Virus record (IMG/VR): IMGVR_UViG_3300043570_000986
Location: 23,246-87,245 of that record
DNA length: 64,000 nt
Direction: 5' to 3' (one strand)
Source: a virus
Position numbers and translations under genes: made by a program. Below are positions 1 to 64,000 of this stretch, one piece after another (within the stretch, counting starts at the first letter, position 1; each line of letters opens with the position of its first letter). A model generated the notes under the pieces. It saw only the letters and a list, made by a program, of their open reading frames with translations, was not told the DNA's origin and made no database searches.

Positions 1-1
1 A

Positions 2-1282
2 GAAGCTAACGTTAATACATTAACTCCAGGTAAATTAGGAGTATTTAAAGCTGATCAATCAGTTTTAGCAGCAGCTCAACCTTATGTTGCAGGAACTGCA
101 ACTAATGATATTCAGTTATCTGAAACATTTGCTGATGGTTCATTTAAAAAATCAATGAAAATTGATGGTCGTGCAGTACAATCTGCAAGATTTGAAAAAT
201 ATGCTCCTGCATCTCGTGATGTATGGACTATTGGTTATCAACGTGGTTATAGAAATGCTGATGGTACTACTTACACAGCAGCAGGTGGTTCAATTGAAGT
301 AAACAATTCTTCTGATTATACAGCTAGTATTCGTTTTAAAAATGATAAATCTTTGTATTCTGAAAGACCAGAAATGTTAAGAATTAACTTTACATCTTCT
401 GCAACAGCTACTCAATTATCTATTGCTACTCAAATTGCAGCATCAATTAATAACAGTGGTTTTAAAACATTAGTAAAAGCAGTTGTAATTGGTAATGGTA
501 CAGGTATTTTTGGTTTAACAGGTGCTACAGCATATGGTGTTGAAATTACAGCATTAGATATTAATCAATTCCGTAGTTCAACTTATAAAGAAAATCGTGT
601 ATATTTTTCAGTTCAAGTAGAAGATGCTACAGGATTTGGAACAAGTACAACTTGTACACAAATTTCTGCAAATAGTCCAGGTGAAGGAACTTATAATTAT
701 GTTTATAACAAAGAAAACTTTGATTATCAATATGAAGGTTTATCTAATCGTAGATTATGGCCAGCACAACAAGTTAGTTTTAATGTAGTTAATACAGGAG
801 TATTAACTGGAAATATGGCTGCTGTTGTAACTAATCCTACAGGTAACGTAGTAACAATACTTGATGAAGATGTAGCAACTGTTACTTCAACATTAGCCTT
901 AAGAGCAGGTGAAATTATTGATGTAGATGGTGTTAAATATGAAATTAAATACATTGTTAGTGCTACTAAATTTGTACTTACTTCACAAGCATCTGTAGCA
1001 TATTCAGGAGCAAATCTTAAATTAAGATATTTTTATGATGTTTTAGTAATTACTTTTGCAGACAATACTTTTACTTCAGGTGCTGATCTTCAAGCATTAG
1101 CTCCAAAATCAATCTATATAGCTACACCATCAATTATTACTGGAGCAACAGATCCTTTACTTAGACCAGCAGTACCAACAACGGTAAGTTATTCTACAGA
1201 AGGTGTTGCTTTATTAGTAAATATTGGTGCTTGGTTAGCTGGAACTTCAACTAATATTACAACTGCAGTATTAGTAGCATAG
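2..1282 (+). CDS. Virion structural protein, 5'-truncated
   Basis: The reading frame is open from base 2, so the start lies left of the window; the first ATG at 155 is internal. At least 426 residues are visible. The sequence is rich in Thr, Ser, Ala and beta-type residues with no enzymatic motif, as expected of a phage head or tail structural protein. A segment near the visible N-terminus (TPGKLGVFKADQSV) resembles openings of structural proteins in Bacteroidota phages, from general impression only. It is the last gene of an upstream transcription unit, because a strong terminator follows 67 bases later. It ends in TAG, the only TAG stop I noted in the window. It could be a capsid-associated or head-fibre protein; the family is not certain. 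Confidence 0.6.
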   Translation, partial: EANVNTLTPGKLGVFKADQSVLAAAQPYVAGTATNDIQLSETFADGSFKKSMKIDGRAVQSARFEKYAPASRDVWTIGYQRGYRNADGTTYTAAGGSIEVNNSSDYTASIRFKNDKSLYSERPEMLRINFTSSATATQLSIATQIAASINNSGFKTLVKAVVIGNGTGIFGLTGATAYGVEITALDINQFRSSTYKENRVYFSVQVEDATGFGTSTTCTQISANSPGEGTYNYVYNKENFDYQYEGLSNRRLWPAQQVSFNVVNTGVLTGNMAAVVTNPTGNVVTILDEDVATVTSTLALRAGEIIDVDGVKYEIKYIVSATKFVLTSQASVAYSGANLKLRYFYDVLVITFADNTFTSGADLQALAPKSIYIATPSIITGATDPLLRPAVPTTVSYSTEGVALLVNIGAWLAGTSTNITTAVLVA

Positions 1283-1320
1283 TCTAGTTCTTAGACTACA
1301 ACTCACATCATTCTGATGTG
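1280..1320 (+). other. Two tight stem-loops just upstream of a terminator
   Basis: Two perfect 7-bp hairpins sit directly after the structural gene. TAGTCTA (1280-1286) pairs with TAGACTA (1292-1298) and includes the stop codon itself. CACATCA (1304-1310) pairs with TGATGTG (1314-1320) across a 3-base loop. With the terminator at 1350 they form a row of three hairpins. They may protect the 3' end of an abundant virion mRNA; that role is inference. Confidence 0.55.
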
Positions 1321-1349
1321 TCAAACTTTAAAGCCTTAATTAGTATAAT

Positions 1350-1395
1350 AAGCCCCTGGTTTCTCTTCCTTAAAAGTTTTCCAGGGGCTTTATTT
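1350..1395 (+). terminator. Rho-independent-type terminator after the structural gene
   Basis: A perfect 10-bp stem, AAGCCCCTGG (1350-1359) with CCAGGGGCTT (1381-1390), encloses a 21-base loop and is followed by TATTTATG. The G+C-rich stem stands out in this A+T-rich genome. It separates the upstream capsid unit from the fibre genes. Confidence 0.85.
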
Positions 1396-1414
1396 ATGCT
1401 TAAAAAATAAAAAT

Positions 1415-1990
1415 ATGTTATCACTAAAATTTGATCTTTGTGTAGTTAATGCGTGTACACAATTAAGATTTACAGAAACTACAGGAATTTATTCAACAGC
1501 TAATTTAGGTGGATGGGGATTACCTAATATACAAATATCTGATGCTGTTACAGCAACTTTAGCAATAACTCCTTATGGTTCTACAACAACCTATACAATA
1601 GACTTATTAGCTACTACATTATTTCCTACAGATAATACTTCATTTACTGCTGATATACCATTAGGTACTATTGGTAATCCTACAAGTATTGCAGATGGAA
1701 AATGGTTATTTACATATACTGTAACAGATGCTACAGATACATATACTAAAAATATCTATAAATACTTCTACTGTAATACTGAATGTTGTGTAACAAATAT
1801 GTTAGCAGCATTAGATTTATCATGTGATTGTTGTAAAGATTCAACAGAATACAAAAATTATATTCTTGCGTGGACTCAATTACAATCTCTTAAAAAAGCA
1901 GCAGCTTGTGGAGATGAAGCTAATTTTACAGCTATTAAAAAAATAGTAGATAAATTATGCTTAAATAGTGGGTGTAAAACTTGCAAATAA
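1415..1990 (+). CDS. Cysteine-rich fibre/virion protein
   Basis: 191 residues. The N-terminal two thirds look like beta-rich structural sequence (Thr, Tyr, Ile, Asp). The last 75 residues are predicted to be mostly helical and hold most of the protein's dozen cysteines, in clusters such as TECC, CDCC and GCKTCK. This dense pattern suggests disulphides in the mature particle or metal binding. The start ATG follows a leader AAAAAATAAAAATATG with no Shine-Dalgarno site. It is the first gene after the terminator and heads the fibre block. I do not recognise a named family. A similar cysteine/helix section occurs in the protein at 2605-3462. Confidence 0.7.
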   Translation: MLSLKFDLCVVNACTQLRFTETTGIYSTANLGGWGLPNIQISDAVTATLAITPYGSTTTYTIDLLATTLFPTDNTSFTADIPLGTIGNPTSIADGKWLFTYTVTDATDTYTKNIYKYFYCNTECCVTNMLAALDLSCDCCKDSTEYKNYILAWTQLQSLKKAAACGDEANFTAIKKIVDKLCLNSGCKTCK

Positions 1991-2023
1991 CAAATAAAAA
2001 CCTTATATTAATATATAGAAAAT

Positions 2024-2605
2024 ATGTGTACAGATTGTAATGAAATAACAATACCTACAGGTCCAACTGGAGCTACAGGAGCTACAGGAGAAACTGGTCC
2101 TGCTGGTACCGATGGAACTAATGGAACTAATGGTACAAATGGTACTACAATATTAAGTACTTATAATAGTACTACTGGTGTAGGTACACCTTCAGGATTA
2201 ACTGAAACAACATTATTTACATATAATATACCTGCTAATACATTAGCTATAAATGGTGATGAATTAGAATTATACGCATATTATGAATACTTTAATAATG
2301 ATCCTGTTACATTAAGAATAAAATTAGGAGCAAAAATAGTTAGTTTTACAGTAGCAGATGCAGAAAATGATTATAGAATTTTAAAAATTAAAATCTCTAG
2401 AATTTCTTCTAATTCTCAGTTATGGACAATTGAAGAATCAATTAGACAAGCAGGAGAAGGAACTGTTGCAGGTTCTATTAGAGTAGATTCATCTACTGTA
2501 GATTTAACAACTATTTTAGCTTTTGAAATTACTGCTCAAAATACAGCAACTGGTGCTAATCAATTATTACTTAAAAAAGCGACACTTTATAAATATGCAA
2601 TTTAA
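2024..2605 (+). CDS. Collagen-like fibre protein
   Basis: 193 residues. After a short Cys-containing head (MCTDC), residues 12-43 form a Gly-X-X repeat: GPTGATGATGETGPAG followed by repeated GTN triplets. The remaining ~150 residues are beta-rich and probably form a trimeric distal domain. Collagen-like triple helices are a standard building block of phage fibres, so a head or tail fibre role is likely. The last base of its stop codon is the first base of the next start (TAATG). The leader at 1991-2023 contains ATATTAATATATAG and is a possible promoter. Confidence 0.8.
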   Translation: MCTDCNEITIPTGPTGATGATGETGPAGTDGTNGTNGTNGTTILSTYNSTTGVGTPSGLTETTLFTYNIPANTLAINGDELELYAYYEYFNNDPVTLRIKLGAKIVSFTVADAENDYRILKIKISRISSNSQLWTIEESIRQAGEGTVAGSIRVDSSTVDLTTILAFEITAQNTATGANQLLLKKATLYKYAI

Positions 2606-3462
2606 TGATAATAGGTTTTTTAAATACTGTTAAATCTCCAGGAACAATTACTATTATTAGTGATGATAGTGGTAATGTAATCCCAGGAGATATTGTTTCT
2701 TATGAGAAATTAATAGGAACATTTAATATTGAAGATGTTGTAACTTTTGATATAGATTTTACACAAAGAACACCTATAGCAAGTAATGTTACATTATATA
2801 CTGCTCCTCAGCAAAATATAACTAATTTAAATACTGTAAATAATCTAAATACAGTAAATAATTTAAATATAGTATTAACTAACTCTTTGTGTTGTATTTC
2901 AGAACAAGCTGTTAAGGTATCTAAACTATATTCTATAGGTGATAAGTGTGCTGATTCTGAATTACAGAAGTTAAAACTAATGAATGATTGGTTTGAAGCT
3001 TTAAGATGTTATAATGCTAATGAAAGTATTAATGCAGAATTTGCATTAACAATTACTTATAGTGCTTATACTGCATTATCAAATGTATTAAGAAATTATA
3101 CAGTTAATGTTAATGGTGTTGAATCTACTTTACCTGGAGATGGTATTAAAACAAGATTTGAAATACTTTCAGAATTATTAGATATTGTATTACCTAATAA
3201 TATTACTAATATAGTTATAGATCCTGATGGTAGAGATGAAAGATATGTTACAATATACGTTATAGGATTATGTGATACTGAAAATATTACACTATCAACA
3301 TCATTAATATCTACAGGAGCATTATTAAGTACTATAAATTTTACTAAATATAAAAATGGATTATGTACAGTTTTAAATTGTTTAACAGAAGCTGATTTTA
3401 ATATTTTACTAAGTAAACTAATGAAAGAATGTGATATTTGTGATTGCCAATTAACAACTTAA
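2605..3462 (+). CDS. Fibre/virion protein with Asn-rich repeat and Cys clusters
   Basis: 285 residues, starting at an ATG that overlaps the preceding stop by one base. Residues ~75-90 carry a short repeat of the type NLNTVNN, matched by a visible tandem repeat in the DNA near 2825-2870. The middle section contains paired cysteines and Lys/Leu-rich helices (KLMNDWFEALRCYN). The C-terminus has another cluster, CDICDC. The pattern resembles the C-terminal section of the 191-residue protein at 1415, so the two may share a domain. No family is recognised. Its place within the fibre genes suggests a virion or adsorption role. Confidence 0.65.
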   Translation: MIIGFLNTVKSPGTITIISDDSGNVIPGDIVSYEKLIGTFNIEDVVTFDIDFTQRTPIASNVTLYTAPQQNITNLNTVNNLNTVNNLNIVLTNSLCCISEQAVKVSKLYSIGDKCADSELQKLKLMNDWFEALRCYNANESINAEFALTITYSAYTALSNVLRNYTVNVNGVESTLPGDGIKTRFEILSELLDIVLPNNITNIVIDPDGRDERYVTIYVIGLCDTENITLSTSLISTGALLSTINFTKYKNGLCTVLNCLTEADFNILLSKLMKECDICDCQLTT

Positions 3463-3473
3463 AATAAAATAAA

Positions 3474-3824
3474 ATGAATTTACAATTCGGAAATCAAAGT
3501 AAAAGTTATTTAGACCAGTTACTTAAACAAAATCTTAATAGTTTTAAAGCTTTTAGTTATCAAAAACTAACAGTTACAGGTACTGCAGCAACTTTAACTG
3601 TTCCTGCAAATGCTAAATATGCAGAAATTAGATTAGAATCTACAATTACTGCAACTATTGCAGCAAGATATTTAATTACAGGTGGTGTTCCTACAGCAAC
3701 TGATGGTATGGCTTTAAATAATTTAGATCTATTTGACATAAGTGATTATCAAAATCTAGTTAACTTTCAAGTAATACAAACTGGTGCAGGTACTCATACT
3801 TTACATATACAATACTATAAATAA
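3474..3824 (+). CDS. Small fibre-associated beta-rich protein
   Basis: 116 residues. An N-terminal helical stretch (SYLDQLLKQNLNSFKAF) precedes a beta domain containing PANAKYAEIRLES, which looks like small jelly-roll domains seen in phage fibre or head-decoration proteins. The leader is AAAATAAAATAAAATG, a clear example of the A-rich start context used throughout the window. It lies 11 bases after the previous gene. The exact role is unknown; a fibre accessory protein is the best guess from position. Confidence 0.6.
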   Translation: MNLQFGNQSKSYLDQLLKQNLNSFKAFSYQKLTVTGTAATLTVPANAKYAEIRLESTITATIAARYLITGGVPTATDGMALNNLDLFDISDYQNLVNFQVIQTGAGTHTLHIQYYK

Positions 3825-3830
3825 TAAAAC

Positions 3831-4271
3831 ATGATTTCAGCTATTAAAAATATAAAAAGAGTATTTTCTCAAAATGGAGGAAGTGGTGGAGCTGCTGTTA
3901 ACTTAGTAGGCTCTCCATGTGAAATCCAATTAGCTGCAAGTGATGAATCTACTGCTTTAACAACAGGTACATCTAAGGTTAGCTTTAGAATGCCTTACGC
4001 TATGACCTTAACAGAAGTTAGAGCTTCTTTAGTTACTGCTCAAGCAAGTGGAACTATATTTACAGTAGATATTAATGAGGCAGGAGTTAGTGTTTTATCA
4101 ACTTTATTAACAATAGATAATACTGAATTAACTAGTGTAACTGCTGCAACACCTCCTGTAATATCAGATAGTGGTTTAGCAGATGATGCTTTAATAACTA
4201 TTGATATTGACCAAATAGGAGATGGTACTGCTAAAGGTTTAAAGATATTATTAAAAGGAACTAGGGCATGA
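3831..4271 (+). CDS. Tail fibre protein with a common phage fibre beta domain
   Basis: 146 residues. The N-terminus MISAIKNIKRVFSQNGG is shared in outline with the fibre protein at 6139 (AVKNPRKIFSQAG), which suggests a common docking peptide. A Gly-rich hinge follows. The rest has the pattern FRMPYAMTLTEVRASL followed by Asp- and Thr-rich strands ending in GTRA, a C-terminal fibre domain I associate with many phage tail proteins from memory. The stop overlaps the next start (ATGA). Probably a short receptor-facing fibre subunit. Confidence 0.7.
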   Translation: MISAIKNIKRVFSQNGGSGGAAVNLVGSPCEIQLAASDESTALTTGTSKVSFRMPYAMTLTEVRASLVTAQASGTIFTVDINEAGVSVLSTLLTIDNTELTSVTAATPPVISDSGLADDALITIDIDQIGDGTAKGLKILLKGTRA

Positions 4272-5860
4272 TAATAAATCCGTACATATATGGAGTTGCA
4301 TCTACCTATGACCCAGATGCTCAACTATTTTTTAATGCTCAAACAGCAGCAGGAGTAACTCTTTCTACTACTGAAAAAAATGCTGTTAATCAATGGGTAG
4401 TAGATAGCAAAGCAGCAGGTATATGGGCTAAGTTTAAAGCTATTTATCCTTTTGTAGGAAGCACAGCAACATCTCAAAAGTTCAACCTTAAAAATCCTTT
4501 AGATACCAATGCAGCCTTTAGACTAAGTTTTGTAGGTGGTGGAACTCATAGTTCTAATGGCTACCAACCTAATGGTATAAATGCCTATGCAGATACTTTT
4601 TTAATACCAGCACCAAATTTATTGGTAAATAGTACCCACTTATCTTACTATTCAAGAACAACAAGTAATGGTCTTGAAGTAGAAATTGGATGTCGAGATT
4701 TATCAATGAATAGTTCTTTGCTTGAAATAAGAACTACTGGAGTAACTTATGGAGCATTAAATAGTTCTCCAACTTATATAAGTTTTACAGATTCTGATAG
4801 TAAAGGGATGTACACATTAAATAGAAGTGCATCAAATGTTGTTAAAATATTTAAAAATAATATAATAGGTGTTAGTGGAACAACAGTAAGTACATCAGCA
4901 CCCACAACCTACCCAATAACTATTGGTGCATTTAATGGAGCAGGAACTACTCAATACTATTCCGCTAAACAATGTGCTTTTTCAACAATAGGAGATGGGC
5001 TTACTGATTTAGAATCTCAATTATTCTACCAAATAACTGAAAAATATCAAGTAGCTTTAGGTAGAAATATAAATGCTCTACAATCATTCTACTATAATAG
5101 TGCTTATAACAATGAAACTAATGCTTTCTTATTTAGTACACAAATAACAGATAACACTATTCAAACTGCTACAAACACTTTAGTGAGTGATTTAAAGACT
5201 GCTAATATCTTTACTAAGATGAAAGCTATCTACCCTATGGTTGGTGGAACTGCAACTACTTGTAAATTTAACTTAGTTAATGCACAAGATACTAATGCTG
5301 CTTATAGATTAGTGTTTAGCGGTGGTGGCACGTTTAGCGCAAACGGGTATCAGCCAAATGGAACTAATGCTTATGCAAATACTTTTTTAGCACCGTCTGC
5401 ATTTTATTCAACAAACATGCACTTGTCTTACTATTCAAGAACATCTGCTATTGGAACTGTTTTAGAAATAGGCAACTCTCAAATAATATCGGGTGGAACA
5501 ACTTATTCTACATTAGCAACAGCAAGAAATTCTATTTTTGGTTTTACAACAAATGGGTTAATTAGTTATTTAGCACAAGCTAATTCTTTAGGTTTTTTCT
5601 TAGGTCAAAAATTAACAAATTCATCTAGAAAAATTTTTAGAAATGGTATTGTAAATAATTTAACAGTAACAACTGATGCAAATAATTTACCAAATACAAA
5701 TGCTTATATAGGTGCTATAAATGACAATGGAACTTCTGCATTTTATTCATCTAAAGAATGCGCCTTTGCATCAATAGGTGATGGATTAACAGATGCTGAG
5801 GCCTTAGCGTTTTACAATGCAGTTAATGCCTTCCAAGTAAGTTTAGCTAGAAATGTTTAA
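4268..5860 (+). CDS. Fibre protein made of two homologous halves
   Basis: 530 residues. Residues ~15-265 and ~285-530 are clearly related: AIYPFVGSTATSQKFNL matches AIYPMVGGTATTCKFNL, NGYQPNGINAYADTFL matches NGYQPNGTNAYANTFL, and HLSYYSRT occurs in both halves. The repeat unit is beta-rich with many Asn, Ser and Tyr and fits a carbohydrate- or receptor-binding fibre domain. The start overlaps the preceding gene by four bases. The duplication and its position among fibre genes point to host recognition. The specific family is not recognised. Confidence 0.7.
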   Translation: MIINPYIYGVASTYDPDAQLFFNAQTAAGVTLSTTEKNAVNQWVVDSKAAGIWAKFKAIYPFVGSTATSQKFNLKNPLDTNAAFRLSFVGGGTHSSNGYQPNGINAYADTFLIPAPNLLVNSTHLSYYSRTTSNGLEVEIGCRDLSMNSSLLEIRTTGVTYGALNSSPTYISFTDSDSKGMYTLNRSASNVVKIFKNNIIGVSGTTVSTSAPTTYPITIGAFNGAGTTQYYSAKQCAFSTIGDGLTDLESQLFYQITEKYQVALGRNINALQSFYYNSAYNNETNAFLFSTQITDNTIQTATNTLVSDLKTANIFTKMKAIYPMVGGTATTCKFNLVNAQDTNAAYRLVFSGGGTFSANGYQPNGTNAYANTFLAPSAFYSTNMHLSYYSRTSAIGTVLEIGNSQIISGGTTYSTLATARNSIFGFTTNGLISYLAQANSLGFFLGQKLTNSSRKIFRNGIVNNLTVTTDANNLPNTNAYIGAINDNGTSAFYSSKECAFASIGDGLTDAEALAFYNAVNAFQVSLARNV

Positions 5861-5872
5861 CAAATAAAAATT

Positions 5873-6133
5873 ATGAAACTAACAGATATAACAAGAGCAG
5901 AATACACTACTTATGTAGGACTTCTAACAGTGGAACAAAAAGATGAATTAGTAGGGCAGATGTATGCTCCAGATTGTTATTTTAATCCTATAATGGATAA
6001 TGCAGATAATTGGGTTATCTCTATTGAGGAGATGGAATATAACATAAATCCTGTATATGCTTGGGTAAAAGATTTAGACTTAATATTGTATATACCTAAA
6101 GAAAATCCTTTTCCACCAATTAGTGAAAATTAA
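5873..6133 (+). CDS. Small acidic hypothetical protein in the fibre cluster
   Basis: 86 residues, acidic, with several Tyr and Trp. It begins MKLTDITRAEY and ends with a Pro-rich tail. The leader is CAAATAAAAATTATG. No family is recognised. Its position between two fibre genes suggests a fibre-assembly chaperone or small fibre subunit, by position only. Confidence 0.55.
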   Translation: MKLTDITRAEYTTYVGLLTVEQKDELVGQMYAPDCYFNPIMDNADNWVISIEEMEYNINPVYAWVKDLDLILYIPKENPFPPISEN

Positions 6134-6138
6134 TAAAT

Positions 6139-7680
6139 ATGGGACAGTCAGCAGTAAAGAATCCTAGAAAAATATTCAGTCAAGCTGGGGCAGACCCTGC
6201 ATTAAATAATCGTGTAACAAATTTAGAAAATAATGAATATAAAATCCTTTACTTCCAGACCATCAGTTCAACAACAGGCACAATCACGAAACCCACAGGT
6301 GCGACAATACTTTTGGACCAATTTTATAGTGGTGGTGATGCTCTTGTTGAAACACTTAGTAATGGGCAACCAACTGGACAATCTCCGCTTACCATTGGTG
6401 GTGCAGTGGTATCGGTTACTAGTTTTGATACTAGTGGGAATTATGTCCTTAGTGGTACTCCTTCCGCTTATCCTGTAGCATTAGTCTACATATTTAAAAT
6501 TAAAGCTATTGATTTACCTAATCTAAACATGACTAACATCATGCAAATGGATGCTAATGGGTATGTACCTTATGTAGGTGCAATTACAGATTTAGATTTA
6601 GGGGAATATGAATTAAAAGCAGGTCAAATAGAATTAGATCAAAGTCCAACAGGAACAGCAGGTGTTGCAGTTACTAGATGGAATGATACTATTGGTAGTA
6701 CAGAAACTACTTTAAAAGGTGGTAGCGTTGTTATAAAAAATGGAGTTGATTTAATGGCTAGAGTAGTTAATAAAGTTACTCCAAACACTACATTAACTAA
6801 GGCGGCTTATCAAGTAGTTAAAGTAAGTGGCGCACAAGGTCAAAGATTAGCAATTGATTTTGCTCAAGGTAATAATGACTTAAATAGTGCGGACACAATC
6901 GGAGTAGTTACTGAAACTATTTTAACTAATCAAGAAGGCTTTATTTTAACAGTAGGTCAAATTGAAGAAATAAATACAACAGGTTCTTTACAAAGCGAAA
7001 CTTGGGTAGATGGGGATGTATTATATTTAAGTCCTACAGTTGCAGGTGCTATGACTAATATTAAACCAACTGGATTAACTGGTCATATAGTTGTTTTAGG
7101 ATATGTAGAATATGCACACGCTATTCATGGTAAAATCTATGTTAAGATAATGAATGGATGGGAATTAGATGAATTACATAACGTTTATATAAACCCAACT
7201 ACATTAGCAAATAACGATGTACTGCAATACGAAAGTTCTACAAGTTTATGGAAAAATAAACAAATAGATAATATATTTACAGTTCAATTTGAAACAGGCC
7301 CATTAAGCCCAGCGGATGCGACAACTTATTATTTTGGTGACGTAAGAATAACTCCAAATCTAACTGCAACTAATTTTAATTACAACTTAGGTTCTGCTTA
7401 TACAATAATTGGTGCTAGAATAAGTATTGGTAACAATACCAGTAGTGGCACAACTGAATTAGCAACTTTACAAATTAGAAATATAACACAAAGTACAACT
7501 TCTAGTTTAGGTACATTTAGAACAGATGCTACAAGTACTTCAATTAAAGGCACTACATTTACAGGTGCAAGTATATCCGTTGCTGCTAGTGATGATATTG
7601 TTGCTCAAATTGACTTTCCAACGTACGCTACTAATCCAACAACTATCTTAATTTTTTTAACTTTAATTTGTAAAAAATAA
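6139..7680 (+). CDS. Long tail fibre protein
   Basis: 513 residues. The N-terminus (AVKNPRKIFSQAG) resembles that of the 146-residue fibre at 3831 and may be the virion attachment segment. A short coiled-coil-like stretch (NNRVTNLENNEY) follows. Residues ~135-150 contain the phrase YVPYVGAITDLDLG, typical of repeat units in Bacteroidota phage tail fibres (from memory). The rest is long beta-rich shaft sequence with a C-terminal head domain. The next small gene starts on the last base of its stop (TAATG). Confidence 0.75.
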   Translation: MGQSAVKNPRKIFSQAGADPALNNRVTNLENNEYKILYFQTISSTTGTITKPTGATILLDQFYSGGDALVETLSNGQPTGQSPLTIGGAVVSVTSFDTSGNYVLSGTPSAYPVALVYIFKIKAIDLPNLNMTNIMQMDANGYVPYVGAITDLDLGEYELKAGQIELDQSPTGTAGVAVTRWNDTIGSTETTLKGGSVVIKNGVDLMARVVNKVTPNTTLTKAAYQVVKVSGAQGQRLAIDFAQGNNDLNSADTIGVVTETILTNQEGFILTVGQIEEINTTGSLQSETWVDGDVLYLSPTVAGAMTNIKPTGLTGHIVVLGYVEYAHAIHGKIYVKIMNGWELDELHNVYINPTTLANNDVLQYESSTSLWKNKQIDNIFTVQFETGPLSPADATTYYFGDVRITPNLTATNFNYNLGSAYTIIGARISIGNNTSSGTTELATLQIRNITQSTTSSLGTFRTDATSTSIKGTTFTGASISVAASDDIVAQIDFPTYATNPTTILIFLTLICKK

Positions 7681-7847
7681 TGAAAACTTACGAGATTAAA
7701 TACGAACCAATTACTATTGATGGTAAAGTTATTGATAAATATAACATCTATTATTATATAGATAATGTTTTAGAAAATAAAGAATTTTATGGATATAATT
7801 TAGAATTACCGTTAATTAAAATAAGAGAAAATTATAATTTAAAATAA
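7680..7847 (+). CDS. Short hypothetical protein, translationally coupled to the fibre gene
   Basis: 55 residues, starting at the ATG formed by the preceding stop (TAATG at 7678-7682). It is rich in Tyr, Ile, Asn and Lys, beginning MKTYEIKYEP. Codon usage matches its neighbours and the frame fills the gap before the lysis cassette. No family is recognised. Confidence 0.6.
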   Translation: MKTYEIKYEPITIDGKVIDKYNIYYYIDNVLENKEFYGYNLELPLIKIRENYNLK

Positions 7848-7863
7848 AAGAACTTAAAAAACT

Positions 7864-8262
7864 ATGAATGCCTCAGAATTAATATTTGGAATAAAAGACG
7901 TAGTAGCAATTATCATAGGATTAGGTTCTATAGTTAGTTTTGTTTATGTTATAAAATCAAGTTCAGAAAAAGCTAACATTAAAATATCTGAAGTTAATGA
8001 TGAATTAGATGAATTTAAAAAAGTTGTAACTGAGAAGTTTTTACATTCTAAAAATACAAAAAAAGCAACAGTAGAATATATCATGGATACAGTAGAAAAA
8101 AAAGAGAATTTAATTTACAGTAAAATAACTGAAATAAAAAGTGAACAAGAAGTAGCTCACAATAAGTTATGGAACAAGTTAGACACTGTAGAGAAGATGC
8201 AGCAAAACATTAGTAATAATTTAGCTGAACTAACAGGTTATTTAAAAGCTAAAAATATTTAG
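7864..8262 (+). CDS. Membrane-anchored coiled-coil protein, possible holin
   Basis: 132 residues. One transmembrane helix lies at residues ~12-30 (VVAIIIGLGSIVSFVYVI), followed by ~95 mostly helical, charged residues with coiled-coil spacing (Lys/Glu-rich). This layout resembles small phage holin or spanin-type proteins. It is directly upstream of the likely endolysin and a second small membrane protein, so it is placed in the lysis cassette. I cannot tell a holin from an accessory membrane protein by sequence alone. Confidence 0.6.
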   Translation: MNASELIFGIKDVVAIIIGLGSIVSFVYVIKSSSEKANIKISEVNDELDEFKKVVTEKFLHSKNTKKATVEYIMDTVEKKENLIYSKITEIKSEQEVAHNKLWNKLDTVEKMQQNISNNLAELTGYLKAKNI

Positions 8263-8264
8263 TT

Positions 8265-8810
8265 ATGAAAAAATACAAAGTTGAAGAATTACAATTACAA
8301 TTTAACAAGTTAGGTTATAAGTGGTTGCCATTTCAGATAGTTGGTATTAGATCAAAAACAGATAGTCCAAATAAGTTTGATGACTTAATAGGACTTATTG
8401 AAAAAAATAATATCACTTGGTTTACAGGTACAACTAATCCTGGAGTACATTGGTTAAAGAATTTACTAAATCCAAAAGGTGCAGCATTACTTAAACCTAA
8501 TCAGTATTTAGATACTTGGAAATTAGATTTACATCAAGGTAAATACTTAGCTCTTTGTCAAAGAAAACCTGTAACTGTTTACAGAGATTCTAATAAGAAT
8601 AATTTTGCTGAAGAAACAGCAATAGTTGATACAGGATTATTTGGTATTAATATACATAGAGCAAATCCATCTGTAATATCTAGTATAATAGATAAATATT
8701 CGGCGGGCTGTCAAGTATTAAATGATCCTACTGATTTTAACTTCTTAATAAAAAGATGTAAAGAATCAGGATTAAAAGATTTTAGTTATGTTTTACTTAA
8801 AGAATTTTAA
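8265..8810 (+). CDS. Probable endolysin of the HxxxxxS-x-GC type
   Basis: 181 residues. The C-terminal half has GINIHRAN, then about 15 residues on, YSAGCQVL. This His...Ser-x-Gly-Cys arrangement resembles the catalytic core of YkuD-type L,D-transpeptidase folds and is shared by a set of peptidoglycan-acting proteins in Bacteroidota phages (family recollection). No signal peptide is visible, so export would rely on a holin. It lies between two small membrane-protein genes, which supports a cell-wall lysis role. The alternative is a virion-associated wall-binding protein. Confidence 0.6.
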   Translation: MKKYKVEELQLQFNKLGYKWLPFQIVGIRSKTDSPNKFDDLIGLIEKNNITWFTGTTNPGVHWLKNLLNPKGAALLKPNQYLDTWKLDLHQGKYLALCQRKPVTVYRDSNKNNFAEETAIVDTGLFGINIHRANPSVISSIIDKYSAGCQVLNDPTDFNFLIKRCKESGLKDFSYVLLKEF

Positions 8811-8811
8811 T

Positions 8812-9000
8812 ATGACAAAGAAAAGAATAGCAGACTATGGAGCAACAGTACTAAGTTTAATAGTAGCAATAGCTTCTGCATGGATGACAATAGATTGGAC
8901 AACTTTTGATATTAAAAAAGAATGGCCTAAATTAGTACTTTCTGCAGTTATTGCTGCAGGTGGTTATGTGTCAACTTTTAAATTAAAGAATAAAGCATAA
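8812..9000 (+). CDS. Small two-helix membrane protein, probable holin
   Basis: 62 residues starting at MTKKRIADYG, one base after the endolysin stop. An upstream in-frame ATG at 8788 would overlap the endolysin gene and is less likely. Two hydrophobic segments (residues ~10-24 and ~41-54) are separated by a short acidic/Lys linker, and the C-terminus is basic (FKLKNKA). Size, topology and position next to the endolysin fit a holin. Confidence 0.65.
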   Translation: MTKKRIADYGATVLSLIVAIASAWMTIDWTTFDIKKEWPKLVLSAVIAAGGYVSTFKLKNKA

Positions 9001-9006
9001 TTAAAT

Positions 9007-9591
9007 ATGTGGTCTAAAATAAAAGATAATTGGAATTTAATAGCTACAGTTTTAATAATCTGTGTAATATTTTTATGGGGTAAAAGTTGTGGAACTAAAG
9101 AGTTTAAACCTGAAGAACCTACTGTTATTACTATAACTAATTACAGAGATACTATATTTCCTAAAGATACTATTTATGAAAGTAAGTGGTATCCTAGTAA
9201 ACCTAAACATGATACAGTATGGGTACCTTTAGATTCAGTAGATTGTAATAAAGTATTAGTATATAATGATACTATTAAAAAAGTTGAATATGAAGCATAT
9301 ACTCAAACTACTATTCAAGGTGTGTTAAGAGATATAAAGTTAGGTATTAAACTTAAAGTTCCTTTAATGATTAAAGATTGTACAGTAGTTAAAAAAGATA
9401 GTTTGATCTATAGACCATATAAATATGAAATACATGGTGGATTAATTGTAGGACTTACAATGTTAGCACCTACAATTGATTTAAGTATAGACAGATGTAC
9501 TTATAGTATTGGATATAATCCATTTAATAGACAACCTATAATTGGATTTAAATATAGAATGTTTGGTTGGACACCTAAAAAGAAAAAATAA
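9007..9591 (+). CDS. Membrane-anchored protein of the lysis region
   Basis: 194 residues with one N-terminal transmembrane helix (residues ~12-25) and a mainly outside-facing body containing repeated Asp-Thr-Ile/Val strands (RDTIFPKDTIYESKWYPS). A second weak hydrophobic patch lies near residues 145-160, and the C-terminus is basic. Single-anchor proteins of this kind often sit at the end of lysis cassettes in Bacteroidota phages, and a spanin-like role is possible. It lies 3 bases before the ring protein gene, so it marks the border between lysis and tail-ring genes. Confidence 0.55.
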   Translation: MWSKIKDNWNLIATVLIICVIFLWGKSCGTKEFKPEEPTVITITNYRDTIFPKDTIYESKWYPSKPKHDTVWVPLDSVDCNKVLVYNDTIKKVEYEAYTQTTIQGVLRDIKLGIKLKVPLMIKDCTVVKKDSLIYRPYKYEIHGGLIVGLTMLAPTIDLSIDRCTYSIGYNPFNRQPIIGFKYRMFGWTPKKKK

Positions 9592-9593
9592 TT

Positions 9594-10274
9594 ATGTTAA
9601 GTTTACGGAAAATTGTTGCAGATATTAGAAATATTGCTGATTCAGGTGAGAATAACTACTCATTTAGAATTAGTGATGAACAATTTGCTTTTTGGATAAG
9701 TGAAATAAGATCAATGCTTATTTCTCAAGCTGTTAGTAAACGTCAAGATATTTCAGATATTTGGGTACAGTCAATACCTTGTCTAGAATTAGAATTAGTT
9801 GATAATTCTGATTGTTGTATTATTACAACAGATTGTTATATTCTTAGAACTAAAGTAAGATTACCATCTACTATTGAAACTAGTAGTGATAATTTTATAT
9901 TAAGAGTTACTACTCCAACAGGAGATATTATATCTAAATCAAATCCTTTTGAAGTTAAATATAATAAGTATAATAAATATACTTCTAAAAAAGCTAATTG
10001 GTATCTTCAAGATGGATATTTATATATTACTTCAGAATTACTTTTGGAATATGTAAATATATTTGCTATCTTTGAAAATCCGGAAGAACTAGTTGAATAT
10101 TCTACTTGTGGAGGTTCAGCATGTTTTAACTGGGATAGTAATTATCCATGTTCATTGAAGATGGCTAATGATATAACAAATATTATTATGCAAACTAAAG
10201 TAATGCCTTTCTTACAAATGCCACATGATACTAGTAATGATGCATTATCTCAAAATCAATTAGGTAAAAAATGA
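9594..10274 (+). CDS. Ring/hub-type tail protein of crAss-like phages
   Basis: 226 residues. The opening MLSLRKIVADIRNIADSG and the later SDEQFAFWISEIRSML resemble the conserved ring proteins that sit just upstream of the IHF-like gene in crAss-like phages. Several Cys (CCIITTDC; CGGSACF) occur in the beta-rich body. The gene overlaps the next by four bases (ATGA). The synteny ring protein, IHF-like, P22 gp4-like, muzzle is the strongest reason for this call. The specific ring number cannot be fixed from sequence reading. Confidence 0.65.
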   Translation: MLSLRKIVADIRNIADSGENNYSFRISDEQFAFWISEIRSMLISQAVSKRQDISDIWVQSIPCLELELVDNSDCCIITTDCYILRTKVRLPSTIETSSDNFILRVTTPTGDIISKSNPFEVKYNKYNKYTSKKANWYLQDGYLYITSELLLEYVNIFAIFENPEELVEYSTCGGSACFNWDSNYPCSLKMANDITNIIMQTKVMPFLQMPHDTSNDALSQNQLGKK

Positions 10275-10762
10275 TAGAATTTAAAGCAACTAAAAGAACT
10301 AAAGGAAAATTTACTAAAGATTTATCAACTAAAGATTTTTACAAAGATTATTGTAGAGCATCTTTTAACAACAAAAGAATACCTGTTGACTATGCTGTAT
10401 ATTATAAAGTTGTAAGAGCATTTAATAAATCTTTACAAAGTAAAATAGTTAGTGAAGCTGGATCTTTTAAGATGCCATATAATTTAGGTTATCTAGGAAT
10501 TATTAAATATGATGTCAACTTTGACATAGATAAAATAAAAAACTGGAAAGTTAATTATGGTGAATCTAAAAAACAAGGTATGTTAATTTACTATGATCAA
10601 CCATTTAGATATAAATGGAAATGGGATAAAACTAAATTAAAACTTACAGGTAAAAAATATTATAAATTTTCTCCATGTAGAGAAGCATCTAGAGCTATCC
10701 CTGAACATATTAGGAATACTCCAGGTTTTGATTATTATGAAACTTTAACTAGAAAACAATGA
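10271..10762 (+). CDS. IHF-subunit-like small virion protein
   Basis: 163 residues. Residues ~45-80 (YYKVVRAFNKSLQSKIVSE, then GSFKMPYNLGYLGI) follow the HU/IHF-type pattern noted for the equivalent gene in crAss-like phages, namely a helix followed by a lP-x-x-LG-x-L beta arm. The rest is basic and aromatic. It overlaps genes on both sides by four bases. In related phages this protein is a tail-ring component rather than a free nucleoid protein (family knowledge). No DNA-binding role is shown by the sequence alone. Confidence 0.65.
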   Translation: MIEFKATKRTKGKFTKDLSTKDFYKDYCRASFNNKRIPVDYAVYYKVVRAFNKSLQSKIVSEAGSFKMPYNLGYLGIIKYDVNFDIDKIKNWKVNYGESKKQGMLIYYDQPFRYKWKWDKTKLKLTGKKYYKFSPCREASRAIPEHIRNTPGFDYYETLTRKQ

Positions 10763-11460
10763 TAGTAAATTTTAAATCATCTAAAGCATTAATTGCTGGG
10801 TTATATAGAGATCTTGGAAACAATACTGAGATTAATGAAAGTGATATAATTGAATGGTTGGCGGAAGCTCTATCTATGATAGGTTCTTATGCTCAAAATA
10901 AAGAAGTATCTACAGTTCTTACTGTTGCAAATCATACTGTAACATTACCTTGTGATTTTATATATCCTAAAGATATTACCCATAATGGTAAAGCATTATC
11001 TTGGTCAACTAAATCTGCAGCTAATAATTATAAGTGTGATACTTGTAACGCAATACCAACATGCTGTACAGATTATAATTTTTATATCTCTGATGGATGT
11101 TTAAACACATCATTAGAGTCTGGAGATTTGTGTATAGTATATCAAGCAATACCTGTAGATGAAGATGGTTTTCCATTAGTTCCAGATAATGTATATTTTG
11201 ATAAAGCTTTAAAAGCTTATGTAACTTACATGTTAGATAAAATACAATTTAGAAGAGGATTAGTTCCTGAAGTTGTCTTTAGAATGTCAGAAAAAGATTG
11301 GTATTTTTATGTTAACTCTGCTAGAGGTTCAGCATATATGCCTGATGCTGCTCAAATGGATAGATTACAAAAAGTTTGGGTAAGATTAATTCCTAAACCA
11401 CATGAGTTTTCTAATAACTTTAGAAATCTTGAAAATCATGAAAGAAGAAATTTAAGATAA
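10759..11460 (+). CDS. Tail tube adaptor, P22 gp4-like
   Basis: 233 residues. N-terminal helices (SKALIAGLYRDLGNN; SDIIEWLAEAL) are followed by a beta section with Cys pairs (CDTCNAIPTCC) and a helical C-terminus (DKALKAYVTYMLDKIQFRRG). This helix/beta/helix order matches the tail tubular protein of crAss-like phages, related to P22 gp4 head-completion adaptors. It forms the tube joining portal and tail. The start overlaps the IHF-like gene, and the muzzle gene begins one base after its stop. Confidence 0.7.
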   Translation: MIVNFKSSKALIAGLYRDLGNNTEINESDIIEWLAEALSMIGSYAQNKEVSTVLTVANHTVTLPCDFIYPKDITHNGKALSWSTKSAANNYKCDTCNAIPTCCTDYNFYISDGCLNTSLESGDLCIVYQAIPVDEDGFPLVPDNVYFDKALKAYVTYMLDKIQFRRGLVPEVVFRMSEKDWYFYVNSARGSAYMPDAAQMDRLQKVWVRLIPKPHEFSNNFRNLENHERRNLR

Positions 11461-11461
11461 T

Positions 11462-14400
11462 ATGGAAAGTATAAATTCATTTTCGTCAGGGATGAACTCT
11501 GATCAGTCTAAAACTATTTTAAATAAGGAAACTTATTTACAAGCATTGAATTTTCGTGGATTAAGTGAGCTAGGATCTTCTAATGGTTCATTAGTTAATA
11601 TTAAAGGTAATGAATGTAAACTTACATTCCCTGATTTACAACCTGTTTTTAAAATAGAAGTAATTCAAGCAGAATCTGATACGGCTAACCCTACAGATAT
11701 TACTATTAATGGTGTTACAGATAGTATAGATATTTTAAATACTACTACAGGATTTGATTTATTTACATTCATAACTAGCAAATTTTCAAACTGTTATCAA
11801 TATACAGGTACTACAGTAGCTACTAAAACATTTGCTGTAGCTTATGAAGATAATTACATTGTAATTTATAATCAACCAGTATATCAAAATTGTACAACAG
11901 TAGCTTCTATTGCTCCAACAATAGTATTAACACCAGATGAAGATGATGGTACTAGAGCATTATTATATTTTATTAATCAAAATGCAGCTAATAGTTTAAC
12001 TCAAAATACAGCTAAGCCATATGTGGCAGGTTGTCCAAGTTCTTTAGTTAAACCTATTGGTTCTACATTTATATTAAATGATATTTATATATTAACAGCT
12101 ACTGATAATCCAACTTATGGACCAGCAGGTGCTCCAAATGAAATACCATCTAATGATGAATTACAATTTGGTGGAGCTATATGGAAATTAAATATTGATG
12201 ATATATCTAAACAACATACATTAACTTTAGTATATTCTAATAACTTAGATTTTACTAAATATCATCCAATTCCACCATCTGCTATTACAGGTAGATATGA
12301 GAGTATTGATATTAAACGTATATACTGGTCTGACAACTATAATAAGATTAGAACTATAAATACAGAAGCTCCTCAATTAATGGCTTTAAATCCAACAATA
12401 TTGAGTATAATGCCTCTTGTAGAATACACTCAAGGAATATTAAATTCTATAGGAATAGGTTCTTTACCTGCTGGATGCTATCAGTTAGCTTATAGATTAT
12501 CTAAAGTACTAGGTTCTGTAACTAATTTTTCTGAATTAAGTAATCCAGTATACCTTACAACTAGTCCTGAATCTAATGCTTTTCATTTATATGAAGGTGG
12601 ACTTGGTGCTACAGGTAAAAACATTACTTGGAAATTAGATAATTTAGATTTAAATTTTGATCAAATTGAATCTATTATAATATATAGAAGTTCAGATTCT
12701 TCAATACCTACAATAACATCTTTAGGTGTTCAAACAATATCTAGTACAATGAATATTGTTTACAGTGATCCTAATGCTACAACTAATAGTGAAATTACAC
12801 TAGATGAATTTTTATTATTTAATGGTACATTTACACATGCTAAAACTTGTGATACAAAAGATAATAGATTGTTTTGGGGTAATGTTAGAGCTCCAAGAAA
12901 AGATTTAGAGCTTTATGATGCTAGAGCTTTTAGAGCTAATGATGCAGGTGAAATAAGATTAGTTAATAATGCAGATGGTGGAGCACCATATACTTTTTCT
13001 CAAGCTAAAGCATTAGCACAAACTGAAGATACTATTAACGAATATTATAATTCTAATACCGGAGATTATTCAACAAATGCTTGTTATTTAAAACCAACTG
13101 ATTTAACAAAATTAGGAGGAGAAGGTGCAAATATTTCATATGAATTTGGTACATATATATTATCAACAGATGATCAAGCAGGTCCACAAGGAGAAGATAA
13201 TTGGGATTTATATATTAATCATGTAGGTTCTCCATATAGAGGTTCTATTACAGAATCATCTCCTATTACTAATAGTAATTTAGTTTATAGTTATCCTCAA
13301 AATGGAAAATTTGCCGCTTTAAAACAACCTGAAAGAACTTCAATCTTAAAAGGATTTCAACATGAAGAAATTTATAGATTTGGTATTCAGTTTTTTGATA
13401 AAGAAGGTAATCCTTATTTTACTAAATGGATAGGTGATATTAAAATGCCTAGTTATGGGGATAAAAATGATAATCCAGGTGGTTCAGTAAATGATTTTAG
13501 ATTATCATATCAAGGAGCGTTTAATGATATTATATCACAAGCATTGTATATTAAATTTACAGTTGATATTTCTTTCATTCAAGATTTAATAGGAGGTTAT
13601 CAAATAGTTAGAGTTAAAAGAGAAGGTACTAATAAAACTATTTGGGGAGTAGGATTAATTAACCCTATGATTTCTTATGATGGAACTGACGGAGGAGGCA
13701 CTGCTTCTTTACCTGCAGGATTTGAAAGTGAGTTTACTAACTTTACAATGCCTCCTGTATTTGGACCTGTTCCTTTTCCTAGAAGATATTATAAACCATA
13801 TCCTTCACAAGATTCTGTTGAAACATTAAATATTTCTTATGATAATTCTTCTAATCCTAATTTTGCAAGATTTAAAACATTTGATTGTTGGGATTTTGAT
13901 TTAGGTAATAGACCATCATTTGCAAATACTGATAAATTATTTATTAGAAGTAGATTAGAGTCTGTAAATTACAGAAATTCAGCAGGTGGTTATAGACAAT
14001 GGTTTGATAAAGATTATGGGACAACAGCAGGACAAGAAGTTCCAACAGATGCAGCAAGTATAGATAATGGTACAACTCCACCTTTTTTTTCATCTTTAGG
14101 TTCAAATAATGATAATTCACATCAACCATTTTTTATATTTAAATTAGTTGATAATTTTTTACATACTGATTATACTCAATTTGTAACAAGTGGTACAAAT
14201 AAATTTAATTATAATTTAGTACATGCTGAATATATTCCAGGTAATGATTCTATTACATGGTCAGGTTATTCAATTAATAATAAAGGATTAGATAATCCAA
14301 TTGCTCCAGCTACTACAACAGGCAGCCCAGCAGGAGGTAAACAAACTTTATTTTTAGTAGTATCAAATAATCTTCCCAATACTAAAGCTTCTTTATTTAC

Positions 14401-16201
14401 AAGTGACAATGATGCTGCATTTAATTATAACTGTACAGATACTTCAAATCCATTTTATAAATTATTAGCATTATATTATAAACCAAATTCATCATTATAT
14501 GGTGGAGCAACTTATGTAGCTAGAACTAATAATGAATATATTCCTTGTGGAGAATATGTACCAACAATGCAAAATGGTTCATTTACAATACCTTCGGGTA
14601 TTAAAACATTAATGACTTTTGGTGGTGATGTTTTTACTGTAACTTATGATTTTCAAAAAACATTTAAACCTTTATCAGGTGGTGCTACATATTTTAGATT
14701 TGATTACAATAGTTCAGGTACAGTTTTAAATTTGTTATCTGCTGAAGCAAGATTTAGTACATCTTTTTTTGTGCCTTGTACAAGTATATCAAATCAAGAA
14801 TTAAGATTGGGAAATCATCCTAATAAAAGTATTACTGCAGAAGCAGGTTATGAAGAAGATGATTATTCATATAATACATATAATAATGCTGAAAATGATG
14901 TTAAAACATATTTTCCCAAACCATTAAACTTTCAAACATCTGAAGAATGGATTAATAGAATATATTGGTCAGAAGTTAAGTTTAATAATGAAATACAAGA
15001 TTCATGGTCAGTATATCTTACAGATAGTTTTTATGATGTAGAAGGTAACTATGGTGGTATTAATGCATTAGTATCTCTTAAAGAAAATATGTATTACTTA
15101 CAAGAACGTGGTGTTGGTTCACTAATGATTAATCCTGTATCATTAATTAATGATCAAATGGGACAACCTATTAAATTAGGTGGTAGTGCTTCTAATAGTC
15201 CTGTAATACAAAAACATTATTATAAATCTATTGATACTGGTACTTTTCATCAGTGGTCAGTATATAGATCTCAATCTACAATAACATTTGTTGATGCTAG
15301 ACATAAAAAGATTTATTTATTTAATGGTGAATCTGTAAGTCCTATTTCTGATATTAAAGGACAAAGAAATTTTGTTATTAAAAGATTACATAATGAATTA
15401 TTAAAATTTGATAACCCTGTAATTAATAAAGGTGTATTAACTACTTATGATTATTATCATAATGAATTTTTATATACTTTTAACAATGACTTAGAAGGAG
15501 ATACTATTAATAATGAAAATCTTACATTAGCTTATTCTGAAGTATTAAATGCATTTACAGGAATGTATTCATTTACACCTAACTTATACATCAATAGTAA
15601 TAAGTATTTAATTAGTACAAAAAATTCTAATGTAGGTCCATATTATCCTAGTAACAAATTATGGTTTCATAATTATGGTGCTTATGGATCATTCTATAAT
15701 ACAGTATATCCTAGTACATTAAAATTATTAATTAATGATAATCCTTTATATACTAAAGTATTTGATAACATGACTATTGAATCAGAAGCTATAGATGATA
15801 ATGTTGAATGGAATGATGATTTAAATATCTATCCAGGTTCACCAACTAATCCTTCATATCCAGATGATGTAAATATTAAAGACTCTACTTTTCAAGAAGT
15901 TAGATGTTACAATCAATATCAAAATACTGATTGGACTACATTAACTATTGCTCCACCTAATAATAACATTAGAAAAGTTGAACAAGGATTTAACTTACAA
16001 TTACCTAGAAATAAGTTTGATTATGATACTTATAATCCATCTACTTATTCAATCTTTGATCCTAGTAAATTAACTAAAACTACCTTTGGAGAAAGGCTTA
16101 GAGATAAGTGGTTAATTGCAGACTTTAAATATGACAATCTATTAGGTCTAAGATTTATAATTCACAATATTAAAACACTACTTAGAATATCTGATAGATA
16201 A
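11462..16201 (+). CDS. Tail muzzle / stabilisation protein
   Basis: 1579 residues. The N-terminus MESINSFSSGMNSDQSKTIL, followed by YLQALNFRG, is the signature of the crAss-like muzzle protein, related to P22 gp10-type stabilisation proteins (N-x-F-x-x-GMN-x-D...Y-x-A-x-N-x-R). A very long beta-rich body with many aromatic residues follows, consistent with a propeller-type tail nozzle. In related phages this protein caps the tail and gates DNA and cargo ejection. It directly follows the tail tube adaptor and is followed by a terminator, so it ends the tail unit. It is intact from start to stop. Confidence 0.8.
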   Translation: MESINSFSSGMNSDQSKTILNKETYLQALNFRGLSELGSSNGSLVNIKGNECKLTFPDLQPVFKIEVIQAESDTANPTDITINGVTDSIDILNTTTGFDLFTFITSKFSNCYQYTGTTVATKTFAVAYEDNYIVIYNQPVYQNCTTVASIAPTIVLTPDEDDGTRALLYFINQNAANSLTQNTAKPYVAGCPSSLVKPIGSTFILNDIYILTATDNPTYGPAGAPNEIPSNDELQFGGAIWKLNIDDISKQHTLTLVYSNNLDFTKYHPIPPSAITGRYESIDIKRIYWSDNYNKIRTINTEAPQLMALNPTILSIMPLVEYTQGILNSIGIGSLPAGCYQLAYRLSKVLGSVTNFSELSNPVYLTTSPESNAFHLYEGGLGATGKNITWKLDNLDLNFDQIESIIIYRSSDSSIPTITSLGVQTISSTMNIVYSDPNATTNSEITLDEFLLFNGTFTHAKTCDTKDNRLFWGNVRAPRKDLELYDARAFRANDAGEIRLVNNADGGAPYTFSQAKALAQTEDTINEYYNSNTGDYSTNACYLKPTDLTKLGGEGANISYEFGTYILSTDDQAGPQGEDNWDLYINHVGSPYRGSITESSPITNSNLVYSYPQNGKFAALKQPERTSILKGFQHEEIYRFGIQFFDKEGNPYFTKWIGDIKMPSYGDKNDNPGGSVNDFRLSYQGAFNDIISQALYIKFTVDISFIQDLIGGYQIVRVKREGTNKTIWGVGLINPMISYDGTDGGGTASLPAGFESEFTNFTMPPVFGPVPFPRRYYKPYPSQDSVETLNISYDNSSNPNFARFKTFDCWDFDLGNRPSFANTDKLFIRSRLESVNYRNSAGGYRQWFDKDYGTTAGQEVPTDAASIDNGTTPPFFSSLGSNNDNSHQPFFIFKLVDNFLHTDYTQFVTSGTNKFNYNLVHAEYIPGNDSITWSGYSINNKGLDNPIAPATTTGSPAGGKQTLFLVVSNNLPNTKASLFTSDNDAAFNYNCTDTSNPFYKLLALYYKPNSSLYGGATYVARTNNEYIPCGEYVPTMQNGSFTIPSGIKTLMTFGGDVFTVTYDFQKTFKPLSGGATYFRFDYNSSGTVLNLLSAEARFSTSFFVPCTSISNQELRLGNHPNKSITAEAGYEEDDYSYNTYNNAENDVKTYFPKPLNFQTSEEWINRIYWSEVKFNNEIQDSWSVYLTDSFYDVEGNYGGINALVSLKENMYYLQERGVGSLMINPVSLINDQMGQPIKLGGSASNSPVIQKHYYKSIDTGTFHQWSVYRSQSTITFVDARHKKIYLFNGESVSPISDIKGQRNFVIKRLHNELLKFDNPVINKGVLTTYDYYHNEFLYTFNNDLEGDTINNENLTLAYSEVLNAFTGMYSFTPNLYINSNKYLISTKNSNVGPYYPSNKLWFHNYGAYGSFYNTVYPSTLKLLINDNPLYTKVFDNMTIESEAIDDNVEWNDDLNIYPGSPTNPSYPDDVNIKDSTFQEVRCYNQYQNTDWTTLTIAPPNNNIRKVEQGFNLQLPRNKFDYDTYNPSTYSIFDPSKLTKTTFGERLRDKWLIADFKYDNLLGLRFIIHNIKTLLRISDR

Positions 16202-16232
16202 CTAAAATAATTATACTTAACACATATAACAG

Positions 16233-16272
16233 CCCTGGTTATTACTTAACTGTAAATACTAGGGTTTTTATT
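16233..16272 (+). terminator. Terminator after the muzzle gene
   Basis: CCCTGGTTATT pairs with AATACTAGGG (one G-T pair and one bulged T) and is followed by TTTTTATTTG. It lies 32 bases beyond the muzzle stop and closes the tail transcription unit. Confidence 0.7.
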
Positions 16273-16331
16273 TGCATATTACAAAAAAATAAACTATATT
16301 ATATAGTACACATATAACCAAATTTGTTATC
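16273..16331 (+). promoter_or_regulatory. Probable promoter region of the cargo-protein unit
   Basis: About 60 non-coding bases lie between the terminator and the ATG at 16332. They contain TATATTATATAGTACACATA and, close to the start, AAATTTGTTATCATG. The segment ACACATATAAC also occurs once upstream of the terminator (16220-16230). An A+T-rich stretch between a terminator and a new run of genes is the expected place for a late promoter. The precise elements are inference. Confidence 0.45.
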
Positions 16332-19325
16332 ATGAAAAAATCAAATAAGAAAATTCCTAAAACACATTTACCTAAATATTTTTATGGTGATGAAGTTCCT
16401 ATGAATCAACAATCTTCATATAATCCTAATGTAAATCCTATGTATAGAACTAATGATTCTGGTATGGGACCTAATGGACAAGCAGATGCTTATCAAGCAC
16501 CTAGTGCTACTGATCAAGGTGGAGGTACTCAAAATATTTATAATCAAAAAAGATCTTTTGGTAAAAATATAGGACAGTATGCAGGTTATGCTGCGGCTGC
16601 AGGACAAACTGCTAGTAATTTAGCAGCTATTAATAATCAAAACTATAATGGTGATACTAAAGCTGCTTATCAATCACAAGCTATAGGTAGTGGTATTACT
16701 CAAGGTATGGGTAGTCTTAGTCCTTATATTGCTATGGGTACAGGTATTAGAAAATCTGCTACAGGGATGATTGGTGATAAACAGGGAGCTAATAGAACAT
16801 TATCTAATTGGGCGGCAGCACCTCATGAAGCAGCTAGTTCAGATATTGCTGCAGCTAATAATTCACAAAATACTCAATCTCAAAAGATTGGAGGATATAT
16901 GTCAGCTATTGGTGATATTACAGGTATGAGTAAGATGCGTCAAATGTTTTCTTATGGTACAGGTAATGATGAAAAGACTACAGGATTTTGGGGTAAGTAT
17001 AATGATTTATCAGGTATTAGTGCTAGAAATAACCAGAAAAATTCTTTAGAACAAGAAAATTTAGCAGCTCAGAAAGCTCAAGAAGATGCTTATGCTCAAC
17101 AACAAACTGATTATCAAAATCAACAACAATCAATGATGGATGCTGCTTTTGCTAGAGGATACGCAAATCAAAATCAAACAGGAGGAGGTGCATATGTTCA
17201 ATATGCTAAATATGGTGGACAAATGAAATATGCCATGGGTGGTATGAACATACAACCTAATGCTGAAGTTGAGGGTAATGAAATGATTACTTCAAATACA
17301 CCACCACAAGTATTTGCTAATGGTGGAGTTGAATTAGCTTCCAATAATCCATATGGTACACCTACTTATAAAACTAATGGTGCTAGTCATGAAAATGGTG
17401 GAATACCTATGAATATGGCTCCAGGTTCTATTGTTAATGGTAAAACTAAAAATCCTTTAACAGGAAATAAGTTTACCAAAGATGTTGATATTATTGCTAA
17501 AATGGAAAATAAATATACTAAAAAAGCAGAAAGCGGTGATAAATTTTCTAATACAAATGCTAAACTTATATTACCTATTTTAGCACAAAAGAAAGATTAT
17601 TTAAATAATTTACAAAATGCTATTATTGCTAATCAAAAACAAGCTAAAGCATTAAGTAGAGGGGAGTTACCTCAAGTTCCTATGGATAATCAACAAATGC
17701 AATCTCAAGGTATGCCTGGACAACCTCAAAATGCAGTAGCAATTGGTAAACATGGTGGTATGATGAATAAGATGGCAATGGGTGGAGTACAACTACCTTT
17801 TTATAATACTGATAATGCAGGTAATCCAATGTATGCAATGGGTGGTGGTTATCCAGCAATGACTAATCCTTATAATAACTTCAGAGGTAGTATACCTATG
17901 TATCCTGATGGTGGTATAAATGCACAAGGATTAACTAAACCTGAATATGAACAAGCACAAAGAGATAGTAGTGTAATTTATAAATCTGGACTTGCTAAAA
18001 TTCCTAATTATCAATTTCCAGGTTTTACAGAATCTTCAATGAGAGAAGGTCTTCGTACTAATCCTAGATCACCAGCGATAAAAACAGCTACAGGACAACC
18101 ATATGGTAGTGATGCTGGTGTTAATATGATGGACAGTGAAGCTTCTGATTTTAGTAATTTTAAAACTACAAGAGTTCCTTGGCAAGAATATATTCCCGGT
18201 ACTGAAAAAAGTGGTGTTGCTATTGAAAATAAACCACTTGAAAAACCTGTTAGTTCTCCAAATTGGGGATCTACTACTATTTTAAAAGATGGTAGACATT
18301 TAAGAGCTTATCCAGATGGACATACTGAAATAGTAGGAAATCCAAGAAAAGTAGTAAATGTAGGTAATCTTGAAAAGAAAAAATACGGTGGTCAAATGTT
18401 ACCTAAGTTTTTAGTAGGTGGAAGATATATTGATGGAGTTTGGGTAGAAGATAATCAACCTACTGCAGGATTTCAAACTGATGCTTGGCAACAATCAAGT
18501 GGTCCTGTTAATAATATAGGAGAAAATTCTAATGTAAATAATTTAATTACTAATAAAGATTTTAATAAGTTTAAAAATGCAAATGCTGAAATAACAAATG
18601 ATCAAATTATAAATCAAAATAATAAAGATCGAATGATTGGTAACACTAATGCAAGAATGCATCAAGCCAATAGATTATCAGGAGAATCTCAATATTTACC
18701 AGATAATAACAATGTTAGAAATAATCCTAATTTAAAACAAACTCAAAGAGAAACTGATCCTAATTCTAAAAACTTTGATTGGGGTAGCTTAGCGTTAAAT
18801 GCTGGTAACTTTGCAGGACAAAACATGGGTAATATTTATGATTTAAGTAGAAAGAATGCTCCTTTACAAAAGTATGATAGAGCTACTGGAAAATTTTTAG
18901 ATCCTACAAAAGCAATTGCTGGTGAAAATTATATATACAGACAAACTAAAAATACATTACCTGGTCTTACTGGCGGAAATGCAGGAGCAACTATGGCTTT
19001 ATTATTTGCTAATAAAGCAAATACTGCTACTAGAATTGGTAGACTTCGTGAAACATATGATAATGCTAATGCACAAATTGGTAATCAATTAAGTCAGTAT
19101 AATACTGAGATTGCTTATCGTGAAGCAGAAGCTAGAGCTAAAGATGCTGCAATGAAAGAAAATATTAGAAGTCAAGCTATTCATGGTATTGGTTCAAGTT
19201 TTGGTAAAGCTACTAAATCAGGTAAACAAGATGAAATGGATGAAAAAACTTTAGCCATGTATAAAGAATATTATAATAATCCTCAATTTAGAGCTGCATT
19301 AAAAAAAGCAGGTTATGATGTTTAA
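16332..19325 (+). CDS. Virion cargo protein with Gly/Asn-rich repeats
   Basis: 997 residues, first gene after the muzzle terminator. The N-terminal third is Gly/Ala/Gln/Asn-rich with a coiled stretch of Gln and Glu (QENLAAQKAQEDAYAQQQ). The middle has repeated glycine turns such as KYGGQMKYAMGG, MAMGGV and MYAMGGG, and a conserved-looking block (ENGGIPMNMAPGSIVNGKT). The C-terminal 150 residues are helical. The position matches the first cargo protein of crAss-like phages, which is stored in the particle and ejected with DNA. The sequence gives no enzymatic motif, so a structural or scaffold role within the cargo is likely. Confidence 0.65.
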   Translation: MKKSNKKIPKTHLPKYFYGDEVPMNQQSSYNPNVNPMYRTNDSGMGPNGQADAYQAPSATDQGGGTQNIYNQKRSFGKNIGQYAGYAAAAGQTASNLAAINNQNYNGDTKAAYQSQAIGSGITQGMGSLSPYIAMGTGIRKSATGMIGDKQGANRTLSNWAAAPHEAASSDIAAANNSQNTQSQKIGGYMSAIGDITGMSKMRQMFSYGTGNDEKTTGFWGKYNDLSGISARNNQKNSLEQENLAAQKAQEDAYAQQQTDYQNQQQSMMDAAFARGYANQNQTGGGAYVQYAKYGGQMKYAMGGMNIQPNAEVEGNEMITSNTPPQVFANGGVELASNNPYGTPTYKTNGASHENGGIPMNMAPGSIVNGKTKNPLTGNKFTKDVDIIAKMENKYTKKAESGDKFSNTNAKLILPILAQKKDYLNNLQNAIIANQKQAKALSRGELPQVPMDNQQMQSQGMPGQPQNAVAIGKHGGMMNKMAMGGVQLPFYNTDNAGNPMYAMGGGYPAMTNPYNNFRGSIPMYPDGGINAQGLTKPEYEQAQRDSSVIYKSGLAKIPNYQFPGFTESSMREGLRTNPRSPAIKTATGQPYGSDAGVNMMDSEASDFSNFKTTRVPWQEYIPGTEKSGVAIENKPLEKPVSSPNWGSTTILKDGRHLRAYPDGHTEIVGNPRKVVNVGNLEKKKYGGQMLPKFLVGGRYIDGVWVEDNQPTAGFQTDAWQQSSGPVNNIGENSNVNNLITNKDFNKFKNANAEITNDQIINQNNKDRMIGNTNARMHQANRLSGESQYLPDNNNVRNNPNLKQTQRETDPNSKNFDWGSLALNAGNFAGQNMGNIYDLSRKNAPLQKYDRATGKFLDPTKAIAGENYIYRQTKNTLPGLTGGNAGATMALLFANKANTATRIGRLRETYDNANAQIGNQLSQYNTEIAYREAEARAKDAAMKENIRSQAIHGIGSSFGKATKSGKQDEMDEKTLAMYKEYYNNPQFRAALKKAGYDV

Positions 19326-19362
19326 ATTTTGTTTCTAACTAATTAATTAATACCTTTACAAA

Positions 19363-21423
19363 ATGCCAATAAATAGATTTTCTACCGTAGGTCAAAGTGA
19401 ATATACTCCACAACATGTACCATTACCTTTTGAGGCAATAGGTGCATTAGGTGAAAGAACTCAAAAAGCACATGATGCTGCTATTGATGATACTTATAAA
19501 TTAAAAGATTTAATGACTAAAGTACCAGCAATTTATGATCCTAATTTAGGTTTATCTAATATTCAAAAGAAAAAAGAATTAGATGCTCAATTTGCACCTA
19601 AGATTGATGAACTTACTAATAAGATAATGGCAGGAGATTCTAATGCTCCTAGAGAATTAGAACAACTTAAAAGAGATTTTGCTAATAATCCTATTAGACA
19701 AGAACTTGAAAATTCATATGTAGACTATCAAGCATATAAAAAAGATATGATGGATAAAAAAGATGCATATGCTGTTTATAAAGATCCATATAGAAATAAA
19801 GCGTTAATTAATGAAGCTGGTGAACTTCAACCATTTAGATATTCTGGTATGGGTGAAAAACAAGATCATGCAACTGAAGCTAGAGCTCAAATGTCAGATA
19901 TTGCTAAATGGGGATATGATTCTAAAAATTCATATTTAGATCCTAAAGATGGTAATATTTATACTAAAGGTTCTAGTGGTAAATATATTAAAGATGAAAG
20001 AGTTAGACAATTAGCAAATACCAAAGCTGATAAATTTATTCAAACTCAAAAAGGTCAAGATTATTTACAATTATTACATTATCAAAATCCCAATGCTACA
20101 CCTCAAGAATTAATGCAAGGAGTATCTGATTATTTATATGCTGCTGGTGCTAATCAAGTATTTCAAGATGTTGGTGGAATGACTGATGTTCAAGCAACAA
20201 GTATGTCTGGAGATATTAGAAAAGAAAAACAAGAATTTGCTGGACCAATGCCTACATATCAAAATCCATTAGCAACTACTGGAACAACACTTACTCCTAA
20301 ATCAGGATTAGGTTGGTTAGGTATTAATACAAATTCTATTAATGATGATGGAACAGTTAATCATAGAACAAATATTGATTCTAAATATATTGTAACAAAA
20401 ATTGATGGTACAACTTCTACATATTATACAAGTCAAGAAGCTCATAAAGCTGCTGGAAATACAGGTATTATAACTCAACAAAAAACAGATAAAGGTGAAC
20501 AACAGCAAAACTTAACTAAATTTTACAATGATTTATTAACTACAGCTAGAGGTTTAGGTTTAGAAATACCTAAAAAATCTAATGATAAATCTAGAACAGA
20601 TTATGATGAATTACAAAAACAATTATCAAAATATGGTCAAAATATGCAACAACAAGGTAATACTTCTGCAGGATTACAATCAAGATTTGGTAATAATTTA
20701 TCTAATGAATTATTAGGAACTGTTACTGCAAAAGATGATGGTACTACAGTATTTAAAAAATCTCCATTATTAGGAGGTGCTAAAATTGTAGATCAATCTA
20801 CAGGAGAAGTTATTTCAGAAAATAAAGAAGAAGTAGCAAAAGATGGAGCTATTAGAGGTATTAATTATTTTGCTCCTGAAGCAGGTACTTATAGAATGGA
20901 TTCTAAAAACAAAGCTTACAATTATAATCCTGGAGATAATAATTTAAACGCTATGACTAAAAATACACATAGTTTAACACAAGATATTGTTAAAGCTAGA
21001 CAAGGTAAACAAAATAGTAAAACAATTATTGATAGTGATAATAATACTGTTGGAGATTATGCTAACAATATTGTAAATAGTTTAAAAGAAAACTTTAAAA
21101 CAATACCTGCAAATAACCCACAAGGATTAATATTAGCTAATCATTTAAGTGAAAATCTTGCTAAATTAAATGGATATGAACCAGTTAGTGTTAAAACTAG
21201 TGATATTTTAATACAAGAAGGTTCTCGTAGAGGATCTCCAAAATATAATTATGTAGCTTATGAACATAAAGGATTTGGTACTACTAATGAAGCTGATGAT
21301 AAAATATTAAGAGTGGATGCTGAAAGTGGACAAACAGAAATTATGACATTAGGTGATATTCATGCTAGTGAAAGAGATTATTTACAACAAAATTATGCAG
21401 GTGCATTTGAACCAACTAAATAA
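19363..21423 (+). CDS. Virion cargo/structural protein
   Basis: 686 residues, beginning MPINRFSTVGQSEYTPQHVP and strongly helical, charged and Gln-rich throughout (for example KKKELDAQFAPKIDELTNKI). No transmembrane segment or catalytic motif is visible. It lies between the first cargo protein and the giant RNA polymerase protein and six bases before the latter, so it is probably co-expressed and packaged with them. In crAss-like phages genes in this position encode particle-internal proteins. The biochemical role is unknown. Confidence 0.6.
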   Translation: MPINRFSTVGQSEYTPQHVPLPFEAIGALGERTQKAHDAAIDDTYKLKDLMTKVPAIYDPNLGLSNIQKKKELDAQFAPKIDELTNKIMAGDSNAPRELEQLKRDFANNPIRQELENSYVDYQAYKKDMMDKKDAYAVYKDPYRNKALINEAGELQPFRYSGMGEKQDHATEARAQMSDIAKWGYDSKNSYLDPKDGNIYTKGSSGKYIKDERVRQLANTKADKFIQTQKGQDYLQLLHYQNPNATPQELMQGVSDYLYAAGANQVFQDVGGMTDVQATSMSGDIRKEKQEFAGPMPTYQNPLATTGTTLTPKSGLGWLGINTNSINDDGTVNHRTNIDSKYIVTKIDGTTSTYYTSQEAHKAAGNTGIITQQKTDKGEQQQNLTKFYNDLLTTARGLGLEIPKKSNDKSRTDYDELQKQLSKYGQNMQQQGNTSAGLQSRFGNNLSNELLGTVTAKDDGTTVFKKSPLLGGAKIVDQSTGEVISENKEEVAKDGAIRGINYFAPEAGTYRMDSKNKAYNYNPGDNNLNAMTKNTHSLTQDIVKARQGKQNSKTIIDSDNNTVGDYANNIVNSLKENFKTIPANNPQGLILANHLSENLAKLNGYEPVSVKTSDILIQEGSRRGSPKYNYVAYEHKGFGTTNEADDKILRVDAESGQTEIMTLGDIHASERDYLQQNYAGAFEPTK

Positions 21424-21429
21424 TAAATT

Positions 21430-24400
21430 ATGCCAGAAAATCCTATAATTACACCAATTACATTTGATCCAGATAAACAAATAAAATCTTTAACAGGTGG
21501 TCAAGCTACACAATTAGGAATTGAAAGTGGAGAAGCTTTTGGTTTAAGTGCACCATCATTTGGAACATCTCAATATGATAAACCTCAAGAAACATCTTGG
21601 AGTGAAGTAAAATCAGGAGATTTTAAATATCTTCGTGGAGAAAGACAAACTAAGTTAGATAAACTAGGTAATGGTTTAATTAACATGGCAGGTAAAACTC
21701 TTACTACTGCTGCAGAAGGTATTGTTAATCCATTTTATGGAACTATTGCAGCATTAACTAATACTAATGAAAAAGGTGAGTGGGATCCAAGTGCTAATGC
21801 TTATTATAATAATGCTTTAACTCAAAGTTTAGATAATGTAGGTAAAGGATTTGAAGAATTTGCACCTACCTATGAAACTAAAAAAGAAGCCACGGCTACA
21901 GGATTAGGTAAATTATGGTCATTTAATACTATATCAAGAGATATATTAGGTGGTGCTGGTACTACTATTGGTGCTGCATTAACAGGTGCTGCATGGTCTA
22001 AAGGAATGTCTTTAGTTGGTAAAGCATTAGGTGCTGCAGGATCTTCTCAAGAAGCTGCTACAATAATTGCTGAAGCTGCTGAGTCAGGTATTGCTGCATC
22101 TGCAGATAAATTAAAATATGTTGCTAATGAATCTTTAAAGAAAACTATTAAAGATGGTGCTAGACAAGGAACTATTGCTATAACTTCTGCATCAGGTGAA
22201 GCAGGAGCAGAAGCTCGTGAAGCTGAAAAGAATGTATATTATAAATTAACTCATGATGACTTTGGTAATGAAAAAAGAATGTCTGAAGGTGAGTTAGAAT
22301 ATGCTAAGATGATGTCTAAACAAGCAGGTGATGCAGCTTTTGCAATGAACTTACCTGTAATTATGGCTGATAACTGGATTACTTTTGGTAAAGCTTTATT
22401 TGGAAATAAGACAAATGACTTTGCTAAAAAAATTATTAAAGAAGGTTCTGTATTAGATGAAGCTACTGGAGCTTATAAAGCTATTGAAAAAGGTAAATAT
22501 GCTAACTTAGGATATAGAGCAGGTAAAATAGGTGGTACTATGGCTTCTGAGGGAACTCAAGAGCAACTACAATTTGGTATTGGTAAAACTGTTGAAGATT
22601 ATTATAAAAATAAATATTACAATCCTAATGCTGCAGACTTTGCAGATTCAATGACTAAAGGTTTAGCTGAAGCTTATGGAACTCAAGAAGGATGGCATTC
22701 AGGCATCATAGGAGCATTGTCAGCAGGTATTGCAGGGCCAGGTATAGTATTAGCTAGTAAAGGAGGTAAAGCTTTTAAAGATGAATATATTACTAATCCT
22801 GAAGATGCTATTATTGCTAAAGGAGTTGAATCTTTAAATCAATATAGTGCAGAAGTTATTAGAAAAAAGTTTGTAGATAATTTTGTAAGATCTGCAAATA
22901 TTACTGAAAATAAAGATGAAGCATTAGCTAATAATGATGATTTTAATTATCATAATGCAAATGAAGATATGATATTTTCATATGTTTATAATAGAATGCA
23001 AAATGGTAAGTTAGAAGATCTTAAACAAGAATTAAATGCTTTTAAAGATTTAACTGTAGAAGAATTAAAAAATCAATATGGTATAGAAATTAATGTTAAT
23101 AATAAAAGTAAGTTTGATGAATTAACTTCAACAAATGCTGTTAAAAAGTTTGTTGAATCTAGAATGGAAAAAGTTGCAGCTATTGAAGATACTTACAATT
23201 CTGTAACTAAATTATTTCCTAATGCTAATCCTGATGTAAAAGAGTTACTTATGTATTCTGCTCAAGGTATGGAAAATACTAAAGAGAGAAGAAAATCATT
23301 AGGTGTTGAAATTAGTGAAACTGTAGGACAACCTGTATTACAAGAATTAATTACAAGAGCAGTACCTGAACAAGAAGTATTGTCTACATTTATAACAGCT
23401 ACTCCAGAAAACTTTGGTACAAGATACGCAAGTTTAAGTTTAGAAAATCAAGAAAACTTTAAAGCTTTTTTAAAAGCTACTAAAAATGTTAATGAGTTAA
23501 AAAAAGATGAAGTAATTAAAAAACTTGATGATTTAAGTTCTTTAACAAATAGAGAAAAAGATTTTGTTGCTGCTTATAATGCATTAAAAACTCCTCAATT
23601 ACAAGATCAATTTTTACAACAATCTCAAACTCTTTGGGATAAATATGCTAATATAGAAAAACAAAAGAATAAGCAAGATGTAGCTGAAGAACAAGCTGCA
23701 AATCAACCTCCTGTTCAACCTCCGGCTAATCCATTAGATCCTAATGATCCAAATAATGCTAATCCACCAGCACCAGGACAACAACCTGTTTCTGCACCTG
23801 CTGCAAAAGTTGATCCAAGTAATCCTTTAGCTCAATGGTATACTGCTAATAAAATAGATTATAGTATTTCTGAAAAAGATTTAACAGATGCATTAAATAG
23901 AGATGTTGCTAATAAAACAATTAGTGAAGAAGAAGCAGGAAATATATTTGCTGATTGGAGTGATAATCAAAATAAACAACCTGCACCTATACAAGGTATT
24001 ACTCCTGAAAGTATAGAAAGAGAAAAACAAAAAGAACTTGAATTTTGGAAAGATAATCTTGATGATGCTTGGAAAGCTGGAAGTAAAGAAACTATAAGAG
24101 AACACATAGAAAAAAAATATAATGATCTTTTAGCTTCTATTGGTAAACAACCTGCACCTGAACAAAATACTAAAGATCCTAAAAGACCTCAGTCATTTTT
24201 AATGACTCAAACTAAAGATAGAGATACTGCATTGCAATCTAATGGTGCTGTTATAGGTAACTTTAGAGGAACTAAAGAAGATGGTACACCTAAATATGGA
24301 ATACCAGTTAATGGTCAACCTGTAGTATTATCTACATTTGCTGAAGTACAAGGTAAATTAAAAGAATTAATTGATTCTAAAGAAAATTTAAATGATCATA

Positions 24401-27400
24401 TTAATTTTGAAATTACAGATTCAGGATTTGTATTAATACTTATAGATGATATGCCAGTATCTGTTATAGATAATGGTAAAAACTTTAAAGGTACTGAAGA
24501 ACAAAAGAAAGATTTTTTTGAAGTAAATTATTTATTTTATAAAAATACTGTAGCTAGAACTATTGAAGAACTAAATGCTAATAAAGCATTAATTAACTTT
24601 ACAGCTACTTCATTATTAAACTTTACAACTAATAATGAAGATACTCAAACTACATTAGAAACTTTACAACAAGAAAATCCTCAAATACCTTTTGTATTAA
24701 AAATAGGTCCTAATATGTTAGACCCTTTAAATACTGATACAGATATTTATTATAATGAAGAAACAAAAGGTCAATCTGTTAGTAGCAATGAATCTATTGC
24801 TAATATTCAAGATGGACTACATTTAGAAATAACTGAAAACTCATATCCTCAATTACCTATTAAAGTTAGAATTGCACCTCATGCTAATCTTCAAGAAGAA
24901 TTAGATAAAGTTAATGCTGCTACAACTCCAGAAGAAAAGATTGCTGCAGTTAAAGCATTTAATAATGAAGTATTTATTGCATTAAAACCTGTTAAAGGAG
25001 TTAATAGAAAAATATCATTATTCTATGATACTAAATCTGATATTTTTGCTTTACAAGTTGAAGAAAAAACATCTGGTTCTAAATGGGGTGGTGAAACTAC
25101 TAAAAAGACTGCTGAAATTGTATTACCTAATGTTTCTACTGAATCTATTTTACAAGGATTAAATGCTAGACAAGTTAATGGTAAAGATGCTAGAGCATTA
25201 GTTGAAGCAGATATTAAATACAACAATTATATTGATGAAGATAATCAAGTTATCCCATCTAGACTTTCTACACCTATTGGACAAGAAGGTTTATTTAAAT
25301 ATGATTTACAAGCACAAATTGCTGATGATGTTAAACCTGCAAGTTCAACTGTAGTTACTACTACACCTGCTCAACAAACACCTGCTCAAACTACAACAAC
25401 TACAACTCTTACAAATGAAGAACAAATTGCTAAATATAGAGCAGATGAACAAGCAGAACTTCTTAAAGCAATACCTAATATAGCTGATTATTCAGATACT
25501 TATGGTGAAAATCAAGGCAATATGCCTGATAATTTATATGCTATATACAAACCTATTTATGATAAATATAATAAATTAATTACTGATGTATCAGAAAGTA
25601 AACCTACTACAGATGCTAAAGCTGATATAGAAAGAAGAAGACAAGAGGAATTAGAAGCTTTACCATTTGATGAAGAAGCTAAACAAAGACTAGAATTTGC
25701 AAAAACAAAAGGGCAAGAAAGATATTTAAGAGAATTAAAATTACAAGCATCTAAAATAGCAGGAAGAGTAGATACCTCAACAGGTAAAAGCATACTTATT
25801 CCTAGTGGTAGTGATATAATAGAAAAACATAATGCTGAAGATGTATTAAATAATTCAAATTCTGATATTGAAAGTAGAATTATGGCTATTCAAAAATTAG
25901 CTGAAATAAGTAAACCATATAATGAAGGAAGAAAATCTGATATTTTAAAAAGCATTGTTAAAATAAAATCAGGAGAGATCTTAGGTGTTGAAGATCTTGA
26001 AATTAAAAAAATATATGATGCAGAACTAGCTGCTTTAAAAACTAAACCTGTTACAACGTCTACTGCTAATACAGAATTAGAAGCAGATTTTGCTACAATG
26101 AATAATAGTACTGCATTTGTAGGTAAAGTTAAAGAAGATTTAATTAATAAATGGAATCAAATATTAGGTACTAATTTTCCAACTAAACCTAAGTCTGCAC
26201 AATTAAGTTTATTTAAATCTGCTGTTGAATCTTATCTTAATAAAATTAATCCTGAAAGAGGTAAAGATATTGTATATTCAATTGGATTAGAAGAATCTAC
26301 TGGTATTACTCAACAAGAAATTGATGCAATTAAAGCAATACTTCCTAAGTTTATATCTATTGATGATATTAAAACTATTGCTCAAAATTTAAGAGTTAAA
26401 GGTATTCCTTATGGTGCATTTAAAAATAAAGTAATTTATTTAAATACTGCTAAAGGTAAACCAGGTACAGCATACCATGAAGCATTCCATGCTGTATTCA
26501 GAACAATGTTAACTGATGCTCAGATACAAAAGTATTTAATGGCTTCTGCTAAAGACTTTGTTAAATCTGGTAAAAACATGCAAGAAGAAGTTGCTAAACT
26601 TCGTGAAACAGTTGCTGACTATTTAACTAAATCTGATTTAGAATTACAAACTATTGTGTTAGAAGAACACATGGCGGATAAGTTTCAAGCTTTTTCTGAA
26701 AATAAAGTAGGTAGAGAAACTGAACCTTTTTTAAGACAATTGTTTATTAAAATTAAAGAATTTTTTAAACAATTATTTAGAATGGGTAATGAGTTAGACA
26801 TGTTCTATAGTAACATTCTAAAAGGTGCATTTGTTAATGCTACACCTATTTCTAATGTCTATACTAAGTCTAATGATACAGTATTTAAATTATTACCTAA
26901 TAAGTTTACAGCTACAGATAATGGATTCTTTACTGCACAAGAATCTAGAAAAATAATAAACTCTTTTGCTATTGATATTTATAAGTTTAAAACTGGTAAG
27001 TATGGTAAGATTGAAGAATTAACTAATAAAGATGGTTCTGTTAAATCAGATGAACAAATTTTAAAATATTTTGTCAATAAGCGTGTTAATGATTTAACAA
27101 CCAAAGGTTATGATTATGCTGATAGTTTCATGGATACTAATGAAGTTATGGCTAATGAAATTAGTAGTAACATTGAAAAAGAACTTTATTTGTATGATGA
27201 TAAAAATACAAATAGTTCTAACACAAATGGTTATGAAGTATTGAGTAGTTCAGTTTTAGAAAAATTAAAAATATTTAATTTTAAAAATTCTAGTGAAGAT
27301 ATAACTGAACAAGAAGGTGGTGATGAAAATCAAGAAATTAAAGAAAAGTTTAGTTCTCAAGATGCTTGGTTATCAGGAGGTCATGATTCATTATCTCAAA

Positions 27401-30400
27401 CTATTAAAAAGTATGCAGCATTTACTACTAGAACTGAAAAAGATCCTTTAACTGGTGAAAATAGAGAAGTTGCAATTGATGATGTTACTTTATATAATGG
27501 ATTAACTAGAATATTAGCAGATACTGCTGAAGAAAATATGATTGCAAAATTACATTATGCTTCAGAAAGTAATCCTAATGTTAAAGCTTTTTATGAGCAA
27601 ATGATTAAAGATTTAGGTGTTACATTTAATTCTGAAGATGGAACTATTACAACACCTAGTAATTCTAATAATTATAATATTTACAGAGCATTCTTAAGTA
27701 ACTTTAAAAAATCTAGAATATCTCAATTAGATGTATTATTAGGTAAAACAGGTTTAACTTGGGGTAATGCTAATCAAAATGATCCAGCTAAAGTTTCTTT
27801 AACTCAATGGGAAAATAATTTATTAGTTGCTTCTGTTAAAAATAAAGCAACTGTTATTGCTGCTTCTGCTAAAATTTATGAAGAAGCTAATGATTTTATT
27901 AAACCTAAAAAAGATAATGCTGTTGCATTAGAAAAGAAAGTTGAAACATTAAAAAAAGAATTTGCTAAGTTAGGTATTAATATTACTACTGCTTATATTA
28001 GATTTTCTATTTTAAAACAAAAATCTTTATTAAAAACAGTACAAGAAAATCCTAGTGCTTATTTAACTAAAGATCAAATAACTTTTTTAAATAGTTATGA
28101 TATAGAAATACCTATTAACTTTGGTACTTTTGCACCAAAATCTGCAAACTTAAAAACATTTAGTATTGAAACTTTATTACAAAATGATCCTATTAGTATT
28201 TATAAAAAAGATGCAGGGTTAAGTGAGTTAAAAAGTATAGCTGAAAACAATGCTTTATTTGATGAATCTATTGGTAACTTTTCATTTACTAATGCTGAAG
28301 GAGAAAGAGTTTATGAAATTATTAATAAGTCTTATGTATTAGAAGCTATTTCTAAATTTAAAGATGGTACTTATTTAAAAAGTTTAATTAATGGTACTGC
28401 TATAGGTTTAAATGAAACTGAAACTAAAAATAATTATTTTTTAAAGAATAACTTGTTAGTTAACAAGTATCAAGATTACTTAAAAGATTTAAAATTAAAT
28501 ATTCTTAGTGGTATTAGAGATACTAATCCAGGTCCTAATAATGAAAATAGAGCAGGTATTACTTTTGGTAAATTTGATGGTAGAAGTTATTTAGTAAGTG
28601 CTTTAGCATTATTTAATAACAATGGTAATAAAGAATCTGGTAAGTATATATTCAGACAAAATGAAGCTTCTAGTACTGCTTATGTTGCAGAGTTACCTAA
28701 GTTAGCTTTAGTTGGTGAAAATACAATGGATGACAAAACCATTAATGATTTCTTTGGTAGACAGTTTTTAAATGAATTTGAAAGAATTGGTAGAGAAAAG
28801 AAATTATTTGATGCTGGTAAAGGTACTAAATATGAAAAATATAATACTGCATTAACAGATAGAGCTTTTGATTTTACTGAATTCCAATATTTAAAAGATA
28901 TAATGGGTGAAGCTAAATATCAAGAATTAGTTGATACAGCTTTAGCAGGTACACAATTAACTGATGTTCAAATGGCAGAAGTTTTAGGTGCTGTTAATAC
29001 TTATTTAAATAGTGGTTTTGCTGATTTCTTAAAATTAGTAGATGACTATGGACTTAAATTTGTTGATGGTATTTCTAAAGAAATGTTATCTAATGCAAAT
29101 TTAAAAAACTTCTACATTAATGATTATATGATGTCTACATCAATAAATGAATTATTAGATGGAGATTATGCATTAGGTAGAAAAGATAAAACAGATATTT
29201 CTAAAAGAAATAAATCTGCAATGGCTTCTGGTGTTGATTATGGTAAAGGTAGTCATAACTCTGCTATCATTAAAGATATTCCAGTTTATGTAAGACAAAA
29301 TCCTCAAACTAAAGTTTTAGAAAGAGTTGATGCTTCACAAGTTACTAAAAAAGGAAAAAAATATTTTGATAATGAAAATAATGAAGTTAATGAAATAACT
29401 AGTAATGATGCTCAATCTTATGCTGCTCAACATCATATTATGATGGGTTCATTAAGAATGGGTAGACTAGATGAAAAAACTAAAGAGATTTATAAAAACA
29501 TTATTCAGTTTACCAAAAGAGATGAGAAAGGTAAAGTTGTAAGAAATGTTAATATTGGTAATAAAAATCAATCTCATTTATCTGATGCTTTAGCTTCATT
29601 AAACTCTAAAAAAACAGTAGCTTTTGATGGTGTTAATTCATTAATCTTAAAGATGTCTGAATTTGGTTTAGTTAGAAGTTCAATATCTTATATTGAAGAT
29701 AAAGATGTAGATAATTTTACAAACTTAACAAATCAGTTAACTGATTTAATGTTTAATAAAGATGACTTTGAAAGTGAAGAATTTAGAAGTCTTACTGCTC
29801 AAATAGCTAAGTTATATAAACCAGTACCAGGAATGGAATACTGGCATAATTTAGCTAACAATATGGATAAGAATGCTGTAGATCATGTTGCTACACAATC
29901 TGCTTCTAAAGGAGCTACAACACTTGCTGAAGATAGTTTATCTGGTGATTTAAACTTATCTAAATCAAGATTTAAAGTTGCTAATAATACTAAAAGATTA
30001 CAAGTAGAAACTCCTACTGGTAAAAAAGAAATTGTATTTGGTTCTCAAATATTAACTATTATTACTAGTGAGTTAGATGACAATTCAGATGTTAATTTTT
30101 TAATTGGTGGTAAAGAAATTAAAAATTTAGGTGAATTAAGAGCTGCTTATAATGATGCAATTAATGATTCTAGAAATTCTGAATTTACTAAAGCAATTGC
30201 TGTTATTAAAGATTTAAAAGGTAAGGCTTTAAGTCCAGATAGTAATTATGATGGAATGATTGATACTACGGAGTTAGATGAGATTGTTAAAAGATCTTTA
30301 GCTGCAAGTGGTGCTGATGTTCAACAAATGCAATATTTTGAAGGTGGTTATAACTATAACATGATTCAAATGTTAGTTAAAGCTGAACAAGTTATTTTAG

Positions 30401-33400
30401 CACATTTTAGTAAAGGTGTTTTAAATCAAAAAGTTAATGGTGATAAAGTATCATTGTTATCTGGTTCAGGTATTACTGTTGTTAGAAATATTGCTACAGG
30501 TAATGTTATATCTCATCATGAAGTTGTTAAAAACCCTTCTAAATATACTGACAAAACTAAATATTCTACAAATACTACTTTAAAATATAATGAAGAAGAT
30601 AAAGATGGTAGAAGATATTCTGAATGTATTTTATCTCAAGCTATTTTAACTAGACATGGTTTAAAAGTAGGAGATGAAATTACTGAAAAACATCCAGAGT
30701 TATTAAAAATGTTTGGATACCGTATTCCTACAGGTGATAAACAATCTGCTATGTCATTAAAAGTAGTTAGTTTATTACCAGATTATTACAATGGTGTAGG
30801 TATATTTCCTGATGAAATTGTGTATTTATCTGGAGCTGACTTTGATATTGACTCTGAGTTTATTCAAATGCCTGCATTTTGGATTAATTCAGAAGGTGTA
30901 CCAGTTAAATTTGGTACTGAAAAAACTAATGCTGAAAAGTTTGAAGCTTATAAATATTATAACAAAAAATATGATAAGAATTTTAAAGCAGTATACAACA
31001 ACATATTATCTAAAGATGCTAGACTTACTTCGTTAATAGGTAATGAAGATTTAGATAAAGATCAAGTTTCAGCTATTAAAACAATTGTATTTGATGAAGC
31101 TTATAAAGAAGCATCTATTAAATTAGGTTTACCTTTTAATGAAAAAGACTTTATTAAATCTAAATTACAACCTACAGCTAATTACAATAATATAGCAGTA
31201 GATTCAATGATTTCTATTTTAACTAATGATTCATTAAATGGTATTACTAATAATACTACATCAACAGATGCTTTAAAAGATGTTGCTGAAAATTTAATTA
31301 ATGGTGGATTTATTAAACAAACTAAAGGTAATATTCAAGAAAAAAATAAATCTGCTCATGATATTAATGGTAAGTTTGATGCTAATAAAAAGAACTCTGA
31401 TGGTAAAAATGGTATTGGTATAGCCGCTAATAAAATTCAACAGTTTGCTTTTTTAATGTCTAAAATAGGAAATAAAAGTGTCATATTTAATGAAGAATCT
31501 TTTAAATTTGAAATTGCTGGACAAGTTGGTGGTATATATCAAGAAAAAAATAAAGAAGGTCAACGTATTGCAGATAACTTAAACTTACTTTTAAATGCTT
31601 TTACAGATAATGCTAAAGATCCTATTGCTGGTAGATTAAACTTAAAGTTTGAATTACTTGGTGGTGCTATGGAATTAATTATGCAAGGTATGACATTTGA
31701 AAATACTATGAAGTTAATTAATTTACCTATTATTCAAGAATATGGTGAGTTAGCTAAAACTTTAAAATATGCACTTAAGACTGGTGTAGAATCTAGTTTT
31801 ACTAAAGAGTCTATTAAAATTGCAGCAATTGCTAAAATACTTTATCCAGAAGAAGCTAAAAAGAAATTAAGTAGTGCTATTGAATTAGTAAAAAATGCTA
31901 AACAAAATAAAGATCCAGAATTACAAACTATATCTAAAAATAATATTGAAAATATCTTATTAGGTAAAGGTTTTGAAAGTTCAGATGCTAATGATTTTGA
32001 AAATAATAATGATGTACAAATACAAGCATTATTTCAATTTTTAAAAGTTGTTGATCAAAATAATGTAATGTCTAACATTAATACATTCCTTAAATTAAAT
32101 CAAGGATTAGATGTATCATTTACAAACTTACATGATGATTTACATCAAGCAATTGATACTTTTAAAATTAATGATTTAGTAGAAACACCTAGTGAAGAAT
32201 TACAAGTAACTGATGAACCACATATTGATATTACTAGTTTATTAGAAGGAGATAAAAATACTTTAAATAATATTAAGCGTGCTTTAATTGTAGAAAAACA
32301 AGTAGGTCAAAAGATATTTATTGAACAAACTAAAGTATTTAAAAATGAGTTTCAAAAGTTTTTAAGTAGTTTAAGTCCTTCTTTTACTAAGACTGGAGAT
32401 AATTTAGCTAAAATAAGTAGAGAGTTTTTAGGATTCTTAGCTGTTAAATCTTATATTGCAGATTTAGAAAAATTAAAAAAAGACTTAAATACTTCTGAGG
32501 ATAACAAAGAAAAAGTAGAAGCAGTTGACAAAAGATTAAAATCAATTGATTTAGGTTTAGTATTTAATGAATTAAATGCTGAAGGTAAAAAAACTTTAGC
32601 TCAACAATTAATTGTCTTAAAAGCTGATCAAGCAACTAAAAATAATTATATTGTTAACTATTTTTCAGCTAAAATAAATGATGTTAATTTACAACCAGAA
32701 GATCAATCTATATATGAAGCTGATGTTATAGATACTAAATCTTTTGTTAAAGAAAGTAATGAAACTATATCTTTATTAATAGATTCAGTTAAATCTTTAT
32801 ATAGTGATAATACAACTAAATTAGATGAAACAGGATTAACACCAAGAGATTTTGTTAATAACATGTTAGGTTATTTAATGGTTAAAGATAACATGACATT
32901 TAAAAATAATAGTGTTGCAAAATACTTACCTGTTGAAATGTTTGGTAATTATTCTAAATCATTAGATAATATTATTGAAGCATTAGTTACTAAGTCTGAT
33001 AAATTATCTGTTAAGTTAGATGATTTAGGATATAACTTTAGAAAACTATATGCTACAGATTTAAATACTCCTTACAATGCTCTTAAGTTTGCAGGTATTC
33101 AAGATAATGGTAGTTCAATTACAATTACTGAAAATAATCAAGAAATTACATTTAAAACTAAGAGTAATACTGCATTAGAAATTGCTAAGATAAAATTTCA
33201 AATTAGTCAAACTTCTAATGAACAAGTATTAGCAGAATTACAAAAACAACAAAGTATATTAGAAAATAAGTTATCTAAAGAAAAACCTATTATTGAAAAT
33301 AAAGAAGTTTTAGATAAAATGTTTAAATCTGAAAAGACTGAAGAAAAAGGTAGTTATAAAGATAAAGATGGTAAAACAGTTACGTATGATAAATCTTCTT

Positions 33401-34077
33401 ATATCTTTCCTCAGTTTATGCAAATTAGAGTTGGAGAAAAAGGTGAAGCTAAAGCTCAAGTTTATGAATTAGTTAGTTACACTAGTGAATTAAATAAAAA
33501 TAAAACTATAGGTATGCAAAAGCATACACTAAATGAAGGTTTTGCTATAGGTGAATCTGCTGTATATAAATTAGTTGAAAAGACAGGTAATAAAGGTGTT
33601 AGTATATTTTCTACTGGAACTTACGATAATGCAGTTAGTATATTTAGTAAAATTACTAAAAAGACTCCTGCTCAAAGAGATGCTGAAAATGTTGTTAATA
33701 CTGAAGAAGAAGTAGCTGCTCAATTAACTGCAGCTAAAACTACATTAAGTCCTAAAGAACAACTTCGTGCAGATATTCTTAAAAGAAATCCTAAGTTAGA
33801 AACTGAAGCTAATACTCAAGTTATTAATGTAATTCCTGATGAAAATTTGGAAACTACTAAAAAAAGCATTAACTTAGATGCAAAAACACAGATGCTTAAA
33901 GGTATTGTAAAAGATTTAATTAGTTCTAATAAAGATAAAATTGATTTATTACTTACACCTGAAGAAAGAGATATAATGAATACAAGATATAAAAATGTTA
34001 GTTCTGTTGAAGAAATTAAAGCATTAAGAGATGATGTATTTCAAATGATTGAAGGTAAAAACCCATTTAAATGTTAA
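21430..34077 (+). CDS. Giant virion protein: zincin-type protease domain plus crAss-like virion RNA polymerase
   Basis: 4215 residues in one uninterrupted frame. Residues 1-750 are helical cargo-like sequence with Gly/Ala-rich hydrophobic stretches near 175-200 and 425-445. A Pro/Asn-rich linker lies near 755-800 and a Thr/Pro-rich linker near 1305-1330. Residues 1683-1687 are HEAFH, a zincin HExxH motif. EEHMAD at 1745-1750 could supply the third zinc ligand, as in gluzincins. At 3137-3141 the protein has DFDID within YLSGADFDIDSEF, the catalytic Asp motif of the single-chain crAss-like virion RNA polymerase (phi14:2 gp66 type). Known polymerase homologues are roughly half this length, so this is a fusion with other cargo modules. 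It probably enters the cell with DNA and transcribes early genes, and the protease may cut the chain. The DFDID call is strong; the domain borders are estimates. Confidence 0.85.
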   Translation: MPENPIITPITFDPDKQIKSLTGGQATQLGIESGEAFGLSAPSFGTSQYDKPQETSWSEVKSGDFKYLRGERQTKLDKLGNGLINMAGKTLTTAAEGIVNPFYGTIAALTNTNEKGEWDPSANAYYNNALTQSLDNVGKGFEEFAPTYETKKEATATGLGKLWSFNTISRDILGGAGTTIGAALTGAAWSKGMSLVGKALGAAGSSQEAATIIAEAAESGIAASADKLKYVANESLKKTIKDGARQGTIAITSASGEAGAEAREAEKNVYYKLTHDDFGNEKRMSEGELEYAKMMSKQAGDAAFAMNLPVIMADNWITFGKALFGNKTNDFAKKIIKEGSVLDEATGAYKAIEKGKYANLGYRAGKIGGTMASEGTQEQLQFGIGKTVEDYYKNKYYNPNAADFADSMTKGLAEAYGTQEGWHSGIIGALSAGIAGPGIVLASKGGKAFKDEYITNPEDAIIAKGVESLNQYSAEVIRKKFVDNFVRSANITENKDEALANNDDFNYHNANEDMIFSYVYNRMQNGKLEDLKQELNAFKDLTVEELKNQYGIEINVNNKSKFDELTSTNAVKKFVESRMEKVAAIEDTYNSVTKLFPNANPDVKELLMYSAQGMENTKERRKSLGVEISETVGQPVLQELITRAVPEQEVLSTFITATPENFGTRYASLSLENQENFKAFLKATKNVNELKKDEVIKKLDDLSSLTNREKDFVAAYNALKTPQLQDQFLQQSQTLWDKYANIEKQKNKQDVAEEQAANQPPVQPPANPLDPNDPNNANPPAPGQQPVSAPAAKVDPSNPLAQWYTANKIDYSISEKDLTDALNRDVANKTISEEEAGNIFADWSDNQNKQPAPIQGITPESIEREKQKELEFWKDNLDDAWKAGSKETIREHIEKKYNDLLASIGKQPAPEQNTKDPKRPQSFLMTQTKDRDTALQSNGAVIGNFRGTKEDGTPKYGIPVNGQPVVLSTFAEVQGKLKELIDSKENLNDHINFEITDSGFVLILIDDMPVSVIDNGKNFKGTEEQKKDFFEVNYLFYKNTVARTIEELNANKALINFTATSLLNFTTNNEDTQTTLETLQQENPQIPFVLKIGPNMLDPLNTDTDIYYNEETKGQSVSSNESIANIQDGLHLEITENSYPQLPIKVRIAPHANLQEELDKVNAATTPEEKIAAVKAFNNEVFIALKPVKGVNRKISLFYDTKSDIFALQVEEKTSGSKWGGETTKKTAEIVLPNVSTESILQGLNARQVNGKDARALVEADIKYNNYIDEDNQVIPSRLSTPIGQEGLFKYDLQAQIADDVKPASSTVVTTTPAQQTPAQTTTTTTLTNEEQIAKYRADEQAELLKAIPNIADYSDTYGENQGNMPDNLYAIYKPIYDKYNKLITDVSESKPTTDAKADIERRRQEELEALPFDEEAKQRLEFAKTKGQERYLRELKLQASKIAGRVDTSTGKSILIPSGSDIIEKHNAEDVLNNSNSDIESRIMAIQKLAEISKPYNEGRKSDILKSIVKIKSGEILGVEDLEIKKIYDAELAALKTKPVTTSTANTELEADFATMNNSTAFVGKVKEDLINKWNQILGTNFPTKPKSAQLSLFKSAVESYLNKINPERGKDIVYSIGLEESTGITQQEIDAIKAILPKFISIDDIKTIAQNLRVKGIPYGAFKNKVIYLNTAKGKPGTAYHEAFHAVFRTMLTDAQIQKYLMASAKDFVKSGKNMQEEVAKLRETVADYLTKSDLELQTIVLEEHMADKFQAFSENKVGRETEPFLRQLFIKIKEFFKQLFRMGNELDMFYSNILKGAFVNATPISNVYTKSNDTVFKLLPNKFTATDNGFFTAQESRKIINSFAIDIYKFKTGKYGKIEELTNKDGSVKSDEQILKYFVNKRVNDLTTKGYDYADSFMDTNEVMANEISSNIEKELYLYDDKNTNSSNTNGYEVLSSSVLEKLKIFNFKNSSEDITEQEGGDENQEIKEKFSSQDAWLSGGHDSLSQTIKKYAAFTTRTEKDPLTGENREVAIDDVTLYNGLTRILADTAEENMIAKLHYASESNPNVKAFYEQMIKDLGVTFNSEDGTITTPSNSNNYNIYRAFLSNFKKSRISQLDVLLGKTGLTWGNANQNDPAKVSLTQWENNLLVASVKNKATVIAASAKIYEEANDFIKPKKDNAVALEKKVETLKKEFAKLGINITTAYIRFSILKQKSLLKTVQENPSAYLTKDQITFLNSYDIEIPINFGTFAPKSANLKTFSIETLLQNDPISIYKKDAGLSELKSIAENNALFDESIGNFSFTNAEGERVYEIINKSYVLEAISKFKDGTYLKSLINGTAIGLNETETKNNYFLKNNLLVNKYQDYLKDLKLNILSGIRDTNPGPNNENRAGITFGKFDGRSYLVSALALFNNNGNKESGKYIFRQNEASSTAYVAELPKLALVGENTMDDKTINDFFGRQFLNEFERIGREKKLFDAGKGTKYEKYNTALTDRAFDFTEFQYLKDIMGEAKYQELVDTALAGTQLTDVQMAEVLGAVNTYLNSGFADFLKLVDDYGLKFVDGISKEMLSNANLKNFYINDYMMSTSINELLDGDYALGRKDKTDISKRNKSAMASGVDYGKGSHNSAIIKDIPVYVRQNPQTKVLERVDASQVTKKGKKYFDNENNEVNEITSNDAQSYAAQHHIMMGSLRMGRLDEKTKEIYKNIIQFTKRDEKGKVVRNVNIGNKNQSHLSDALASLNSKKTVAFDGVNSLILKMSEFGLVRSSISYIEDKDVDNFTNLTNQLTDLMFNKDDFESEEFRSLTAQIAKLYKPVPGMEYWHNLANNMDKNAVDHVATQSASKGATTLAEDSLSGDLNLSKSRFKVANNTKRLQVETPTGKKEIVFGSQILTIITSELDDNSDVNFLIGGKEIKNLGELRAAYNDAINDSRNSEFTKAIAVIKDLKGKALSPDSNYDGMIDTTELDEIVKRSLAASGADVQQMQYFEGGYNYNMIQMLVKAEQVILAHFSKGVLNQKVNGDKVSLLSGSGITVVRNIATGNVISHHEVVKNPSKYTDKTKYSTNTTLKYNEEDKDGRRYSECILSQAILTRHGLKVGDEITEKHPELLKMFGYRIPTGDKQSAMSLKVVSLLPDYYNGVGIFPDEIVYLSGADFDIDSEFIQMPAFWINSEGVPVKFGTEKTNAEKFEAYKYYNKKYDKNFKAVYNNILSKDARLTSLIGNEDLDKDQVSAIKTIVFDEAYKEASIKLGLPFNEKDFIKSKLQPTANYNNIAVDSMISILTNDSLNGITNNTTSTDALKDVAENLINGGFIKQTKGNIQEKNKSAHDINGKFDANKKNSDGKNGIGIAANKIQQFAFLMSKIGNKSVIFNEESFKFEIAGQVGGIYQEKNKEGQRIADNLNLLLNAFTDNAKDPIAGRLNLKFELLGGAMELIMQGMTFENTMKLINLPIIQEYGELAKTLKYALKTGVESSFTKESIKIAAIAKILYPEEAKKKLSSAIELVKNAKQNKDPELQTISKNNIENILLGKGFESSDANDFENNNDVQIQALFQFLKVVDQNNVMSNINTFLKLNQGLDVSFTNLHDDLHQAIDTFKINDLVETPSEELQVTDEPHIDITSLLEGDKNTLNNIKRALIVEKQVGQKIFIEQTKVFKNEFQKFLSSLSPSFTKTGDNLAKISREFLGFLAVKSYIADLEKLKKDLNTSEDNKEKVEAVDKRLKSIDLGLVFNELNAEGKKTLAQQLIVLKADQATKNNYIVNYFSAKINDVNLQPEDQSIYEADVIDTKSFVKESNETISLLIDSVKSLYSDNTTKLDETGLTPRDFVNNMLGYLMVKDNMTFKNNSVAKYLPVEMFGNYSKSLDNIIEALVTKSDKLSVKLDDLGYNFRKLYATDLNTPYNALKFAGIQDNGSSITITENNQEITFKTKSNTALEIAKIKFQISQTSNEQVLAELQKQQSILENKLSKEKPIIENKEVLDKMFKSEKTEEKGSYKDKDGKTVTYDKSSYIFPQFMQIRVGEKGEAKAQVYELVSYTSELNKNKTIGMQKHTLNEGFAIGESAVYKLVEKTGNKGVSIFSTGTYDNAVSIFSKITKKTPAQRDAENVVNTEEEVAAQLTAAKTTLSPKEQLRADILKRNPKLETEANTQVINVIPDENLETTKKSINLDAKTQMLKGIVKDLISSNKDKIDLLLTPEERDIMNTRYKNVSSVEEIKALRDDVFQMIEGKNPFKC

Positions 34078-34080
34078 ACT

Positions 34081-34524
34081 ATGGCTTGTAATGTATTAAA
34101 TAACGCAATAAAAGACATGTATTATAAAGGTATTATGTCTGAAGCTAGGATGGTAAATCCTAATAAAATAACTGAATTCGATATTGCTAATGAAGAACTT
34201 AAAAAAGTTGCTCAAGATTTATATGGAGTTAAAGATAAAGGATTACCTTTTACTATTATAGATGAAGGTTTAAAAAAAGAAATAACTGGTTCTACTTATC
34301 GTAGAGATAATACTTCTAATGTATTAAGAGCTGAACCTAATAATGAATTTTTTAATGAACTTCAGACAAATTTTGATTTAATTGAAACTGAAAATGATAA
34401 GTTAGATTATGAAGAAGAAAATAAAATGTCTGAAGATATGTATGAAAGATCAGATTATGATGGAATACAAGATTTTGAAAAATTATTAGAGTCAGGAGAA
34501 ATAACACAATTTTGTAGTAGATAA
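34081..34524 (+). CDS. Acidic hypothetical protein between cargo genes
   Basis: 147 residues, starting three bases after the giant protein's stop. It is helical and very acidic at the C-terminus (EEENKMSEDMYERSDYDG). It opens MACNVLNNAIKDMYYKG. No family is recognised. It shares the opening MAC with the following 1144-residue protein, but otherwise I see no resemblance. Probably a small particle or assembly protein by context. Confidence 0.55.
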   Translation: MACNVLNNAIKDMYYKGIMSEARMVNPNKITEFDIANEELKKVAQDLYGVKDKGLPFTIIDEGLKKEITGSTYRRDNTSNVLRAEPNNEFFNELQTNFDLIETENDKLDYEEENKMSEDMYERSDYDGIQDFEKLLESGEITQFCSR

Positions 34525-34538
34525 TTAAAAATAATAAT

Positions 34539-37500
34539 ATGGCATGTTTATACTCCCACAATGGGAAAACTTATACTAAAGAAGAATTAATTGATTATTT
34601 AAAAAATAATCCTAATATTTATAATATTAAACCAGATTTTAGTAATATTAATGAAATTATTGAACAAATAGCTAATGAACCTGAGGTCACTGAAAAAAAA
34701 GTGTTAGGCAATCAAACTATTAAGCGTTTAAACAACTTGATTCAAAATCAAATTAAAATTTTACAAAGTAGAATACTTGAGTTTGAATCAGCTAAAGAAA
34801 GAAAAGGTTATTTACCTAAAGAAGATACTATTAATAGGTTAAAAGATTTAAAAGAAAAGTTATCTACTTTAGAAAATGTAGATGCGTTTACAAATACTGC
34901 TGATTTTATTCATCAAGAATTAGGTATTGTTGAAAATTTTTTAGATAATACGTTTGATGTAAATAATGAAAATCATATTAATTTTGTTTTACAAATTAGA
35001 AAACAATTAGAATCTTATAAAGAGTTTGCTACATTTTTACCTGAAATGTCTGATTTAAATTCAGAAATTAAAAAGATTGCTAGTGAAATAGATTCTATGT
35101 ATAAAAATACTCAAGAAAGAGTTGAAGAAATTCTTGAAGAATACATGATTAATTTTGTTAAAACTAATACTAAAAGAAATATTAGTAAAGAAGATATTAA
35201 GCAAATGTTAGATGAGTCTAAAGATATATCTTGGCAAGAAATGAAGATGGGTGGTTTATCTAATAGTATGGATCCACTATTACAATTATTGCAAAGACAT
35301 GTTGAAAAGACTAGAGAAGAAGTTTATGAAAACACTAATAACTGGATTGCTAAAGTTAAAAATCAAATATCAAAACTTAAGAAAGCAGGAATAGATGGAT
35401 TTGATTGGATGTTTCAAAAAACAAAAGATGGTAAATTAACAGGTAGAATACTACAAAGAGTTAATGAATTATATTATAAAGATAGAACTGCTATTTTTAG
35501 TATTTTAAGAGATGCTAAAGGAGATAAGAGAGAGTATATTTATAAACCAGGAGAAACTTTATCTGAAGCTGAAAAACAACATAATTTAAAATTTTCAGAA
35601 GATAAAAAGAAAGTTGGTTCATTTTTAAGTGCTGAAACAGTTGATAATACTGGTGCTAGAGATGGTGAAAATCATAAATATTCTGATGAGTTTAAACAAG
35701 AAAGAAATAACTTTGAAAAATTAGTTAGTTATGAATCAGGATATACTGAATGGGTTAAAAAACCATTTGTACCAGGAACTAAAAAACTTAATGGTGAAGA
35801 ATTGACTCAAAAAGAATATGATAGATTATATACTACATATAAAAGAAAATATTACACTGAACTTAAAGAAGGTTTTAGATTAAAAAGTACTTATGATAAT
35901 GCAACTAAAAGTTGGGTTAGTGATGGTACTGTTGAAAGAACTGAAACTTCTAGAGTTAAACCTGAATATGTTGAAGTTGTTACTGAAATAAATGGTGCAA
36001 CAACTAAATATGCAGATAAACAATATCATTCTCTAATGAATGATAATAGTCCTGCAGGTATTGCAAGAAAAGAGTTTTTTGAATTTTATAGAAATACTTC
36101 TAATGAATTATTAGATAAATTACCTTTAGCTACTAAGCAAAAAATGCAAGGTAAAATGTTTAGAGTTAGAAGTTCTATTGCTAAAGATATTAAATCTATA
36201 GGTATATTTAATACTGTTAAAAAATCTATTAGACAATATGTTAATCCTGATGTAATTTTTACTTCTAGAGAATTAGATGAAGAAGGAAATATGTTAGAAG
36301 ATGTGCCTATTTTTTATACAGGAGAATTAAAAAGTAATAGAAAAATTGAGCAATTAACTAAGAAATTAGAAGAATTAAGAAAAGAACTTCAAACTAATGC
36401 TAAAGATAAATCCTTAGCAAATAAAATTAAGATGACTAAAAATCTTTTATTAATTGAAGAATCTAAACTTACTCCTGATGAATTAGAATTAGATATGGGT
36501 AAATCATTAATTAAAGCTGCTCAAATGGCTGAGAATTATGATTTAATGAAACAAGCTGAAGCTACATTACTTATTGCTAAAAAAGTAATTGAACAAAAAA
36601 ACTTTTTTAAACTTAATGCTGCAGGGCAAAAAGAAATAATTAAAGGTATTGATTCTAATGTAAATAAAAGAATGAAAAGTTACATGACAATGATATTTTA
36701 TTCTAATTCTACAGCTAATCAAGATCAAATATCTAAACTCATACAGAATTTTAATAGTTTTGTAGCTTATAAATCCTTAGGTTTAAATCCATTTTCAGCT
36801 ATTAATAATACTGTAATGGCTAAAATTAATAATAGAATAGAAGGATTTGGTAAACAATTTGGATTTACTAATAAACATTTAAATTCTGCAATTGCAGATA
36901 CTGCAGAGTATATTAGAAGTTTAAGTTATATGAAAAATTTAGGTAAAGATGAATACTTGTTAGATCCTTCTAATAAGTTTGAAGCAATGCTTAAAAAGTT
37001 TAACTGGTTAGATAGAAATCAAATTATTGAAGATAGTTCTGCTATTAGTAAAGTGATGTTTATGGGTATTACAGGTGGTGAATTTATTGCACAATCTAAT
37101 ACTGCTATTGCTAAACTTAGATCTCAAATACTTACTAATTCTAAAACTGGTGAAAAATTATCAGTTTGGGAAGCACATGAATTTATCAATGGAGAATTAA
37201 AACTTAAAGATGGTTTTGAATATTCTGCACAAGAAAAAAGAAGTATATCTGTAGATATTAAAAACATGAATAAAATGATTCATGGTAACTACAGTGGAAA
37301 TGATAAAGTTGCTATGCAAGAACATGCTTTAGGTCAATCTGCAATGCAATTTAAAAAGTGGGTATATAACTTTGCTAAATCTAGATATGGTAATACTTAT
37401 TATGATGAAACTTCTGGAGATTACCAAGAAGGTAGATATAGAACTTTTAAAGATTTTATAATGATTTTAAAAGCTGGTGCAGCATTTGATTTTAAAACTA

Positions 37501-37973
37501 TTAAAAATACTTTTGAATCTTTAGAAGATTATCAAAAATCTAATCTTAAAAAATTACAAGTAGAAGCTATTTATTGGGCGACAAGTGTAGTATTAATGTT
37601 ATTATTAGAAGGATTATCTAAAGGTATTGATGATGATGATGAAGAACTTAAAATGTTTGTAAACTTTTTAAGAAAACAGTCAGATAGAGTTGGTGGTGAA
37701 TTAGATGCTGCAATTAATCCTAAGTCTATTGCTGCTAATATTAAAAATCCTGTATCAGGAATAAGAGCAGCAAATGATTTTGGTGATATTTTAGTAGAGT
37801 TTATAAAACTTCCATTTAATTATGCTGGTGATTCTAAAGATTTGTATGTTCAAAAAGGATCTCACAAAGGTCAGTTAAGATTAAATAAAGAAATACAAGA
37901 TATTATTCCTATTGCAAATTTAGAAAATCAATTTGACAACTTATTAACATCAGGAAATTTCTATTTTAAATAA
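34539..37973 (+). CDS. Large helical virion cargo protein, last gene of the late arm
   Basis: 1144 residues. Long charged helical stretches dominate (EIIEQIANEPEVTEKKVLG; IEQLTKKLEELRKELQ), typical of ejected internal proteins. A hydrophobic segment near residues 1008-1026 (IYWATSVVLMLLLEG) could insert in the host membrane, followed by an acidic patch (DDDDEELK). It is the last plus-strand gene, followed by a structured 3' region and a bidirectional terminator. The size and place fit crAss-like internal/cargo proteins that might form part of an ejection channel. No enzymatic motif was seen. Confidence 0.65.
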   Translation: MACLYSHNGKTYTKEELIDYLKNNPNIYNIKPDFSNINEIIEQIANEPEVTEKKVLGNQTIKRLNNLIQNQIKILQSRILEFESAKERKGYLPKEDTINRLKDLKEKLSTLENVDAFTNTADFIHQELGIVENFLDNTFDVNNENHINFVLQIRKQLESYKEFATFLPEMSDLNSEIKKIASEIDSMYKNTQERVEEILEEYMINFVKTNTKRNISKEDIKQMLDESKDISWQEMKMGGLSNSMDPLLQLLQRHVEKTREEVYENTNNWIAKVKNQISKLKKAGIDGFDWMFQKTKDGKLTGRILQRVNELYYKDRTAIFSILRDAKGDKREYIYKPGETLSEAEKQHNLKFSEDKKKVGSFLSAETVDNTGARDGENHKYSDEFKQERNNFEKLVSYESGYTEWVKKPFVPGTKKLNGEELTQKEYDRLYTTYKRKYYTELKEGFRLKSTYDNATKSWVSDGTVERTETSRVKPEYVEVVTEINGATTKYADKQYHSLMNDNSPAGIARKEFFEFYRNTSNELLDKLPLATKQKMQGKMFRVRSSIAKDIKSIGIFNTVKKSIRQYVNPDVIFTSRELDEEGNMLEDVPIFYTGELKSNRKIEQLTKKLEELRKELQTNAKDKSLANKIKMTKNLLLIEESKLTPDELELDMGKSLIKAAQMAENYDLMKQAEATLLIAKKVIEQKNFFKLNAAGQKEIIKGIDSNVNKRMKSYMTMIFYSNSTANQDQISKLIQNFNSFVAYKSLGLNPFSAINNTVMAKINNRIEGFGKQFGFTNKHLNSAIADTAEYIRSLSYMKNLGKDEYLLDPSNKFEAMLKKFNWLDRNQIIEDSSAISKVMFMGITGGEFIAQSNTAIAKLRSQILTNSKTGEKLSVWEAHEFINGELKLKDGFEYSAQEKRSISVDIKNMNKMIHGNYSGNDKVAMQEHALGQSAMQFKKWVYNFAKSRYGNTYYDETSGDYQEGRYRTFKDFIMILKAGAAFDFKTIKNTFESLEDYQKSNLKKLQVEAIYWATSVVLMLLLEGLSKGIDDDDEELKMFVNFLRKQSDRVGGELDAAINPKSIAANIKNPVSGIRAANDFGDILVEFIKLPFNYAGDSKDLYVQKGSHKGQLRLNKEIQDIIPIANLENQFDNLLTSGNFYFK

Positions 37974-38043
37974 CCATCACTGAATAAAGACAATAAAGCC
38001 TTTCTTTTCATAGTTTGTAGCTGACTGCTACTTGTTGTGATGG
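37974..38043 (+). other. Structured 3' untranslated region of the late transcript
   Basis: CCATCAC right after the last late stop pairs with GTGATGG 56 bases later (38037-38043). Inside is the hairpin GTAGC-TGACT-GCTAC. There is no ORF. It lies upstream of the shared terminator and would sit at the 3' end of the late mRNA. Confidence 0.5.
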
Positions 38044-38077
38044 TTTTCATAGTTGATAGTTTTAGGGTTAAAAAATT

Positions 38078-38107
38078 AAACCCCTTAGTGATTGCTAAGG
38101 GGTTTTT
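38078..38107. terminator. Bidirectional terminator between converging arms
   Basis: AAACCCCTTAG (38078-38088) pairs perfectly with CTAAGGGGTTT (38095-38105). Runs of T follow on the plus strand (TTTTTAG), and AATTTTTTAA follows on the minus strand. It lies exactly between the last late gene and the last early gene. Confidence 0.88.
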
Positions 38108-38115
38108 AGTTTATT

Positions 38116-38310
38116 TTAATCAGGTAATTCACCTGGTTCTTTAATTCTGTTTTCATTAATGTGTTCAAAATCTGATTCATTAAGTGTTTTTTCTAAACCA
38201 CATACATACCAACTAGTACATATACCACTTAGTTTTATATGTTTTTCAAATATTGCTATTTGAAAAATACCTTCATATTTAACCCAATAATATCCTTCTT
38301 GTCTTTCCAT
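38116..38310 (-). CDS. Small hypothetical protein, last gene of the early arm
   Basis: 64 residues. The opening MERQEGYYWVKYEGIFQIA has the G-x-YWV-K pattern common in small phage accessory proteins of no known function. It overlaps the next gene upstream by one base and is followed by the convergent terminator. Confidence 0.6.
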   Translation of the reverse strand: MERQEGYYWVKYEGIFQIAIFEKHIKLSGICTSWYVCGLEKTLNESDFEHINENRIKEPGELPD

Positions 38311-38705
38311 TATACTGAATCTTTAATTCTAAAAATTAATTCTTCTTTAAATAATTCTTCATAAAAAGGATTATTTTTAGCATAATTACCATCTAATATT
38401 GCTTGAATATGATCAGAAGTCATATCTTTAATTGGACTATAGATTGTTTCAGGTAATCTATTCATATCTTTATCATAGTTTTTACCCCATGTAAGATATT
38501 GCCTTCTAAGTTCATGTGTACCATCATCTTCTATTGAAGTATCTGTAAAATCAGATATTTCAGTAAACATTGTTCTTTTATAATCTTTACCTCCATCTAC
38601 GGCAACTTTACCACAAGTGCATTTAACAAAATCATGTCTATGTTTAGACTCTATCTCATCATTACAATGATTACATTTTATACTATTTCTTAACATTATC
38701 TTCAT
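38310..38705 (-). CDS. Zinc-ribbon protein of unknown role
   Basis: 131 residues. The N-terminus has IKCNHCNDEIES and, about 11 residues on, FVKCTCGKVAVDGG. Four cysteines in two pairs plus the RHDF motif match a small zinc-binding domain found in many phage proteins (a DUF7695-like pattern, from memory). The C-terminal ~80 residues are helical and acidic. It overlaps its upstream neighbour by 23 bases. Probably an early accessory protein. Confidence 0.65.
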   Translation of the reverse strand: MKIMLRNSIKCNHCNDEIESKHRHDFVKCTCGKVAVDGGKDYKRTMFTEISDFTDTSIEDDGTHELRRQYLTWGKNYDKDMNRLPETIYSPIKDMTSDHIQAILDGNYAKNNPFYEELFKEELIFRIKDSV

Positions 38706-38970
38706 ATACTTTTAAACCCCACATTAAATCTATTTGTGATATAACATTGTTAATTTTGTGAGGATTGTAATTAACTTTTGCTTTTAAAAACTTTTTTAAC
38801 CAATCTAAAAATTCTTGTTTACTTTCAGGAGTATCCCAATAGTATTCAAACCAATCTACATTGTTAATTCTAGGTTTCTTTTTAACTGATTTATAATCAG
38901 CATCAAACTCTCTTAACATGTAATCTACAACTGTAGATACAAATTCTTCACTATTTAATTTTATTTTCAT
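38683..38970 (-). CDS. Hypothetical early protein
   Basis: 95 residues, with many aromatic residues (VDWFEYYWDTPESKQEFLDW). It overlaps both neighbours, a sign of a compact early operon. No family is recognised. Confidence 0.55.
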   Translation of the reverse strand: MKIKLNSEEFVSTVVDYMLREFDADYKSVKKKPRINNVDWFEYYWDTPESKQEFLDWLKKFLKAKVNYNPHKINNVISQIDLMWGLKVYEDNVKK

Positions 38971-39286
38971 TTAATTCTTTTTTAAGTCTTGTTAAAAATG
39001 TTTCTGGTCCATCATCACCACTCAACAGCCAATCTATTCGATGAGCATAAATATAAGCTTCTTTAAGCTTTTTTACACCTATTTTAAATTCATTAATTAC
39101 TTCATCAGAATATTTGTAATAGAATTTTTCTTCAGGATATTTTTCATAATATTCAGGATCATATCCACCCCATTCTCTTAATTCTTCTTTGGTTTTTGCT
39201 CTACCACTTCTATCAATTTGTGCTTCAATTGACTCAATTATATCATTGATTCTATGTTGTTGGTATTCAAAATGTCCTCCACTCAT
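38951..39286 (-). CDS. Conserved phage protein of the MSGGHFEY type
   Basis: 111 residues. It begins MSGGHFEYQQHRINDIIESI and ends with RIDWLLSGDDGPETFLTRL. Both segments belong to a widely spread phage protein family that I recognise by pattern but that has no established function. It is acidic, helical and soluble. It overlaps the next gene by 20 bases and lies five bases downstream of the phosphatase gene. Confidence 0.65.
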   Translation of the reverse strand: MSGGHFEYQQHRINDIIESIEAQIDRSGRAKTKEELREWGGYDPEYYEKYPEEKFYYKYSDEVINEFKIGVKKLKEAYIYAHRIDWLLSGDDGPETFLTRLKKELNENKIK

Positions 39287-39291
39287 GTTTT

Positions 39292-39678
39292 TTAAATTAA
39301 AGTTTTATTATTATATTGTTCTTTGCATATTTCTAATAATTTAGGATCATTAAATTCATACATATCTGGTATATCTAAAACATAGCACTTATGTATTACA
39401 TTTAATTTTTCTAATTCTTCTTTTACATGTTGATAATTTTCATTATTAACAAATACTATTTCATCAGCCCACATTACTAAAGCTTCACTAATAGGTATTA
39501 ATGCATAAGATTCTACTGTACCACAGTTCCTAACATTATATCCATATTCTTTAATAAGCATATTTTGAAGAGTTGCAGATCTTAATAATCCTGCAGAACA
39601 TACTGTTAATACTTTCTTAGTTTCTCCTTGAGAAGCATTATTAACATTGTATAATTGATTTCTAGTTCCTTTTATCAT
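39292..39678 (-). CDS. Low-molecular-weight tyrosine-phosphatase-like protein
   Basis: 128 residues. The P-loop is CSAGLLRS at residues 27-34, giving the CX5R motif with Cys27 as nucleophile and Arg33. The segment DIPDMYEFNDPKLL near residue 106 provides the Asp expected as general acid in this class. Length agrees with small bacterial and phage members. It would remove phosphate from phosphotyrosine or a similar ester in the host cytoplasm. The substrate is unknown. It follows a structured RNA and terminator, so it may have its own promoter. Confidence 0.75.
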   Translation of the reverse strand: MIKGTRNQLYNVNNASQGETKKVLTVCSAGLLRSATLQNMLIKEYGYNVRNCGTVESYALIPISEALVMWADEIVFVNNENYQHVKEELEKLNVIHKCYVLDIPDMYEFNDPKLLEICKEQYNNKTLI

Positions 39679-39689
39679 AATTATTTTTT

Positions 39690-39724
39690 AATTTTAAAAA
39701 TACCAGGCGAAGTTAGCTTCCTGG
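39690..39724 (-). terminator. Terminator downstream of the structured RNA locus
   Basis: On the minus strand CCAGGAAG-CTAA-CTTCGCCTGG folds into a stem with a small internal mismatch and is followed by TATTTTTAAAATT. It ends the transcript covering 39725-40130, just before the phosphatase gene. Confidence 0.65.
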
Positions 39725-40130
39725 ATTAATATAAGCACTAGACATCTCTATCAAGGGATACAAATGTGGTATACTAATCTTATATAGCTACTTAGACTTA
39801 CACTCGAGTTGTATCTAAGGCACTCAACTTTAAACATATTCAGAGGTTGTTGGTACAATGTTTTTAAATAACTACAAAATATTAGGTGTAAAAAATTTAA
39901 ATTACCAACTTTAAAAGTTAGAGGTTAAACTAATATATGTAGTTATTTAATGTTTTAACAGAGGGTTGTTCAGCTCAACCCATAACTTGTTTTTCTTATT
40001 AGCGATAAAGCTATGCATGGCACAAGTTAGAAAGTATAATATTGGCATATTATGTGTAAGCTCTACAATCGTGGGCCAAAATCCACCTAGTCTTCACACT
40101 TCAACCCGAGTCTGTTTTTATTTTATCTGT
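39725..40130 (-). ncRNA. Structured non-coding RNA locus, family unknown
   Basis: About 400 bases without a convincing ORF on either strand lie between the phosphoesterase gene and the terminator. Several self-complementary segments stand out. GGGTTG/CAACCC surrounds AGCTGAA near 39962-39980. TAACTTGT/ACAAGTTA lies near 39985-40032. AGTTG/CAACT lies near 39808-39830. The local base composition is higher in G+C than most intergenic DNA here. A terminator follows on the minus strand. It does not match the tRNA, tmRNA or RNase P sequence signatures I know. The ends are estimates. Confidence 0.5.
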
Positions 40131-40147
40131 TAAATGTTAATTAATAC

Positions 40148-41017
40148 TTATAAATCCATAGGTAATAAAATTGGTAATTTTCCTTTATTAAGTATTACTC
40201 CACAAGAAATAATAAATTTTCTAGGATTAGCTTTAGCATAATCAAATGCATATTTTCTATCATCTACTCCACAACCTACTTGCATACCATAAATTATATC
40301 ATTTTTAGATACATTATAACGTATATTAGATTCTGAATGAAGATGACCTTGAACTACAGACATTCTTCTATTTAAAGCTTTATTGTAAGCTGCATTTTGA
40401 CCAGAAGTACCTGTTCCATGTGTAAACAATACATTATGTTCAGTATGTTCAATATCAAAATTCCAACCTGGAACTTCTAAAACATCTTCTAGCCCTTTAA
40501 TCCATCTTTTAGATAGTCCAGAACTAAAAGCTTTACGATTAATAATTAAATCATGATTACCAAGACATACTCTAACTTTTGGAAATTCTTTATACATTGT
40601 TTTAAGTTGATCAATAGCATATTCTAATTCATCTCCTGCACTATGTCCATCAGGATTAGTTTCATGAAATGATGAATATGCATTATCTACAACATCTCCA
40701 ATATGAATTATTGTTCCACAATTATAGTCTTTTCTACACTTTATTAAATGTTCTAAGTAACCTTCTCTCATAAATGGATAATGAGTATCACCAATTACTA
40801 AAATGTTATTAGGATCTAAATTAGTAGATTTTTTAATGTTAACTTTAGGTAAACTAGTTTTCATTTTAATCCTAGCTTGCTCTAATGCAATAATTATATG
40901 CTTAACATCTACTGTTTTAGGATAATTTTTAGCAATTACTTTAGGACTACATTTAAGATAGCCAGTTTTAGATAATAACCAATCATAAATTGGTTTTTGT
41001 ATTTTGTTTAACGTCAT
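40148..41017 (-). CDS. Calcineurin-like metallophosphoesterase
   Basis: 289 residues. The metal-binding motifs appear in order: GDTH (76-79), GDVVD (107-111), GNHD (153-156), H200 in FTHG, and GHLH (224-227). This is the full set for a two-metal phosphoesterase. The first ~45 residues look like a small helical domain, possibly helix-turn-helix. Substrates in this superfamily range from nucleotides and RNA ends to proteins, so the target cannot be read from sequence. It is upstream of the structured RNA locus and downstream of the homing endonuclease gene. Confidence 0.8.
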   Translation of the reverse strand: MTLNKIQKPIYDWLLSKTGYLKCSPKVIAKNYPKTVDVKHIIIALEQARIKMKTSLPKVNIKKSTNLDPNNILVIGDTHYPFMREGYLEHLIKCRKDYNCGTIIHIGDVVDNAYSSFHETNPDGHSAGDELEYAIDQLKTMYKEFPKVRVCLGNHDLIINRKAFSSGLSKRWIKGLEDVLEVPGWNFDIEHTEHNVLFTHGTGTSGQNAAYNKALNRRMSVVQGHLHSESNIRYNVSKNDIIYGMQVGCGVDDRKYAFDYAKANPRKFIISCGVILNKGKLPILLPMDL

Positions 41018-41052
41018 ATGTTTTATATATTAATGTATTATTATTATTTGAT

Positions 41053-41907
41053 TTATTTATATTTAAATATAAATCCATTTGTTTGTTTTCTTTCACCTTT
41101 TAATACACTATTTATATGAGTTAATTTTCCATATTTATTATTTATTTCTGCAATAGAATCCCATTCTTGTATAAATTCATTATTTAAATTATATTGTAAT
41201 ATTTTAATTTCTTTACCTGGTATAAATTTATCTATTTTTAAACATATATTATTATTTTTTTTATATCTCCATAAAAAATTACCAGCTTTATTTAATTTAC
41301 CATTAACAGCACGATTTATACATAAATTATTAATATTTAAATTTTTACTTGCTTTTGTACAATTTAACCATTCCTTAATAAAATCACCTTCTAAACTATA
41401 TTGAAGAATTGGGGTTTTAGATCTATTTATAGACATTTTTTGACAAGTTTCTTTAGTTCTTTTTAAACCTTGTGCTTTCAAATTAGGTTTATTCAAATGA
41501 GATTTACTCATTTTATCTTTAGATTCTTGTGAAAACTGATATCCCATCTTAGATAAACTAATTTTTAAACAAACTTCTTTACTAACAGATTGATAAAAAT
41601 CATTAATTTTAGGCAATTTTAAATTTAAACCTTTATCTTTATCTAATACATCATAATAATTACCTAAAATAGCTTCATATCTTAACATATCATTAATGTC
41701 ACCTCTCCAAAGTTCTTCAAAAATATGATTTTCATATCCATATTTTAAAAGAGAGCGGTAAAGTTTTACTTGTTTTTTACAATCTAAAGTTTTATATCTT
41801 TTCCACCTTTTTTCTAAACTTAAAGATGTACTTCCAATATAAATCTTACCTTTTGGATTTGTAATCATATACACATATCCGCTACTTAAATTTAATATAC
41901 TATTCAT
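41053..41907 (-). CDS. GIY-YIG homing endonuclease with NUMOD repeats
   Basis: 284 residues. The N-terminus has the catalytic pattern: YVYM (11-14), YIGST (23-27) and Arg34. Middle residues (SQESKDKMSKSHLNKPN) form a NUMOD3-type DNA-binding segment. Two C-terminal units (ILQYSLEGDFIKEWLNCTKA and ILQYNLNNEFIQEWDSIAEI) are NUMOD1-like. It is a free-standing selfish gene that cuts DNA lacking it and spreads by repair. It is inserted between two early genes with short A+T-rich gaps on both sides. No intron splice features were seen around it. Confidence 0.85.
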   Translation of the reverse strand: MNSILNLSSGYVYMITNPKGKIYIGSTSLSLEKRWKRYKTLDCKKQVKLYRSLLKYGYENHIFEELWRGDINDMLRYEAILGNYYDVLDKDKGLNLKLPKINDFYQSVSKEVCLKISLSKMGYQFSQESKDKMSKSHLNKPNLKAQGLKRTKETCQKMSINRSKTPILQYSLEGDFIKEWLNCTKASKNLNINNLCINRAVNGKLNKAGNFLWRYKKNNNICLKIDKFIPGKEIKILQYNLNNEFIQEWDSIAEINNKYGKLTHINSVLKGERKQTNGFIFKYK

Positions 41908-41942
41908 ACACTAATATAACGAATAATACCCAATAATACAAG

Positions 41943-42326
41943 TTATTTAGTATTTATTTTTTCAGTTTCATGTATTAATCCTTGTAAATTAAATAAAGCA
42001 GCAGATAAATGATCTATTTCAGGTTCAAGACTTGCATCGTCATATTTATTAGCAAGATATTTTTGAATATGTCTCATTAATGATTTTTCATATTCTTCAA
42101 TTGGTATTCCTTTTTTCCAATTACCTCTACCATATTTAGACTCCTGAGTTTTCATATACTTACAATATCTTTGTAAAGTTATCCAAGAAATACTTTCAAT
42201 ATAATCTTCTTTATCTGTATCGGAATCTCTTTTTGCTCCAGATTCAAACATTCGATGTGTTTTTTCTTTAATATGTTCAATTTTTTCTTCTAAAGGAATT
42301 AATTCTTTTTTATTCTCCAGTACCAT
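41943..42326 (-). CDS. dATP/dGTP diphosphohydrolase-like protein (DUF5664 type)
   Basis: 127 residues. GAKRDSD near residue 31, YGRGNWKKGIP near 63-73, LMRHIQKYL near 82 and PEIDHLSAALFNLQGL near 102 follow the conserved order of the phage DUF5664/dGTP_diPhyd_N family (R-x-D, NW-x-x-G, RH, E-x-D-HL). Such proteins hydrolyse or bind purine deoxynucleotides in nucleotide metabolism. This copy is short and appears to be a single helical domain. It overlaps the sigma-like gene by 17 bases. Confidence 0.6.
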   Translation of the reverse strand: MVLENKKELIPLEEKIEHIKEKTHRMFESGAKRDSDTDKEDYIESISWITLQRYCKYMKTQESKYGRGNWKKGIPIEEYEKSLMRHIQKYLANKYDDASLEPEIDHLSAALFNLQGLIHETEKINTK

Positions 42327-43140
42327 ATTTTCTAATTTTTTGTTTAATTCTAAATAATTCTACACTTATTTGACCTTTAGGGATTTTAAATATTTCAGAT
42401 ATTTCTGTCATACTAACACCTTGCAAATATAAAGAATATAATTTAATATTTTTAATATTTTTACTTTTAAAAATAATATCAAAATTATTAATTTTAGATT
42501 TAAGAAAATCTACATCATCTTCTTTTAAATTTTTAGTAGTTCTTGTTTTATCAACTAAAGGTCTAACAGGTTTAGGTTTTTTAACAACATCTTTTTTTGC
42601 TACTTTTGATAATTTATTTCTAATAAGATAATCAAGAAAACCTCTACGCTTATTACATATTTTATCAATTTCTTTAATAGCATACCCTTGTAAATACAAA
42701 TCTATAGCCTTAACTTCTATAGGTGTTAATGTTTTAATATAATATTGATAGTCAATACTTTTTTTAAAATCTAAATGTATTTTAGCTGGTTCATAATTAG
42801 CTTGTTCAAACACAAAAAAATCTTTAGGTGAATCATCAATTCTATTTAAACTTCTATATATTCTTGAATTTGCTGTAGTAATTCTTCTATGAAAAGTCCA
42901 ATAAGTACAATTTTTCATCATTTGAATAAACTTACCCTCATAAATTGGCTCTTTAGGTTTGTTAAAATAATTATCATGTACATACAAAAAAACTTCTTGA
43001 TATAGTTCTTTAGCATCAGCTAAGTCCCTACACCAAAAAGTTTCTGTTTTCTTTTGAGTTAAATTAATACAATATTCAAATATAATAGGTTCTATTTTTA
43101 AAAAATCATCTATTGTATAATTATATAATGTCTTGTTCAT
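42310..43140 (-). CDS. RNA polymerase sigma-like factor
   Basis: 276 residues. Residues ~40-90 (DLADAKELYQEVFLYVHDNY, then WTFHRRI) have the layout of sigma-70 region 2. Two helix-turn-helix-like blocks follow: IDLYLQGYAIKEIDKICNK near 147-165, and LYLQGVSMTEISEIFKIPKG near 237-256, the latter resembling region 4. A phage-encoded sigma factor would retarget host RNA polymerase, for example to late promoters. The basic linker between the blocks (residues ~180-200) is unusual. The alternative is an autonomous DNA-binding regulator. Confidence 0.6.
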   Translation of the reverse strand: MNKTLYNYTIDDFLKIEPIIFEYCINLTQKKTETFWCRDLADAKELYQEVFLYVHDNYFNKPKEPIYEGKFIQMMKNCTYWTFHRRITTANSRIYRSLNRIDDSPKDFFVFEQANYEPAKIHLDFKKSIDYQYYIKTLTPIEVKAIDLYLQGYAIKEIDKICNKRRGFLDYLIRNKLSKVAKKDVVKKPKPVRPLVDKTRTTKNLKEDDVDFLKSKINNFDIIFKSKNIKNIKLYSLYLQGVSMTEISEIFKIPKGQISVELFRIKQKIRKYGTGE

Positions 43141-43357
43141 CTATTTCTTCATTTACATGTTCATCTATATGTTCATCTAATTTTTTAGTTAATTCTAAGT
43201 CATCTAAATTACTATTTAATCCTAAAGTATTTATAACTTCACAAAAAGTAAGTTCTGAATTATTAGTCCAAAATCTATCTAATTTATTTAATATAGGAAA
43301 TATTCTATCTTTAGATTTTTCTTTAATTAATTGCCCTATTCTTTCGTTAATTTCCAT
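43121..43357 (-). CDS. Small acidic hypothetical protein
   Basis: 78 residues, acidic, with a C-terminal run of Glu, Asp and His (KLDEHIDEHVNEEIDEQD). It overlaps the sigma-like gene by 20 bases and its upstream neighbour by 11. An acidic mimic or anti-sigma-type partner is conceivable from the neighbourhood but unproven. No family is recognised. Confidence 0.5.
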   Translation of the reverse strand: MEINERIGQLIKEKSKDRIFPILNKLDRFWTNNSELTFCEVINTLGLNSNLDDLELTKKLDEHIDEHVNEEIDEQDII

Positions 43358-43940
43358 AATCTTCTTTTAATTGATCTATTGTTTTATATACTTCATAAGG
43401 TAATTTAGGTCTACTACATACTTCTTTGATAAGCATTACTTCTACATTTAAAAAGTCAGCATATTGCTTTCTTTTAATATCAGTAGGATATAATACATCA
43501 TGTACAGTAGACAAGTGGTTGGCTGAGTTATTCTGAATACCATATACTCTGAGCATTATCTCTTTATATGGTACACTAGTTTCTGAATATTTGCCTTCTA
43601 AGATTAGTTCATAATCTTCATTAAAATGTTTAGGTAACTGATAAATTAAAATATATTCTTGTTCTTCTTCAATATAATCAACAAAATGTTCATTAAGATT
43701 TTGAAGTAAAACATAATCTCTAGATTCTTCAGGTGAATCTAATTTATTAAGAATAATGTAAATTAATTTATCTTCTTTACTTTTAATATGAGCATTAATT
43801 AACATCTTAGGATGTAAAAAATTAACACTTAACTCTGATATGCCTATTAAAGGCATTAAAAATGTTGTGGTTTTGGTGTTATTGACTATACCATTAGTGG
43901 TATATCCATTATTCTCCAACCATTCCAAGCGTTCTTGCAT
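43347..43940 (-). CDS. Hypothetical early protein downstream of the exonuclease
   Basis: 197 residues from the ATG at 43940 (MQERLEWLENNGY). An upstream in-frame TTG at 43970 is possible but lies deeper inside the exonuclease gene. The N-terminal helix and the mixed alpha/beta body suggest a soluble protein. No catalytic motif is visible. It overlaps the exonuclease gene by 32 bases, so the two are translated from one mRNA. Confidence 0.5.
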   Translation of the reverse strand: MQERLEWLENNGYTTNGIVNNTKTTTFLMPLIGISELSVNFLHPKMLINAHIKSKEDKLIYIILNKLDSPEESRDYVLLQNLNEHFVDYIEEEQEYILIYQLPKHFNEDYELILEGKYSETSVPYKEIMLRVYGIQNNSANHLSTVHDVLYPTDIKRKQYADFLNVEVMLIKEVCSRPKLPYEVYKTIDQLKEDYGN

Positions 43941-44661
43941 AAACTTCTGTGCTTTTAATTGGTGTAACAAACTCCATACCTTCGTATGAGTCTTTAATTT
44001 TTAGGCACTTATAGTTCTTATAAAATTCATCAATTCCTACTTCTTCACCAAAATAATTTATATATTCACAAATTACTCTACTTTTAAATAAATTTATTTC
44101 TTTACATTCTTCCCACAATTTTTTAATAAAAGCAGGACCTTTACCAGGAACACCTTTAATATTATCTGCAGTATCTCCTGTAATTACAGAACCCCAGAAA
44201 TATTGTTCAGCATATTCTGTATCCACTAATCTTGCAACATCATTTTTTATATCATAATTTAATCCAAATAAATTATTAATATCTTTGTCAGTAGATATTA
44301 CAATATAAGAAGTTAAATCTTTAATATACTTATTCTTATAGATATTAAGTATATCATCTGCTTCTAGATTATAACCATAAATACCACTATATTCTTTAAC
44401 TAAGTATTCTTTTACTTCATTAAAAAATGGTGGTTTTTCATTGTTCTTTCTATTAGCTTTGTACTCTGGATATATATCATATCTAAAGTTTTTTCCCGTA
44501 GTAAAATACAAATGAAATTCATCTATTTTACTACCATTAATTAAACCTGAAAGATAACTATTAGCAGAACTAATAGCTTCTTCCATAGTTTTTTCAGGTT
44601 CACCTATTTTATTATAACATACAATGTATGGTATAAAATCTGCATCAATCAGTCCTATCAT
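43909..44661 (-). CDS. 5'-3' exonuclease / flap endonuclease
   Basis: 250 residues. The acidic metal-binding residues appear in order: D6 and D8 (LIDADF), E100-x-D102-D103 (LEADD), D125 and D127 (STDKD), and D163 and D166 (TGDTADN). They are followed by the helix-hairpin-helix GVPGKGP at 170-176. YPEYKANR at 64-71 is the usual clamp-region motif. This is the PIN-like FEN fold seen in T7 gp6 and T5 D15. It removes RNA primers and degrades DNA ends during replication. Confidence 0.85.
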   Translation of the reverse strand: MIGLIDADFIPYIVCYNKIGEPEKTMEEAISSANSYLSGLINGSKIDEFHLYFTTGKNFRYDIYPEYKANRKNNEKPPFFNEVKEYLVKEYSGIYGYNLEADDILNIYKNKYIKDLTSYIVISTDKDINNLFGLNYDIKNDVARLVDTEYAEQYFWGSVITGDTADNIKGVPGKGPAFIKKLWEECKEINLFKSRVICEYINYFGEEVGIDEFYKNYKCLKIKDSYEGMEFVTPIKSTEVYARTLGMVGE

Positions 44662-44824
44662 AATCAGGTTTAATTTCAGTGTATTTATCTTTGATCATTT
44701 TAGATAATTTAATAGAATTAGTATAAACTAACATATCTATTTTAATTCTAGGATTTTTAGGTGGTTTAATACTATCTAAAAACTTTGTAACCTCTTCAAG
44801 GTCTTTCGTGTCTACTTTATACAT
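44645..44824 (-). CDS. Small hypothetical protein
   Basis: 59 residues, Lys/Asp-rich, opening MYKVDTKDLEEVTKFL, with TGA stop. It overlaps the exonuclease start by 17 bases and the next gene by eight, as is usual in this operon. No family is recognised. Confidence 0.55.
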   Translation of the reverse strand: MYKVDTKDLEEVTKFLDSIKPPKNPRIKIDMLVYTNSIKLSKMIKDKYTEIKPDYDRTD

Positions 44825-44987
44825 AATTTAACGCATTTATATCAGTTTTTAATTCTCTAAGAATATTTACTTGTGATAATTCCACAATATAATTATTAAT
44901 CTTAGGATCTTCAGACATTAAAGTATCTATTTGAGATCTCAATGTTTGAATCTTATTATCTATTAAACTTATTATTTTTTCAGACAT
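44817..44987 (-). CDS. Small helical hypothetical protein
   Basis: 56 residues, MSEKIISLIDNKIQTL onward, predicted as one or two amphipathic helices with heptad-like Ile/Leu spacing. It fits neatly between two genes with eight-base overlaps on each side. No family is recognised. Confidence 0.5.
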   Translation of the reverse strand: MSEKIISLIDNKIQTLRSQIDTLMSEDPKINNYIVELSQVNILRELKTDINALNYV

Positions 44988-45471
44988 CTTTAAATTGTTT
45001 TAATTTGTTAATATAATTAGTATCTGATGCATATTTAACTCTAATTAAAAAGTTGTAATAATTCTCATCTTCTCTTAATCTGTTCATTTGCCAACATTTA
45101 TAATGTATAACAGATTCTTTCCAAGATTTATATTTTATAATATTAGATTCAGATTTTTGAAATCCAAATAAAGCATTATACTTTATAAATCTATTAGATG
45201 TAAAATTACCAGATTCTAATTTAGCTTGAGCTAATACTATATCCGGATATTCCATTTCAACAAGTTTCATAAATTCTATCAACTTATTCTCACTAAAGCC
45301 TTCTATTTTAATAGTATCTGCATAAGGAATTGGTTTAGGTAACAATAGTTGTTCTTTAGTCTTTAAAAAGTCTAATTGCATACCAATAGTCCAACCTAAA
45401 GCTAATCCTAAAATACCAACTGTTATAATAAAAGCTATTTTATTTTTTTTTAATTTAGTTCTATAATCCAT
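44980..45471 (-). CDS. Membrane-anchored glucosaminidase-like protein
   Basis: 163 residues. A transmembrane helix at ~12-30 is followed by a domain with AQAKLESGNFTS at 81-92, then ALFGFQKSE. This matches the FlgJ/LytG glucosaminidase pattern, in which the Glu of LESG (E86) is catalytic. Such domains cut glycan strands of peptidoglycan. The N-terminal anchor suggests it works at the inner membrane facing the wall. It is far from the lysis cassette and within early genes, so local wall remodelling is as likely as lysis. Confidence 0.7.
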   Translation of the reverse strand: MDYRTKLKKNKIAFIITVGILGLALGWTIGMQLDFLKTKEQLLLPKPIPYADTIKIEGFSENKLIEFMKLVEMEYPDIVLAQAKLESGNFTSNRFIKYNALFGFQKSESNIIKYKSWKESVIHYKCWQMNRLREDENYYNFLIRVKYASDTNYINKLKQFKDV

Positions 45472-46036
45472 AGTATTTTTCTTTAATTAATTTAATACAC
45501 TTATTTACATTAGTTAAGTTATTAGGTGCAAAATAATCTATAGTCCATCCATTCATAGTCCACCAATATTTAAATAATCTTAACTTAAGAAGATACTCAT
45601 TAGTATAATCTCCCTTAGTTTCTATGATCCAACCAGTCTTAGTGTCTTTATTAAGACAACTAAAATCAGGTTTAATAGAGATTGCTCTAATTTTATTAGT
45701 AACTTCTCCAAATTGATAAACATATTTAGATTTATTTTTGTCTTTAAATCTAGCATTAATTCCTGCAGATTGAGCTTCAGTATAACTCATCATTCTTTTA
45801 TAAAGCTGATGACAAGTTCCTGTAACTTCAAACTTTGGTTGTAGTTCAAATATATCATCTTCATAGTTAAAGTATGTTATATTAGCTTTTTGTAAAGCCT
45901 GATAGCATACTTTTTCTAATCCAGATCTTAATTGAACTCCATCATGTATTGTAGGTACTCCATGAGGAACTGCTTTCTTTTTAGGTTTTTTAATAACCTT
46001 AAACTTTTTAGCAAGGTTTTGTTTTCTCACATTCAT
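45461..46036 (-). CDS. PD-(D/E)XK nuclease, T7 endonuclease I-like resolvase
   Basis: 191 residues. Catalytic residues are visible in order: E41 in RSGLEK, D124 in SIKPDF, and E139-x-K141 in WIIETKG. This matches the T7 endonuclease I / DUF1064-like family, which resolves four-way junctions. A basic N-terminal tail (residues 1-23) could help DNA binding. It overlaps genes on both sides (11 and 29 bases). The role would be processing branched DNA during replication or before packaging. Confidence 0.75.
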   Translation of the reverse strand: MNVRKQNLAKKFKVIKKPKKKAVPHGVPTIHDGVQLRSGLEKVCYQALQKANITYFNYEDDIFELQPKFEVTGTCHQLYKRMMSYTEAQSAGINARFKDKNKSKYVYQFGEVTNKIRAISIKPDFSCLNKDTKTGWIIETKGDYTNEYLLKLRLFKYWWTMNGWTIDYFAPNNLTNVNKCIKLIKEKYYGL

Positions 46037-46454
46037 CTCCCCTTTCTCTCATAATTGCCATTGTCCAAGTATCTAAGTTCTTAATATACTTAAGTCCCAT
46101 ACCTGGATAATCTATTTTTCTATCTACTAAAATACCTACAGGTAAAAGTGTAGTATTAGGTCTTAAAGTATTAATAATAACTTGATCACCATCAAAGTGA
46201 ATGTCACTATTTAATATAATAATACCTACTTTAGTAGAGTCATTTAAACACATTTGAACTCTTTCTGATGGAATATCAAACTGACTAGCAATTGCATTGA
46301 TATAATTTAAACTATCATTTGTAGTGATAATCCATAATTCATATTCAAATCCTAGATGTGAATAATCATTTTCTTTAATACCTTTAATTAATTGTCTAAA
46401 ATCTTCATGATTCCATGACTCCGTGGGCTCGAAACTTATTTTTATTTTTTCCAT
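46008..46454 (-). CDS. Putative HAD-like protein
   Basis: 148 residues. ELWIITTNDSLNYINAIASQ and later IIILNSDIHFDGDQ resemble the middle and late motifs of HAD-fold proteins found in phages (a Thr/Ser-Asn after a strand, and an H-x-D-x-D loop). The usual N-terminal DxDGT nucleophile is not seen, so it may be inactive or from another family. It overlaps the resolvase gene by 29 bases. Confidence 0.35.
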   Translation of the reverse strand: MEKIKISFEPTESWNHEDFRQLIKGIKENDYSHLGFEYELWIITTNDSLNYINAIASQFDIPSERVQMCLNDSTKVGIIILNSDIHFDGDQVIINTLRPNTTLLPVGILVDRKIDYPGMGLKYIKNLDTWTMAIMRERGDECEKTKPC

Positions 46455-46456
46455 AA

Positions 46457-46747
46457 TTATTCTTTTATTTCATAACCATCTTCTAATCTTACTTCAGTTT
46501 TTTCTTCTAAAGTATATTCATCTCTTGCTACTAAATACCCTAGTGCATTAATAAACCATAATCCATTAAGAATAAACATATCTTCTCCATCATTATTATC
46601 TAATAGTGTCCATATTTTATTCTTAGGAATATTTTTTAAGTGATCAGTATCTTGAAATAAGTGTCCATCACATGCAGCATCTTTTACAAATGTATTCTTT
46701 ATTGGAGAATACTTTTCAACAAATTGTTGCCAATTTAAATTTATCAT
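46457..46747 (-). CDS. Hypothetical protein next to the primase gene
   Basis: 96 residues, acidic, with several aromatic residues. It starts MINLNWQQFVEKYSPIKN. The C-terminus is DGYEIKE. It overlaps the primase gene by four bases, hence translationally coupled to it. The family is not recognised, though similar small acidic proteins accompany replication genes in other phages. Confidence 0.5.
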   Translation of the reverse strand: MINLNWQQFVEKYSPIKNTFVKDAACDGHLFQDTDHLKNIPKNKIWTLLDNNDGEDMFILNGLWFINALGYLVARDEYTLEEKTEVRLEDGYEIKE

Positions 46748-47736
46748 TTTAGTTTCTTTTTAATTAAGTTAAAAGCTTTCTTATAGCCATATTTTTTAAT
46801 GTAATCACTTATATCTTTTTCATCAGGTATAAAGAAAAACTCTACATCATATTCTAATAAGAAATCACCAGTAGAGGTATATCCTTGATCATCATTATCA
46901 AGCACTAAGATAACTCTTTTAAATCTTTTAACCAATTCATTATAAGATTTTTTACTTAATTTATTAGTTTCTGCTTGTAAACCTACTGCTGAATATCCAA
47001 ATTCATAGAAAGTCATAACATCTTTAAGTGACTTAGTTATAAACAATATATCACCAGTTTCAGGTAATTGATCATAACCCTGTAAACAATCTGCACCTAC
47101 ATTACTTAACCATTTACCTTCTTTAGTAATAGAATAAGGACTATAGATTTTAAGATACTCAGAATTATTTTTAAAGAACTTATAAGAATATAAAGGATTA
47201 TCATTCTTATGATTAAATACATAATGCTTATCTCCTTTAACTAAATATACATTCTTACAAGCTTTGACATTAAAGAATTGTAGAGTTGTTAGTGAAATAT
47301 GATATTGATTCCAATAGTGATAATCTAACATGTTAAATGGTCTTACAACTACTTGAATATTAGATTTAACTTTAACTAACTTAGGAGCATCATTACTTAA
47401 CAATAATTGAGGGGTAACTTTAAAGTTACTATCTTTTAACCCAAAGTCATTAGCAATGATATTACAAGTTTCATGATAGTTAGATCCATATTTTCTACTT
47501 ACATAATCAAATGCTAGAAAATAATCTCCATTACCAAAATCTTTATAATAAGGTATTCCTGATGCACTGATTACTATTCTACAACTTGCATTTCTATCAT
47601 TATAAAATTCTGATTTAAAACTAGATTCTAATGAATTATAATTACTACAATATCTTTCTAATATCTGTAACTCTGTAACATACTTAAGTATTTCTTCTTT
47701 TGTTATTTGTAAACTTGCACTATCAAAATTGAACAT
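46744..47736 (-). CDS. Toprim DNA primase
   Basis: 330 residues. The C-terminal Toprim domain holds LVLDNDDQG (278-285) with the metal-binding D-x-D pattern, and ITKSLKDVM (233-241) in the place of the usual TEG-x-x-D motif. The N-terminal ~100 residues (SCRIVISASGIPYYKDFGNG) look like the CHC2-type domain but without the zinc cysteines, as in several phage primases. It makes RNA primers at the fork. It follows the SSB-like gene and is preceded by an unusual leader element (47753-47838). Confidence 0.8.
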   Translation of the reverse strand: MFNFDSASLQITKEEILKYVTELQILERYCSNYNSLESSFKSEFYNDRNASCRIVISASGIPYYKDFGNGDYFLAFDYVSRKYGSNYHETCNIIANDFGLKDSNFKVTPQLLLSNDAPKLVKVKSNIQVVVRPFNMLDYHYWNQYHISLTTLQFFNVKACKNVYLVKGDKHYVFNHKNDNPLYSYKFFKNNSEYLKIYSPYSITKEGKWLSNVGADCLQGYDQLPETGDILFITKSLKDVMTFYEFGYSAVGLQAETNKLSKKSYNELVKRFKRVILVLDNDDQGYTSTGDFLLEYDVEFFFIPDEKDISDYIKKYGYKKAFNLIKKKLK

Positions 47737-47752
47737 AATTTAATTTTTAAAA

Positions 47753-47838
47753 AGTAATAATAGGCTGTAACAGATGCATTTATCTAGACATATGCTCCAT
47801 AAGTTTCCAAATAGTTTCTAGCCACCTATTATTACTTA
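47753..47838 (-). promoter_or_regulatory. Structured 5' leader of the primase gene
   Basis: A perfect 13-bp inverted repeat, AAGTAATAATAGG at 47753 with CCTATTATTACTT at 47826, encloses 60 bases. In the minus-strand RNA the element opens TAATAATAGGTGGC and closes GTTACAGCCTATTATTA. It ends 17 bases before the primase ATG. A related element with the same outer segments precedes the gene at 54155-54892. It could be a riboswitch, a protein-binding leader or an RNA processing site; this is inference. Confidence 0.55.
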
Positions 47839-47847
47839 ATTATTTAT

Positions 47848-47877
47848 TGTCACAAATATACAAAAATATGTGACAAA
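47848..47877 (-). other. Inverted repeat just after the SSB-like gene
   Basis: TTGTCACA and TGTGACAA, 8 bp each, are separated by an A+T-rich loop of about 14 bases (coordinates to within one or two bases). It lies directly after the stop of the SSB-like gene. There is no clear T-run, so it may be an operator or an RNA-stability hairpin rather than a terminator. Confidence 0.45.
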
Positions 47878-48471
47878 TTAGAATGTAACTGAATCTGCTG
47901 CTGGACTTGAGAATCCTGCTTGAGGTGCATTATCAGTTGCTGGTTCAATAGCTAATTTCTTAACATTTTTATCAGCATTAAAGAATAATTTACTATCTGC
48001 TTCAGCAATTGCTTTAGACTCACAGAATACACCATTACCAAAAGAAGAAGCTACATACTTAGTTCCCTTTTGAGAGATCTTTTCTTCACCATTAACTTTT
48101 AATCTGAACTCTTTACCAATAACTAACATAGCTAATTTTTGAGCTAATTCTTCAGCAGATTTAGCATTAGGCATTTTAGTTTTAGCTGTAGCTTCATCTA
48201 AATTATTAGATGCTGCAACTAATGCTAAGATTGCATTCTTAGAAATATCCCAAGCTGATTTTTGTTTACCAGGATTAACTACTGTACTTAAATAATACTG
48301 TTGCTTTAATTCAGCACCATGACTATCTTCTACTGTAAACTCTAAATAAGGAGTTTGTTTTTGTGTACTAAGACCATTAGTAATACTTGTTACTTTAGTA
48401 ATACAAATACCTGGTTTAATAGTTTCTTTGTAATTACCTTTAGATACTTCTGCGTTTTCAAAATTGAACAT
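47878..48471 (-). CDS. Single-stranded DNA-binding-like protein
   Basis: 197 residues. The N-terminus MFNFENAEVSKGNYKETIKP and the following beta-rich region with YLEFTVEDSHG resemble phage DUF669/SSB-like OB-fold proteins. The C-terminal ~35 residues are Ala/Pro/Ser-rich, flexible and end in DSVTF, comparable to the short aromatic-ending acidic tails of SSBs. It lies between the Toprim primase and RecA-fold ATPase genes in the replication operon. It would coat single-stranded DNA and recruit replication proteins. The call rests on context plus pattern. Confidence 0.6.
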   Translation of the reverse strand: MFNFENAEVSKGNYKETIKPGICITKVTSITNGLSTQKQTPYLEFTVEDSHGAELKQQYYLSTVVNPGKQKSAWDISKNAILALVAASNNLDEATAKTKMPNAKSAEELAQKLAMLVIGKEFRLKVNGEEKISQKGTKYVASSFGNGVFCESKAIAEADSKLFFNADKNVKKLAIEPATDNAPQAGFSSPAADSVTF

Positions 48472-48513
48472 AATTTTATATTTTAATTGTTTAATAATTT
48501 AATTTAAGAGAAG

Positions 48514-49182
48514 TTATTCTCCTAATTGATATTTTGCTATTTTATCCAAGATTAACTTATAATCATTTGGTTCAAACTTATCTAAACATCCTTCTGGAGA
48601 TTTAGCAAGTCTTAAGCCATCATAATTAGTTAAAAATGAATATTCCATTTTTCCATTTACTTCTTTCACATCAGCATGTAGAACATAAGTAAAATAAGAA
48701 GGAATCTTAATCTGGTTATCCAATAACTTACCTACAGTTTGTAAAGTAATTTCTGTATCACCATTTATATTGGTACTTCTTTCAGTATGTCCTATCACTA
48801 TCACATTTAAATCATCACGCAACTTTTCTTCCATTTTAATTAAGCCTTGGAATACGTCAACAGCTAAATCTGACCACTTTTGAAAACCATTAATTTTGGC
48901 ATCAGCCATAACTCTGTTAGTTAAAAAGTGAGTAAAATCCTCAACAACAATTGTCTTGAATTTTGTACCATCATTAGCTTTTGTTAGTATAACTTTAAGC
49001 TCTGGAAACGTAGAACAATTTACTACATTGCCTTTTTCTGTACTGTATTTCACAGCACCACCCTTAAAAGGTAATTCTTTTCTATTAGGTTTAACCAATA
49101 GAGTTGTATTCTCATCTAGATTTAATATGGCTCTAGATTTGCCACTACCAGGATTTCCGATAGCTAAGATAATTCTTCCCAT
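48514..49182 (-). CDS. RecA-fold ATPase, Sak4-like recombination protein
   Basis: 222 residues. Walker A is GNPGSGKS at 9-16. The Walker B strand is TIVVEDFTHFL near 78-88, and VIVIGHTE near 125 could be sensor or motif III. The compact single-domain size fits Sak4-type annealing/recombination ATPases and the phage nucleotide-binding protein family. It would load on SSB-coated DNA and promote single-strand annealing. It sits directly between the SSB-like and DnaB-like genes, which supports a replication or repair role. Confidence 0.65.
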   Translation of the reverse strand: MGRIILAIGNPGSGKSRAILNLDENTTLLVKPNRKELPFKGGAVKYSTEKGNVVNCSTFPELKVILTKANDGTKFKTIVVEDFTHFLTNRVMADAKINGFQKWSDLAVDVFQGLIKMEEKLRDDLNVIVIGHTERSTNINGDTEITLQTVGKLLDNQIKIPSYFTYVLHADVKEVNGKMEYSFLTNYDGLRLAKSPEGCLDKFEPNDYKLILDKIAKYQLGE

Positions 49183-49183
49183 T

Positions 49184-50242
49184 TTACTTGTTTAAGTACA
49201 TTGTGTAATCTTCTGTTGTCATTTCTCTAGGTAATTCTTCAAAGTAACCAGCTTCAGGCTTAGTATATAATCCGATGGATATATTATCTGCACCAAGTCT
49301 ATTTTTAATGGCTTTAAGAAGTCTGTACTTTCCACGTAAATTACCAGGAAAACCTTCAACATTAATATTGTAAGTTAAGCTTGTTTCTAGTTGCATTTTA
49401 TAAGGGTTTAATAAACCTAATACTACATCTGCATCTATATACAAGTTACCTGAATCACGAAAGTCATTTTGTTCTGGTGAAAGATCTACACCTCTAAATT
49501 TAACTCGTTCAATATTACTAAGAGATTGATTAAATTGTTGTACTATAAAAAATGTCATATTAAACATATTTCTACAACCAACAATATATTCAGACATCTT
49601 ATCCATATTTTGTTTTAGAGTAAATCCTCTTTCAAATTTTAACAAACTAGCATGATCTAAAACTACAATATTGTATTCTTCTTTGTTATTAGCAGTCCAA
49701 CTAATAATTCTTTCTCTAGTTTCATTATTTTCATCAATATAAGGCTCTTTAACAAAAGTACCTTTGGTTGACATTATTGTCCACCATTCATGGTACAATC
49801 CTGTAGGATTTGTAGGAACCCAGTGCCATTTTATTTGTGAAAATATTTCTTCTAATTCAGGTAATTCAGAATCTACAATTTCTTGCTCTTCTAAATTCAT
49901 TCTTAGTTTTCCCATTCCTTTTATTAATTGAGGAGAAATAACTTTTTTATATTTATTATATATAATAATAGATAACCAATTAGCTTTTTTAGAAATTTCA
50001 TCAATTTCCCAAGAATAATAAGTTACATTTAAAGGTATTCCTTTTGCTCTAGCATCTCGAATACCATTTAATATTATAAAATCACAAAGAGTTGTTTTAG
50101 AACTTCCTGACAGTCCACCTATTAAAGTATAACAACTTCTTTGCGTATTATAAATATAATCGTTAATTCTATTAAATCCATTAGCTAATCCTTCATATTC
50201 ACCAGCAAGACCTTGGGCTATTCTTTTTTTAAATTGCGTCAT
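49184..50242 (-). CDS. DnaB-like replicative helicase with altered Walker A
   Basis: 352 residues. The P-loop at 43-50 is GLSGSSKT, so the last Gly of the usual GxxxxGKT is Ser. Other features fit DnaB: VTYYSWEI (motif 1a-like), NIVVLDHASLL (Walker B), FFIVQQFNQ (a motif 3-like Gln pair), and a late RLLKAIKNRLG (Arg finger-like). There is no N-terminal DnaG-binding domain. It is translationally coupled to its upstream neighbour (14-base overlap). It would unwind DNA 5'-3' ahead of the family B polymerase. Confidence 0.75.
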   Translation of the reverse strand: MTQFKKRIAQGLAGEYEGLANGFNRINDYIYNTQRSCYTLIGGLSGSSKTTLCDFIILNGIRDARAKGIPLNVTYYSWEIDEISKKANWLSIIIYNKYKKVISPQLIKGMGKLRMNLEEQEIVDSELPELEEIFSQIKWHWVPTNPTGLYHEWWTIMSTKGTFVKEPYIDENNETRERIISWTANNKEEYNIVVLDHASLLKFERGFTLKQNMDKMSEYIVGCRNMFNMTFFIVQQFNQSLSNIERVKFRGVDLSPEQNDFRDSGNLYIDADVVLGLLNPYKMQLETSLTYNINVEGFPGNLRGKYRLLKAIKNRLGADNISIGLYTKPEAGYFEELPREMTTEDYTMYLNK

Positions 50243-50828
50243 AGTTTTTTGTATCTTTAGTTAATACTTCAATATTGCTAACTTCATTAATATACTGTTC
50301 CCAAGTTCTTTGAGAAAGAAATGTAGCTAATAACTGCATAAATTCCTGTTTATTGTCTTTTAGATGCTCTCTGTAGTACTTTTGGACACATAATAATATT
50401 TTCTTATGTAATTCTATATCTATACTATTGTTAACCAGACAAGATTTATATAGTTTCTTACATCTTACTAAATCATTATGTAATCTTCTTGTACCTCCAG
50501 TAATTCTCTTAACACTGTTAGGATAAGTAGACAGTAATTCTCTAAAACATACATCAAAAGATGCATTATCTTGCACATTAAATATGTTTTTTGTGATTTC
50601 TGTCACACTTATACTATCAAAAGTGCAATTTAATGCATCTTTAAGCACAATAAAACCAGAATCTCTTAAATTGTAAAATACTTGTGAGTTAATTGTTCCA
50701 CAATTGTAAACATATTTCACAAGTATTTCTTCTTCTTTGTTGACTAAACAATATAAAATAAACCATTCTTCTATCTTTAGTTTATTAGTATATAATTTGT
50801 TTAAGTCTACACTAATTTGTTCAATCAT
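50229..50828 (-). CDS. Hypothetical replication-operon protein
   Basis: 199 residues, helical. The C-terminal part FMQLLATFLSQRTWEQYINE resembles segments of phage helicase-loader or DnaT-like proteins, but the likeness is weak. It is wedged between the two helicase genes with overlaps of 14 and 4 bases, which suggests a partner of one of them. The central basic segment (GGTRRLHNDLVRCKKLYK) could contact DNA. Confidence 0.5.
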   Translation of the reverse strand: MIEQISVDLNKLYTNKLKIEEWFILYCLVNKEEEILVKYVYNCGTINSQVFYNLRDSGFIVLKDALNCTFDSISVTEITKNIFNVQDNASFDVCFRELLSTYPNSVKRITGGTRRLHNDLVRCKKLYKSCLVNNSIDIELHKKILLCVQKYYREHLKDNKQEFMQLLATFLSQRTWEQYINEVSNIEVLTKDTKNYDAI

Positions 50829-51910
50829 AAGTATGTTATTTTATTTTGGTTAAATCCTTCTAATGCAGATTTAACCCATTGTTCATCAATCGTGTCCTTG
50901 TAACATAATATATGTATTGTACTACAATCATCAGGATTTAATCTAAGAAACCTAAATATCTTTTGACTAGCTTTTCTCTCATTGCCGTAAGAGTGTAAGA
51001 TAATTCCAAACTTTAGATTAGGTATATTAATTCCTTCTGATAATTGTTCTACTGCACATAATTTATTATTCATACCATTACTAACTTTAAACTTTTCTAA
51101 ATTAGATTCAGAAAACTTATTATTAGAATGATAAGTTACAGGACATATTCTTGCTGCTTGTTCTTGAGTACTAGCAAAACATAAGCATTTATTGTGTAAT
51201 CCTATAGTATTTAACAGATACCTTGCTTTAACTTCTTTAGTTAAGAATCCTTGCATTGCCTTCATGCGTTGTATAGCTGCAATCTGTTTCATCTTACCAT
51301 GTGAGCTATCTACACGTCCTGTCCAATAATTATAAATAGCTAGTTCGCTAGTCATCCAAGTAGCTTGAGGTTTCACAACCTTAATATTCTTTTCCTTATC
51401 TAATTGTACATAATGTACAACTACTCTATAATCATTCAATATAGAATGATCTACTGCTTGATCTGTATTATAAGAATACACTATAGGACAATACTTATCT
51501 ACCATAAAACCACTTTCTGATTTTTCATCCCTAGGAGGGGTTCCTGTAAGTCCTAATATTGGTCCTTTATAATTACTCATCCAAGCATTCTTAGTTAATT
51601 TAAGATTATGCACTTCGTCTAAATAAATACCATCATAATCATGGCTTTGTTTATTTAAAGATAGATAAGTAGAGAATGTAATATTTTCAAGTAGATATTC
51701 AAGATTAAACTTTTTAGCGTCATCTTTCCAAGATTGAAAAATAGATTTCTTTGGAGCTACTACTAAAAATTTACAATGACCAAATTGCTCTGATTCCATA
51801 TGTCTTAATCCTATAAGGGTTTTACCCGTACCTCCTGAAAGTGCAACTGTTGCTCTACTTTTATCTTCTAATAACTTTAAAACTTTATCTTGAATATCTT
51901 CTCTAGTCAT
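50825..51910 (-). CDS. SF2 helicase (DEVH box)
   Basis: 361 residues. Motif I is SGGTGKT at 25-31, motif II DEVH at 98-101, motif III TGTPP at 122-126, and the motif VI-like segment QKIFRFLRL near 330. The order and spacing identify a superfamily 2 helicase of the DEAD/SNF2-like group common in phages, shortened compared with UvsW. It may remodel recombination intermediates or origin DNA. It overlaps the next gene by four bases. Confidence 0.8.
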   Translation of the reverse strand: MTREDIQDKVLKLLEDKSRATVALSGGTGKTLIGLRHMESEQFGHCKFLVVAPKKSIFQSWKDDAKKFNLEYLLENITFSTYLSLNKQSHDYDGIYLDEVHNLKLTKNAWMSNYKGPILGLTGTPPRDEKSESGFMVDKYCPIVYSYNTDQAVDHSILNDYRVVVHYVQLDKEKNIKVVKPQATWMTSELAIYNYWTGRVDSSHGKMKQIAAIQRMKAMQGFLTKEVKARYLLNTIGLHNKCLCFASTQEQAARICPVTYHSNNKFSESNLEKFKVSNGMNNKLCAVEQLSEGINIPNLKFGIILHSYGNERKASQKIFRFLRLNPDDCSTIHILCYKDTIDEQWVKSALEGFNQNKITYL

Positions 51911-51911
51911 A

Positions 51912-51995
51912 TTATTTTTTACTAAAAGTATTTATACATTTGTTTATTAATAAATAACTACAAATTATTAATGTTATAATTATATTGGTATCCAT
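51912..51995 (-). CDS. Possible 27-residue membrane micropeptide
   Basis: The frame MDTNIIITLIICSYLLINKC continues for seven more residues. It starts one base after the upstream stop (TAATATG) and ends just before the helicase start. A single hydrophobic helix occupies most of it. Position and spacing copy the coupling seen elsewhere in the operon, but the peptide is very short. Confidence 0.35.
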   Translation of the reverse strand: MDTNIIITLIICSYLLINKCINTFSKK

Positions 51996-51996
51996 A

Positions 51997-52227
51997 TTAG
52001 TCTACTAAAGTAAATGATGGTGCATGAAACTTACGAATTTTCAAGCCTGCTGATTTTAATAATTTAGTTGTTTGAGCAATATTCAAACCATAGTGATTTG
52101 CAATTTGTTCTTTCTTACTACCTGATTCAACCATTGCAGCTAATGCAGCTTTAGAGATTGTTCTAGCAGTTGTAGTAGTCTGTGCTACTGGAGTAACTTC
52201 TGTTACTGAGTTTAATTGTACTTCCAT
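51997..52227 (-). CDS. Small helix-turn-helix protein
   Basis: 76 residues. A Thr-rich N-terminal half precedes SKAALAAMVESGSKKEQIAN and HYGLNIAQTTKLLKSAGL, which fit a helix-turn-helix of the resolvase/Hin type. It is a candidate transcription or replication regulator within the replication operon. No dimerisation domain is visible. The leader TTTGTTTTTG on the plus strand reads as the usual A-rich start context on the minus strand. Confidence 0.65.
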   Translation of the reverse strand: MEVQLNSVTEVTPVAQTTTTARTISKAALAAMVESGSKKEQIANHYGLNIAQTTKLLKSAGLKIRKFHAPSFTLVD

Positions 52228-52238
52228 TTGTTTTTGTT

Positions 52239-52541
52239 TTATTTGTTATTTATTAATTTTTGATTTAAAAAATCTATCAAATATGATAAATCTTCTGCTT
52301 GTTGTTCAATAATTGGTTCTTCAATATTTAATACATATTTTTTAAATTGATCAATAGTTATTAAAACAAAACCACCCCCCGCCGGCCCCGTCCCGGTGCC
52401 CGTCCATTGAATATAATTAGATGGACATGAGTTATTTGAATATCTAACAATATTAATTCTCCAATTATCTACTAATTCTCTATCACATTCTTCAAATTTA
52501 AGATACCAGTTATCTTTAGGGAATATATATTCTTCATCCAT
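52239..52541 (-). CDS. Hypothetical protein with a G+C-rich Gly/Thr insert
   Basis: 100 residues, acidic. The first 45 and last 40 residues use normal A+T-rich codons. Between them lies WTGTGTGPAGGGF, encoded by G+C-rich codons (see the tract at 52372-52405). VLITIDQFKKYVL after it looks like a conserved core strand and helix. It overlaps the PrimPol gene by eight bases. The function is unknown. Confidence 0.55.
   Translation of the reverse strand: MDEEYIFPKDNWYLKFEECDRELVDNWRINIVRYSNNSCPSNYIQWTGTGTGPAGGGFVLITIDQFKKYVLNIEEPIIEQQAEDLSYLIDFLNQKLINNK
52372..52405. other. 34-base G+C island inside a coding region
   Basis: About 30 of 34 bases are G or C, in a genome where most 30-base stretches have fewer than 10. 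It encodes a Gly/Thr-rich loop on the minus strand without breaking the frame. It includes a run of six C followed by GCCGGCCCCG. Confidence 0.8.
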
Positions 52542-53001
52542 TTAATTTATCTACTTTTATTCCTTGAAATAATGATTCTAGCCAAGTATTCATATCAGAA
52601 GAAGTTTCTTTAATTAAATGAATACATTGTCTAATATCTACATTATGTGGATATTTAACATAACCCATTGCATAAGAGCCTTTAGCAACTCTTAAATCTA
52701 AGCCATACTTAGTAGCTTTATTTAAAAGTTGCTTATCTCCTGTATAATTAAGCCAACAATGAGCTCCACCTGATTTTGTATTATACATAAATGATTGTTG
52801 TAATTCAGATAAAATATTATCAGGTATAAATTCATAACCATTTTTATCATTCTTAACATCAATATCTAATATAATATAATTATCTGATGGTGCTACAGCT
52901 AAAGCATAACCTTCTGGTACATTACCTTCAAAAAATGTATTATCTGGAACCATAGACCATTTTACAATTGGAGCATTTGATTTTAAGAGAAATGATTTCA
53001 T
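52534..53001 (-). CDS. PrimPol-type (archaeo-eukaryotic) primase domain
   Basis: 155 residues. The catalytic signature of bifunctional primase/polymerase N-terminal domains is present: ILDIDVK with D46 and D48, SGGAHCW with H81 (the S-x-H-like motif), and GLDLRV with D102, followed by GSYAMGYVKY. In larger homologues this domain is joined to a helicase; here it stands alone. The next gene (53001-53252) resembles the helical PriCT-type partner. A second priming enzyme besides the Toprim primase is notable. Confidence 0.75.
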   Translation of the reverse strand: MKSFLLKSNAPIVKWSMVPDNTFFEGNVPEGYALAVAPSDNYIILDIDVKNDKNGYEFIPDNILSELQQSFMYNTKSGGAHCWLNYTGDKQLLNKATKYGLDLRVAKGSYAMGYVKYPHNVDIRQCIHLIKETSSDMNTWLESLFQGIKVDKLNG

Positions 53002-53252
53002 TAGAATTTATATTGAACTTTAGCGTGTTTAGTTGTCCACCATTTTTTGTAATTACTAGCTTTACAGTAATCCCAAAGTCTATCTATTTCTTCTTGAATA
53101 AATGAATCATTATCAATTTCTTGTTCTAATTCATCTTCTAATTGCCCTTGATCCCAACCTAAATGTTGAGCATATCCAATAAGTGTTACTACACTACTAT
53201 TTCTTGAGCCTGGCTCAAAAGAAATATCATTATCTGTTATAAACTTTCTCAT
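53001..53252 (-). CDS. PriCT-like primase accessory domain
   Basis: 83 residues. PGSRNSSVVTLIGYAQHLGW followed by EDELEQEI and RLWDYCKAS matches the helical domain usually found C-terminal to PrimPol domains (RN near the start, G-W/L, then alternating acidic helices). It lies immediately upstream of the PrimPol gene, sharing one base. So the two halves of a normally fused protein seem to be split and in reverse order. The family is assigned by pattern. Confidence 0.55.
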   Translation of the reverse strand: MRKFITDNDISFEPGSRNSSVVTLIGYAQHLGWDQGQLEDELEQEIDNDSFIQEEIDRLWDYCKASNYKKWWTTKHAKVQYKF

Positions 53253-53253
53253 A

Positions 53254-53436
53254 TTAAATATTGCTATAAGGGTTTTCTAAAATCCATGCTTGTAATTCAT
53301 CAACAGAATTAAATCCTAAACCAGATAAATCCTTGTTTCCTATTTTACTCCATGTGTCTTTGTTATTAAGTAAATGTGCTCTAGCCTCAGCTTTCATATT
53401 TCTTAATTCATTCAGTAAGTTATCTATCTCACTCAT
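53254..53436 (-). CDS. Small hypothetical protein
   Basis: 60 residues, helical, beginning MSEIDNLLNELRNMKAEARA, with a C-terminal WILENPYSN. Its ATG overlaps the stop of the DUF932-like gene (TAATG) and is part of the 31-bp repeat. No family is recognised. Confidence 0.55.
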   Translation of the reverse strand: MSEIDNLLNELRNMKAEARAHLLNNKDTWSKIGNKDLSGLGFNSVDELQAWILENPYSNI

Positions 53437-53464
53437 TATGCTAATGTTTTTAAGGTTAATAATT
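53434..53464. repeat. Direct repeat copy A flanking the DUF932-like gene
   Basis: CATTATGCTAATGTTTTTAA and the next 11 bases match the sequence at 54153-54183 with two mismatches. The repeat spans the last codons of one gene and the start codon of the next. Confidence 0.85.
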
Positions 53465-54155
53465 CTTTTTTGATAAAGTTATGTACTTTAACATGGTCAT
53501 TTAAATGATTATTAATTGTGCTTGTTTTTAAACTTTCTGTAATATTATTATAAAAATCCCAAACAGTATCATTTGTAAAATCTTTTGAATAATATAACTC
53601 ATTCTTGATAATATCTAATTGAGTAGATGTTATCATCTTTTCTTCAATATACATTCTACCTAACAATTCAGAACAAGTCTTTTTTGTTATATCTCTTTCT
53701 TTCATTAAATTTCTATCAGCAATAATAGAGTTAAATGAAATATCAAATTCATTGATAGAATCTATAATTTTATTTTTAACAATTGAGCTAGCTGCACCAG
53801 TATGTTTTCTAATTAAAGAAATATCTCCTGATATTACTCCATTTGAACAAATCCATACTTGACCACCTATTGCTAATCCTGCAGACATAGTCTTGTTATA
53901 ACTATTTCTAAAAGCCATCATAATACCTAACTCACTATCAGTGTGTTCTATACCATAATAACCTATTAATTTAGTTCCTTCATGATTAGCTTTGTAATTA
54001 GAAGTTTTAATCTTAAAACCTTTAATGTCTAATTGTTCTTTAATACCTTCTATTATTTCCCTATGTGAAATAGGACTATAAGTTAAAGTTTTATTAGGAA
54101 CTGGTACTTCTAATAGTTCAGTTTCACTAAAATTGTTCATTATTAAATGTTTCAT
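53436..54155 (-). CDS. DUF932-like phage/plasmid protein
   Basis: 239 residues from the ATG at 54155 (MKHLIMNNFSETELLEV). An upstream in-frame ATG at 54215 lies inside the preceding gene and is not favoured. The segment MAFRNSYNKTMSAGLAIGGQ, followed by VWICSNG, is the hallmark of DUF932 proteins found in phages and plasmids, whose biochemical role is not established. The C-terminus ELLTLKTLA nearly repeats the C-terminus of the upstream protein. The gene lies exactly between two 31-bp repeats, as if inserted as a unit. Confidence 0.7.
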   Translation of the reverse strand: MKHLIMNNFSETELLEVPVPNKTLTYSPISHREIIEGIKEQLDIKGFKIKTSNYKANHEGTKLIGYYGIEHTDSELGIMMAFRNSYNKTMSAGLAIGGQVWICSNGVISGDISLIRKHTGAASSIVKNKIIDSINEFDISFNSIIADRNLMKERDITKKTCSELLGRMYIEEKMITSTQLDIIKNELYYSKDFTNDTVWDFYNNITESLKTSTINNHLNDHVKVHNFIKKELLTLKTLA

Positions 54156-54183
54156 TATACTAATGTTTTTAATGTTAATAATT
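54153..54183. repeat. Direct repeat copy B flanking the DUF932-like gene
   Basis: CATTATACTAATGTTTTTAA and the next 11 bases match copy A at 53434-53464 except at two positions; the copies are 719 bases apart. It covers the end of the nucleotidyltransferase gene (LLTLKTLV) and the start of the DUF932-like gene. Confidence 0.85.
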
Positions 54184-54892
54184 GTTCTGGAGTAATACTT
54201 AGATCTCTTTTCCAAACTTTAAGAATCTTTAGTACAACTTCAAATTGTTCAATAGTATCTTCAAAATACTTATTACCTTTATCAGATTTATAAAAATTAT
54301 CTGTTAAAATAATTTCTTCTACAATTTCAATATACTTATCAGTTACAGAACTTAAGTCATAACCTCTTTGTGTATATTTAACTACTCTTTCAAACTGTCT
54401 TAATAGACGTTTAGTACCCCAGAAATTACATCTATAAAATGTACTATTCCACTTATTCCATGTACCTTCTTTACCTGTAGATTCTCTTAAAGTCATTGTT
54501 TTACCTGTCTTAATATCATAAGCTGTTGTTATAATATCTAAGTCAAAGTTACTAACTACATCAAAACAAGTTTTATTAAACTTTTTAAATATAACATTTA
54601 CGTCTACACATAAATTATATTTAAATTTGATTGTAATTAATCCTAGTGAATCTAACGAAGATTTATCTTCATTTGTAAACTCATCAAACTTATGTTTTTC
54701 TAAAGGATCTAAGATATTAAACATTGGATTATAATACATAAACCAAAGTAGTTTTGTAAAACTAGCTTTGTCATAAGTAAATAAATCAATGTCTTGTCCT
54801 TCAAAGTAATCTAAAAGACATGAACCTGTAATACATCCATTAATCTCTTGTTTTTTTAATATTTCAATACAATTTTCAATTTGTTCTTTCAT
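54155..54892 (-). CDS. Nucleotidyltransferase-fold protein
   Basis: 245 residues. CITGSCLLDYFEGQDIDLFT holds the Pol-beta-type signature: G23-S24 and D34-x-D36. D97 in LCVDVNV is a candidate third carboxylate. The C-terminal ~120 residues are helical. Such phage proteins may add nucleotides to RNA or proteins; the substrate is unknown. A structured leader related to the one before the primase gene precedes it. The gene ends on the repeat bordering the DUF932-like gene. Confidence 0.65.
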   Translation of the reverse strand: MKEQIENCIEILKKQEINGCITGSCLLDYFEGQDIDLFTYDKASFTKLLWFMYYNPMFNILDPLEKHKFDEFTNEDKSSLDSLGLITIKFKYNLCVDVNVIFKKFNKTCFDVVSNFDLDIITTAYDIKTGKTMTLRESTGKEGTWNKWNSTFYRCNFWGTKRLLRQFERVVKYTQRGYDLSSVTDKYIEIVEEIILTDNFYKSDKGNKYFEDTIEQFEVVLKILKVWKRDLSITPEQLLTLKTLV

Positions 54893-54910
54893 TTAGTTTG
54901 TTTTAAAAAT

Positions 54911-54975
54911 AAATAGGCTGTGGTCATTAATCACATTTAACTAATCCCTGTCCCGGCAGATTAACACCTAATTAT
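54911..54975 (-). promoter_or_regulatory. Structured 5' leader of the nucleotidyltransferase gene
   Basis: In minus-strand RNA the element opens TAATAATTAGGTGTTA and closes GACCACAGCCTATTTATT, the same outer segments as the primase leader at 47753-47838. It ends about 19 bases before the ATG. A G+C-rich inner part (CTGCCGGGACAGGG) contrasts with the surroundings. Confidence 0.55.
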
Positions 54976-54979
54976 TATA

Positions 54980-55468
54980 TTATTTTAATTTATCTGAAGT
55001 AATCTTAACTGCTGCTAAAATTTGTTTAATACTATAAATAGCATTTAACTTAACAACTCCTTCAGAGAAATAATCACCAACTGATTCTACATCATCAATT
55101 TTATTAAATTCATTCATGATTTCATTTATCTTAGAAGCTTCTACTTTAGAATCTTCATAGTTAACAAAATCTAATGCATACTTAACTAATTCATCTTGAA
55201 CTTTACTAGTTGGTTTACTAGGTGCTGATACATAAGATTTAGCAGTATCATTAATAGCTGCTATTACACTAGCTTTAATTACTTCTAAATTATCAACTTT
55301 ACTTGCTGTAAAGTTTTTGTCTTTAATTGCTTCTGCAAACTTAACAATATATTCTGCTGCTTTTTGTTGTTTAACAAAAGCTTCATGATTTACTGGTTTC
55401 TTAGAGTCTTTACTGATTAAGTAACCTGCTGCATTTAATTCTAACTGTTTTGCTGTTAAAAATTCCAT
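54980..55468 (-). CDS. Hypothetical helical protein next to the VWA gene
   Basis: 162 residues, helical and Lys/Ala-rich with no Trp. It starts MEFLTAKQLELNAAGYLISK. There is a loop with Pro/Ser (SAPSKPTSK) near the middle. No family is recognised. It is downstream of the MoxR/VWA pair and probably on the same mRNA, so it could be a client or partner. Confidence 0.5.
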   Translation of the reverse strand: MEFLTAKQLELNAAGYLISKDSKKPVNHEAFVKQQKAAEYIVKFAEAIKDKNFTASKVDNLEVIKASVIAAINDTAKSYVSAPSKPTSKVQDELVKYALDFVNYEDSKVEASKINEIMNEFNKIDDVESVGDYFSEGVVKLNAIYSIKQILAAVKITSDKLK

Positions 55469-55497
55469 TTTTTGTTTTTGGGTTTTAGGGTTTATAT

Positions 55498-56433
55498 TTA
55501 TTTGTTTATTGTATTAATCCAACTTCTCACTATGTTTGTATTTTTAGGTTCAAAACACCTAGCATAGCCAGTAATATTGTTACTTGTTTTTTCAGTATGT
55601 AATGAATGTAAAGTTTGAACTTTAAAATTACATACATCTCCATTCTTAGCATAATATGAAGGAGCATCATTATCACCAAAAGAAATAACGGTATTATATT
55701 CTTTGTGTTCTTTAATAATTTCTAAATACATTTCTCCTTCATTACCACCACCATATGACTTTACAGCTCCTACAATGTCAGTATTAGGTACATCATCATA
55801 ATCTATTAAATAACTTCTTCTACCTGTTAAGATTACATCTGCATAGAATTTCTTAGACATTAACTTAGCCAAATTAGTAATAGTTAATACTACTGATGGA
55901 GGCATAGATGATGAAATATCTAGTATTAATAGATTCTTCATATTATGTTTAATGTTACCATAACCAATGTTTATTCCTAATTGTTTATTAAATGCTGTAG
56001 GATCAAAAGTAACTTCATCAATGATGTTAGTTTCAATACTAGCTTTAATATCTTCTAACCAAACTGGTAAGATTTTTAATTTAGATAATTCATCAAAGTC
56101 AACAAAATATTGATCTTCAACAAAGTTATCTATGTTTATTGCATATTGCCCTGATCCACCATGAGTATAGAATCCACCAGAATGTAGTTCATAATCTCTA
56201 ACATTATTATATCCAATCTTTCTTAAACAATCTAACCATTTAATTGGTATACCTGTATTTAAACAAGATTTGTATAATACTTGAAATTCTAAGAATACAG
56301 TTATAAACTTTAATTCTGCTTGAGTACCTATGATGTATGGTATCCCTTTAGGTAGATTTTTAAAATCTTCCTCATTTTCAATTAGAAATATTGGGGGTAT
56401 TTCTATTTTTTTACTTGTGATTTTTGTTATCAT
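55498..56433 (-). CDS. VWA-domain protein, MoxR partner
   Basis: 311 residues. LLILDISSSMPPS (168-180) carries the MIDAS metal-binding DxSxS motif with D172, S174 and S176. SFGDNDAP near 247-254 provides a later Asp. The N-terminal ~160 residues are specific to this protein. It overlaps the MoxR-type ATPase gene by 23 bases. MoxR/VWA pairs act as metal-insertion or complex-remodelling chaperones in bacteria, and the same logic may apply here. The phage target is unknown. Confidence 0.75.
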   Translation of the reverse strand: MITKITSKKIEIPPIFLIENEEDFKNLPKGIPYIIGTQAELKFITVFLEFQVLYKSCLNTGIPIKWLDCLRKIGYNNVRDYELHSGGFYTHGGSGQYAINIDNFVEDQYFVDFDELSKLKILPVWLEDIKASIETNIIDEVTFDPTAFNKQLGINIGYGNIKHNMKNLLILDISSSMPPSVVLTITNLAKLMSKKFYADVILTGRRSYLIDYDDVPNTDIVGAVKSYGGGNEGEMYLEIIKEHKEYNTVISFGDNDAPSYYAKNGDVCNFKVQTLHSLHTEKTSNNITGYARCFEPKNTNIVRSWINTINK

Positions 56434-57202
56434 TTTTTATTATTAGTTTTAGTAAATTTATATATTCAACTTCATCTCCTTTACTTACATTAATAGATTT
56501 AATATCTGTAGGAGATACTATTTTCTGACTAAGATAAGGGATTAACAAATCTCCATAAGGACTTTCTAAGTCACAACCAATTTGGTTTATTGCTTTTTCA
56601 ACACTTCTAGGAGTTACATAATCCCATGAGGCACTATCAAATTTTTCTTTATTAATCAAAGTACATAAATGAGTAGAGATACTATTAGGCATACCATATT
56701 TATTTTTCATCAAAGTTTGATATTCTGTAGAATTAAATTTCAAATCATATTTGATAAATCTTTCTTTAATCTGAGGAGTCAAGTTAATTAATCCTTGAGG
56801 ATTACTTGCTGCAACAATCATTACATCAGCTAACTTTCTACCTGAAGGTAACATTCTATCTTCTAACAAGTTTAATACAGCATCTAAAGTTTGTTTTAGA
56901 GTACCATTAAATACCTCGTCAAAAAATAATACATCACCATCTTTTAAAGAATCTAATTCATAACTATCATACACTAATAATTTACCACTTTTTACATCAG
57001 GCATAACCATACCTACTACCTCATTAGGCATTCTTTGACTTAGTGTTATCTTAACCATGTTAACACCTTTTTCTTCTACAAACTTTTTAATAATTGTAGT
57101 TTTACCTATCCCTGGATTTGACATGAATAAAGGTACAGTTTTTCTCCTTAATATCCTATTATCATAAGTCTTATTTAAGACATCAAGCATTTGTTTTTCC
57201 AT
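56411..57202 (-). CDS. MoxR-type AAA+ ATPase
   Basis: 263 residues. Walker A is SNPGIGKTT at 28-36, Walker B VLFFDEVFNG with D95-E96, and sensor 1 the Asn of VAASNPQGL. IKERFIKYDL supplies the Arg finger region. The DEVFNG-type Walker B and short length place it in the MoxR group. Its gene overlaps that of the VWA protein, the classical partner. It would use ATP hydrolysis to remodel or activate a target complex. Confidence 0.8.
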   Translation of the reverse strand: MEKQMLDVLNKTYDNRILRRKTVPLFMSNPGIGKTTIIKKFVEEKGVNMVKITLSQRMPNEVVGMVMPDVKSGKLLVYDSYELDSLKDGDVLFFDEVFNGTLKQTLDAVLNLLEDRMLPSGRKLADVMIVAASNPQGLINLTPQIKERFIKYDLKFNSTEYQTLMKNKYGMPNSISTHLCTLINKEKFDSASWDYVTPRSVEKAINQIGCDLESPYGDLLIPYLSQKIVSPTDIKSINVSKGDEVEYINLLKLIIKNDNKNHK

Positions 57203-57211
57203 ATTTATTTT

Positions 57212-57661
57212 TTAAATTATTCCTCTTTTTTTTAAAAACTTTATTAAATAAGTCATACTTTCTTTTTTAATCTTTTGTTTAGGTATCTCATAATCAAAAC
57301 AAGGTCTATATTCTTTTTGAAAATACTCATCAGTTACTCCAGAATCTTCATTGTTAACATAATACCTTGGTGCAGAATGCAATTCATTTATTTTAGTAAT
57401 TTGAGTAATTTTAGGAGTATTATGAGGTGCTTTAGTATATTCATCATTAATATCATAAACCCAATCTCCTACTTTATAAGGATAATGTAATAATTGAAAA
57501 TGTCCTTTTTCAAAATGTTTAATTACAACATCAACAGGATCATGTCCTACATCAGATTTATTATCGTTAAAATAAACTTCAACATTATTATTATAAATAT
57601 CAGAAACATAACCTTTTTTACCTGATCCAGATAAATATTTCATTCCTTCTCTTATTTCCAT
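57212..57661 (-). CDS. Hypothetical protein with SH3-like beta start
   Basis: 149 residues. The opening MEIREGMKYLSGSGKKGYVS, followed by NVEVYFND, suggests a small beta-barrel; YKVGDWVYDI is a second similar strand pair. The C-terminus is basic (KQKIKKESMTYLIKFLKKRG). It lies between the polymerase and MoxR genes, one base after the polymerase leader region. No family is recognised. Confidence 0.5.
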   Translation of the reverse strand: MEIREGMKYLSGSGKKGYVSDIYNNNVEVYFNDNKSDVGHDPVDVVIKHFEKGHFQLLHYPYKVGDWVYDINDEYTKAPHNTPKITQITKINELHSAPRYYVNNEDSGVTDEYFQKEYRPCFDYEIPKQKIKKESMTYLIKFLKKRGII

Positions 57662-57662
57662 A

Positions 57663-59495
57663 TTAAAATAAACTTAATTGTAAATTATTACTTATTTGAT
57701 TAATAATTTTATTAATTTCAGCAATATAAAATTTATAGTTAATATCTGTAGGAAATACATCTGGATTATGATTGTTGTAAATCATTACACCTGAATCTTT
57801 CAATAAATGATTAGATTTACCTTCTCTACATTTGTAGATATAACCACCTTTAGTTGAAGCATAAAACCTATTTAATCTTTGTTGTTTAGATTTAATAAAA
57901 TTAGGTGAAGTCCATTCAACATGATAAGATTTATCTACTTTTTGTGAACAACAAAAATCAAATATATTTGTATGTGATTCAACAAATTGTTTAACAGGTA
58001 CATTATCTATGTAATAAGCTTTTAATGCTTTAGGTATAATAAGATAATCTACACTATTACCTAATTCAGGCTTTTCAACAAACAAACCTTTTTGTTTAAG
58101 TTTAGATCCTTCAGCTAAATAATTATTTACATTCATGTAGATAATTTTTTGATAAGTATCATGCTCAAACTCTAAGTTAAATTCTTTACCAACTTGATCA
58201 ATAATTTGTTTATATTCTAACACTTTATCTTTAGGTACAATAACTTCTATACCATCTGTATTTGCACTAATTACTTGATAATCAGCTAATATCAATCTTT
58301 CTATTGCCATAGTAAGAATTAATTGACCCATCAATCTAAGTTTCATTGCACCTTCTGGATAATATAACCAAGAATATTTATTATCAATCATACCTGAAGT
58401 TGAATTAAGAATTAACTTTAACAAAGCATCTTTAGATTTATCTTTATTCTTTTTAGCTTCAATTCTATCAGATTTAACTTTAGTATATAAAGCTAATACT
58501 TCAGGTTGTCTTAAAAGATTATAGTTAATAATAAGATTTGGATATAAACTAGCTACATCACTTGTTATTATACAATTATCATCATCTTCAAAATAAGATT
58601 CATTTTTATTTACTGAATGTAAACCACCTTTACCATAAGTTAATTTTAATGTAGTATTGTTTTTAATTATAATGATTTCCTTGCTAAATTCATTTAAAGA
58701 ATCTGACATTTCATCATATAAATCTCTAAAACATTCCATTTTAAAATTAATTTCAGGTAATTCTAATTTATTAGTATGTTCAAACTTAAGTGATTTAACA
58801 TACTTTGGATCTTTTTTAGTTATCTTACAATATTCCTGTAACAATAATTCAGATGCCATTTTAGGTGCATCCCAACTATAACATTTTAAGTTATATGTTT
58901 CATTAATATATTGTCTTAACTTGACATCAGATAACATTGAATTATATAGTAATTCAGTTATACCTAAATCATGTACACTATTATAGTGCCTTAATTCATC
59001 AATTTGAGCATGATTTAAGCTCATTGCAGGATCAAATGGTAATTCCTGTACTACAGGATAATTAAGTTGAATAGCAAGCCCTTTAAGACTTAACTTTTTA
59101 CTTAATCTAAGCATTTTACTCCAATATAAAAATAGATCTATGTCTATCCATTTATTATGATATTTGTATTTACTTAATTCTTTGTCATTCCACCAAAAAT
59201 CATTTTGAATTATATAGTCTGACCATTCTTTAAGTTTTTGTAGATAATTATCCACATTATCTAATTTATTGTGGATAATATACATCAATATACAATCATC
59301 ATAATGTATTCCATTAAACGTAATAAGATATTGATTGAATTTATTAAAAAATTCTACAACTTTATCATACTCATTTATTCTATCTGAAATTTCCCAAACT
59401 ATTTTCTCTTTACTATCTACATCTTGAATAGCACAGAGAAAACAGTTTGAATAAACTTCAACATCACAAATTACTTTTTGCCATTTACTTCCCAT
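57663..59495 (-). CDS. Family B DNA polymerase
   Basis: 610 residues. Exonuclease motifs: D11-x-E13 in CDVEVYSN, NGIHYDD at 61-67, and Y171...D176 in YNSVHDLG. Polymerase motif A is D313 in TSDVASLYP, motif B LKLILNSTSG (359-368), and motif C ANTDGIEV with D414 (TDG replaces the usual DTD). It is short for the family, with a reduced palm/thumb as in several phage PolB enzymes. crAss-like phages carry PolA or PolB; this one has PolB. It overlaps its upstream neighbour by 11 bases. Confidence 0.85.
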   Translation of the reverse strand: MGSKWQKVICDVEVYSNCFLCAIQDVDSKEKIVWEISDRINEYDKVVEFFNKFNQYLITFNGIHYDDCILMYIIHNKLDNVDNYLQKLKEWSDYIIQNDFWWNDKELSKYKYHNKWIDIDLFLYWSKMLRLSKKLSLKGLAIQLNYPVVQELPFDPAMSLNHAQIDELRHYNSVHDLGITELLYNSMLSDVKLRQYINETYNLKCYSWDAPKMASELLLQEYCKITKKDPKYVKSLKFEHTNKLELPEINFKMECFRDLYDEMSDSLNEFSKEIIIIKNNTTLKLTYGKGGLHSVNKNESYFEDDDNCIITSDVASLYPNLIINYNLLRQPEVLALYTKVKSDRIEAKKNKDKSKDALLKLILNSTSGMIDNKYSWLYYPEGAMKLRLMGQLILTMAIERLILADYQVISANTDGIEVIVPKDKVLEYKQIIDQVGKEFNLEFEHDTYQKIIYMNVNNYLAEGSKLKQKGLFVEKPELGNSVDYLIIPKALKAYYIDNVPVKQFVESHTNIFDFCCSQKVDKSYHVEWTSPNFIKSKQQRLNRFYASTKGGYIYKCREGKSNHLLKDSGVMIYNNHNPDVFPTDINYKFYIAEINKIINQISNNLQLSLF

Positions 59496-59697
59496 CAGTT
59501 TGATAATATTGTTTAGCTGTTTGATACATGTGTAACATTAAAATGAACATGCCTTGATCTTGAGGAGGATTAATTGATCTATTAGATATATCTTGTTTAG
59601 TTTTATCAAAGATATATTTAACAATAACTTGTATTTGTTCTAATTCTCCGGGATTATGTTTAGATATAATTTCTAATACTTTATCTTTATTTATCAT
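59485..59697 (-). CDS. Small hypothetical protein upstream of the polymerase gene
   Basis: 70 residues, MINKDKVLEIISKHNPGELE onward, helical. It overlaps the polymerase gene by 11 bases and its upstream neighbour by four, so it is part of the polymerase mRNA. No family is recognised. Confidence 0.55.
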   Translation of the reverse strand: MINKDKVLEIISKHNPGELEQIQVIVKYIFDKTKQDISNRSINPPQDQGMFILMLHMYQTAKQYYQTDGK

Positions 59698-59918
59698 TCT
59701 ACACCTCCTTCAGGTAATTCTTCAGTTTGTTTAGATTTTAAATCTTCTACAAATTTCTCTTTCATTACTGAAAGACAAACTTCTTTGTAGCCACCACCTA
59801 ATAGAGGTAGCATTTCTTCTAATTCCTGAATTGTTTTTAAAGAATATTCTTTGTATTTAGTATGTAATTTAGCATGCTGTCTAATAGCTTGTGACAATGG
59901 TTGTCTTTTCTTTTGCAT
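59694..59918 (-). CDS. Small hypothetical early protein
   Basis: 74 residues, basic at the N-terminus (MQKKRQPLSQAIRQHAKLH) and acidic at the C-terminus. It contains LEEMLPLLGGGYKEVCLS. Overlap of four bases with the next gene. No family is recognised. Confidence 0.55.
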   Translation of the reverse strand: MQKKRQPLSQAIRQHAKLHTKYKEYSLKTIQELEEMLPLLGGGYKEVCLSVMKEKFVEDLKSKQTEELPEGGVE

Positions 59919-59919
59919 A

Positions 59920-60009
59920 TTATTTAATTTTAGTTTCTAAATATTTTTTGTATAATTCATAATTAAATGAATCCCACCATTTAGTTTGTAATAAGATATT
60001 TATATCCAT
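59920..60009 (-). CDS. Possible 29-residue peptide
   Basis: MDINILLQTKWWDSFNYELY then nine residues to the TAA. It overlaps the end of the upstream gene by 29 bases and ends just before the next start. The composition looks protein-like (two Trp, ordered hydrophobics), but length makes it uncertain. Confidence 0.3.
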   Translation of the reverse strand: MDINILLQTKWWDSFNYELYKKYLETKIK

Positions 60010-60469
60010 TTTTTAATATTAAATTATAATAATTAATATATTCTTTTTTGCTTACACGATGTACTATATAATTTAAAGGAAAATTTTTAATACAATCTTT
60101 AATTCTTTCTTCTTTAGATTTAAATTTATTAGTATTTCTTTCATAATATAACCAAGTTTCCCAATAATGATGTTGTTCTGGAGCAATAAATATAATAGCC
60201 ATTTGCCATTTAAAAAATACAAAACTCCATATTGGTGCCCATTCAAACCTATAATCAATTTCAGTCCATTTAGTTTTCCAACCTAATCCTACAAAATCAA
60301 AACCTATTTTTTTAGGAATTGCTTTTTGATAACCAGGTTTTTCTAAATCTTTAACCCATTTTCTCGGAAAGAAATATGGTGTTCCAATAGCTACCTTACC
60401 ACAATACCATTTTAATTTAAATGGTTTAAATGGTGACCATAATGCTTTTATAAATTCTAATTTATTCAT
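59981..60469 (-). CDS. Hypothetical aromatic-rich protein
   Basis: 162 residues with an exceptional number of Trp, Phe and Tyr (for example KWYCGKVAIGTPYFFPRKWV and WSFVFFKWQMAIIFIAP). The phrases GTPYFFPRKWV and FDFVGLGWKTKW recur in phage hypothetical proteins as I recall. There is no clear transmembrane helix, but several hydrophobic patches. It lies downstream of the radical SAM gene. The function is unknown. Confidence 0.55.
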   Translation of the reverse strand: MNKLEFIKALWSPFKPFKLKWYCGKVAIGTPYFFPRKWVKDLEKPGYQKAIPKKIGFDFVGLGWKTKWTEIDYRFEWAPIWSFVFFKWQMAIIFIAPEQHHYWETWLYYERNTNKFKSKEERIKDCIKNFPLNYIVHRVSKKEYINYYNLILKNGYKYLITN

Positions 60470-60480
60470 TTTATTTATTT

Positions 60481-61338
60481 TTAAAATATGTATCTAATTG
60501 TATTCCAAGGAATTATCTCATCATGTAGTTTTACAAAAGACTTTATGAAATCATTTTTTAAATCATGTCTATATCTTATGTTTAAACCACCATATTGAGA
60601 TACTTTGTTTTCTTGTATTGTAGGAACCCATAAATATTCTTCTTCACCTGGAATGTTATTAACAATGTTATAAACATGTTTATTTTCATTGTGAGTAAGA
60701 AATATTACTTCTGCTTTAACAACATTTTTATAACTAACATAATCATTAACCATGTGAAATAAATATTCATATTCTTCTAACCAGTTACCTGCAACTATTA
60801 CAGGACTAAAGTTAATATGAACATCATATCCTGCATCTATGAATGCATCAATAGCTTTAATTCTATCAATGATTTTAGATGTGTTAGGTTCTAATTTATC
60901 AGACATAATTTGTGGCATTAGACTAAATCTTATTCTAATCTTACCTTCAGGATTATAACCTGTTAAACTTGGGTTCACATACTTAGTAGCAAATGAACCC
61001 ATAGCTGTAGGATGTTGTTTAAAGAAGTCAAATATCTTTTGCCATTCATGATGTTTAGCATGTAATGCAAAATCTTCATTACATGAAATATCATAAGTAA
61101 TATAATCATTGTGTGTTTGATTAGGTTTTTCAACATCAGCAAAAGCACAATGATTATTAATTGCTGTAAGTATGTCCATTGTATTAGTTGCTACATCTAA
61201 ACCTTCAGGTTTATGTCTTTTCATATAGCAATATCCACAATTATATAAACAGCCATATCCAAAGCTTGGACTAATAAAATCAGTTGATCTACCTGATGGT
61301 CTAATCAACATAGATTTTCTTTTAATTTTTTCTAGCAT
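60481..61338 (-). CDS. Radical SAM protein resembling spore photoproduct lyase
   Basis: 285 residues. GCLYNCGYCYMKRH holds the iron-sulphur motif C30-x3-C34-x2-C37. The CxYCY spacing and later DISCNEDFALHAKHHEW, with Cys86, parallel the spore photoproduct lyase family, where a Cys in a similar S/TSC-x-D segment donates the hydrogen atom. The C-terminus IPWNTIRYIF also resembles that group. It may repair thymine damage in phage DNA or modify a base. The size is close to the lyase core. Substrate identity is inference. Confidence 0.7.
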   Translation of the reverse strand: MLEKIKRKSMLIRPSGRSTDFISPSFGYGCLYNCGYCYMKRHKPEGLDVATNTMDILTAINNHCAFADVEKPNQTHNDYITYDISCNEDFALHAKHHEWQKIFDFFKQHPTAMGSFATKYVNPSLTGYNPEGKIRIRFSLMPQIMSDKLEPNTSKIIDRIKAIDAFIDAGYDVHINFSPVIVAGNWLEEYEYLFHMVNDYVSYKNVVKAEVIFLTHNENKHVYNIVNNIPGEEEYLWVPTIQENKVSQYGGLNIRYRHDLKNDFIKSFVKLHDEIIPWNTIRYIF

Positions 61339-61660
61339 ATAATTTATATTGTTTTTCTGTTTTAATCATCATGTTTAATAATTCATTAGATAGTTTTTCA
61401 GCATTAGTTAATGCTTTGTTAGCTAATCTAGTTTCAATCATTACTTCTTTATGATTTTTAACATTGGCTCTACATTTAATGATATATTTTACAGCATTAA
61501 TGTATTCTGATTTATCATAACCATTAAGCAATCCTTGAGGATATTTGTTAATGTGTAATAATATACCATTTAATTCCCAATTACTTAGTTTACTAAGTAT
61601 TGTTGGTTTACCTTTGCAAAAATATAACATTTTGCAATACTTGTCAAGTAGTCTGTTCAT
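61322..61660 (-). CDS. Hypothetical helical protein before the radical SAM gene
   Basis: 112 residues from the ATG at 61660 (MNRLLDKYCKMLYFCKGKPT). An in-frame ATG at 61690 falls inside the terminator hairpin and is unlikely. It is helical, Lys/Leu/Asn-rich and overlaps the radical SAM gene by 17 bases. No family is recognised; a partner role is suggested only by overlap. Confidence 0.5.
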   Translation of the reverse strand: MNRLLDKYCKMLYFCKGKPTILSKLSNWELNGILLHINKYPQGLLNGYDKSEYINAVKYIIKCRANVKNHKEVMIETRLANKALTNAEKLSNELLNMMIKTEKQYKLYARKN

Positions 61661-61679
61661 CTTGTGATTGTTTTTTAAA

Positions 61680-61711
61680 TTAAAAACCACCTAGGACTTT
61701 CCTAAGTGGTT
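61680..61711 (-). terminator. Terminator of the tRNA-like RNA locus
   Basis: On the minus strand AACCACTTAGG-AAAGT-CCTAGGTGGTT forms an 11-bp stem (one wobble pair) followed by TTTAATTT. It lies about 25 bases beyond the tRNA-like 3' end. Confidence 0.75.
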
Positions 61712-61735
61712 ATTTGTTATTTACTTTTAATTAGA

Positions 61736-62090
61736 GAGATAATCAGGAGTCGAACCTGAGGCATCTTAAACACTATTGTGTTTTAAGAAGTTGCATCCTG
61801 GACCACACCAACTAGTATTTATGTTTCCATTATCCCATAGTGATGTCTTTCCATCAGTCATAACTTATCTTGCAGTTAACCGTGTTCCCTTTTATTTCAG
61901 AGACCAATCACCGCTTATGTTAAAGTGCTTTGCGGTAACACTATTTGTGAGCACAAGTTATCTCCTCTTACTATAAGATATGAATGAAGCCAAGCAGGGC
62001 ATCATATCTCCTTACCTGACGTGAATAGTCAATCAGAGACCCCAGCTAGGATTTTAGAGTCCAGCGGTGGCTTTACCTTGTGCTCAATAT
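61736..62090 (-). ncRNA. Structured RNA with a tRNA-like 3' end
   Basis: At 61743-61759 the minus strand reads TCAGG-TTCGACT-CCTGA, a perfect T-arm with canonical TTCRANY loop, followed directly by TTATCTC as the 3' acceptor strand. The exact complement GAGATAA occurs upstream at 61958-61964, and GGGATAA (one G-T pair) at 61820-61826. Neither yields a normal 75-90 base cloverleaf, so this is a tRNA with a large insertion, a tmRNA-like RNA or a tRNA mimic. Further stems are present: TGAGCACAAG/CTTGTGCTCA (10 bp, enclosing ~130 bases) and AGATATGA/TCATATCT. TCTTAAAACAC pairs with GTGTTTAAGA (one bulge) just before the T-arm. No protein frame is convincing. The 5' end is set by the upstream gene's stop. 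Confidence 0.65.
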
Positions 62091-62091
62091 T

Positions 62092-62406
62092 TTAATTTTC
62101 TATTAGTTTTAAATTACTTTCTTCAATTAATTCCATAATGTCAATCTTACCCAATTCAGTACATTCTTTCATTAGTTCTATTAATTGATTTAAACCATCT
62201 TGAGTAAAAGCAAATCTATCTAATCTATAACTTGTATATTCTAATGATTTAGTTTGTACTTCATTTAAAGTAACACCTTGAATTCCTTGATTAACATGGT
62301 AATATACATAATTTATAGTATATTTTGTTCCTTCAATAATCCAGTTTTCAGGTAGTATTTCATTAGGTTTATTTTTATCATTTATACATAAGCAAGGTAC
62401 ATTCAT
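62092..62406 (-). CDS. Hypothetical early protein
   Basis: 104 residues. It begins MNVPCLCINDKNKPNEILPE and contains EGTKYTINYVYYHVNQG. This start pattern (short Cys-containing strand, then N-WI-EG-x-YT) recurs in small phage proteins as I recall, with no function assigned. It is the gene directly upstream of the structured RNA. Confidence 0.55.
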   Translation of the reverse strand: MNVPCLCINDKNKPNEILPENWIIEGTKYTINYVYYHVNQGIQGVTLNEVQTKSLEYTSYRLDRFAFTQDGLNQLIELMKECTELGKIDIMELIEESNLKLIEN

Positions 62407-62408
62407 TT

Positions 62409-62534
62409 TTAATTTGTAGATTTTTTAATACTTAATTTGTAAAGTCTTTTTAATTCTTTAAGTTTAGCTTTCTCTTCTTTAGTTTTTTTAAAACATTCTC
62501 TGTCAATGTTTATTTTTTCTATTACTATTGCCAT
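62409..62534 (-). CDS. Small Lys-rich protein
   Basis: 41 residues, MAIVIEKINIDRECFKKTKE onward, with about a third Lys or Arg. It ends two bases before the next start and begins two bases after the preceding stop. Tight packing supports it as a real gene. The function is unknown; nucleic-acid binding is possible from charge. Confidence 0.5.
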   Translation of the reverse strand: MAIVIEKINIDRECFKKTKEEKAKLKELKRLYKLSIKKSTN

Positions 62535-62536
62535 AA

Positions 62537-62695
62537 TTAATCTATTATTTCTGTTTTTAATTTATCAATTTCTTTTTTTACTTTAGCAAACTGAACATTG
62601 TTTTTAAATGTTTGTGCTGTTAAATTTGGATGGTTCATGTAAAACATTGACCAAGAAAATAAATTCTCCATTTTTTTAAATTTTGATTCTTGCAT
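62537..62695 (-). CDS. Small hypothetical early protein
   Basis: 52 residues: MQESKFKKMENLFSWSMFYM, then a polar helical tail. It ends two bases before the next gene. No family is recognised. Confidence 0.5.
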   Translation of the reverse strand: MQESKFKKMENLFSWSMFYMNHPNLTAQTFKNNVQFAKVKKEIDKLKTEIID

Positions 62696-62723
62696 ATATT
62701 ATTTGTTTTTAATTTTTATTGTC

Positions 62724-62858
62724 TTATTTTTTACACATTTTACAGGTTAATTTATGATACTTATCTTGTACCCATAGTCCTAATAAAAGAACTAGAACTA
62801 TGGGTAGGCCAAGTGTTATCCAAAAGCCTATCCAGGCATAGTACATTATCTTTCTCAT
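62724..62858 (-). CDS. Small single-pass membrane protein with CxxC tail
   Basis: 44 residues. MRKIMYYAWIGFWITLGLPI opens a long hydrophobic helix (residues ~5-30), followed by a short tail with TCKMCKK. An inner-membrane early protein is likely. The CxxC could bind metal or form a disulphide. Confidence 0.5.
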   Translation of the reverse strand: MRKIMYYAWIGFWITLGLPIVLVLLLGLWVQDKYHKLTCKMCKK

Positions 62859-62875
62859 ATTAGTCTTGTTTGTTT

Positions 62876-63040
62876 TTAGTTGTTAATGTTTTGTTGTTCC
62901 ATTTCCAATGCTACTTTAAGAATATTATTTAATTCTTCGTAATATTCAATAAGAGAAATAGCTCCTAAAGCAAGTTTACCTCTTAAATCTTCTGATTTTG
63001 ACGCAAACCATTGTACTGGTGTTAATTTGTTTGTTTCCAT
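62876..63040 (-). CDS. Small early protein, member of a local paralogous set
   Basis: 54 residues, METNKLTPVQWFASKSEDLR onward. The opening resembles MEKQTAVEWFYQRIL at 63053-63256 and MEKQTAVEYLYERLE at 63651-63839, and the shared spacer AAACAAATAAAAATGGAA precedes the starts. So it is probably a diverged paralogue. No function is known. Confidence 0.5.
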   Translation of the reverse strand: METNKLTPVQWFASKSEDLRGKLALGAISLIEYYEELNNILKVALEMEQQNINN

Positions 63041-63052
63041 TTTTATTTGTTT

Positions 63053-63256
63053 TTAGTCTTGTTTAAAGGTTTGGTTGTAGTATTGTTCTGCATCATTTTT
63101 ATAATGACCTGAACATGCTCCTATAAACATCTGTCCTGCTATATTAGCATCTATTATCTGTTGTTCTTCCATTTTTTTGGCTTGTTCAAATACTGATTCA
63201 ATATCTTTTGATAATATTCTTTGATAAAACCATTCTACTGCTGTTTGTTTTTCCAT
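63053..63256 (-). CDS. TAVEW-type small phage protein
   Basis: 67 residues. MEKQTAVEWFYQRILSKDIE followed by FEQAKKMEEQQI is a pattern common in small phage proteins (TAV-E-W/F, then AK-x-ME). The function is unknown. Its N-terminal coding DNA belongs to a repeated segment of at least 186 bp. Confidence 0.6.
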   Translation of the reverse strand: MEKQTAVEWFYQRILSKDIESVFEQAKKMEEQQIIDANIAGQMFIGACSGHYKNDAEQYYNQTFKQD

Positions 63257-63417
63257 TTTTATTTATTTTTAATTATTAATTGATTTATTTCTTTTTTAAC
63301 ATCTTCCCAATAAGAATAATAGTTTTGTTTATCTTCAAATTCATCTAAATAAGCTCCATAACGTAAATTCAAGCCACCATTATATATTTCATCAACTGCT
63401 ATTAAAGCACATTGTTT
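63232..63417. repeat. Direct repeat copy 1 (at least 186 bp)
   Basis: Identical to 63815-64000, offset 583 bases. It covers the last codons of the 79-residue gene, the intergenic spacer and the first codons of the TAVEW gene. The pair may continue past the window edge. Confidence 0.9.
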
Positions 63418-63498
63418 TGCTTTACTTTTAGATTCTAAATAAGTTAGTGTAGTATCGTATTTTTCTACTAATTCCTTTGCTTTTTCTTTTGGTGTCAT
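63259..63498 (-). CDS. Small phage protein of the MTPKEKAKELVEKY type
   Basis: 79 residues. MTPKEKAKELVEKYDTTLTY and CALIAVDEIYN are typical of a phage family often encoded next to TAVEW-type proteins (from memory). Its 3' part is duplicated at 63842-64000 with no base change in the visible overlap. Confidence 0.6.
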   Translation of the reverse strand: MTPKEKAKELVEKYDTTLTYLESKSKAKQCALIAVDEIYNGGLNLRYGAYLDEFEDKQNYYSYWEDVKKEINQLIIKNK

Positions 63499-63499
63499 T

Positions 63500-63628
63500 T
63501 TATTTGTTTTTAGATTTTTCTTTTAGTTTATTATTTTCTTCAACTGATTTATTTATTGTATTTTGTTTTACTCTGATATTAAATAATCTTCCTCCGTATC
63601 TGAATTTTATGTATTGTCCTTTTTCCAT
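63500..63628 (-). CDS. Small basic protein
   Basis: 42 residues from the ATG at 63628 (MEKGQYIKFRYGGRLFNIRV). A longer in-frame form starting at 63769 would overlap the next gene in a different frame and lacks the usual start context, so the short form is preferred. It is basic, strand-rich at the start and Lys-rich at the end. Confidence 0.5.
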   Translation of the reverse strand: MEKGQYIKFRYGGRLFNIRVKQNTINKSVEENNKLKEKSKNK

Positions 63629-63650
63629 TTTATTTGTTTTTAGTTTATGA

Positions 63651-63839
63651 TTAAATCTCTTTGCCCATTGGCAAACTTCCCTTGTAAAAACCAATATGAT
63701 ACTTTTCTTTAAGTTGCTCTTTCTCCATTTCTTTGGCTTTTTCATAATATTGTTTTTTATCAATATCATATAATGCTGTTTTTGGAATCATTCTTTCAAG
63801 TCTTTCGTATAAGTATTCTACTGCTGTTTGTTTTTCCAT
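63651..63839 (-). CDS. TAVEY-type small phage protein, paralogue
   Basis: 62 residues. MEKQTAVEYLYERLERMIPK, then AKEMEKEQL, parallels the protein at 63053-63256. Only the first ~8 codons are near-identical between the two; the rest has diverged. The start DNA is within the repeated segment. Confidence 0.6.
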   Translation of the reverse strand: MEKQTAVEYLYERLERMIPKTALYDIDKKQYYEKAKEMEKEQLKEKYHIGFYKGSLPMGKEI

Positions 63840-64000
63840 TTTTATTTATTTTTAATTATTAATTGATTTATTTCTTTTTTAACATCTTCCCAATAAGAAT
63901 AATAGTTTTGTTTATCTTCAAATTCATCTAAATAAGCTCCATAACGTAAATTCAAGCCACCATTATATATTTCATCAACTGCTATTAAAGCACATTGTTT
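63815..64000. repeat. Direct repeat copy 2, cut by the window end
   Basis: Identical to 63232-63417. The left border is where the sequences diverge inside the TAVEW/TAVEY genes; the right border is not visible. Confidence 0.9.
63842..64000 (-). CDS. Second copy of the 79-residue protein, partial
   Basis: The C-terminal 52 residues and stop are inside the window; the start lies beyond base 64000. The visible sequence is identical to the corresponding part of 63259-63498, base for base. It is a recent duplication. Confidence 0.6.
   Translation of the reverse strand, partial: KQCALIAVDEIYNGGLNLRYGAYLDEFEDKQNYYSYWEDVKKEINQLIIKNK

What the first reader, a model, noticed from the sequence alone, without database searches (positions are those of the whole stretch)
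61736..62090. Long RNA ending in a perfect tRNA T-arm and acceptor strand, without a normal cloverleaf
TCAGG-TTCGACT-CCTGA-TTATCTC is unmistakably tRNA-like, and GAGATAA, the exact acceptor complement, lies 222 bases upstream. A 10-bp stem and several hairpins fill the ~355 bases, and a terminator follows. Options: tRNA with a large intron, tmRNA-like molecule, or a tRNA mimic. Around 62045 the hairpin GCTGGA-CTCTAAAA-TCC resembles an anticodon arm containing CTA, so a split suppressor-type tRNA should also be tested.
Basis: partly seen in the sequence, partly recalled or inferred. Interest (0 to 1): 0.7.

Follow-up and report, generated by a model that had tools for sequence, protein, structure and literature searches.

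The report
Anticodon-less tRNA-like RNA in phages
A phage of aquatic bacteria carries a ~101-nucleotide RNA that has the ends of a transfer RNA but no anticodon arm; base-pair-preserving changes in five other phages show it is a real, apparently undescribed RNA family, and related phages carry many other tRNA-like RNAs that seem unable to read codons, function unknown.

Summary
The T-arm and acceptor strand are really there, but the 355 bases hold three separate RNA modules, not one long tRNA or tmRNA. (2) Module B, 61938-61841: a leader shared with four phages, ending in a UGAC/GGAAAGA hairpin 4 nt before (3) 'type W', 61836-61735: a tRNA-like RNA whose 5' acceptor strand is GGGATAA (61836-61830). 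Type W recurs in five other phages, including cultured Cellulophaga phages phi4:1/phi17:2, where it is unannotated at the end of the tRNA array. All 23 proposed pairs form in all six sequences and 13 show compensatory changes. It has no D-arm or anticodon arm; an 11-bp hairpin with an invariant tip follows the acceptor directly. ARAGORN and Rfam find nothing, yet find tmRNA and a group I intron in relatives. In the closest relatives the same slot holds a different tRNA-like RNA, of a class (constant tRNA-Leu-like scaffold, hypervariable middle) present in at least 120 IMG/VR stretches. Function is inferred, not shown.

The parts
61735..61836 (-). Type W tRNA-like RNA (whole element, discriminator base included)
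   Evidence: Covariance model R1 hit, 105 bits, E 5e-25 (the window is one of the six sequences the model was built on); six homologues, all 23 pairs kept, 13 with compensatory changes
61830..61836 (-). 5' acceptor strand GGGATAA (7 bp with 61742-61736, one G-U)
   Evidence: Covariation with AGGGTAA/TTACCCT (L221), GGGGTAA/TTACCTC (L222, L225), GGTAACG/TGTTATC (L223), GGAGTTA/TAACTCT (phi4:1)
61799..61829 (-). Hairpin H1, 11 bp, replaces the D-arm; invariant tip AATACTAGTTGG (TGGA-A-ACAT-A-AAT-ACTA-GTT-G-GTGT-GG-TCCA)
   Evidence: RNAalifold on A1, five pairs with both-side changes; L222 versus L225 differ by a double change (TGAA/TTCA versus TGGA/TCCA)
61788..61798 (-). Conserved linker GGATGCAACTT (GGRTGCAACTT in all six), possible D-loop equivalent that would dock on the T-loop
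   Evidence: Conserved columns in A1; the docking is inference
61765..61787 (-). Variable hairpin H2 (CTTAAAACAC-AATA-GTGTTTAAG); no 7-nt anticodon loop
   Evidence: Sequence and MFE fold; variable in the homologues
61743..61759 (-). T-arm TCAGG-TTCGACT-CCTGA
   Evidence: T-stem covaries in homologues
61736..61742 (-). 3' acceptor strand TTATCTC (then T, no encoded CCA)
61841..61938 (-). Leader module B: GTTACCGC/GCGGTGAT helix, TCTCT..AGGGA helix, TAACT/AGTTA helix, then the UGAC + GGAAAGA hairpin
   Evidence: 61908-61841 is about 93-96% identical over 68-71 nt in L005, L226, L221; the match in L227 is shorter, 52 nt at 94%; TAACT/AGTTA becomes TAGCT/AGCTA in L221, hairpin stem CGGG/CCCG in L227
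61841..61860 (-). TGACTGATGGAAAGACATCA hairpin, 4 nt before the 5' acceptor strand
   Evidence: Same motif placed about 3-5 nt before other tRNA-like RNAs
61948..62087 (-).
   Evidence: Near-identical core in L390 with a different closing stem (TTACAAG/CTTGTAA), without a T-arm downstream; no Rfam match
61685..61711 (-). Intrinsic terminator after type W
   Evidence: 12-bp stem, 5 G-C, T-rich tail
62092..62406 (-). Upstream 104-aa ORF, ends 5 nt before module A; the RNAs probably sit at the 3' end of its transcript
   Evidence: promoter-like sites in the region no more frequent than in shuffles

Best explanation
61836-61735 (minus) encodes a non-decoding tRNA mimic of a new RNA family ('type W'). 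It is made as the last part of a polycistronic phage transcript that also carries modules B and A and stops at the terminator at 61711-61685. Inferred steps: host RNase P cuts at the 5' acceptor end, host 3' tRNA maturation enzymes trim the 3' end and add CCA, and the acceptor/T-arm end keeps the RNA stable and visible to tRNA-binding proteins. With no anticodon arm it cannot act as an ordinary adaptor. The conserved H1 tip and GGRTGCAACTT linker are the functional core. I think its likeliest role is as a bait or competitor for a host factor that handles tRNAs (tRNA-targeting defence nuclease, toxin, modification or processing enzyme), which would fit the swapping of such RNAs at one genomic slot. 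Shown: existence, structure, family, context. Inferred: transcription, processing, function.
For: Six-sequence alignment: 100% of 138 pair cells standard, 13 of 23 pairs with both-side changes, 0 of 500 shuffles as good; slid partners give 35-49%. The covariance model separates the six phages (105-129 bits) from all ordinary tRNAs and other tRNA-like RNAs in ~1.5 Mb of loci (below 27 bits). Cultured phages phi4:1 and phi17:2 carry it at the end of their tRNA arrays, with no feature annotated there; L223's copy is also in a tRNA array. Promoter-like sites are no more frequent than in shuffles, and one strong terminator lies just downstream. In the closest relatives (99% and 97% identical neighbour gene) the slot holds a different tRNA-like RNA, L002-L004 and L005; L005 keeps the same leader B. 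Large phage tRNA arrays (28-29 genes listed by ARAGORN) contain extra tRNA-like RNAs, most of which lack a canonical anticodon arm. Published precedent that phage tRNAs may be shaped by host anticodon nucleases: PMC10264068.
Against: No transcript, CCA tail or processing data. Only six distinct sequences. MFE z-scores of single members are weak (-0.2 to -1.9), so the case rests on covariation. The discriminator base is not constant (T or A), which argues against one fixed aminoacylation identity. No link to any defence gene was looked for. The bait role is inference from context only.
Confidence: 0.42

Rival explanations
1. Processing punctuation: the tRNA-like fold serves mainly as an RNase P / 3'-maturation site that cuts the polycistronic transcript (as mitochondrial tRNAs do), releasing the neighbouring mRNA or ncRNAs; the body of the RNA has little function of its own.
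For: The constant-scaffold tRNA-like RNAs of related phages often lie 10-39 nt before a start codon on the same strand: 81 of 166 have an ATG ORF within 150 nt versus 19 on the opposite strand; L221's type W is about 18 nt before an ORF; what is conserved in that class is the acceptor, D-arm and T-arm that processing enzymes read.
Against: In the window a terminator separates type W from the next gene, and in L223, L225 and phi4:1 the next ORF is 158-301 nt away. Type W's H1 tip and linker are conserved in sequence, which a mere processing site would not need. 50 of 202 inserts of the other class fall into 19 families shared between elements, nearly all of them from different contigs.
Confidence: 0.25
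2. A structured non-coding RNA whose action lies in H1 and H2 (antisense, protein-binding or RNP scaffold) and which uses the tRNA end only for stability and 3'-end protection.
For: Invariant H1 tip and conserved linker; companion structured RNAs A and B in the same presumed transcript; tRNA ends are known stable scaffolds (own knowledge).
Against: No target found; hypervariable inserts of the other class showed no matches outside tRNA-like elements beyond short stretches, mostly shared scaffold, in the part of the output that was printed.
Confidence: 0.21
3. A functional charged adaptor with unusual geometry: H1 stands in for the anticodon arm (6-nt tip UACUAG) and the RNA is aminoacylated and used in decoding, for example at UAG or by frameshifting.
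For: H1 has an invariant tip containing CUA; relatives and this phage carry tRNAs or tRNA-like RNAs with 6-nt anticodon loops.
Against: H1 starts directly at the acceptor with no unpaired residues 8-9 and no D-arm; the tip has no U33-like residue in the right place; TAG is used as an ordinary stop in 4 of 51 ORFs; the discriminator base varies.
Confidence: 0.06
4. A decayed tRNA pseudogene kept by hitch-hiking in the array.
For: It lies in tRNA/ncRNA clusters and is missed by ARAGORN and Rfam.
Against: Compensatory changes in acceptor, H1 and T-stem across six phages, conserved linker and tip: this is purifying selection, not decay.
Confidence: 0.04
5. One long RNA: a tRNA with a ~130-nt intron or a tmRNA-like molecule that pairs GAGATAA (61964-61958) with TTATCTC.
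For: The 7-bp complement is exact and the 10-bp stem is real.
Against: Chance of such a complement is 6.7%; GAGATAA belongs to module A, conserved without T-arm in L390; true partner shown by covariation; Rfam finds real tmRNAs and a group I intron in relatives but not here.
Confidence: 0.02

Closest known systems
tRNA (Rfam RF00005), type II (long variable arm)
   Same: 7-bp acceptor stem, 5-bp T-arm with TTCRANT loop, found in phage tRNA arrays
   Different: No D-arm, no anticodon arm; an 11-bp hairpin directly after the acceptor; not called by ARAGORN or Rfam in the window
tmRNA (RF00023), tRNA-like domain
   Same: tRNA-like domain without a standard anticodon arm; relatives L015 and L221 do encode a phage tmRNA near such RNAs
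   Different: ~101 nt only, no tag-coding part or pseudoknots seen, no Rfam score at E<=10
Stable RNAs C and D of the phage T4 tRNA cluster (own knowledge; not found in the paper library)
   Same: Small stable RNAs of unknown function encoded inside a phage tRNA array
   Different: No sequence comparison made here; T4 is an unrelated phage
Plant-virus tRNA-like structures (own knowledge)
   Same: tRNA mimicry by a viral RNA end
   Different: Those are 3' ends of RNA genomes; this is an internal module of a DNA phage transcript
GOLLD / ROOL phage-associated ornate RNAs (own knowledge)
   Same: Non-coding RNAs often beside phage tRNAs
   Different: Type W is small and tRNA-like; no Rfam match to either
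Phage tRNAs with altered anticodon loops predicted to resist anticodon nucleases (PMC10264068)
   Same: Phage tRNA-derived RNAs proposed to be shaped by tRNA-targeting defence
   Different: Those remain decoding tRNAs; type W has no anticodon arm

Membership tests
tRNA | 7-bp acceptor stem and 5-bp T-arm with TTCRANT loop | tested here: met
   (covarying)
tRNA | D-arm and 5-bp/7-nt anticodon arm | tested here: not met
   H1 replaces the D-arm, H2 has no 7-nt loop and varies; ARAGORN and Rfam silent
tRNA | Aminoacylation and use in translation | not testable with these tools
   Needs an experiment
tmRNA (RF00023) | Matches the tmRNA covariance model | tested here: not met
   No match at E<=10, while L015 and L221 score 56-66 bits
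Group I intron (RF00028) | Catalytic core matches the model | tested here: not met
   No match at E<=10; positive control in L222, 78 bits
Suppressor tRNA (CTA) | CTA anticodon in an anticodon arm of the same molecule; TAG recoded | tested here: not met
   The CTA hairpin lies in module A, a separate RNA; TAG ends 4 of 51 ORFs
Type W family (defined here) | Acceptor + H1 with tip AATACTAGTTGG + GGRTGCAACTT + T-arm | tested here: met
   Model R1, 105 bits; six phages 105-129 bits, everything else below 27. The six are also the sequences used to build the model.
RNase P substrate / tRNA punctuation | 5' end produced by RNase P at the acceptor | not testable with these tools
   Needs RNA ends or in vitro cleavage

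The most novel reading that the evidence does not exclude
Phages of aquatic Bacteroidota carry swappable sets of tRNA-disguised effector RNAs: type W and a large class with a constant tRNA-Leu-like scaffold and hypervariable middle, cut out of transcripts as if they were tRNAs and used against host tRNA-handling or tRNA-targeting systems. This would be a new class of phage counter-defence or regulatory RNA.
Probability: 0.25. Interest if true: 0.85.

Novelty: new variant of a known kind. Interest (0 to 1): 0.62.

Why it matters
ARAGORN and Rfam's tRNA model miss these RNAs, so a common feature of environmental phage tRNA arrays has probably been overlooked. Two cultured phages (phi4:1, phi17:2 on Cellulophaga baltica) carry type W, so expression, processing and function can be tested directly. 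It bears on the open question of why phages carry tRNA arrays: part of an array may not be for decoding at all. Four paper searches aimed at phage tRNA-like or non-canonical phage tRNA RNAs returned no description of such RNAs; that library holds only open-licence papers.

Tried and rejected
GAGATAA as acceptor partner (rejected by L390 and covariation). tmRNA, group I intron, trpB motif (30.6 bits against a cut-off of 59, helped by the terminator) and miRNA hits: rejected. Suppressor tRNA: rejected. Inserts as antisense guides: BLAST of ~195 inserts against all held loci showed, in the part of the output that was printed, only other tRNA-like elements and short matches (16-19 nt) that are mostly shared scaffold; one 19-nt match (L195 insert to L137) was not followed up, and the output was cut. 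By eye some inserts looked like coding fragments; this was not supported by that search and not tested statistically. Host origin of the scaffold: the exact T-arm/acceptor string occurs in only 4 MAG contigs among 84,980 genomes, probably phage contigs, not checked further. One test query of the constant-scaffold class has no match in 50,697 phage records. Searches for more type W homologues with a looser pattern gave the same five contigs. Module A: no cultured-phage match worth noting, only L390 in IMG/VR.

Full report
Observation. On the minus strand the T-arm TCAGG-TTCGACT-CCTGA (61759-61743) and TTATCTC (61742-61736) are present, GAGATAA lies exactly 222 nt upstream, a 10-bp stem closes 62087-61948, and a terminator lies at 61711-61685. 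ARAGORN and Rfam find nothing in the window; with E<=10 in the region only sub-threshold hits appear. In shuffled windows such a T-arm occurs 0.48 times per 64 kb and with a matching acceptor 0.05 times; an exact complement of TTATCTC within 450 nt upstream occurs in 6.7% of shuffles. The window alone therefore does not settle the case.

Which phage. The window is part of an 87-kb IMG/VR virus record. The DNA polymerase matches phrog_1252 and a structural protein phrog_28748; a 4215-aa ORF contains a DFDID motif, which I recall as typical of crAss-like phage RNA polymerases. That the host is a member of Bacteroidota is inferred from the Cellulophaga phage match, not shown.

Homologues of the tRNA-like part. 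A weak BLAST match in Cellulophaga phages phi4:1 and phi17:2 lies at the end of their tRNA arrays, where no feature is annotated. A degenerate pattern then found five IMG/VR stretches: L221, L222, L223, L225 and L224, whose length and match identify it as phi4:1; a looser pattern found the same five. Counting phi4:1/phi17:2 once, this gives five other phages and six distinct sequences. In each, seven bases just before the conserved TACTAGTTGG domain pair with the seven bases after the T-arm: AGGGTAA/TTACCCT, GGGGTAA/TTACCTC (twice), GGTAACG/TGTTATC, GGAGTTA/TAACTCT, and GGGATAA/TTATCTC in the window.

Structure. RNAalifold on the six sequences gives the acceptor stem, an 11-bp hairpin H1 that starts directly at the acceptor, and the T-arm. 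Counting named pairs: 23 pairs, all 138 cells standard, 13 pairs with changes on both sides, none of 500 shuffles as good, partners slid by 1-3 columns give 35-49% paired. L222 and L225, which are close to each other in sequence, differ by a double change inside H1 (TGAA..TTCA versus TGGA..TCCA). Conserved parts are the H1 tip AATACTAGTTGG and the linker GGRTGCAACTT. The region between linker and T-arm (H2) varies, and nowhere is there a 5-bp/7-nt anticodon arm. MFE folding recovers acceptor and T-arm in all five members folded and the complete H1 in four of them, though z-scores are modest. A covariance model (R1) scores the six members at 105-129 bits and every other tRNA or tRNA-like RNA in ~1.5 Mb of loci below 27 bits; the window's own record holds no second copy. 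The members were used to build the model, so their own scores are not independent.

What the rest of the 355 nt is. GAGATAA is thus part of another RNA. Its last part, UGAC plus a hairpin with GGAAAGA, stands 4 nt before type W.

The slot and the wider class. In the closest relatives (neighbour gene 99% identical in L002-L004, 97% in L005) the same slot holds other tRNA-like RNAs with the scaffold AGTCAGG-D-arm-[middle]-ACAGG-TTCGAAT-CCTGT-CCTGACT, with small variations. Of 202 distinct elements, ARAGORN, several with 2- or 4-base anticodons, and 155 not at all; 22 have a 5-bp/7-nt arm in anticodon position, while 159 keep a D-stem, with many pair types. Fifty inserts fall into 19 families, nearly all shared between contigs. 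In three fetched records with large tRNA arrays (G025, G027, G052; 28-29 ARAGORN genes each) such elements lie among the canonical tRNAs. The GGAAAG hairpin motif stands upstream of 27 of 201 elements, 22 of them 13-20 nt before, against about 2 expected by chance in a 45-nt stretch; sampled independently, 21 of 108 such hairpins are followed by a tRNA-like acceptor/T-arm against a control of 1. This class was searched by its own sequence, so the constancy of the acceptor is partly a product of the search.

Mechanism. Shown: a structured, conserved, tRNA-like, anticodon-less RNA family in phage RNA arrays, and different tRNA-like RNAs at one slot in close relatives. Inferred: transcription with the 104-aa gene upstream, RNase P and 3' maturation, stability, and a bait or competitor role for a host tRNA-handling factor (about 0.42 for the whole explanation). 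That type W is a real RNA family whatever its function I hold at about 0.93.

Known or new. It is not a member of tRNA, tmRNA or group I intron families by the tests made. It works most like the general idea of a viral tRNA mimic, and T4's RNAs C and D (own knowledge) are the nearest precedent in setting. Paper searches aimed at phage tRNA-like RNAs returned no description; the library is limited to open-licence papers.

Noticed in passing
L084-L203, for example L095, L101, L135: Large class of tRNA-like RNAs with constant tRNA-Leu-like acceptor, D- and T-arms and a hypervariable middle in place of the anticodon arm, in tRNA arrays and just before genes of uncultivated phages.
   Followed up: partly
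L275-L389; window 61860-61841: Widespread hairpin motif TGAC-N-(stem)-GGAAAGAC-(stem) in phage intergenic regions, before genes and tRNA-like RNAs, not matched by Rfam in the 20 loci scanned.
   Followed up: partly
L015:6018-6406, L221:2201-2589: Phage-encoded tmRNA with a conserved 33-aa tag (GNNDSKLGTILDL..ALANNMLVKTE..AA) next to the tRNA-like RNAs; ARAGORN also lists a tmRNA in G025.
   Followed up: no
L253:4381-4453 minus (the window phage's record, outside the window): tRNA with a 6-nt anticodon loop (CCTGA-TATTAA-TCAGG); ARAGORN reports a 2-base anticodon.
   Followed up: no
L029:2919-2987, L034:3555-3623, L041 near 2200-2269, L171 (minus strand, near 75): Short tRNA-like RNAs with 6-nt anticodon loops (ATAGTA, ATTAGT, ATTGGT) and covarying anticodon stems.
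   Followed up: no
L222, L225, L226, L008: Another stem-closed RNA with core GAAGTGGCTYAATAAAACCGARAGCC..GCAACCGG, upstream of tRNA-like RNAs in the first two; the closing stem differs between phages.
   Followed up: no
L222:2295-2552: Group I intron (RF00028, 78 bits).
   Followed up: no
window 60481-61338 minus: ORF with a cysteine motif (GCLYNCGYCYM) that suggests a radical SAM protein; no PHROGs match, 390 related stretches in IMG/VR.
   Followed up: no
L064:4382-4482, L068:4382-4483: tRNA-like RNAs with a hairpin inserted into the D-loop; a hairpin similar to L064's occurs beside tRNA-like sequence in L118, L119, L152 and L175.
   Followed up: no
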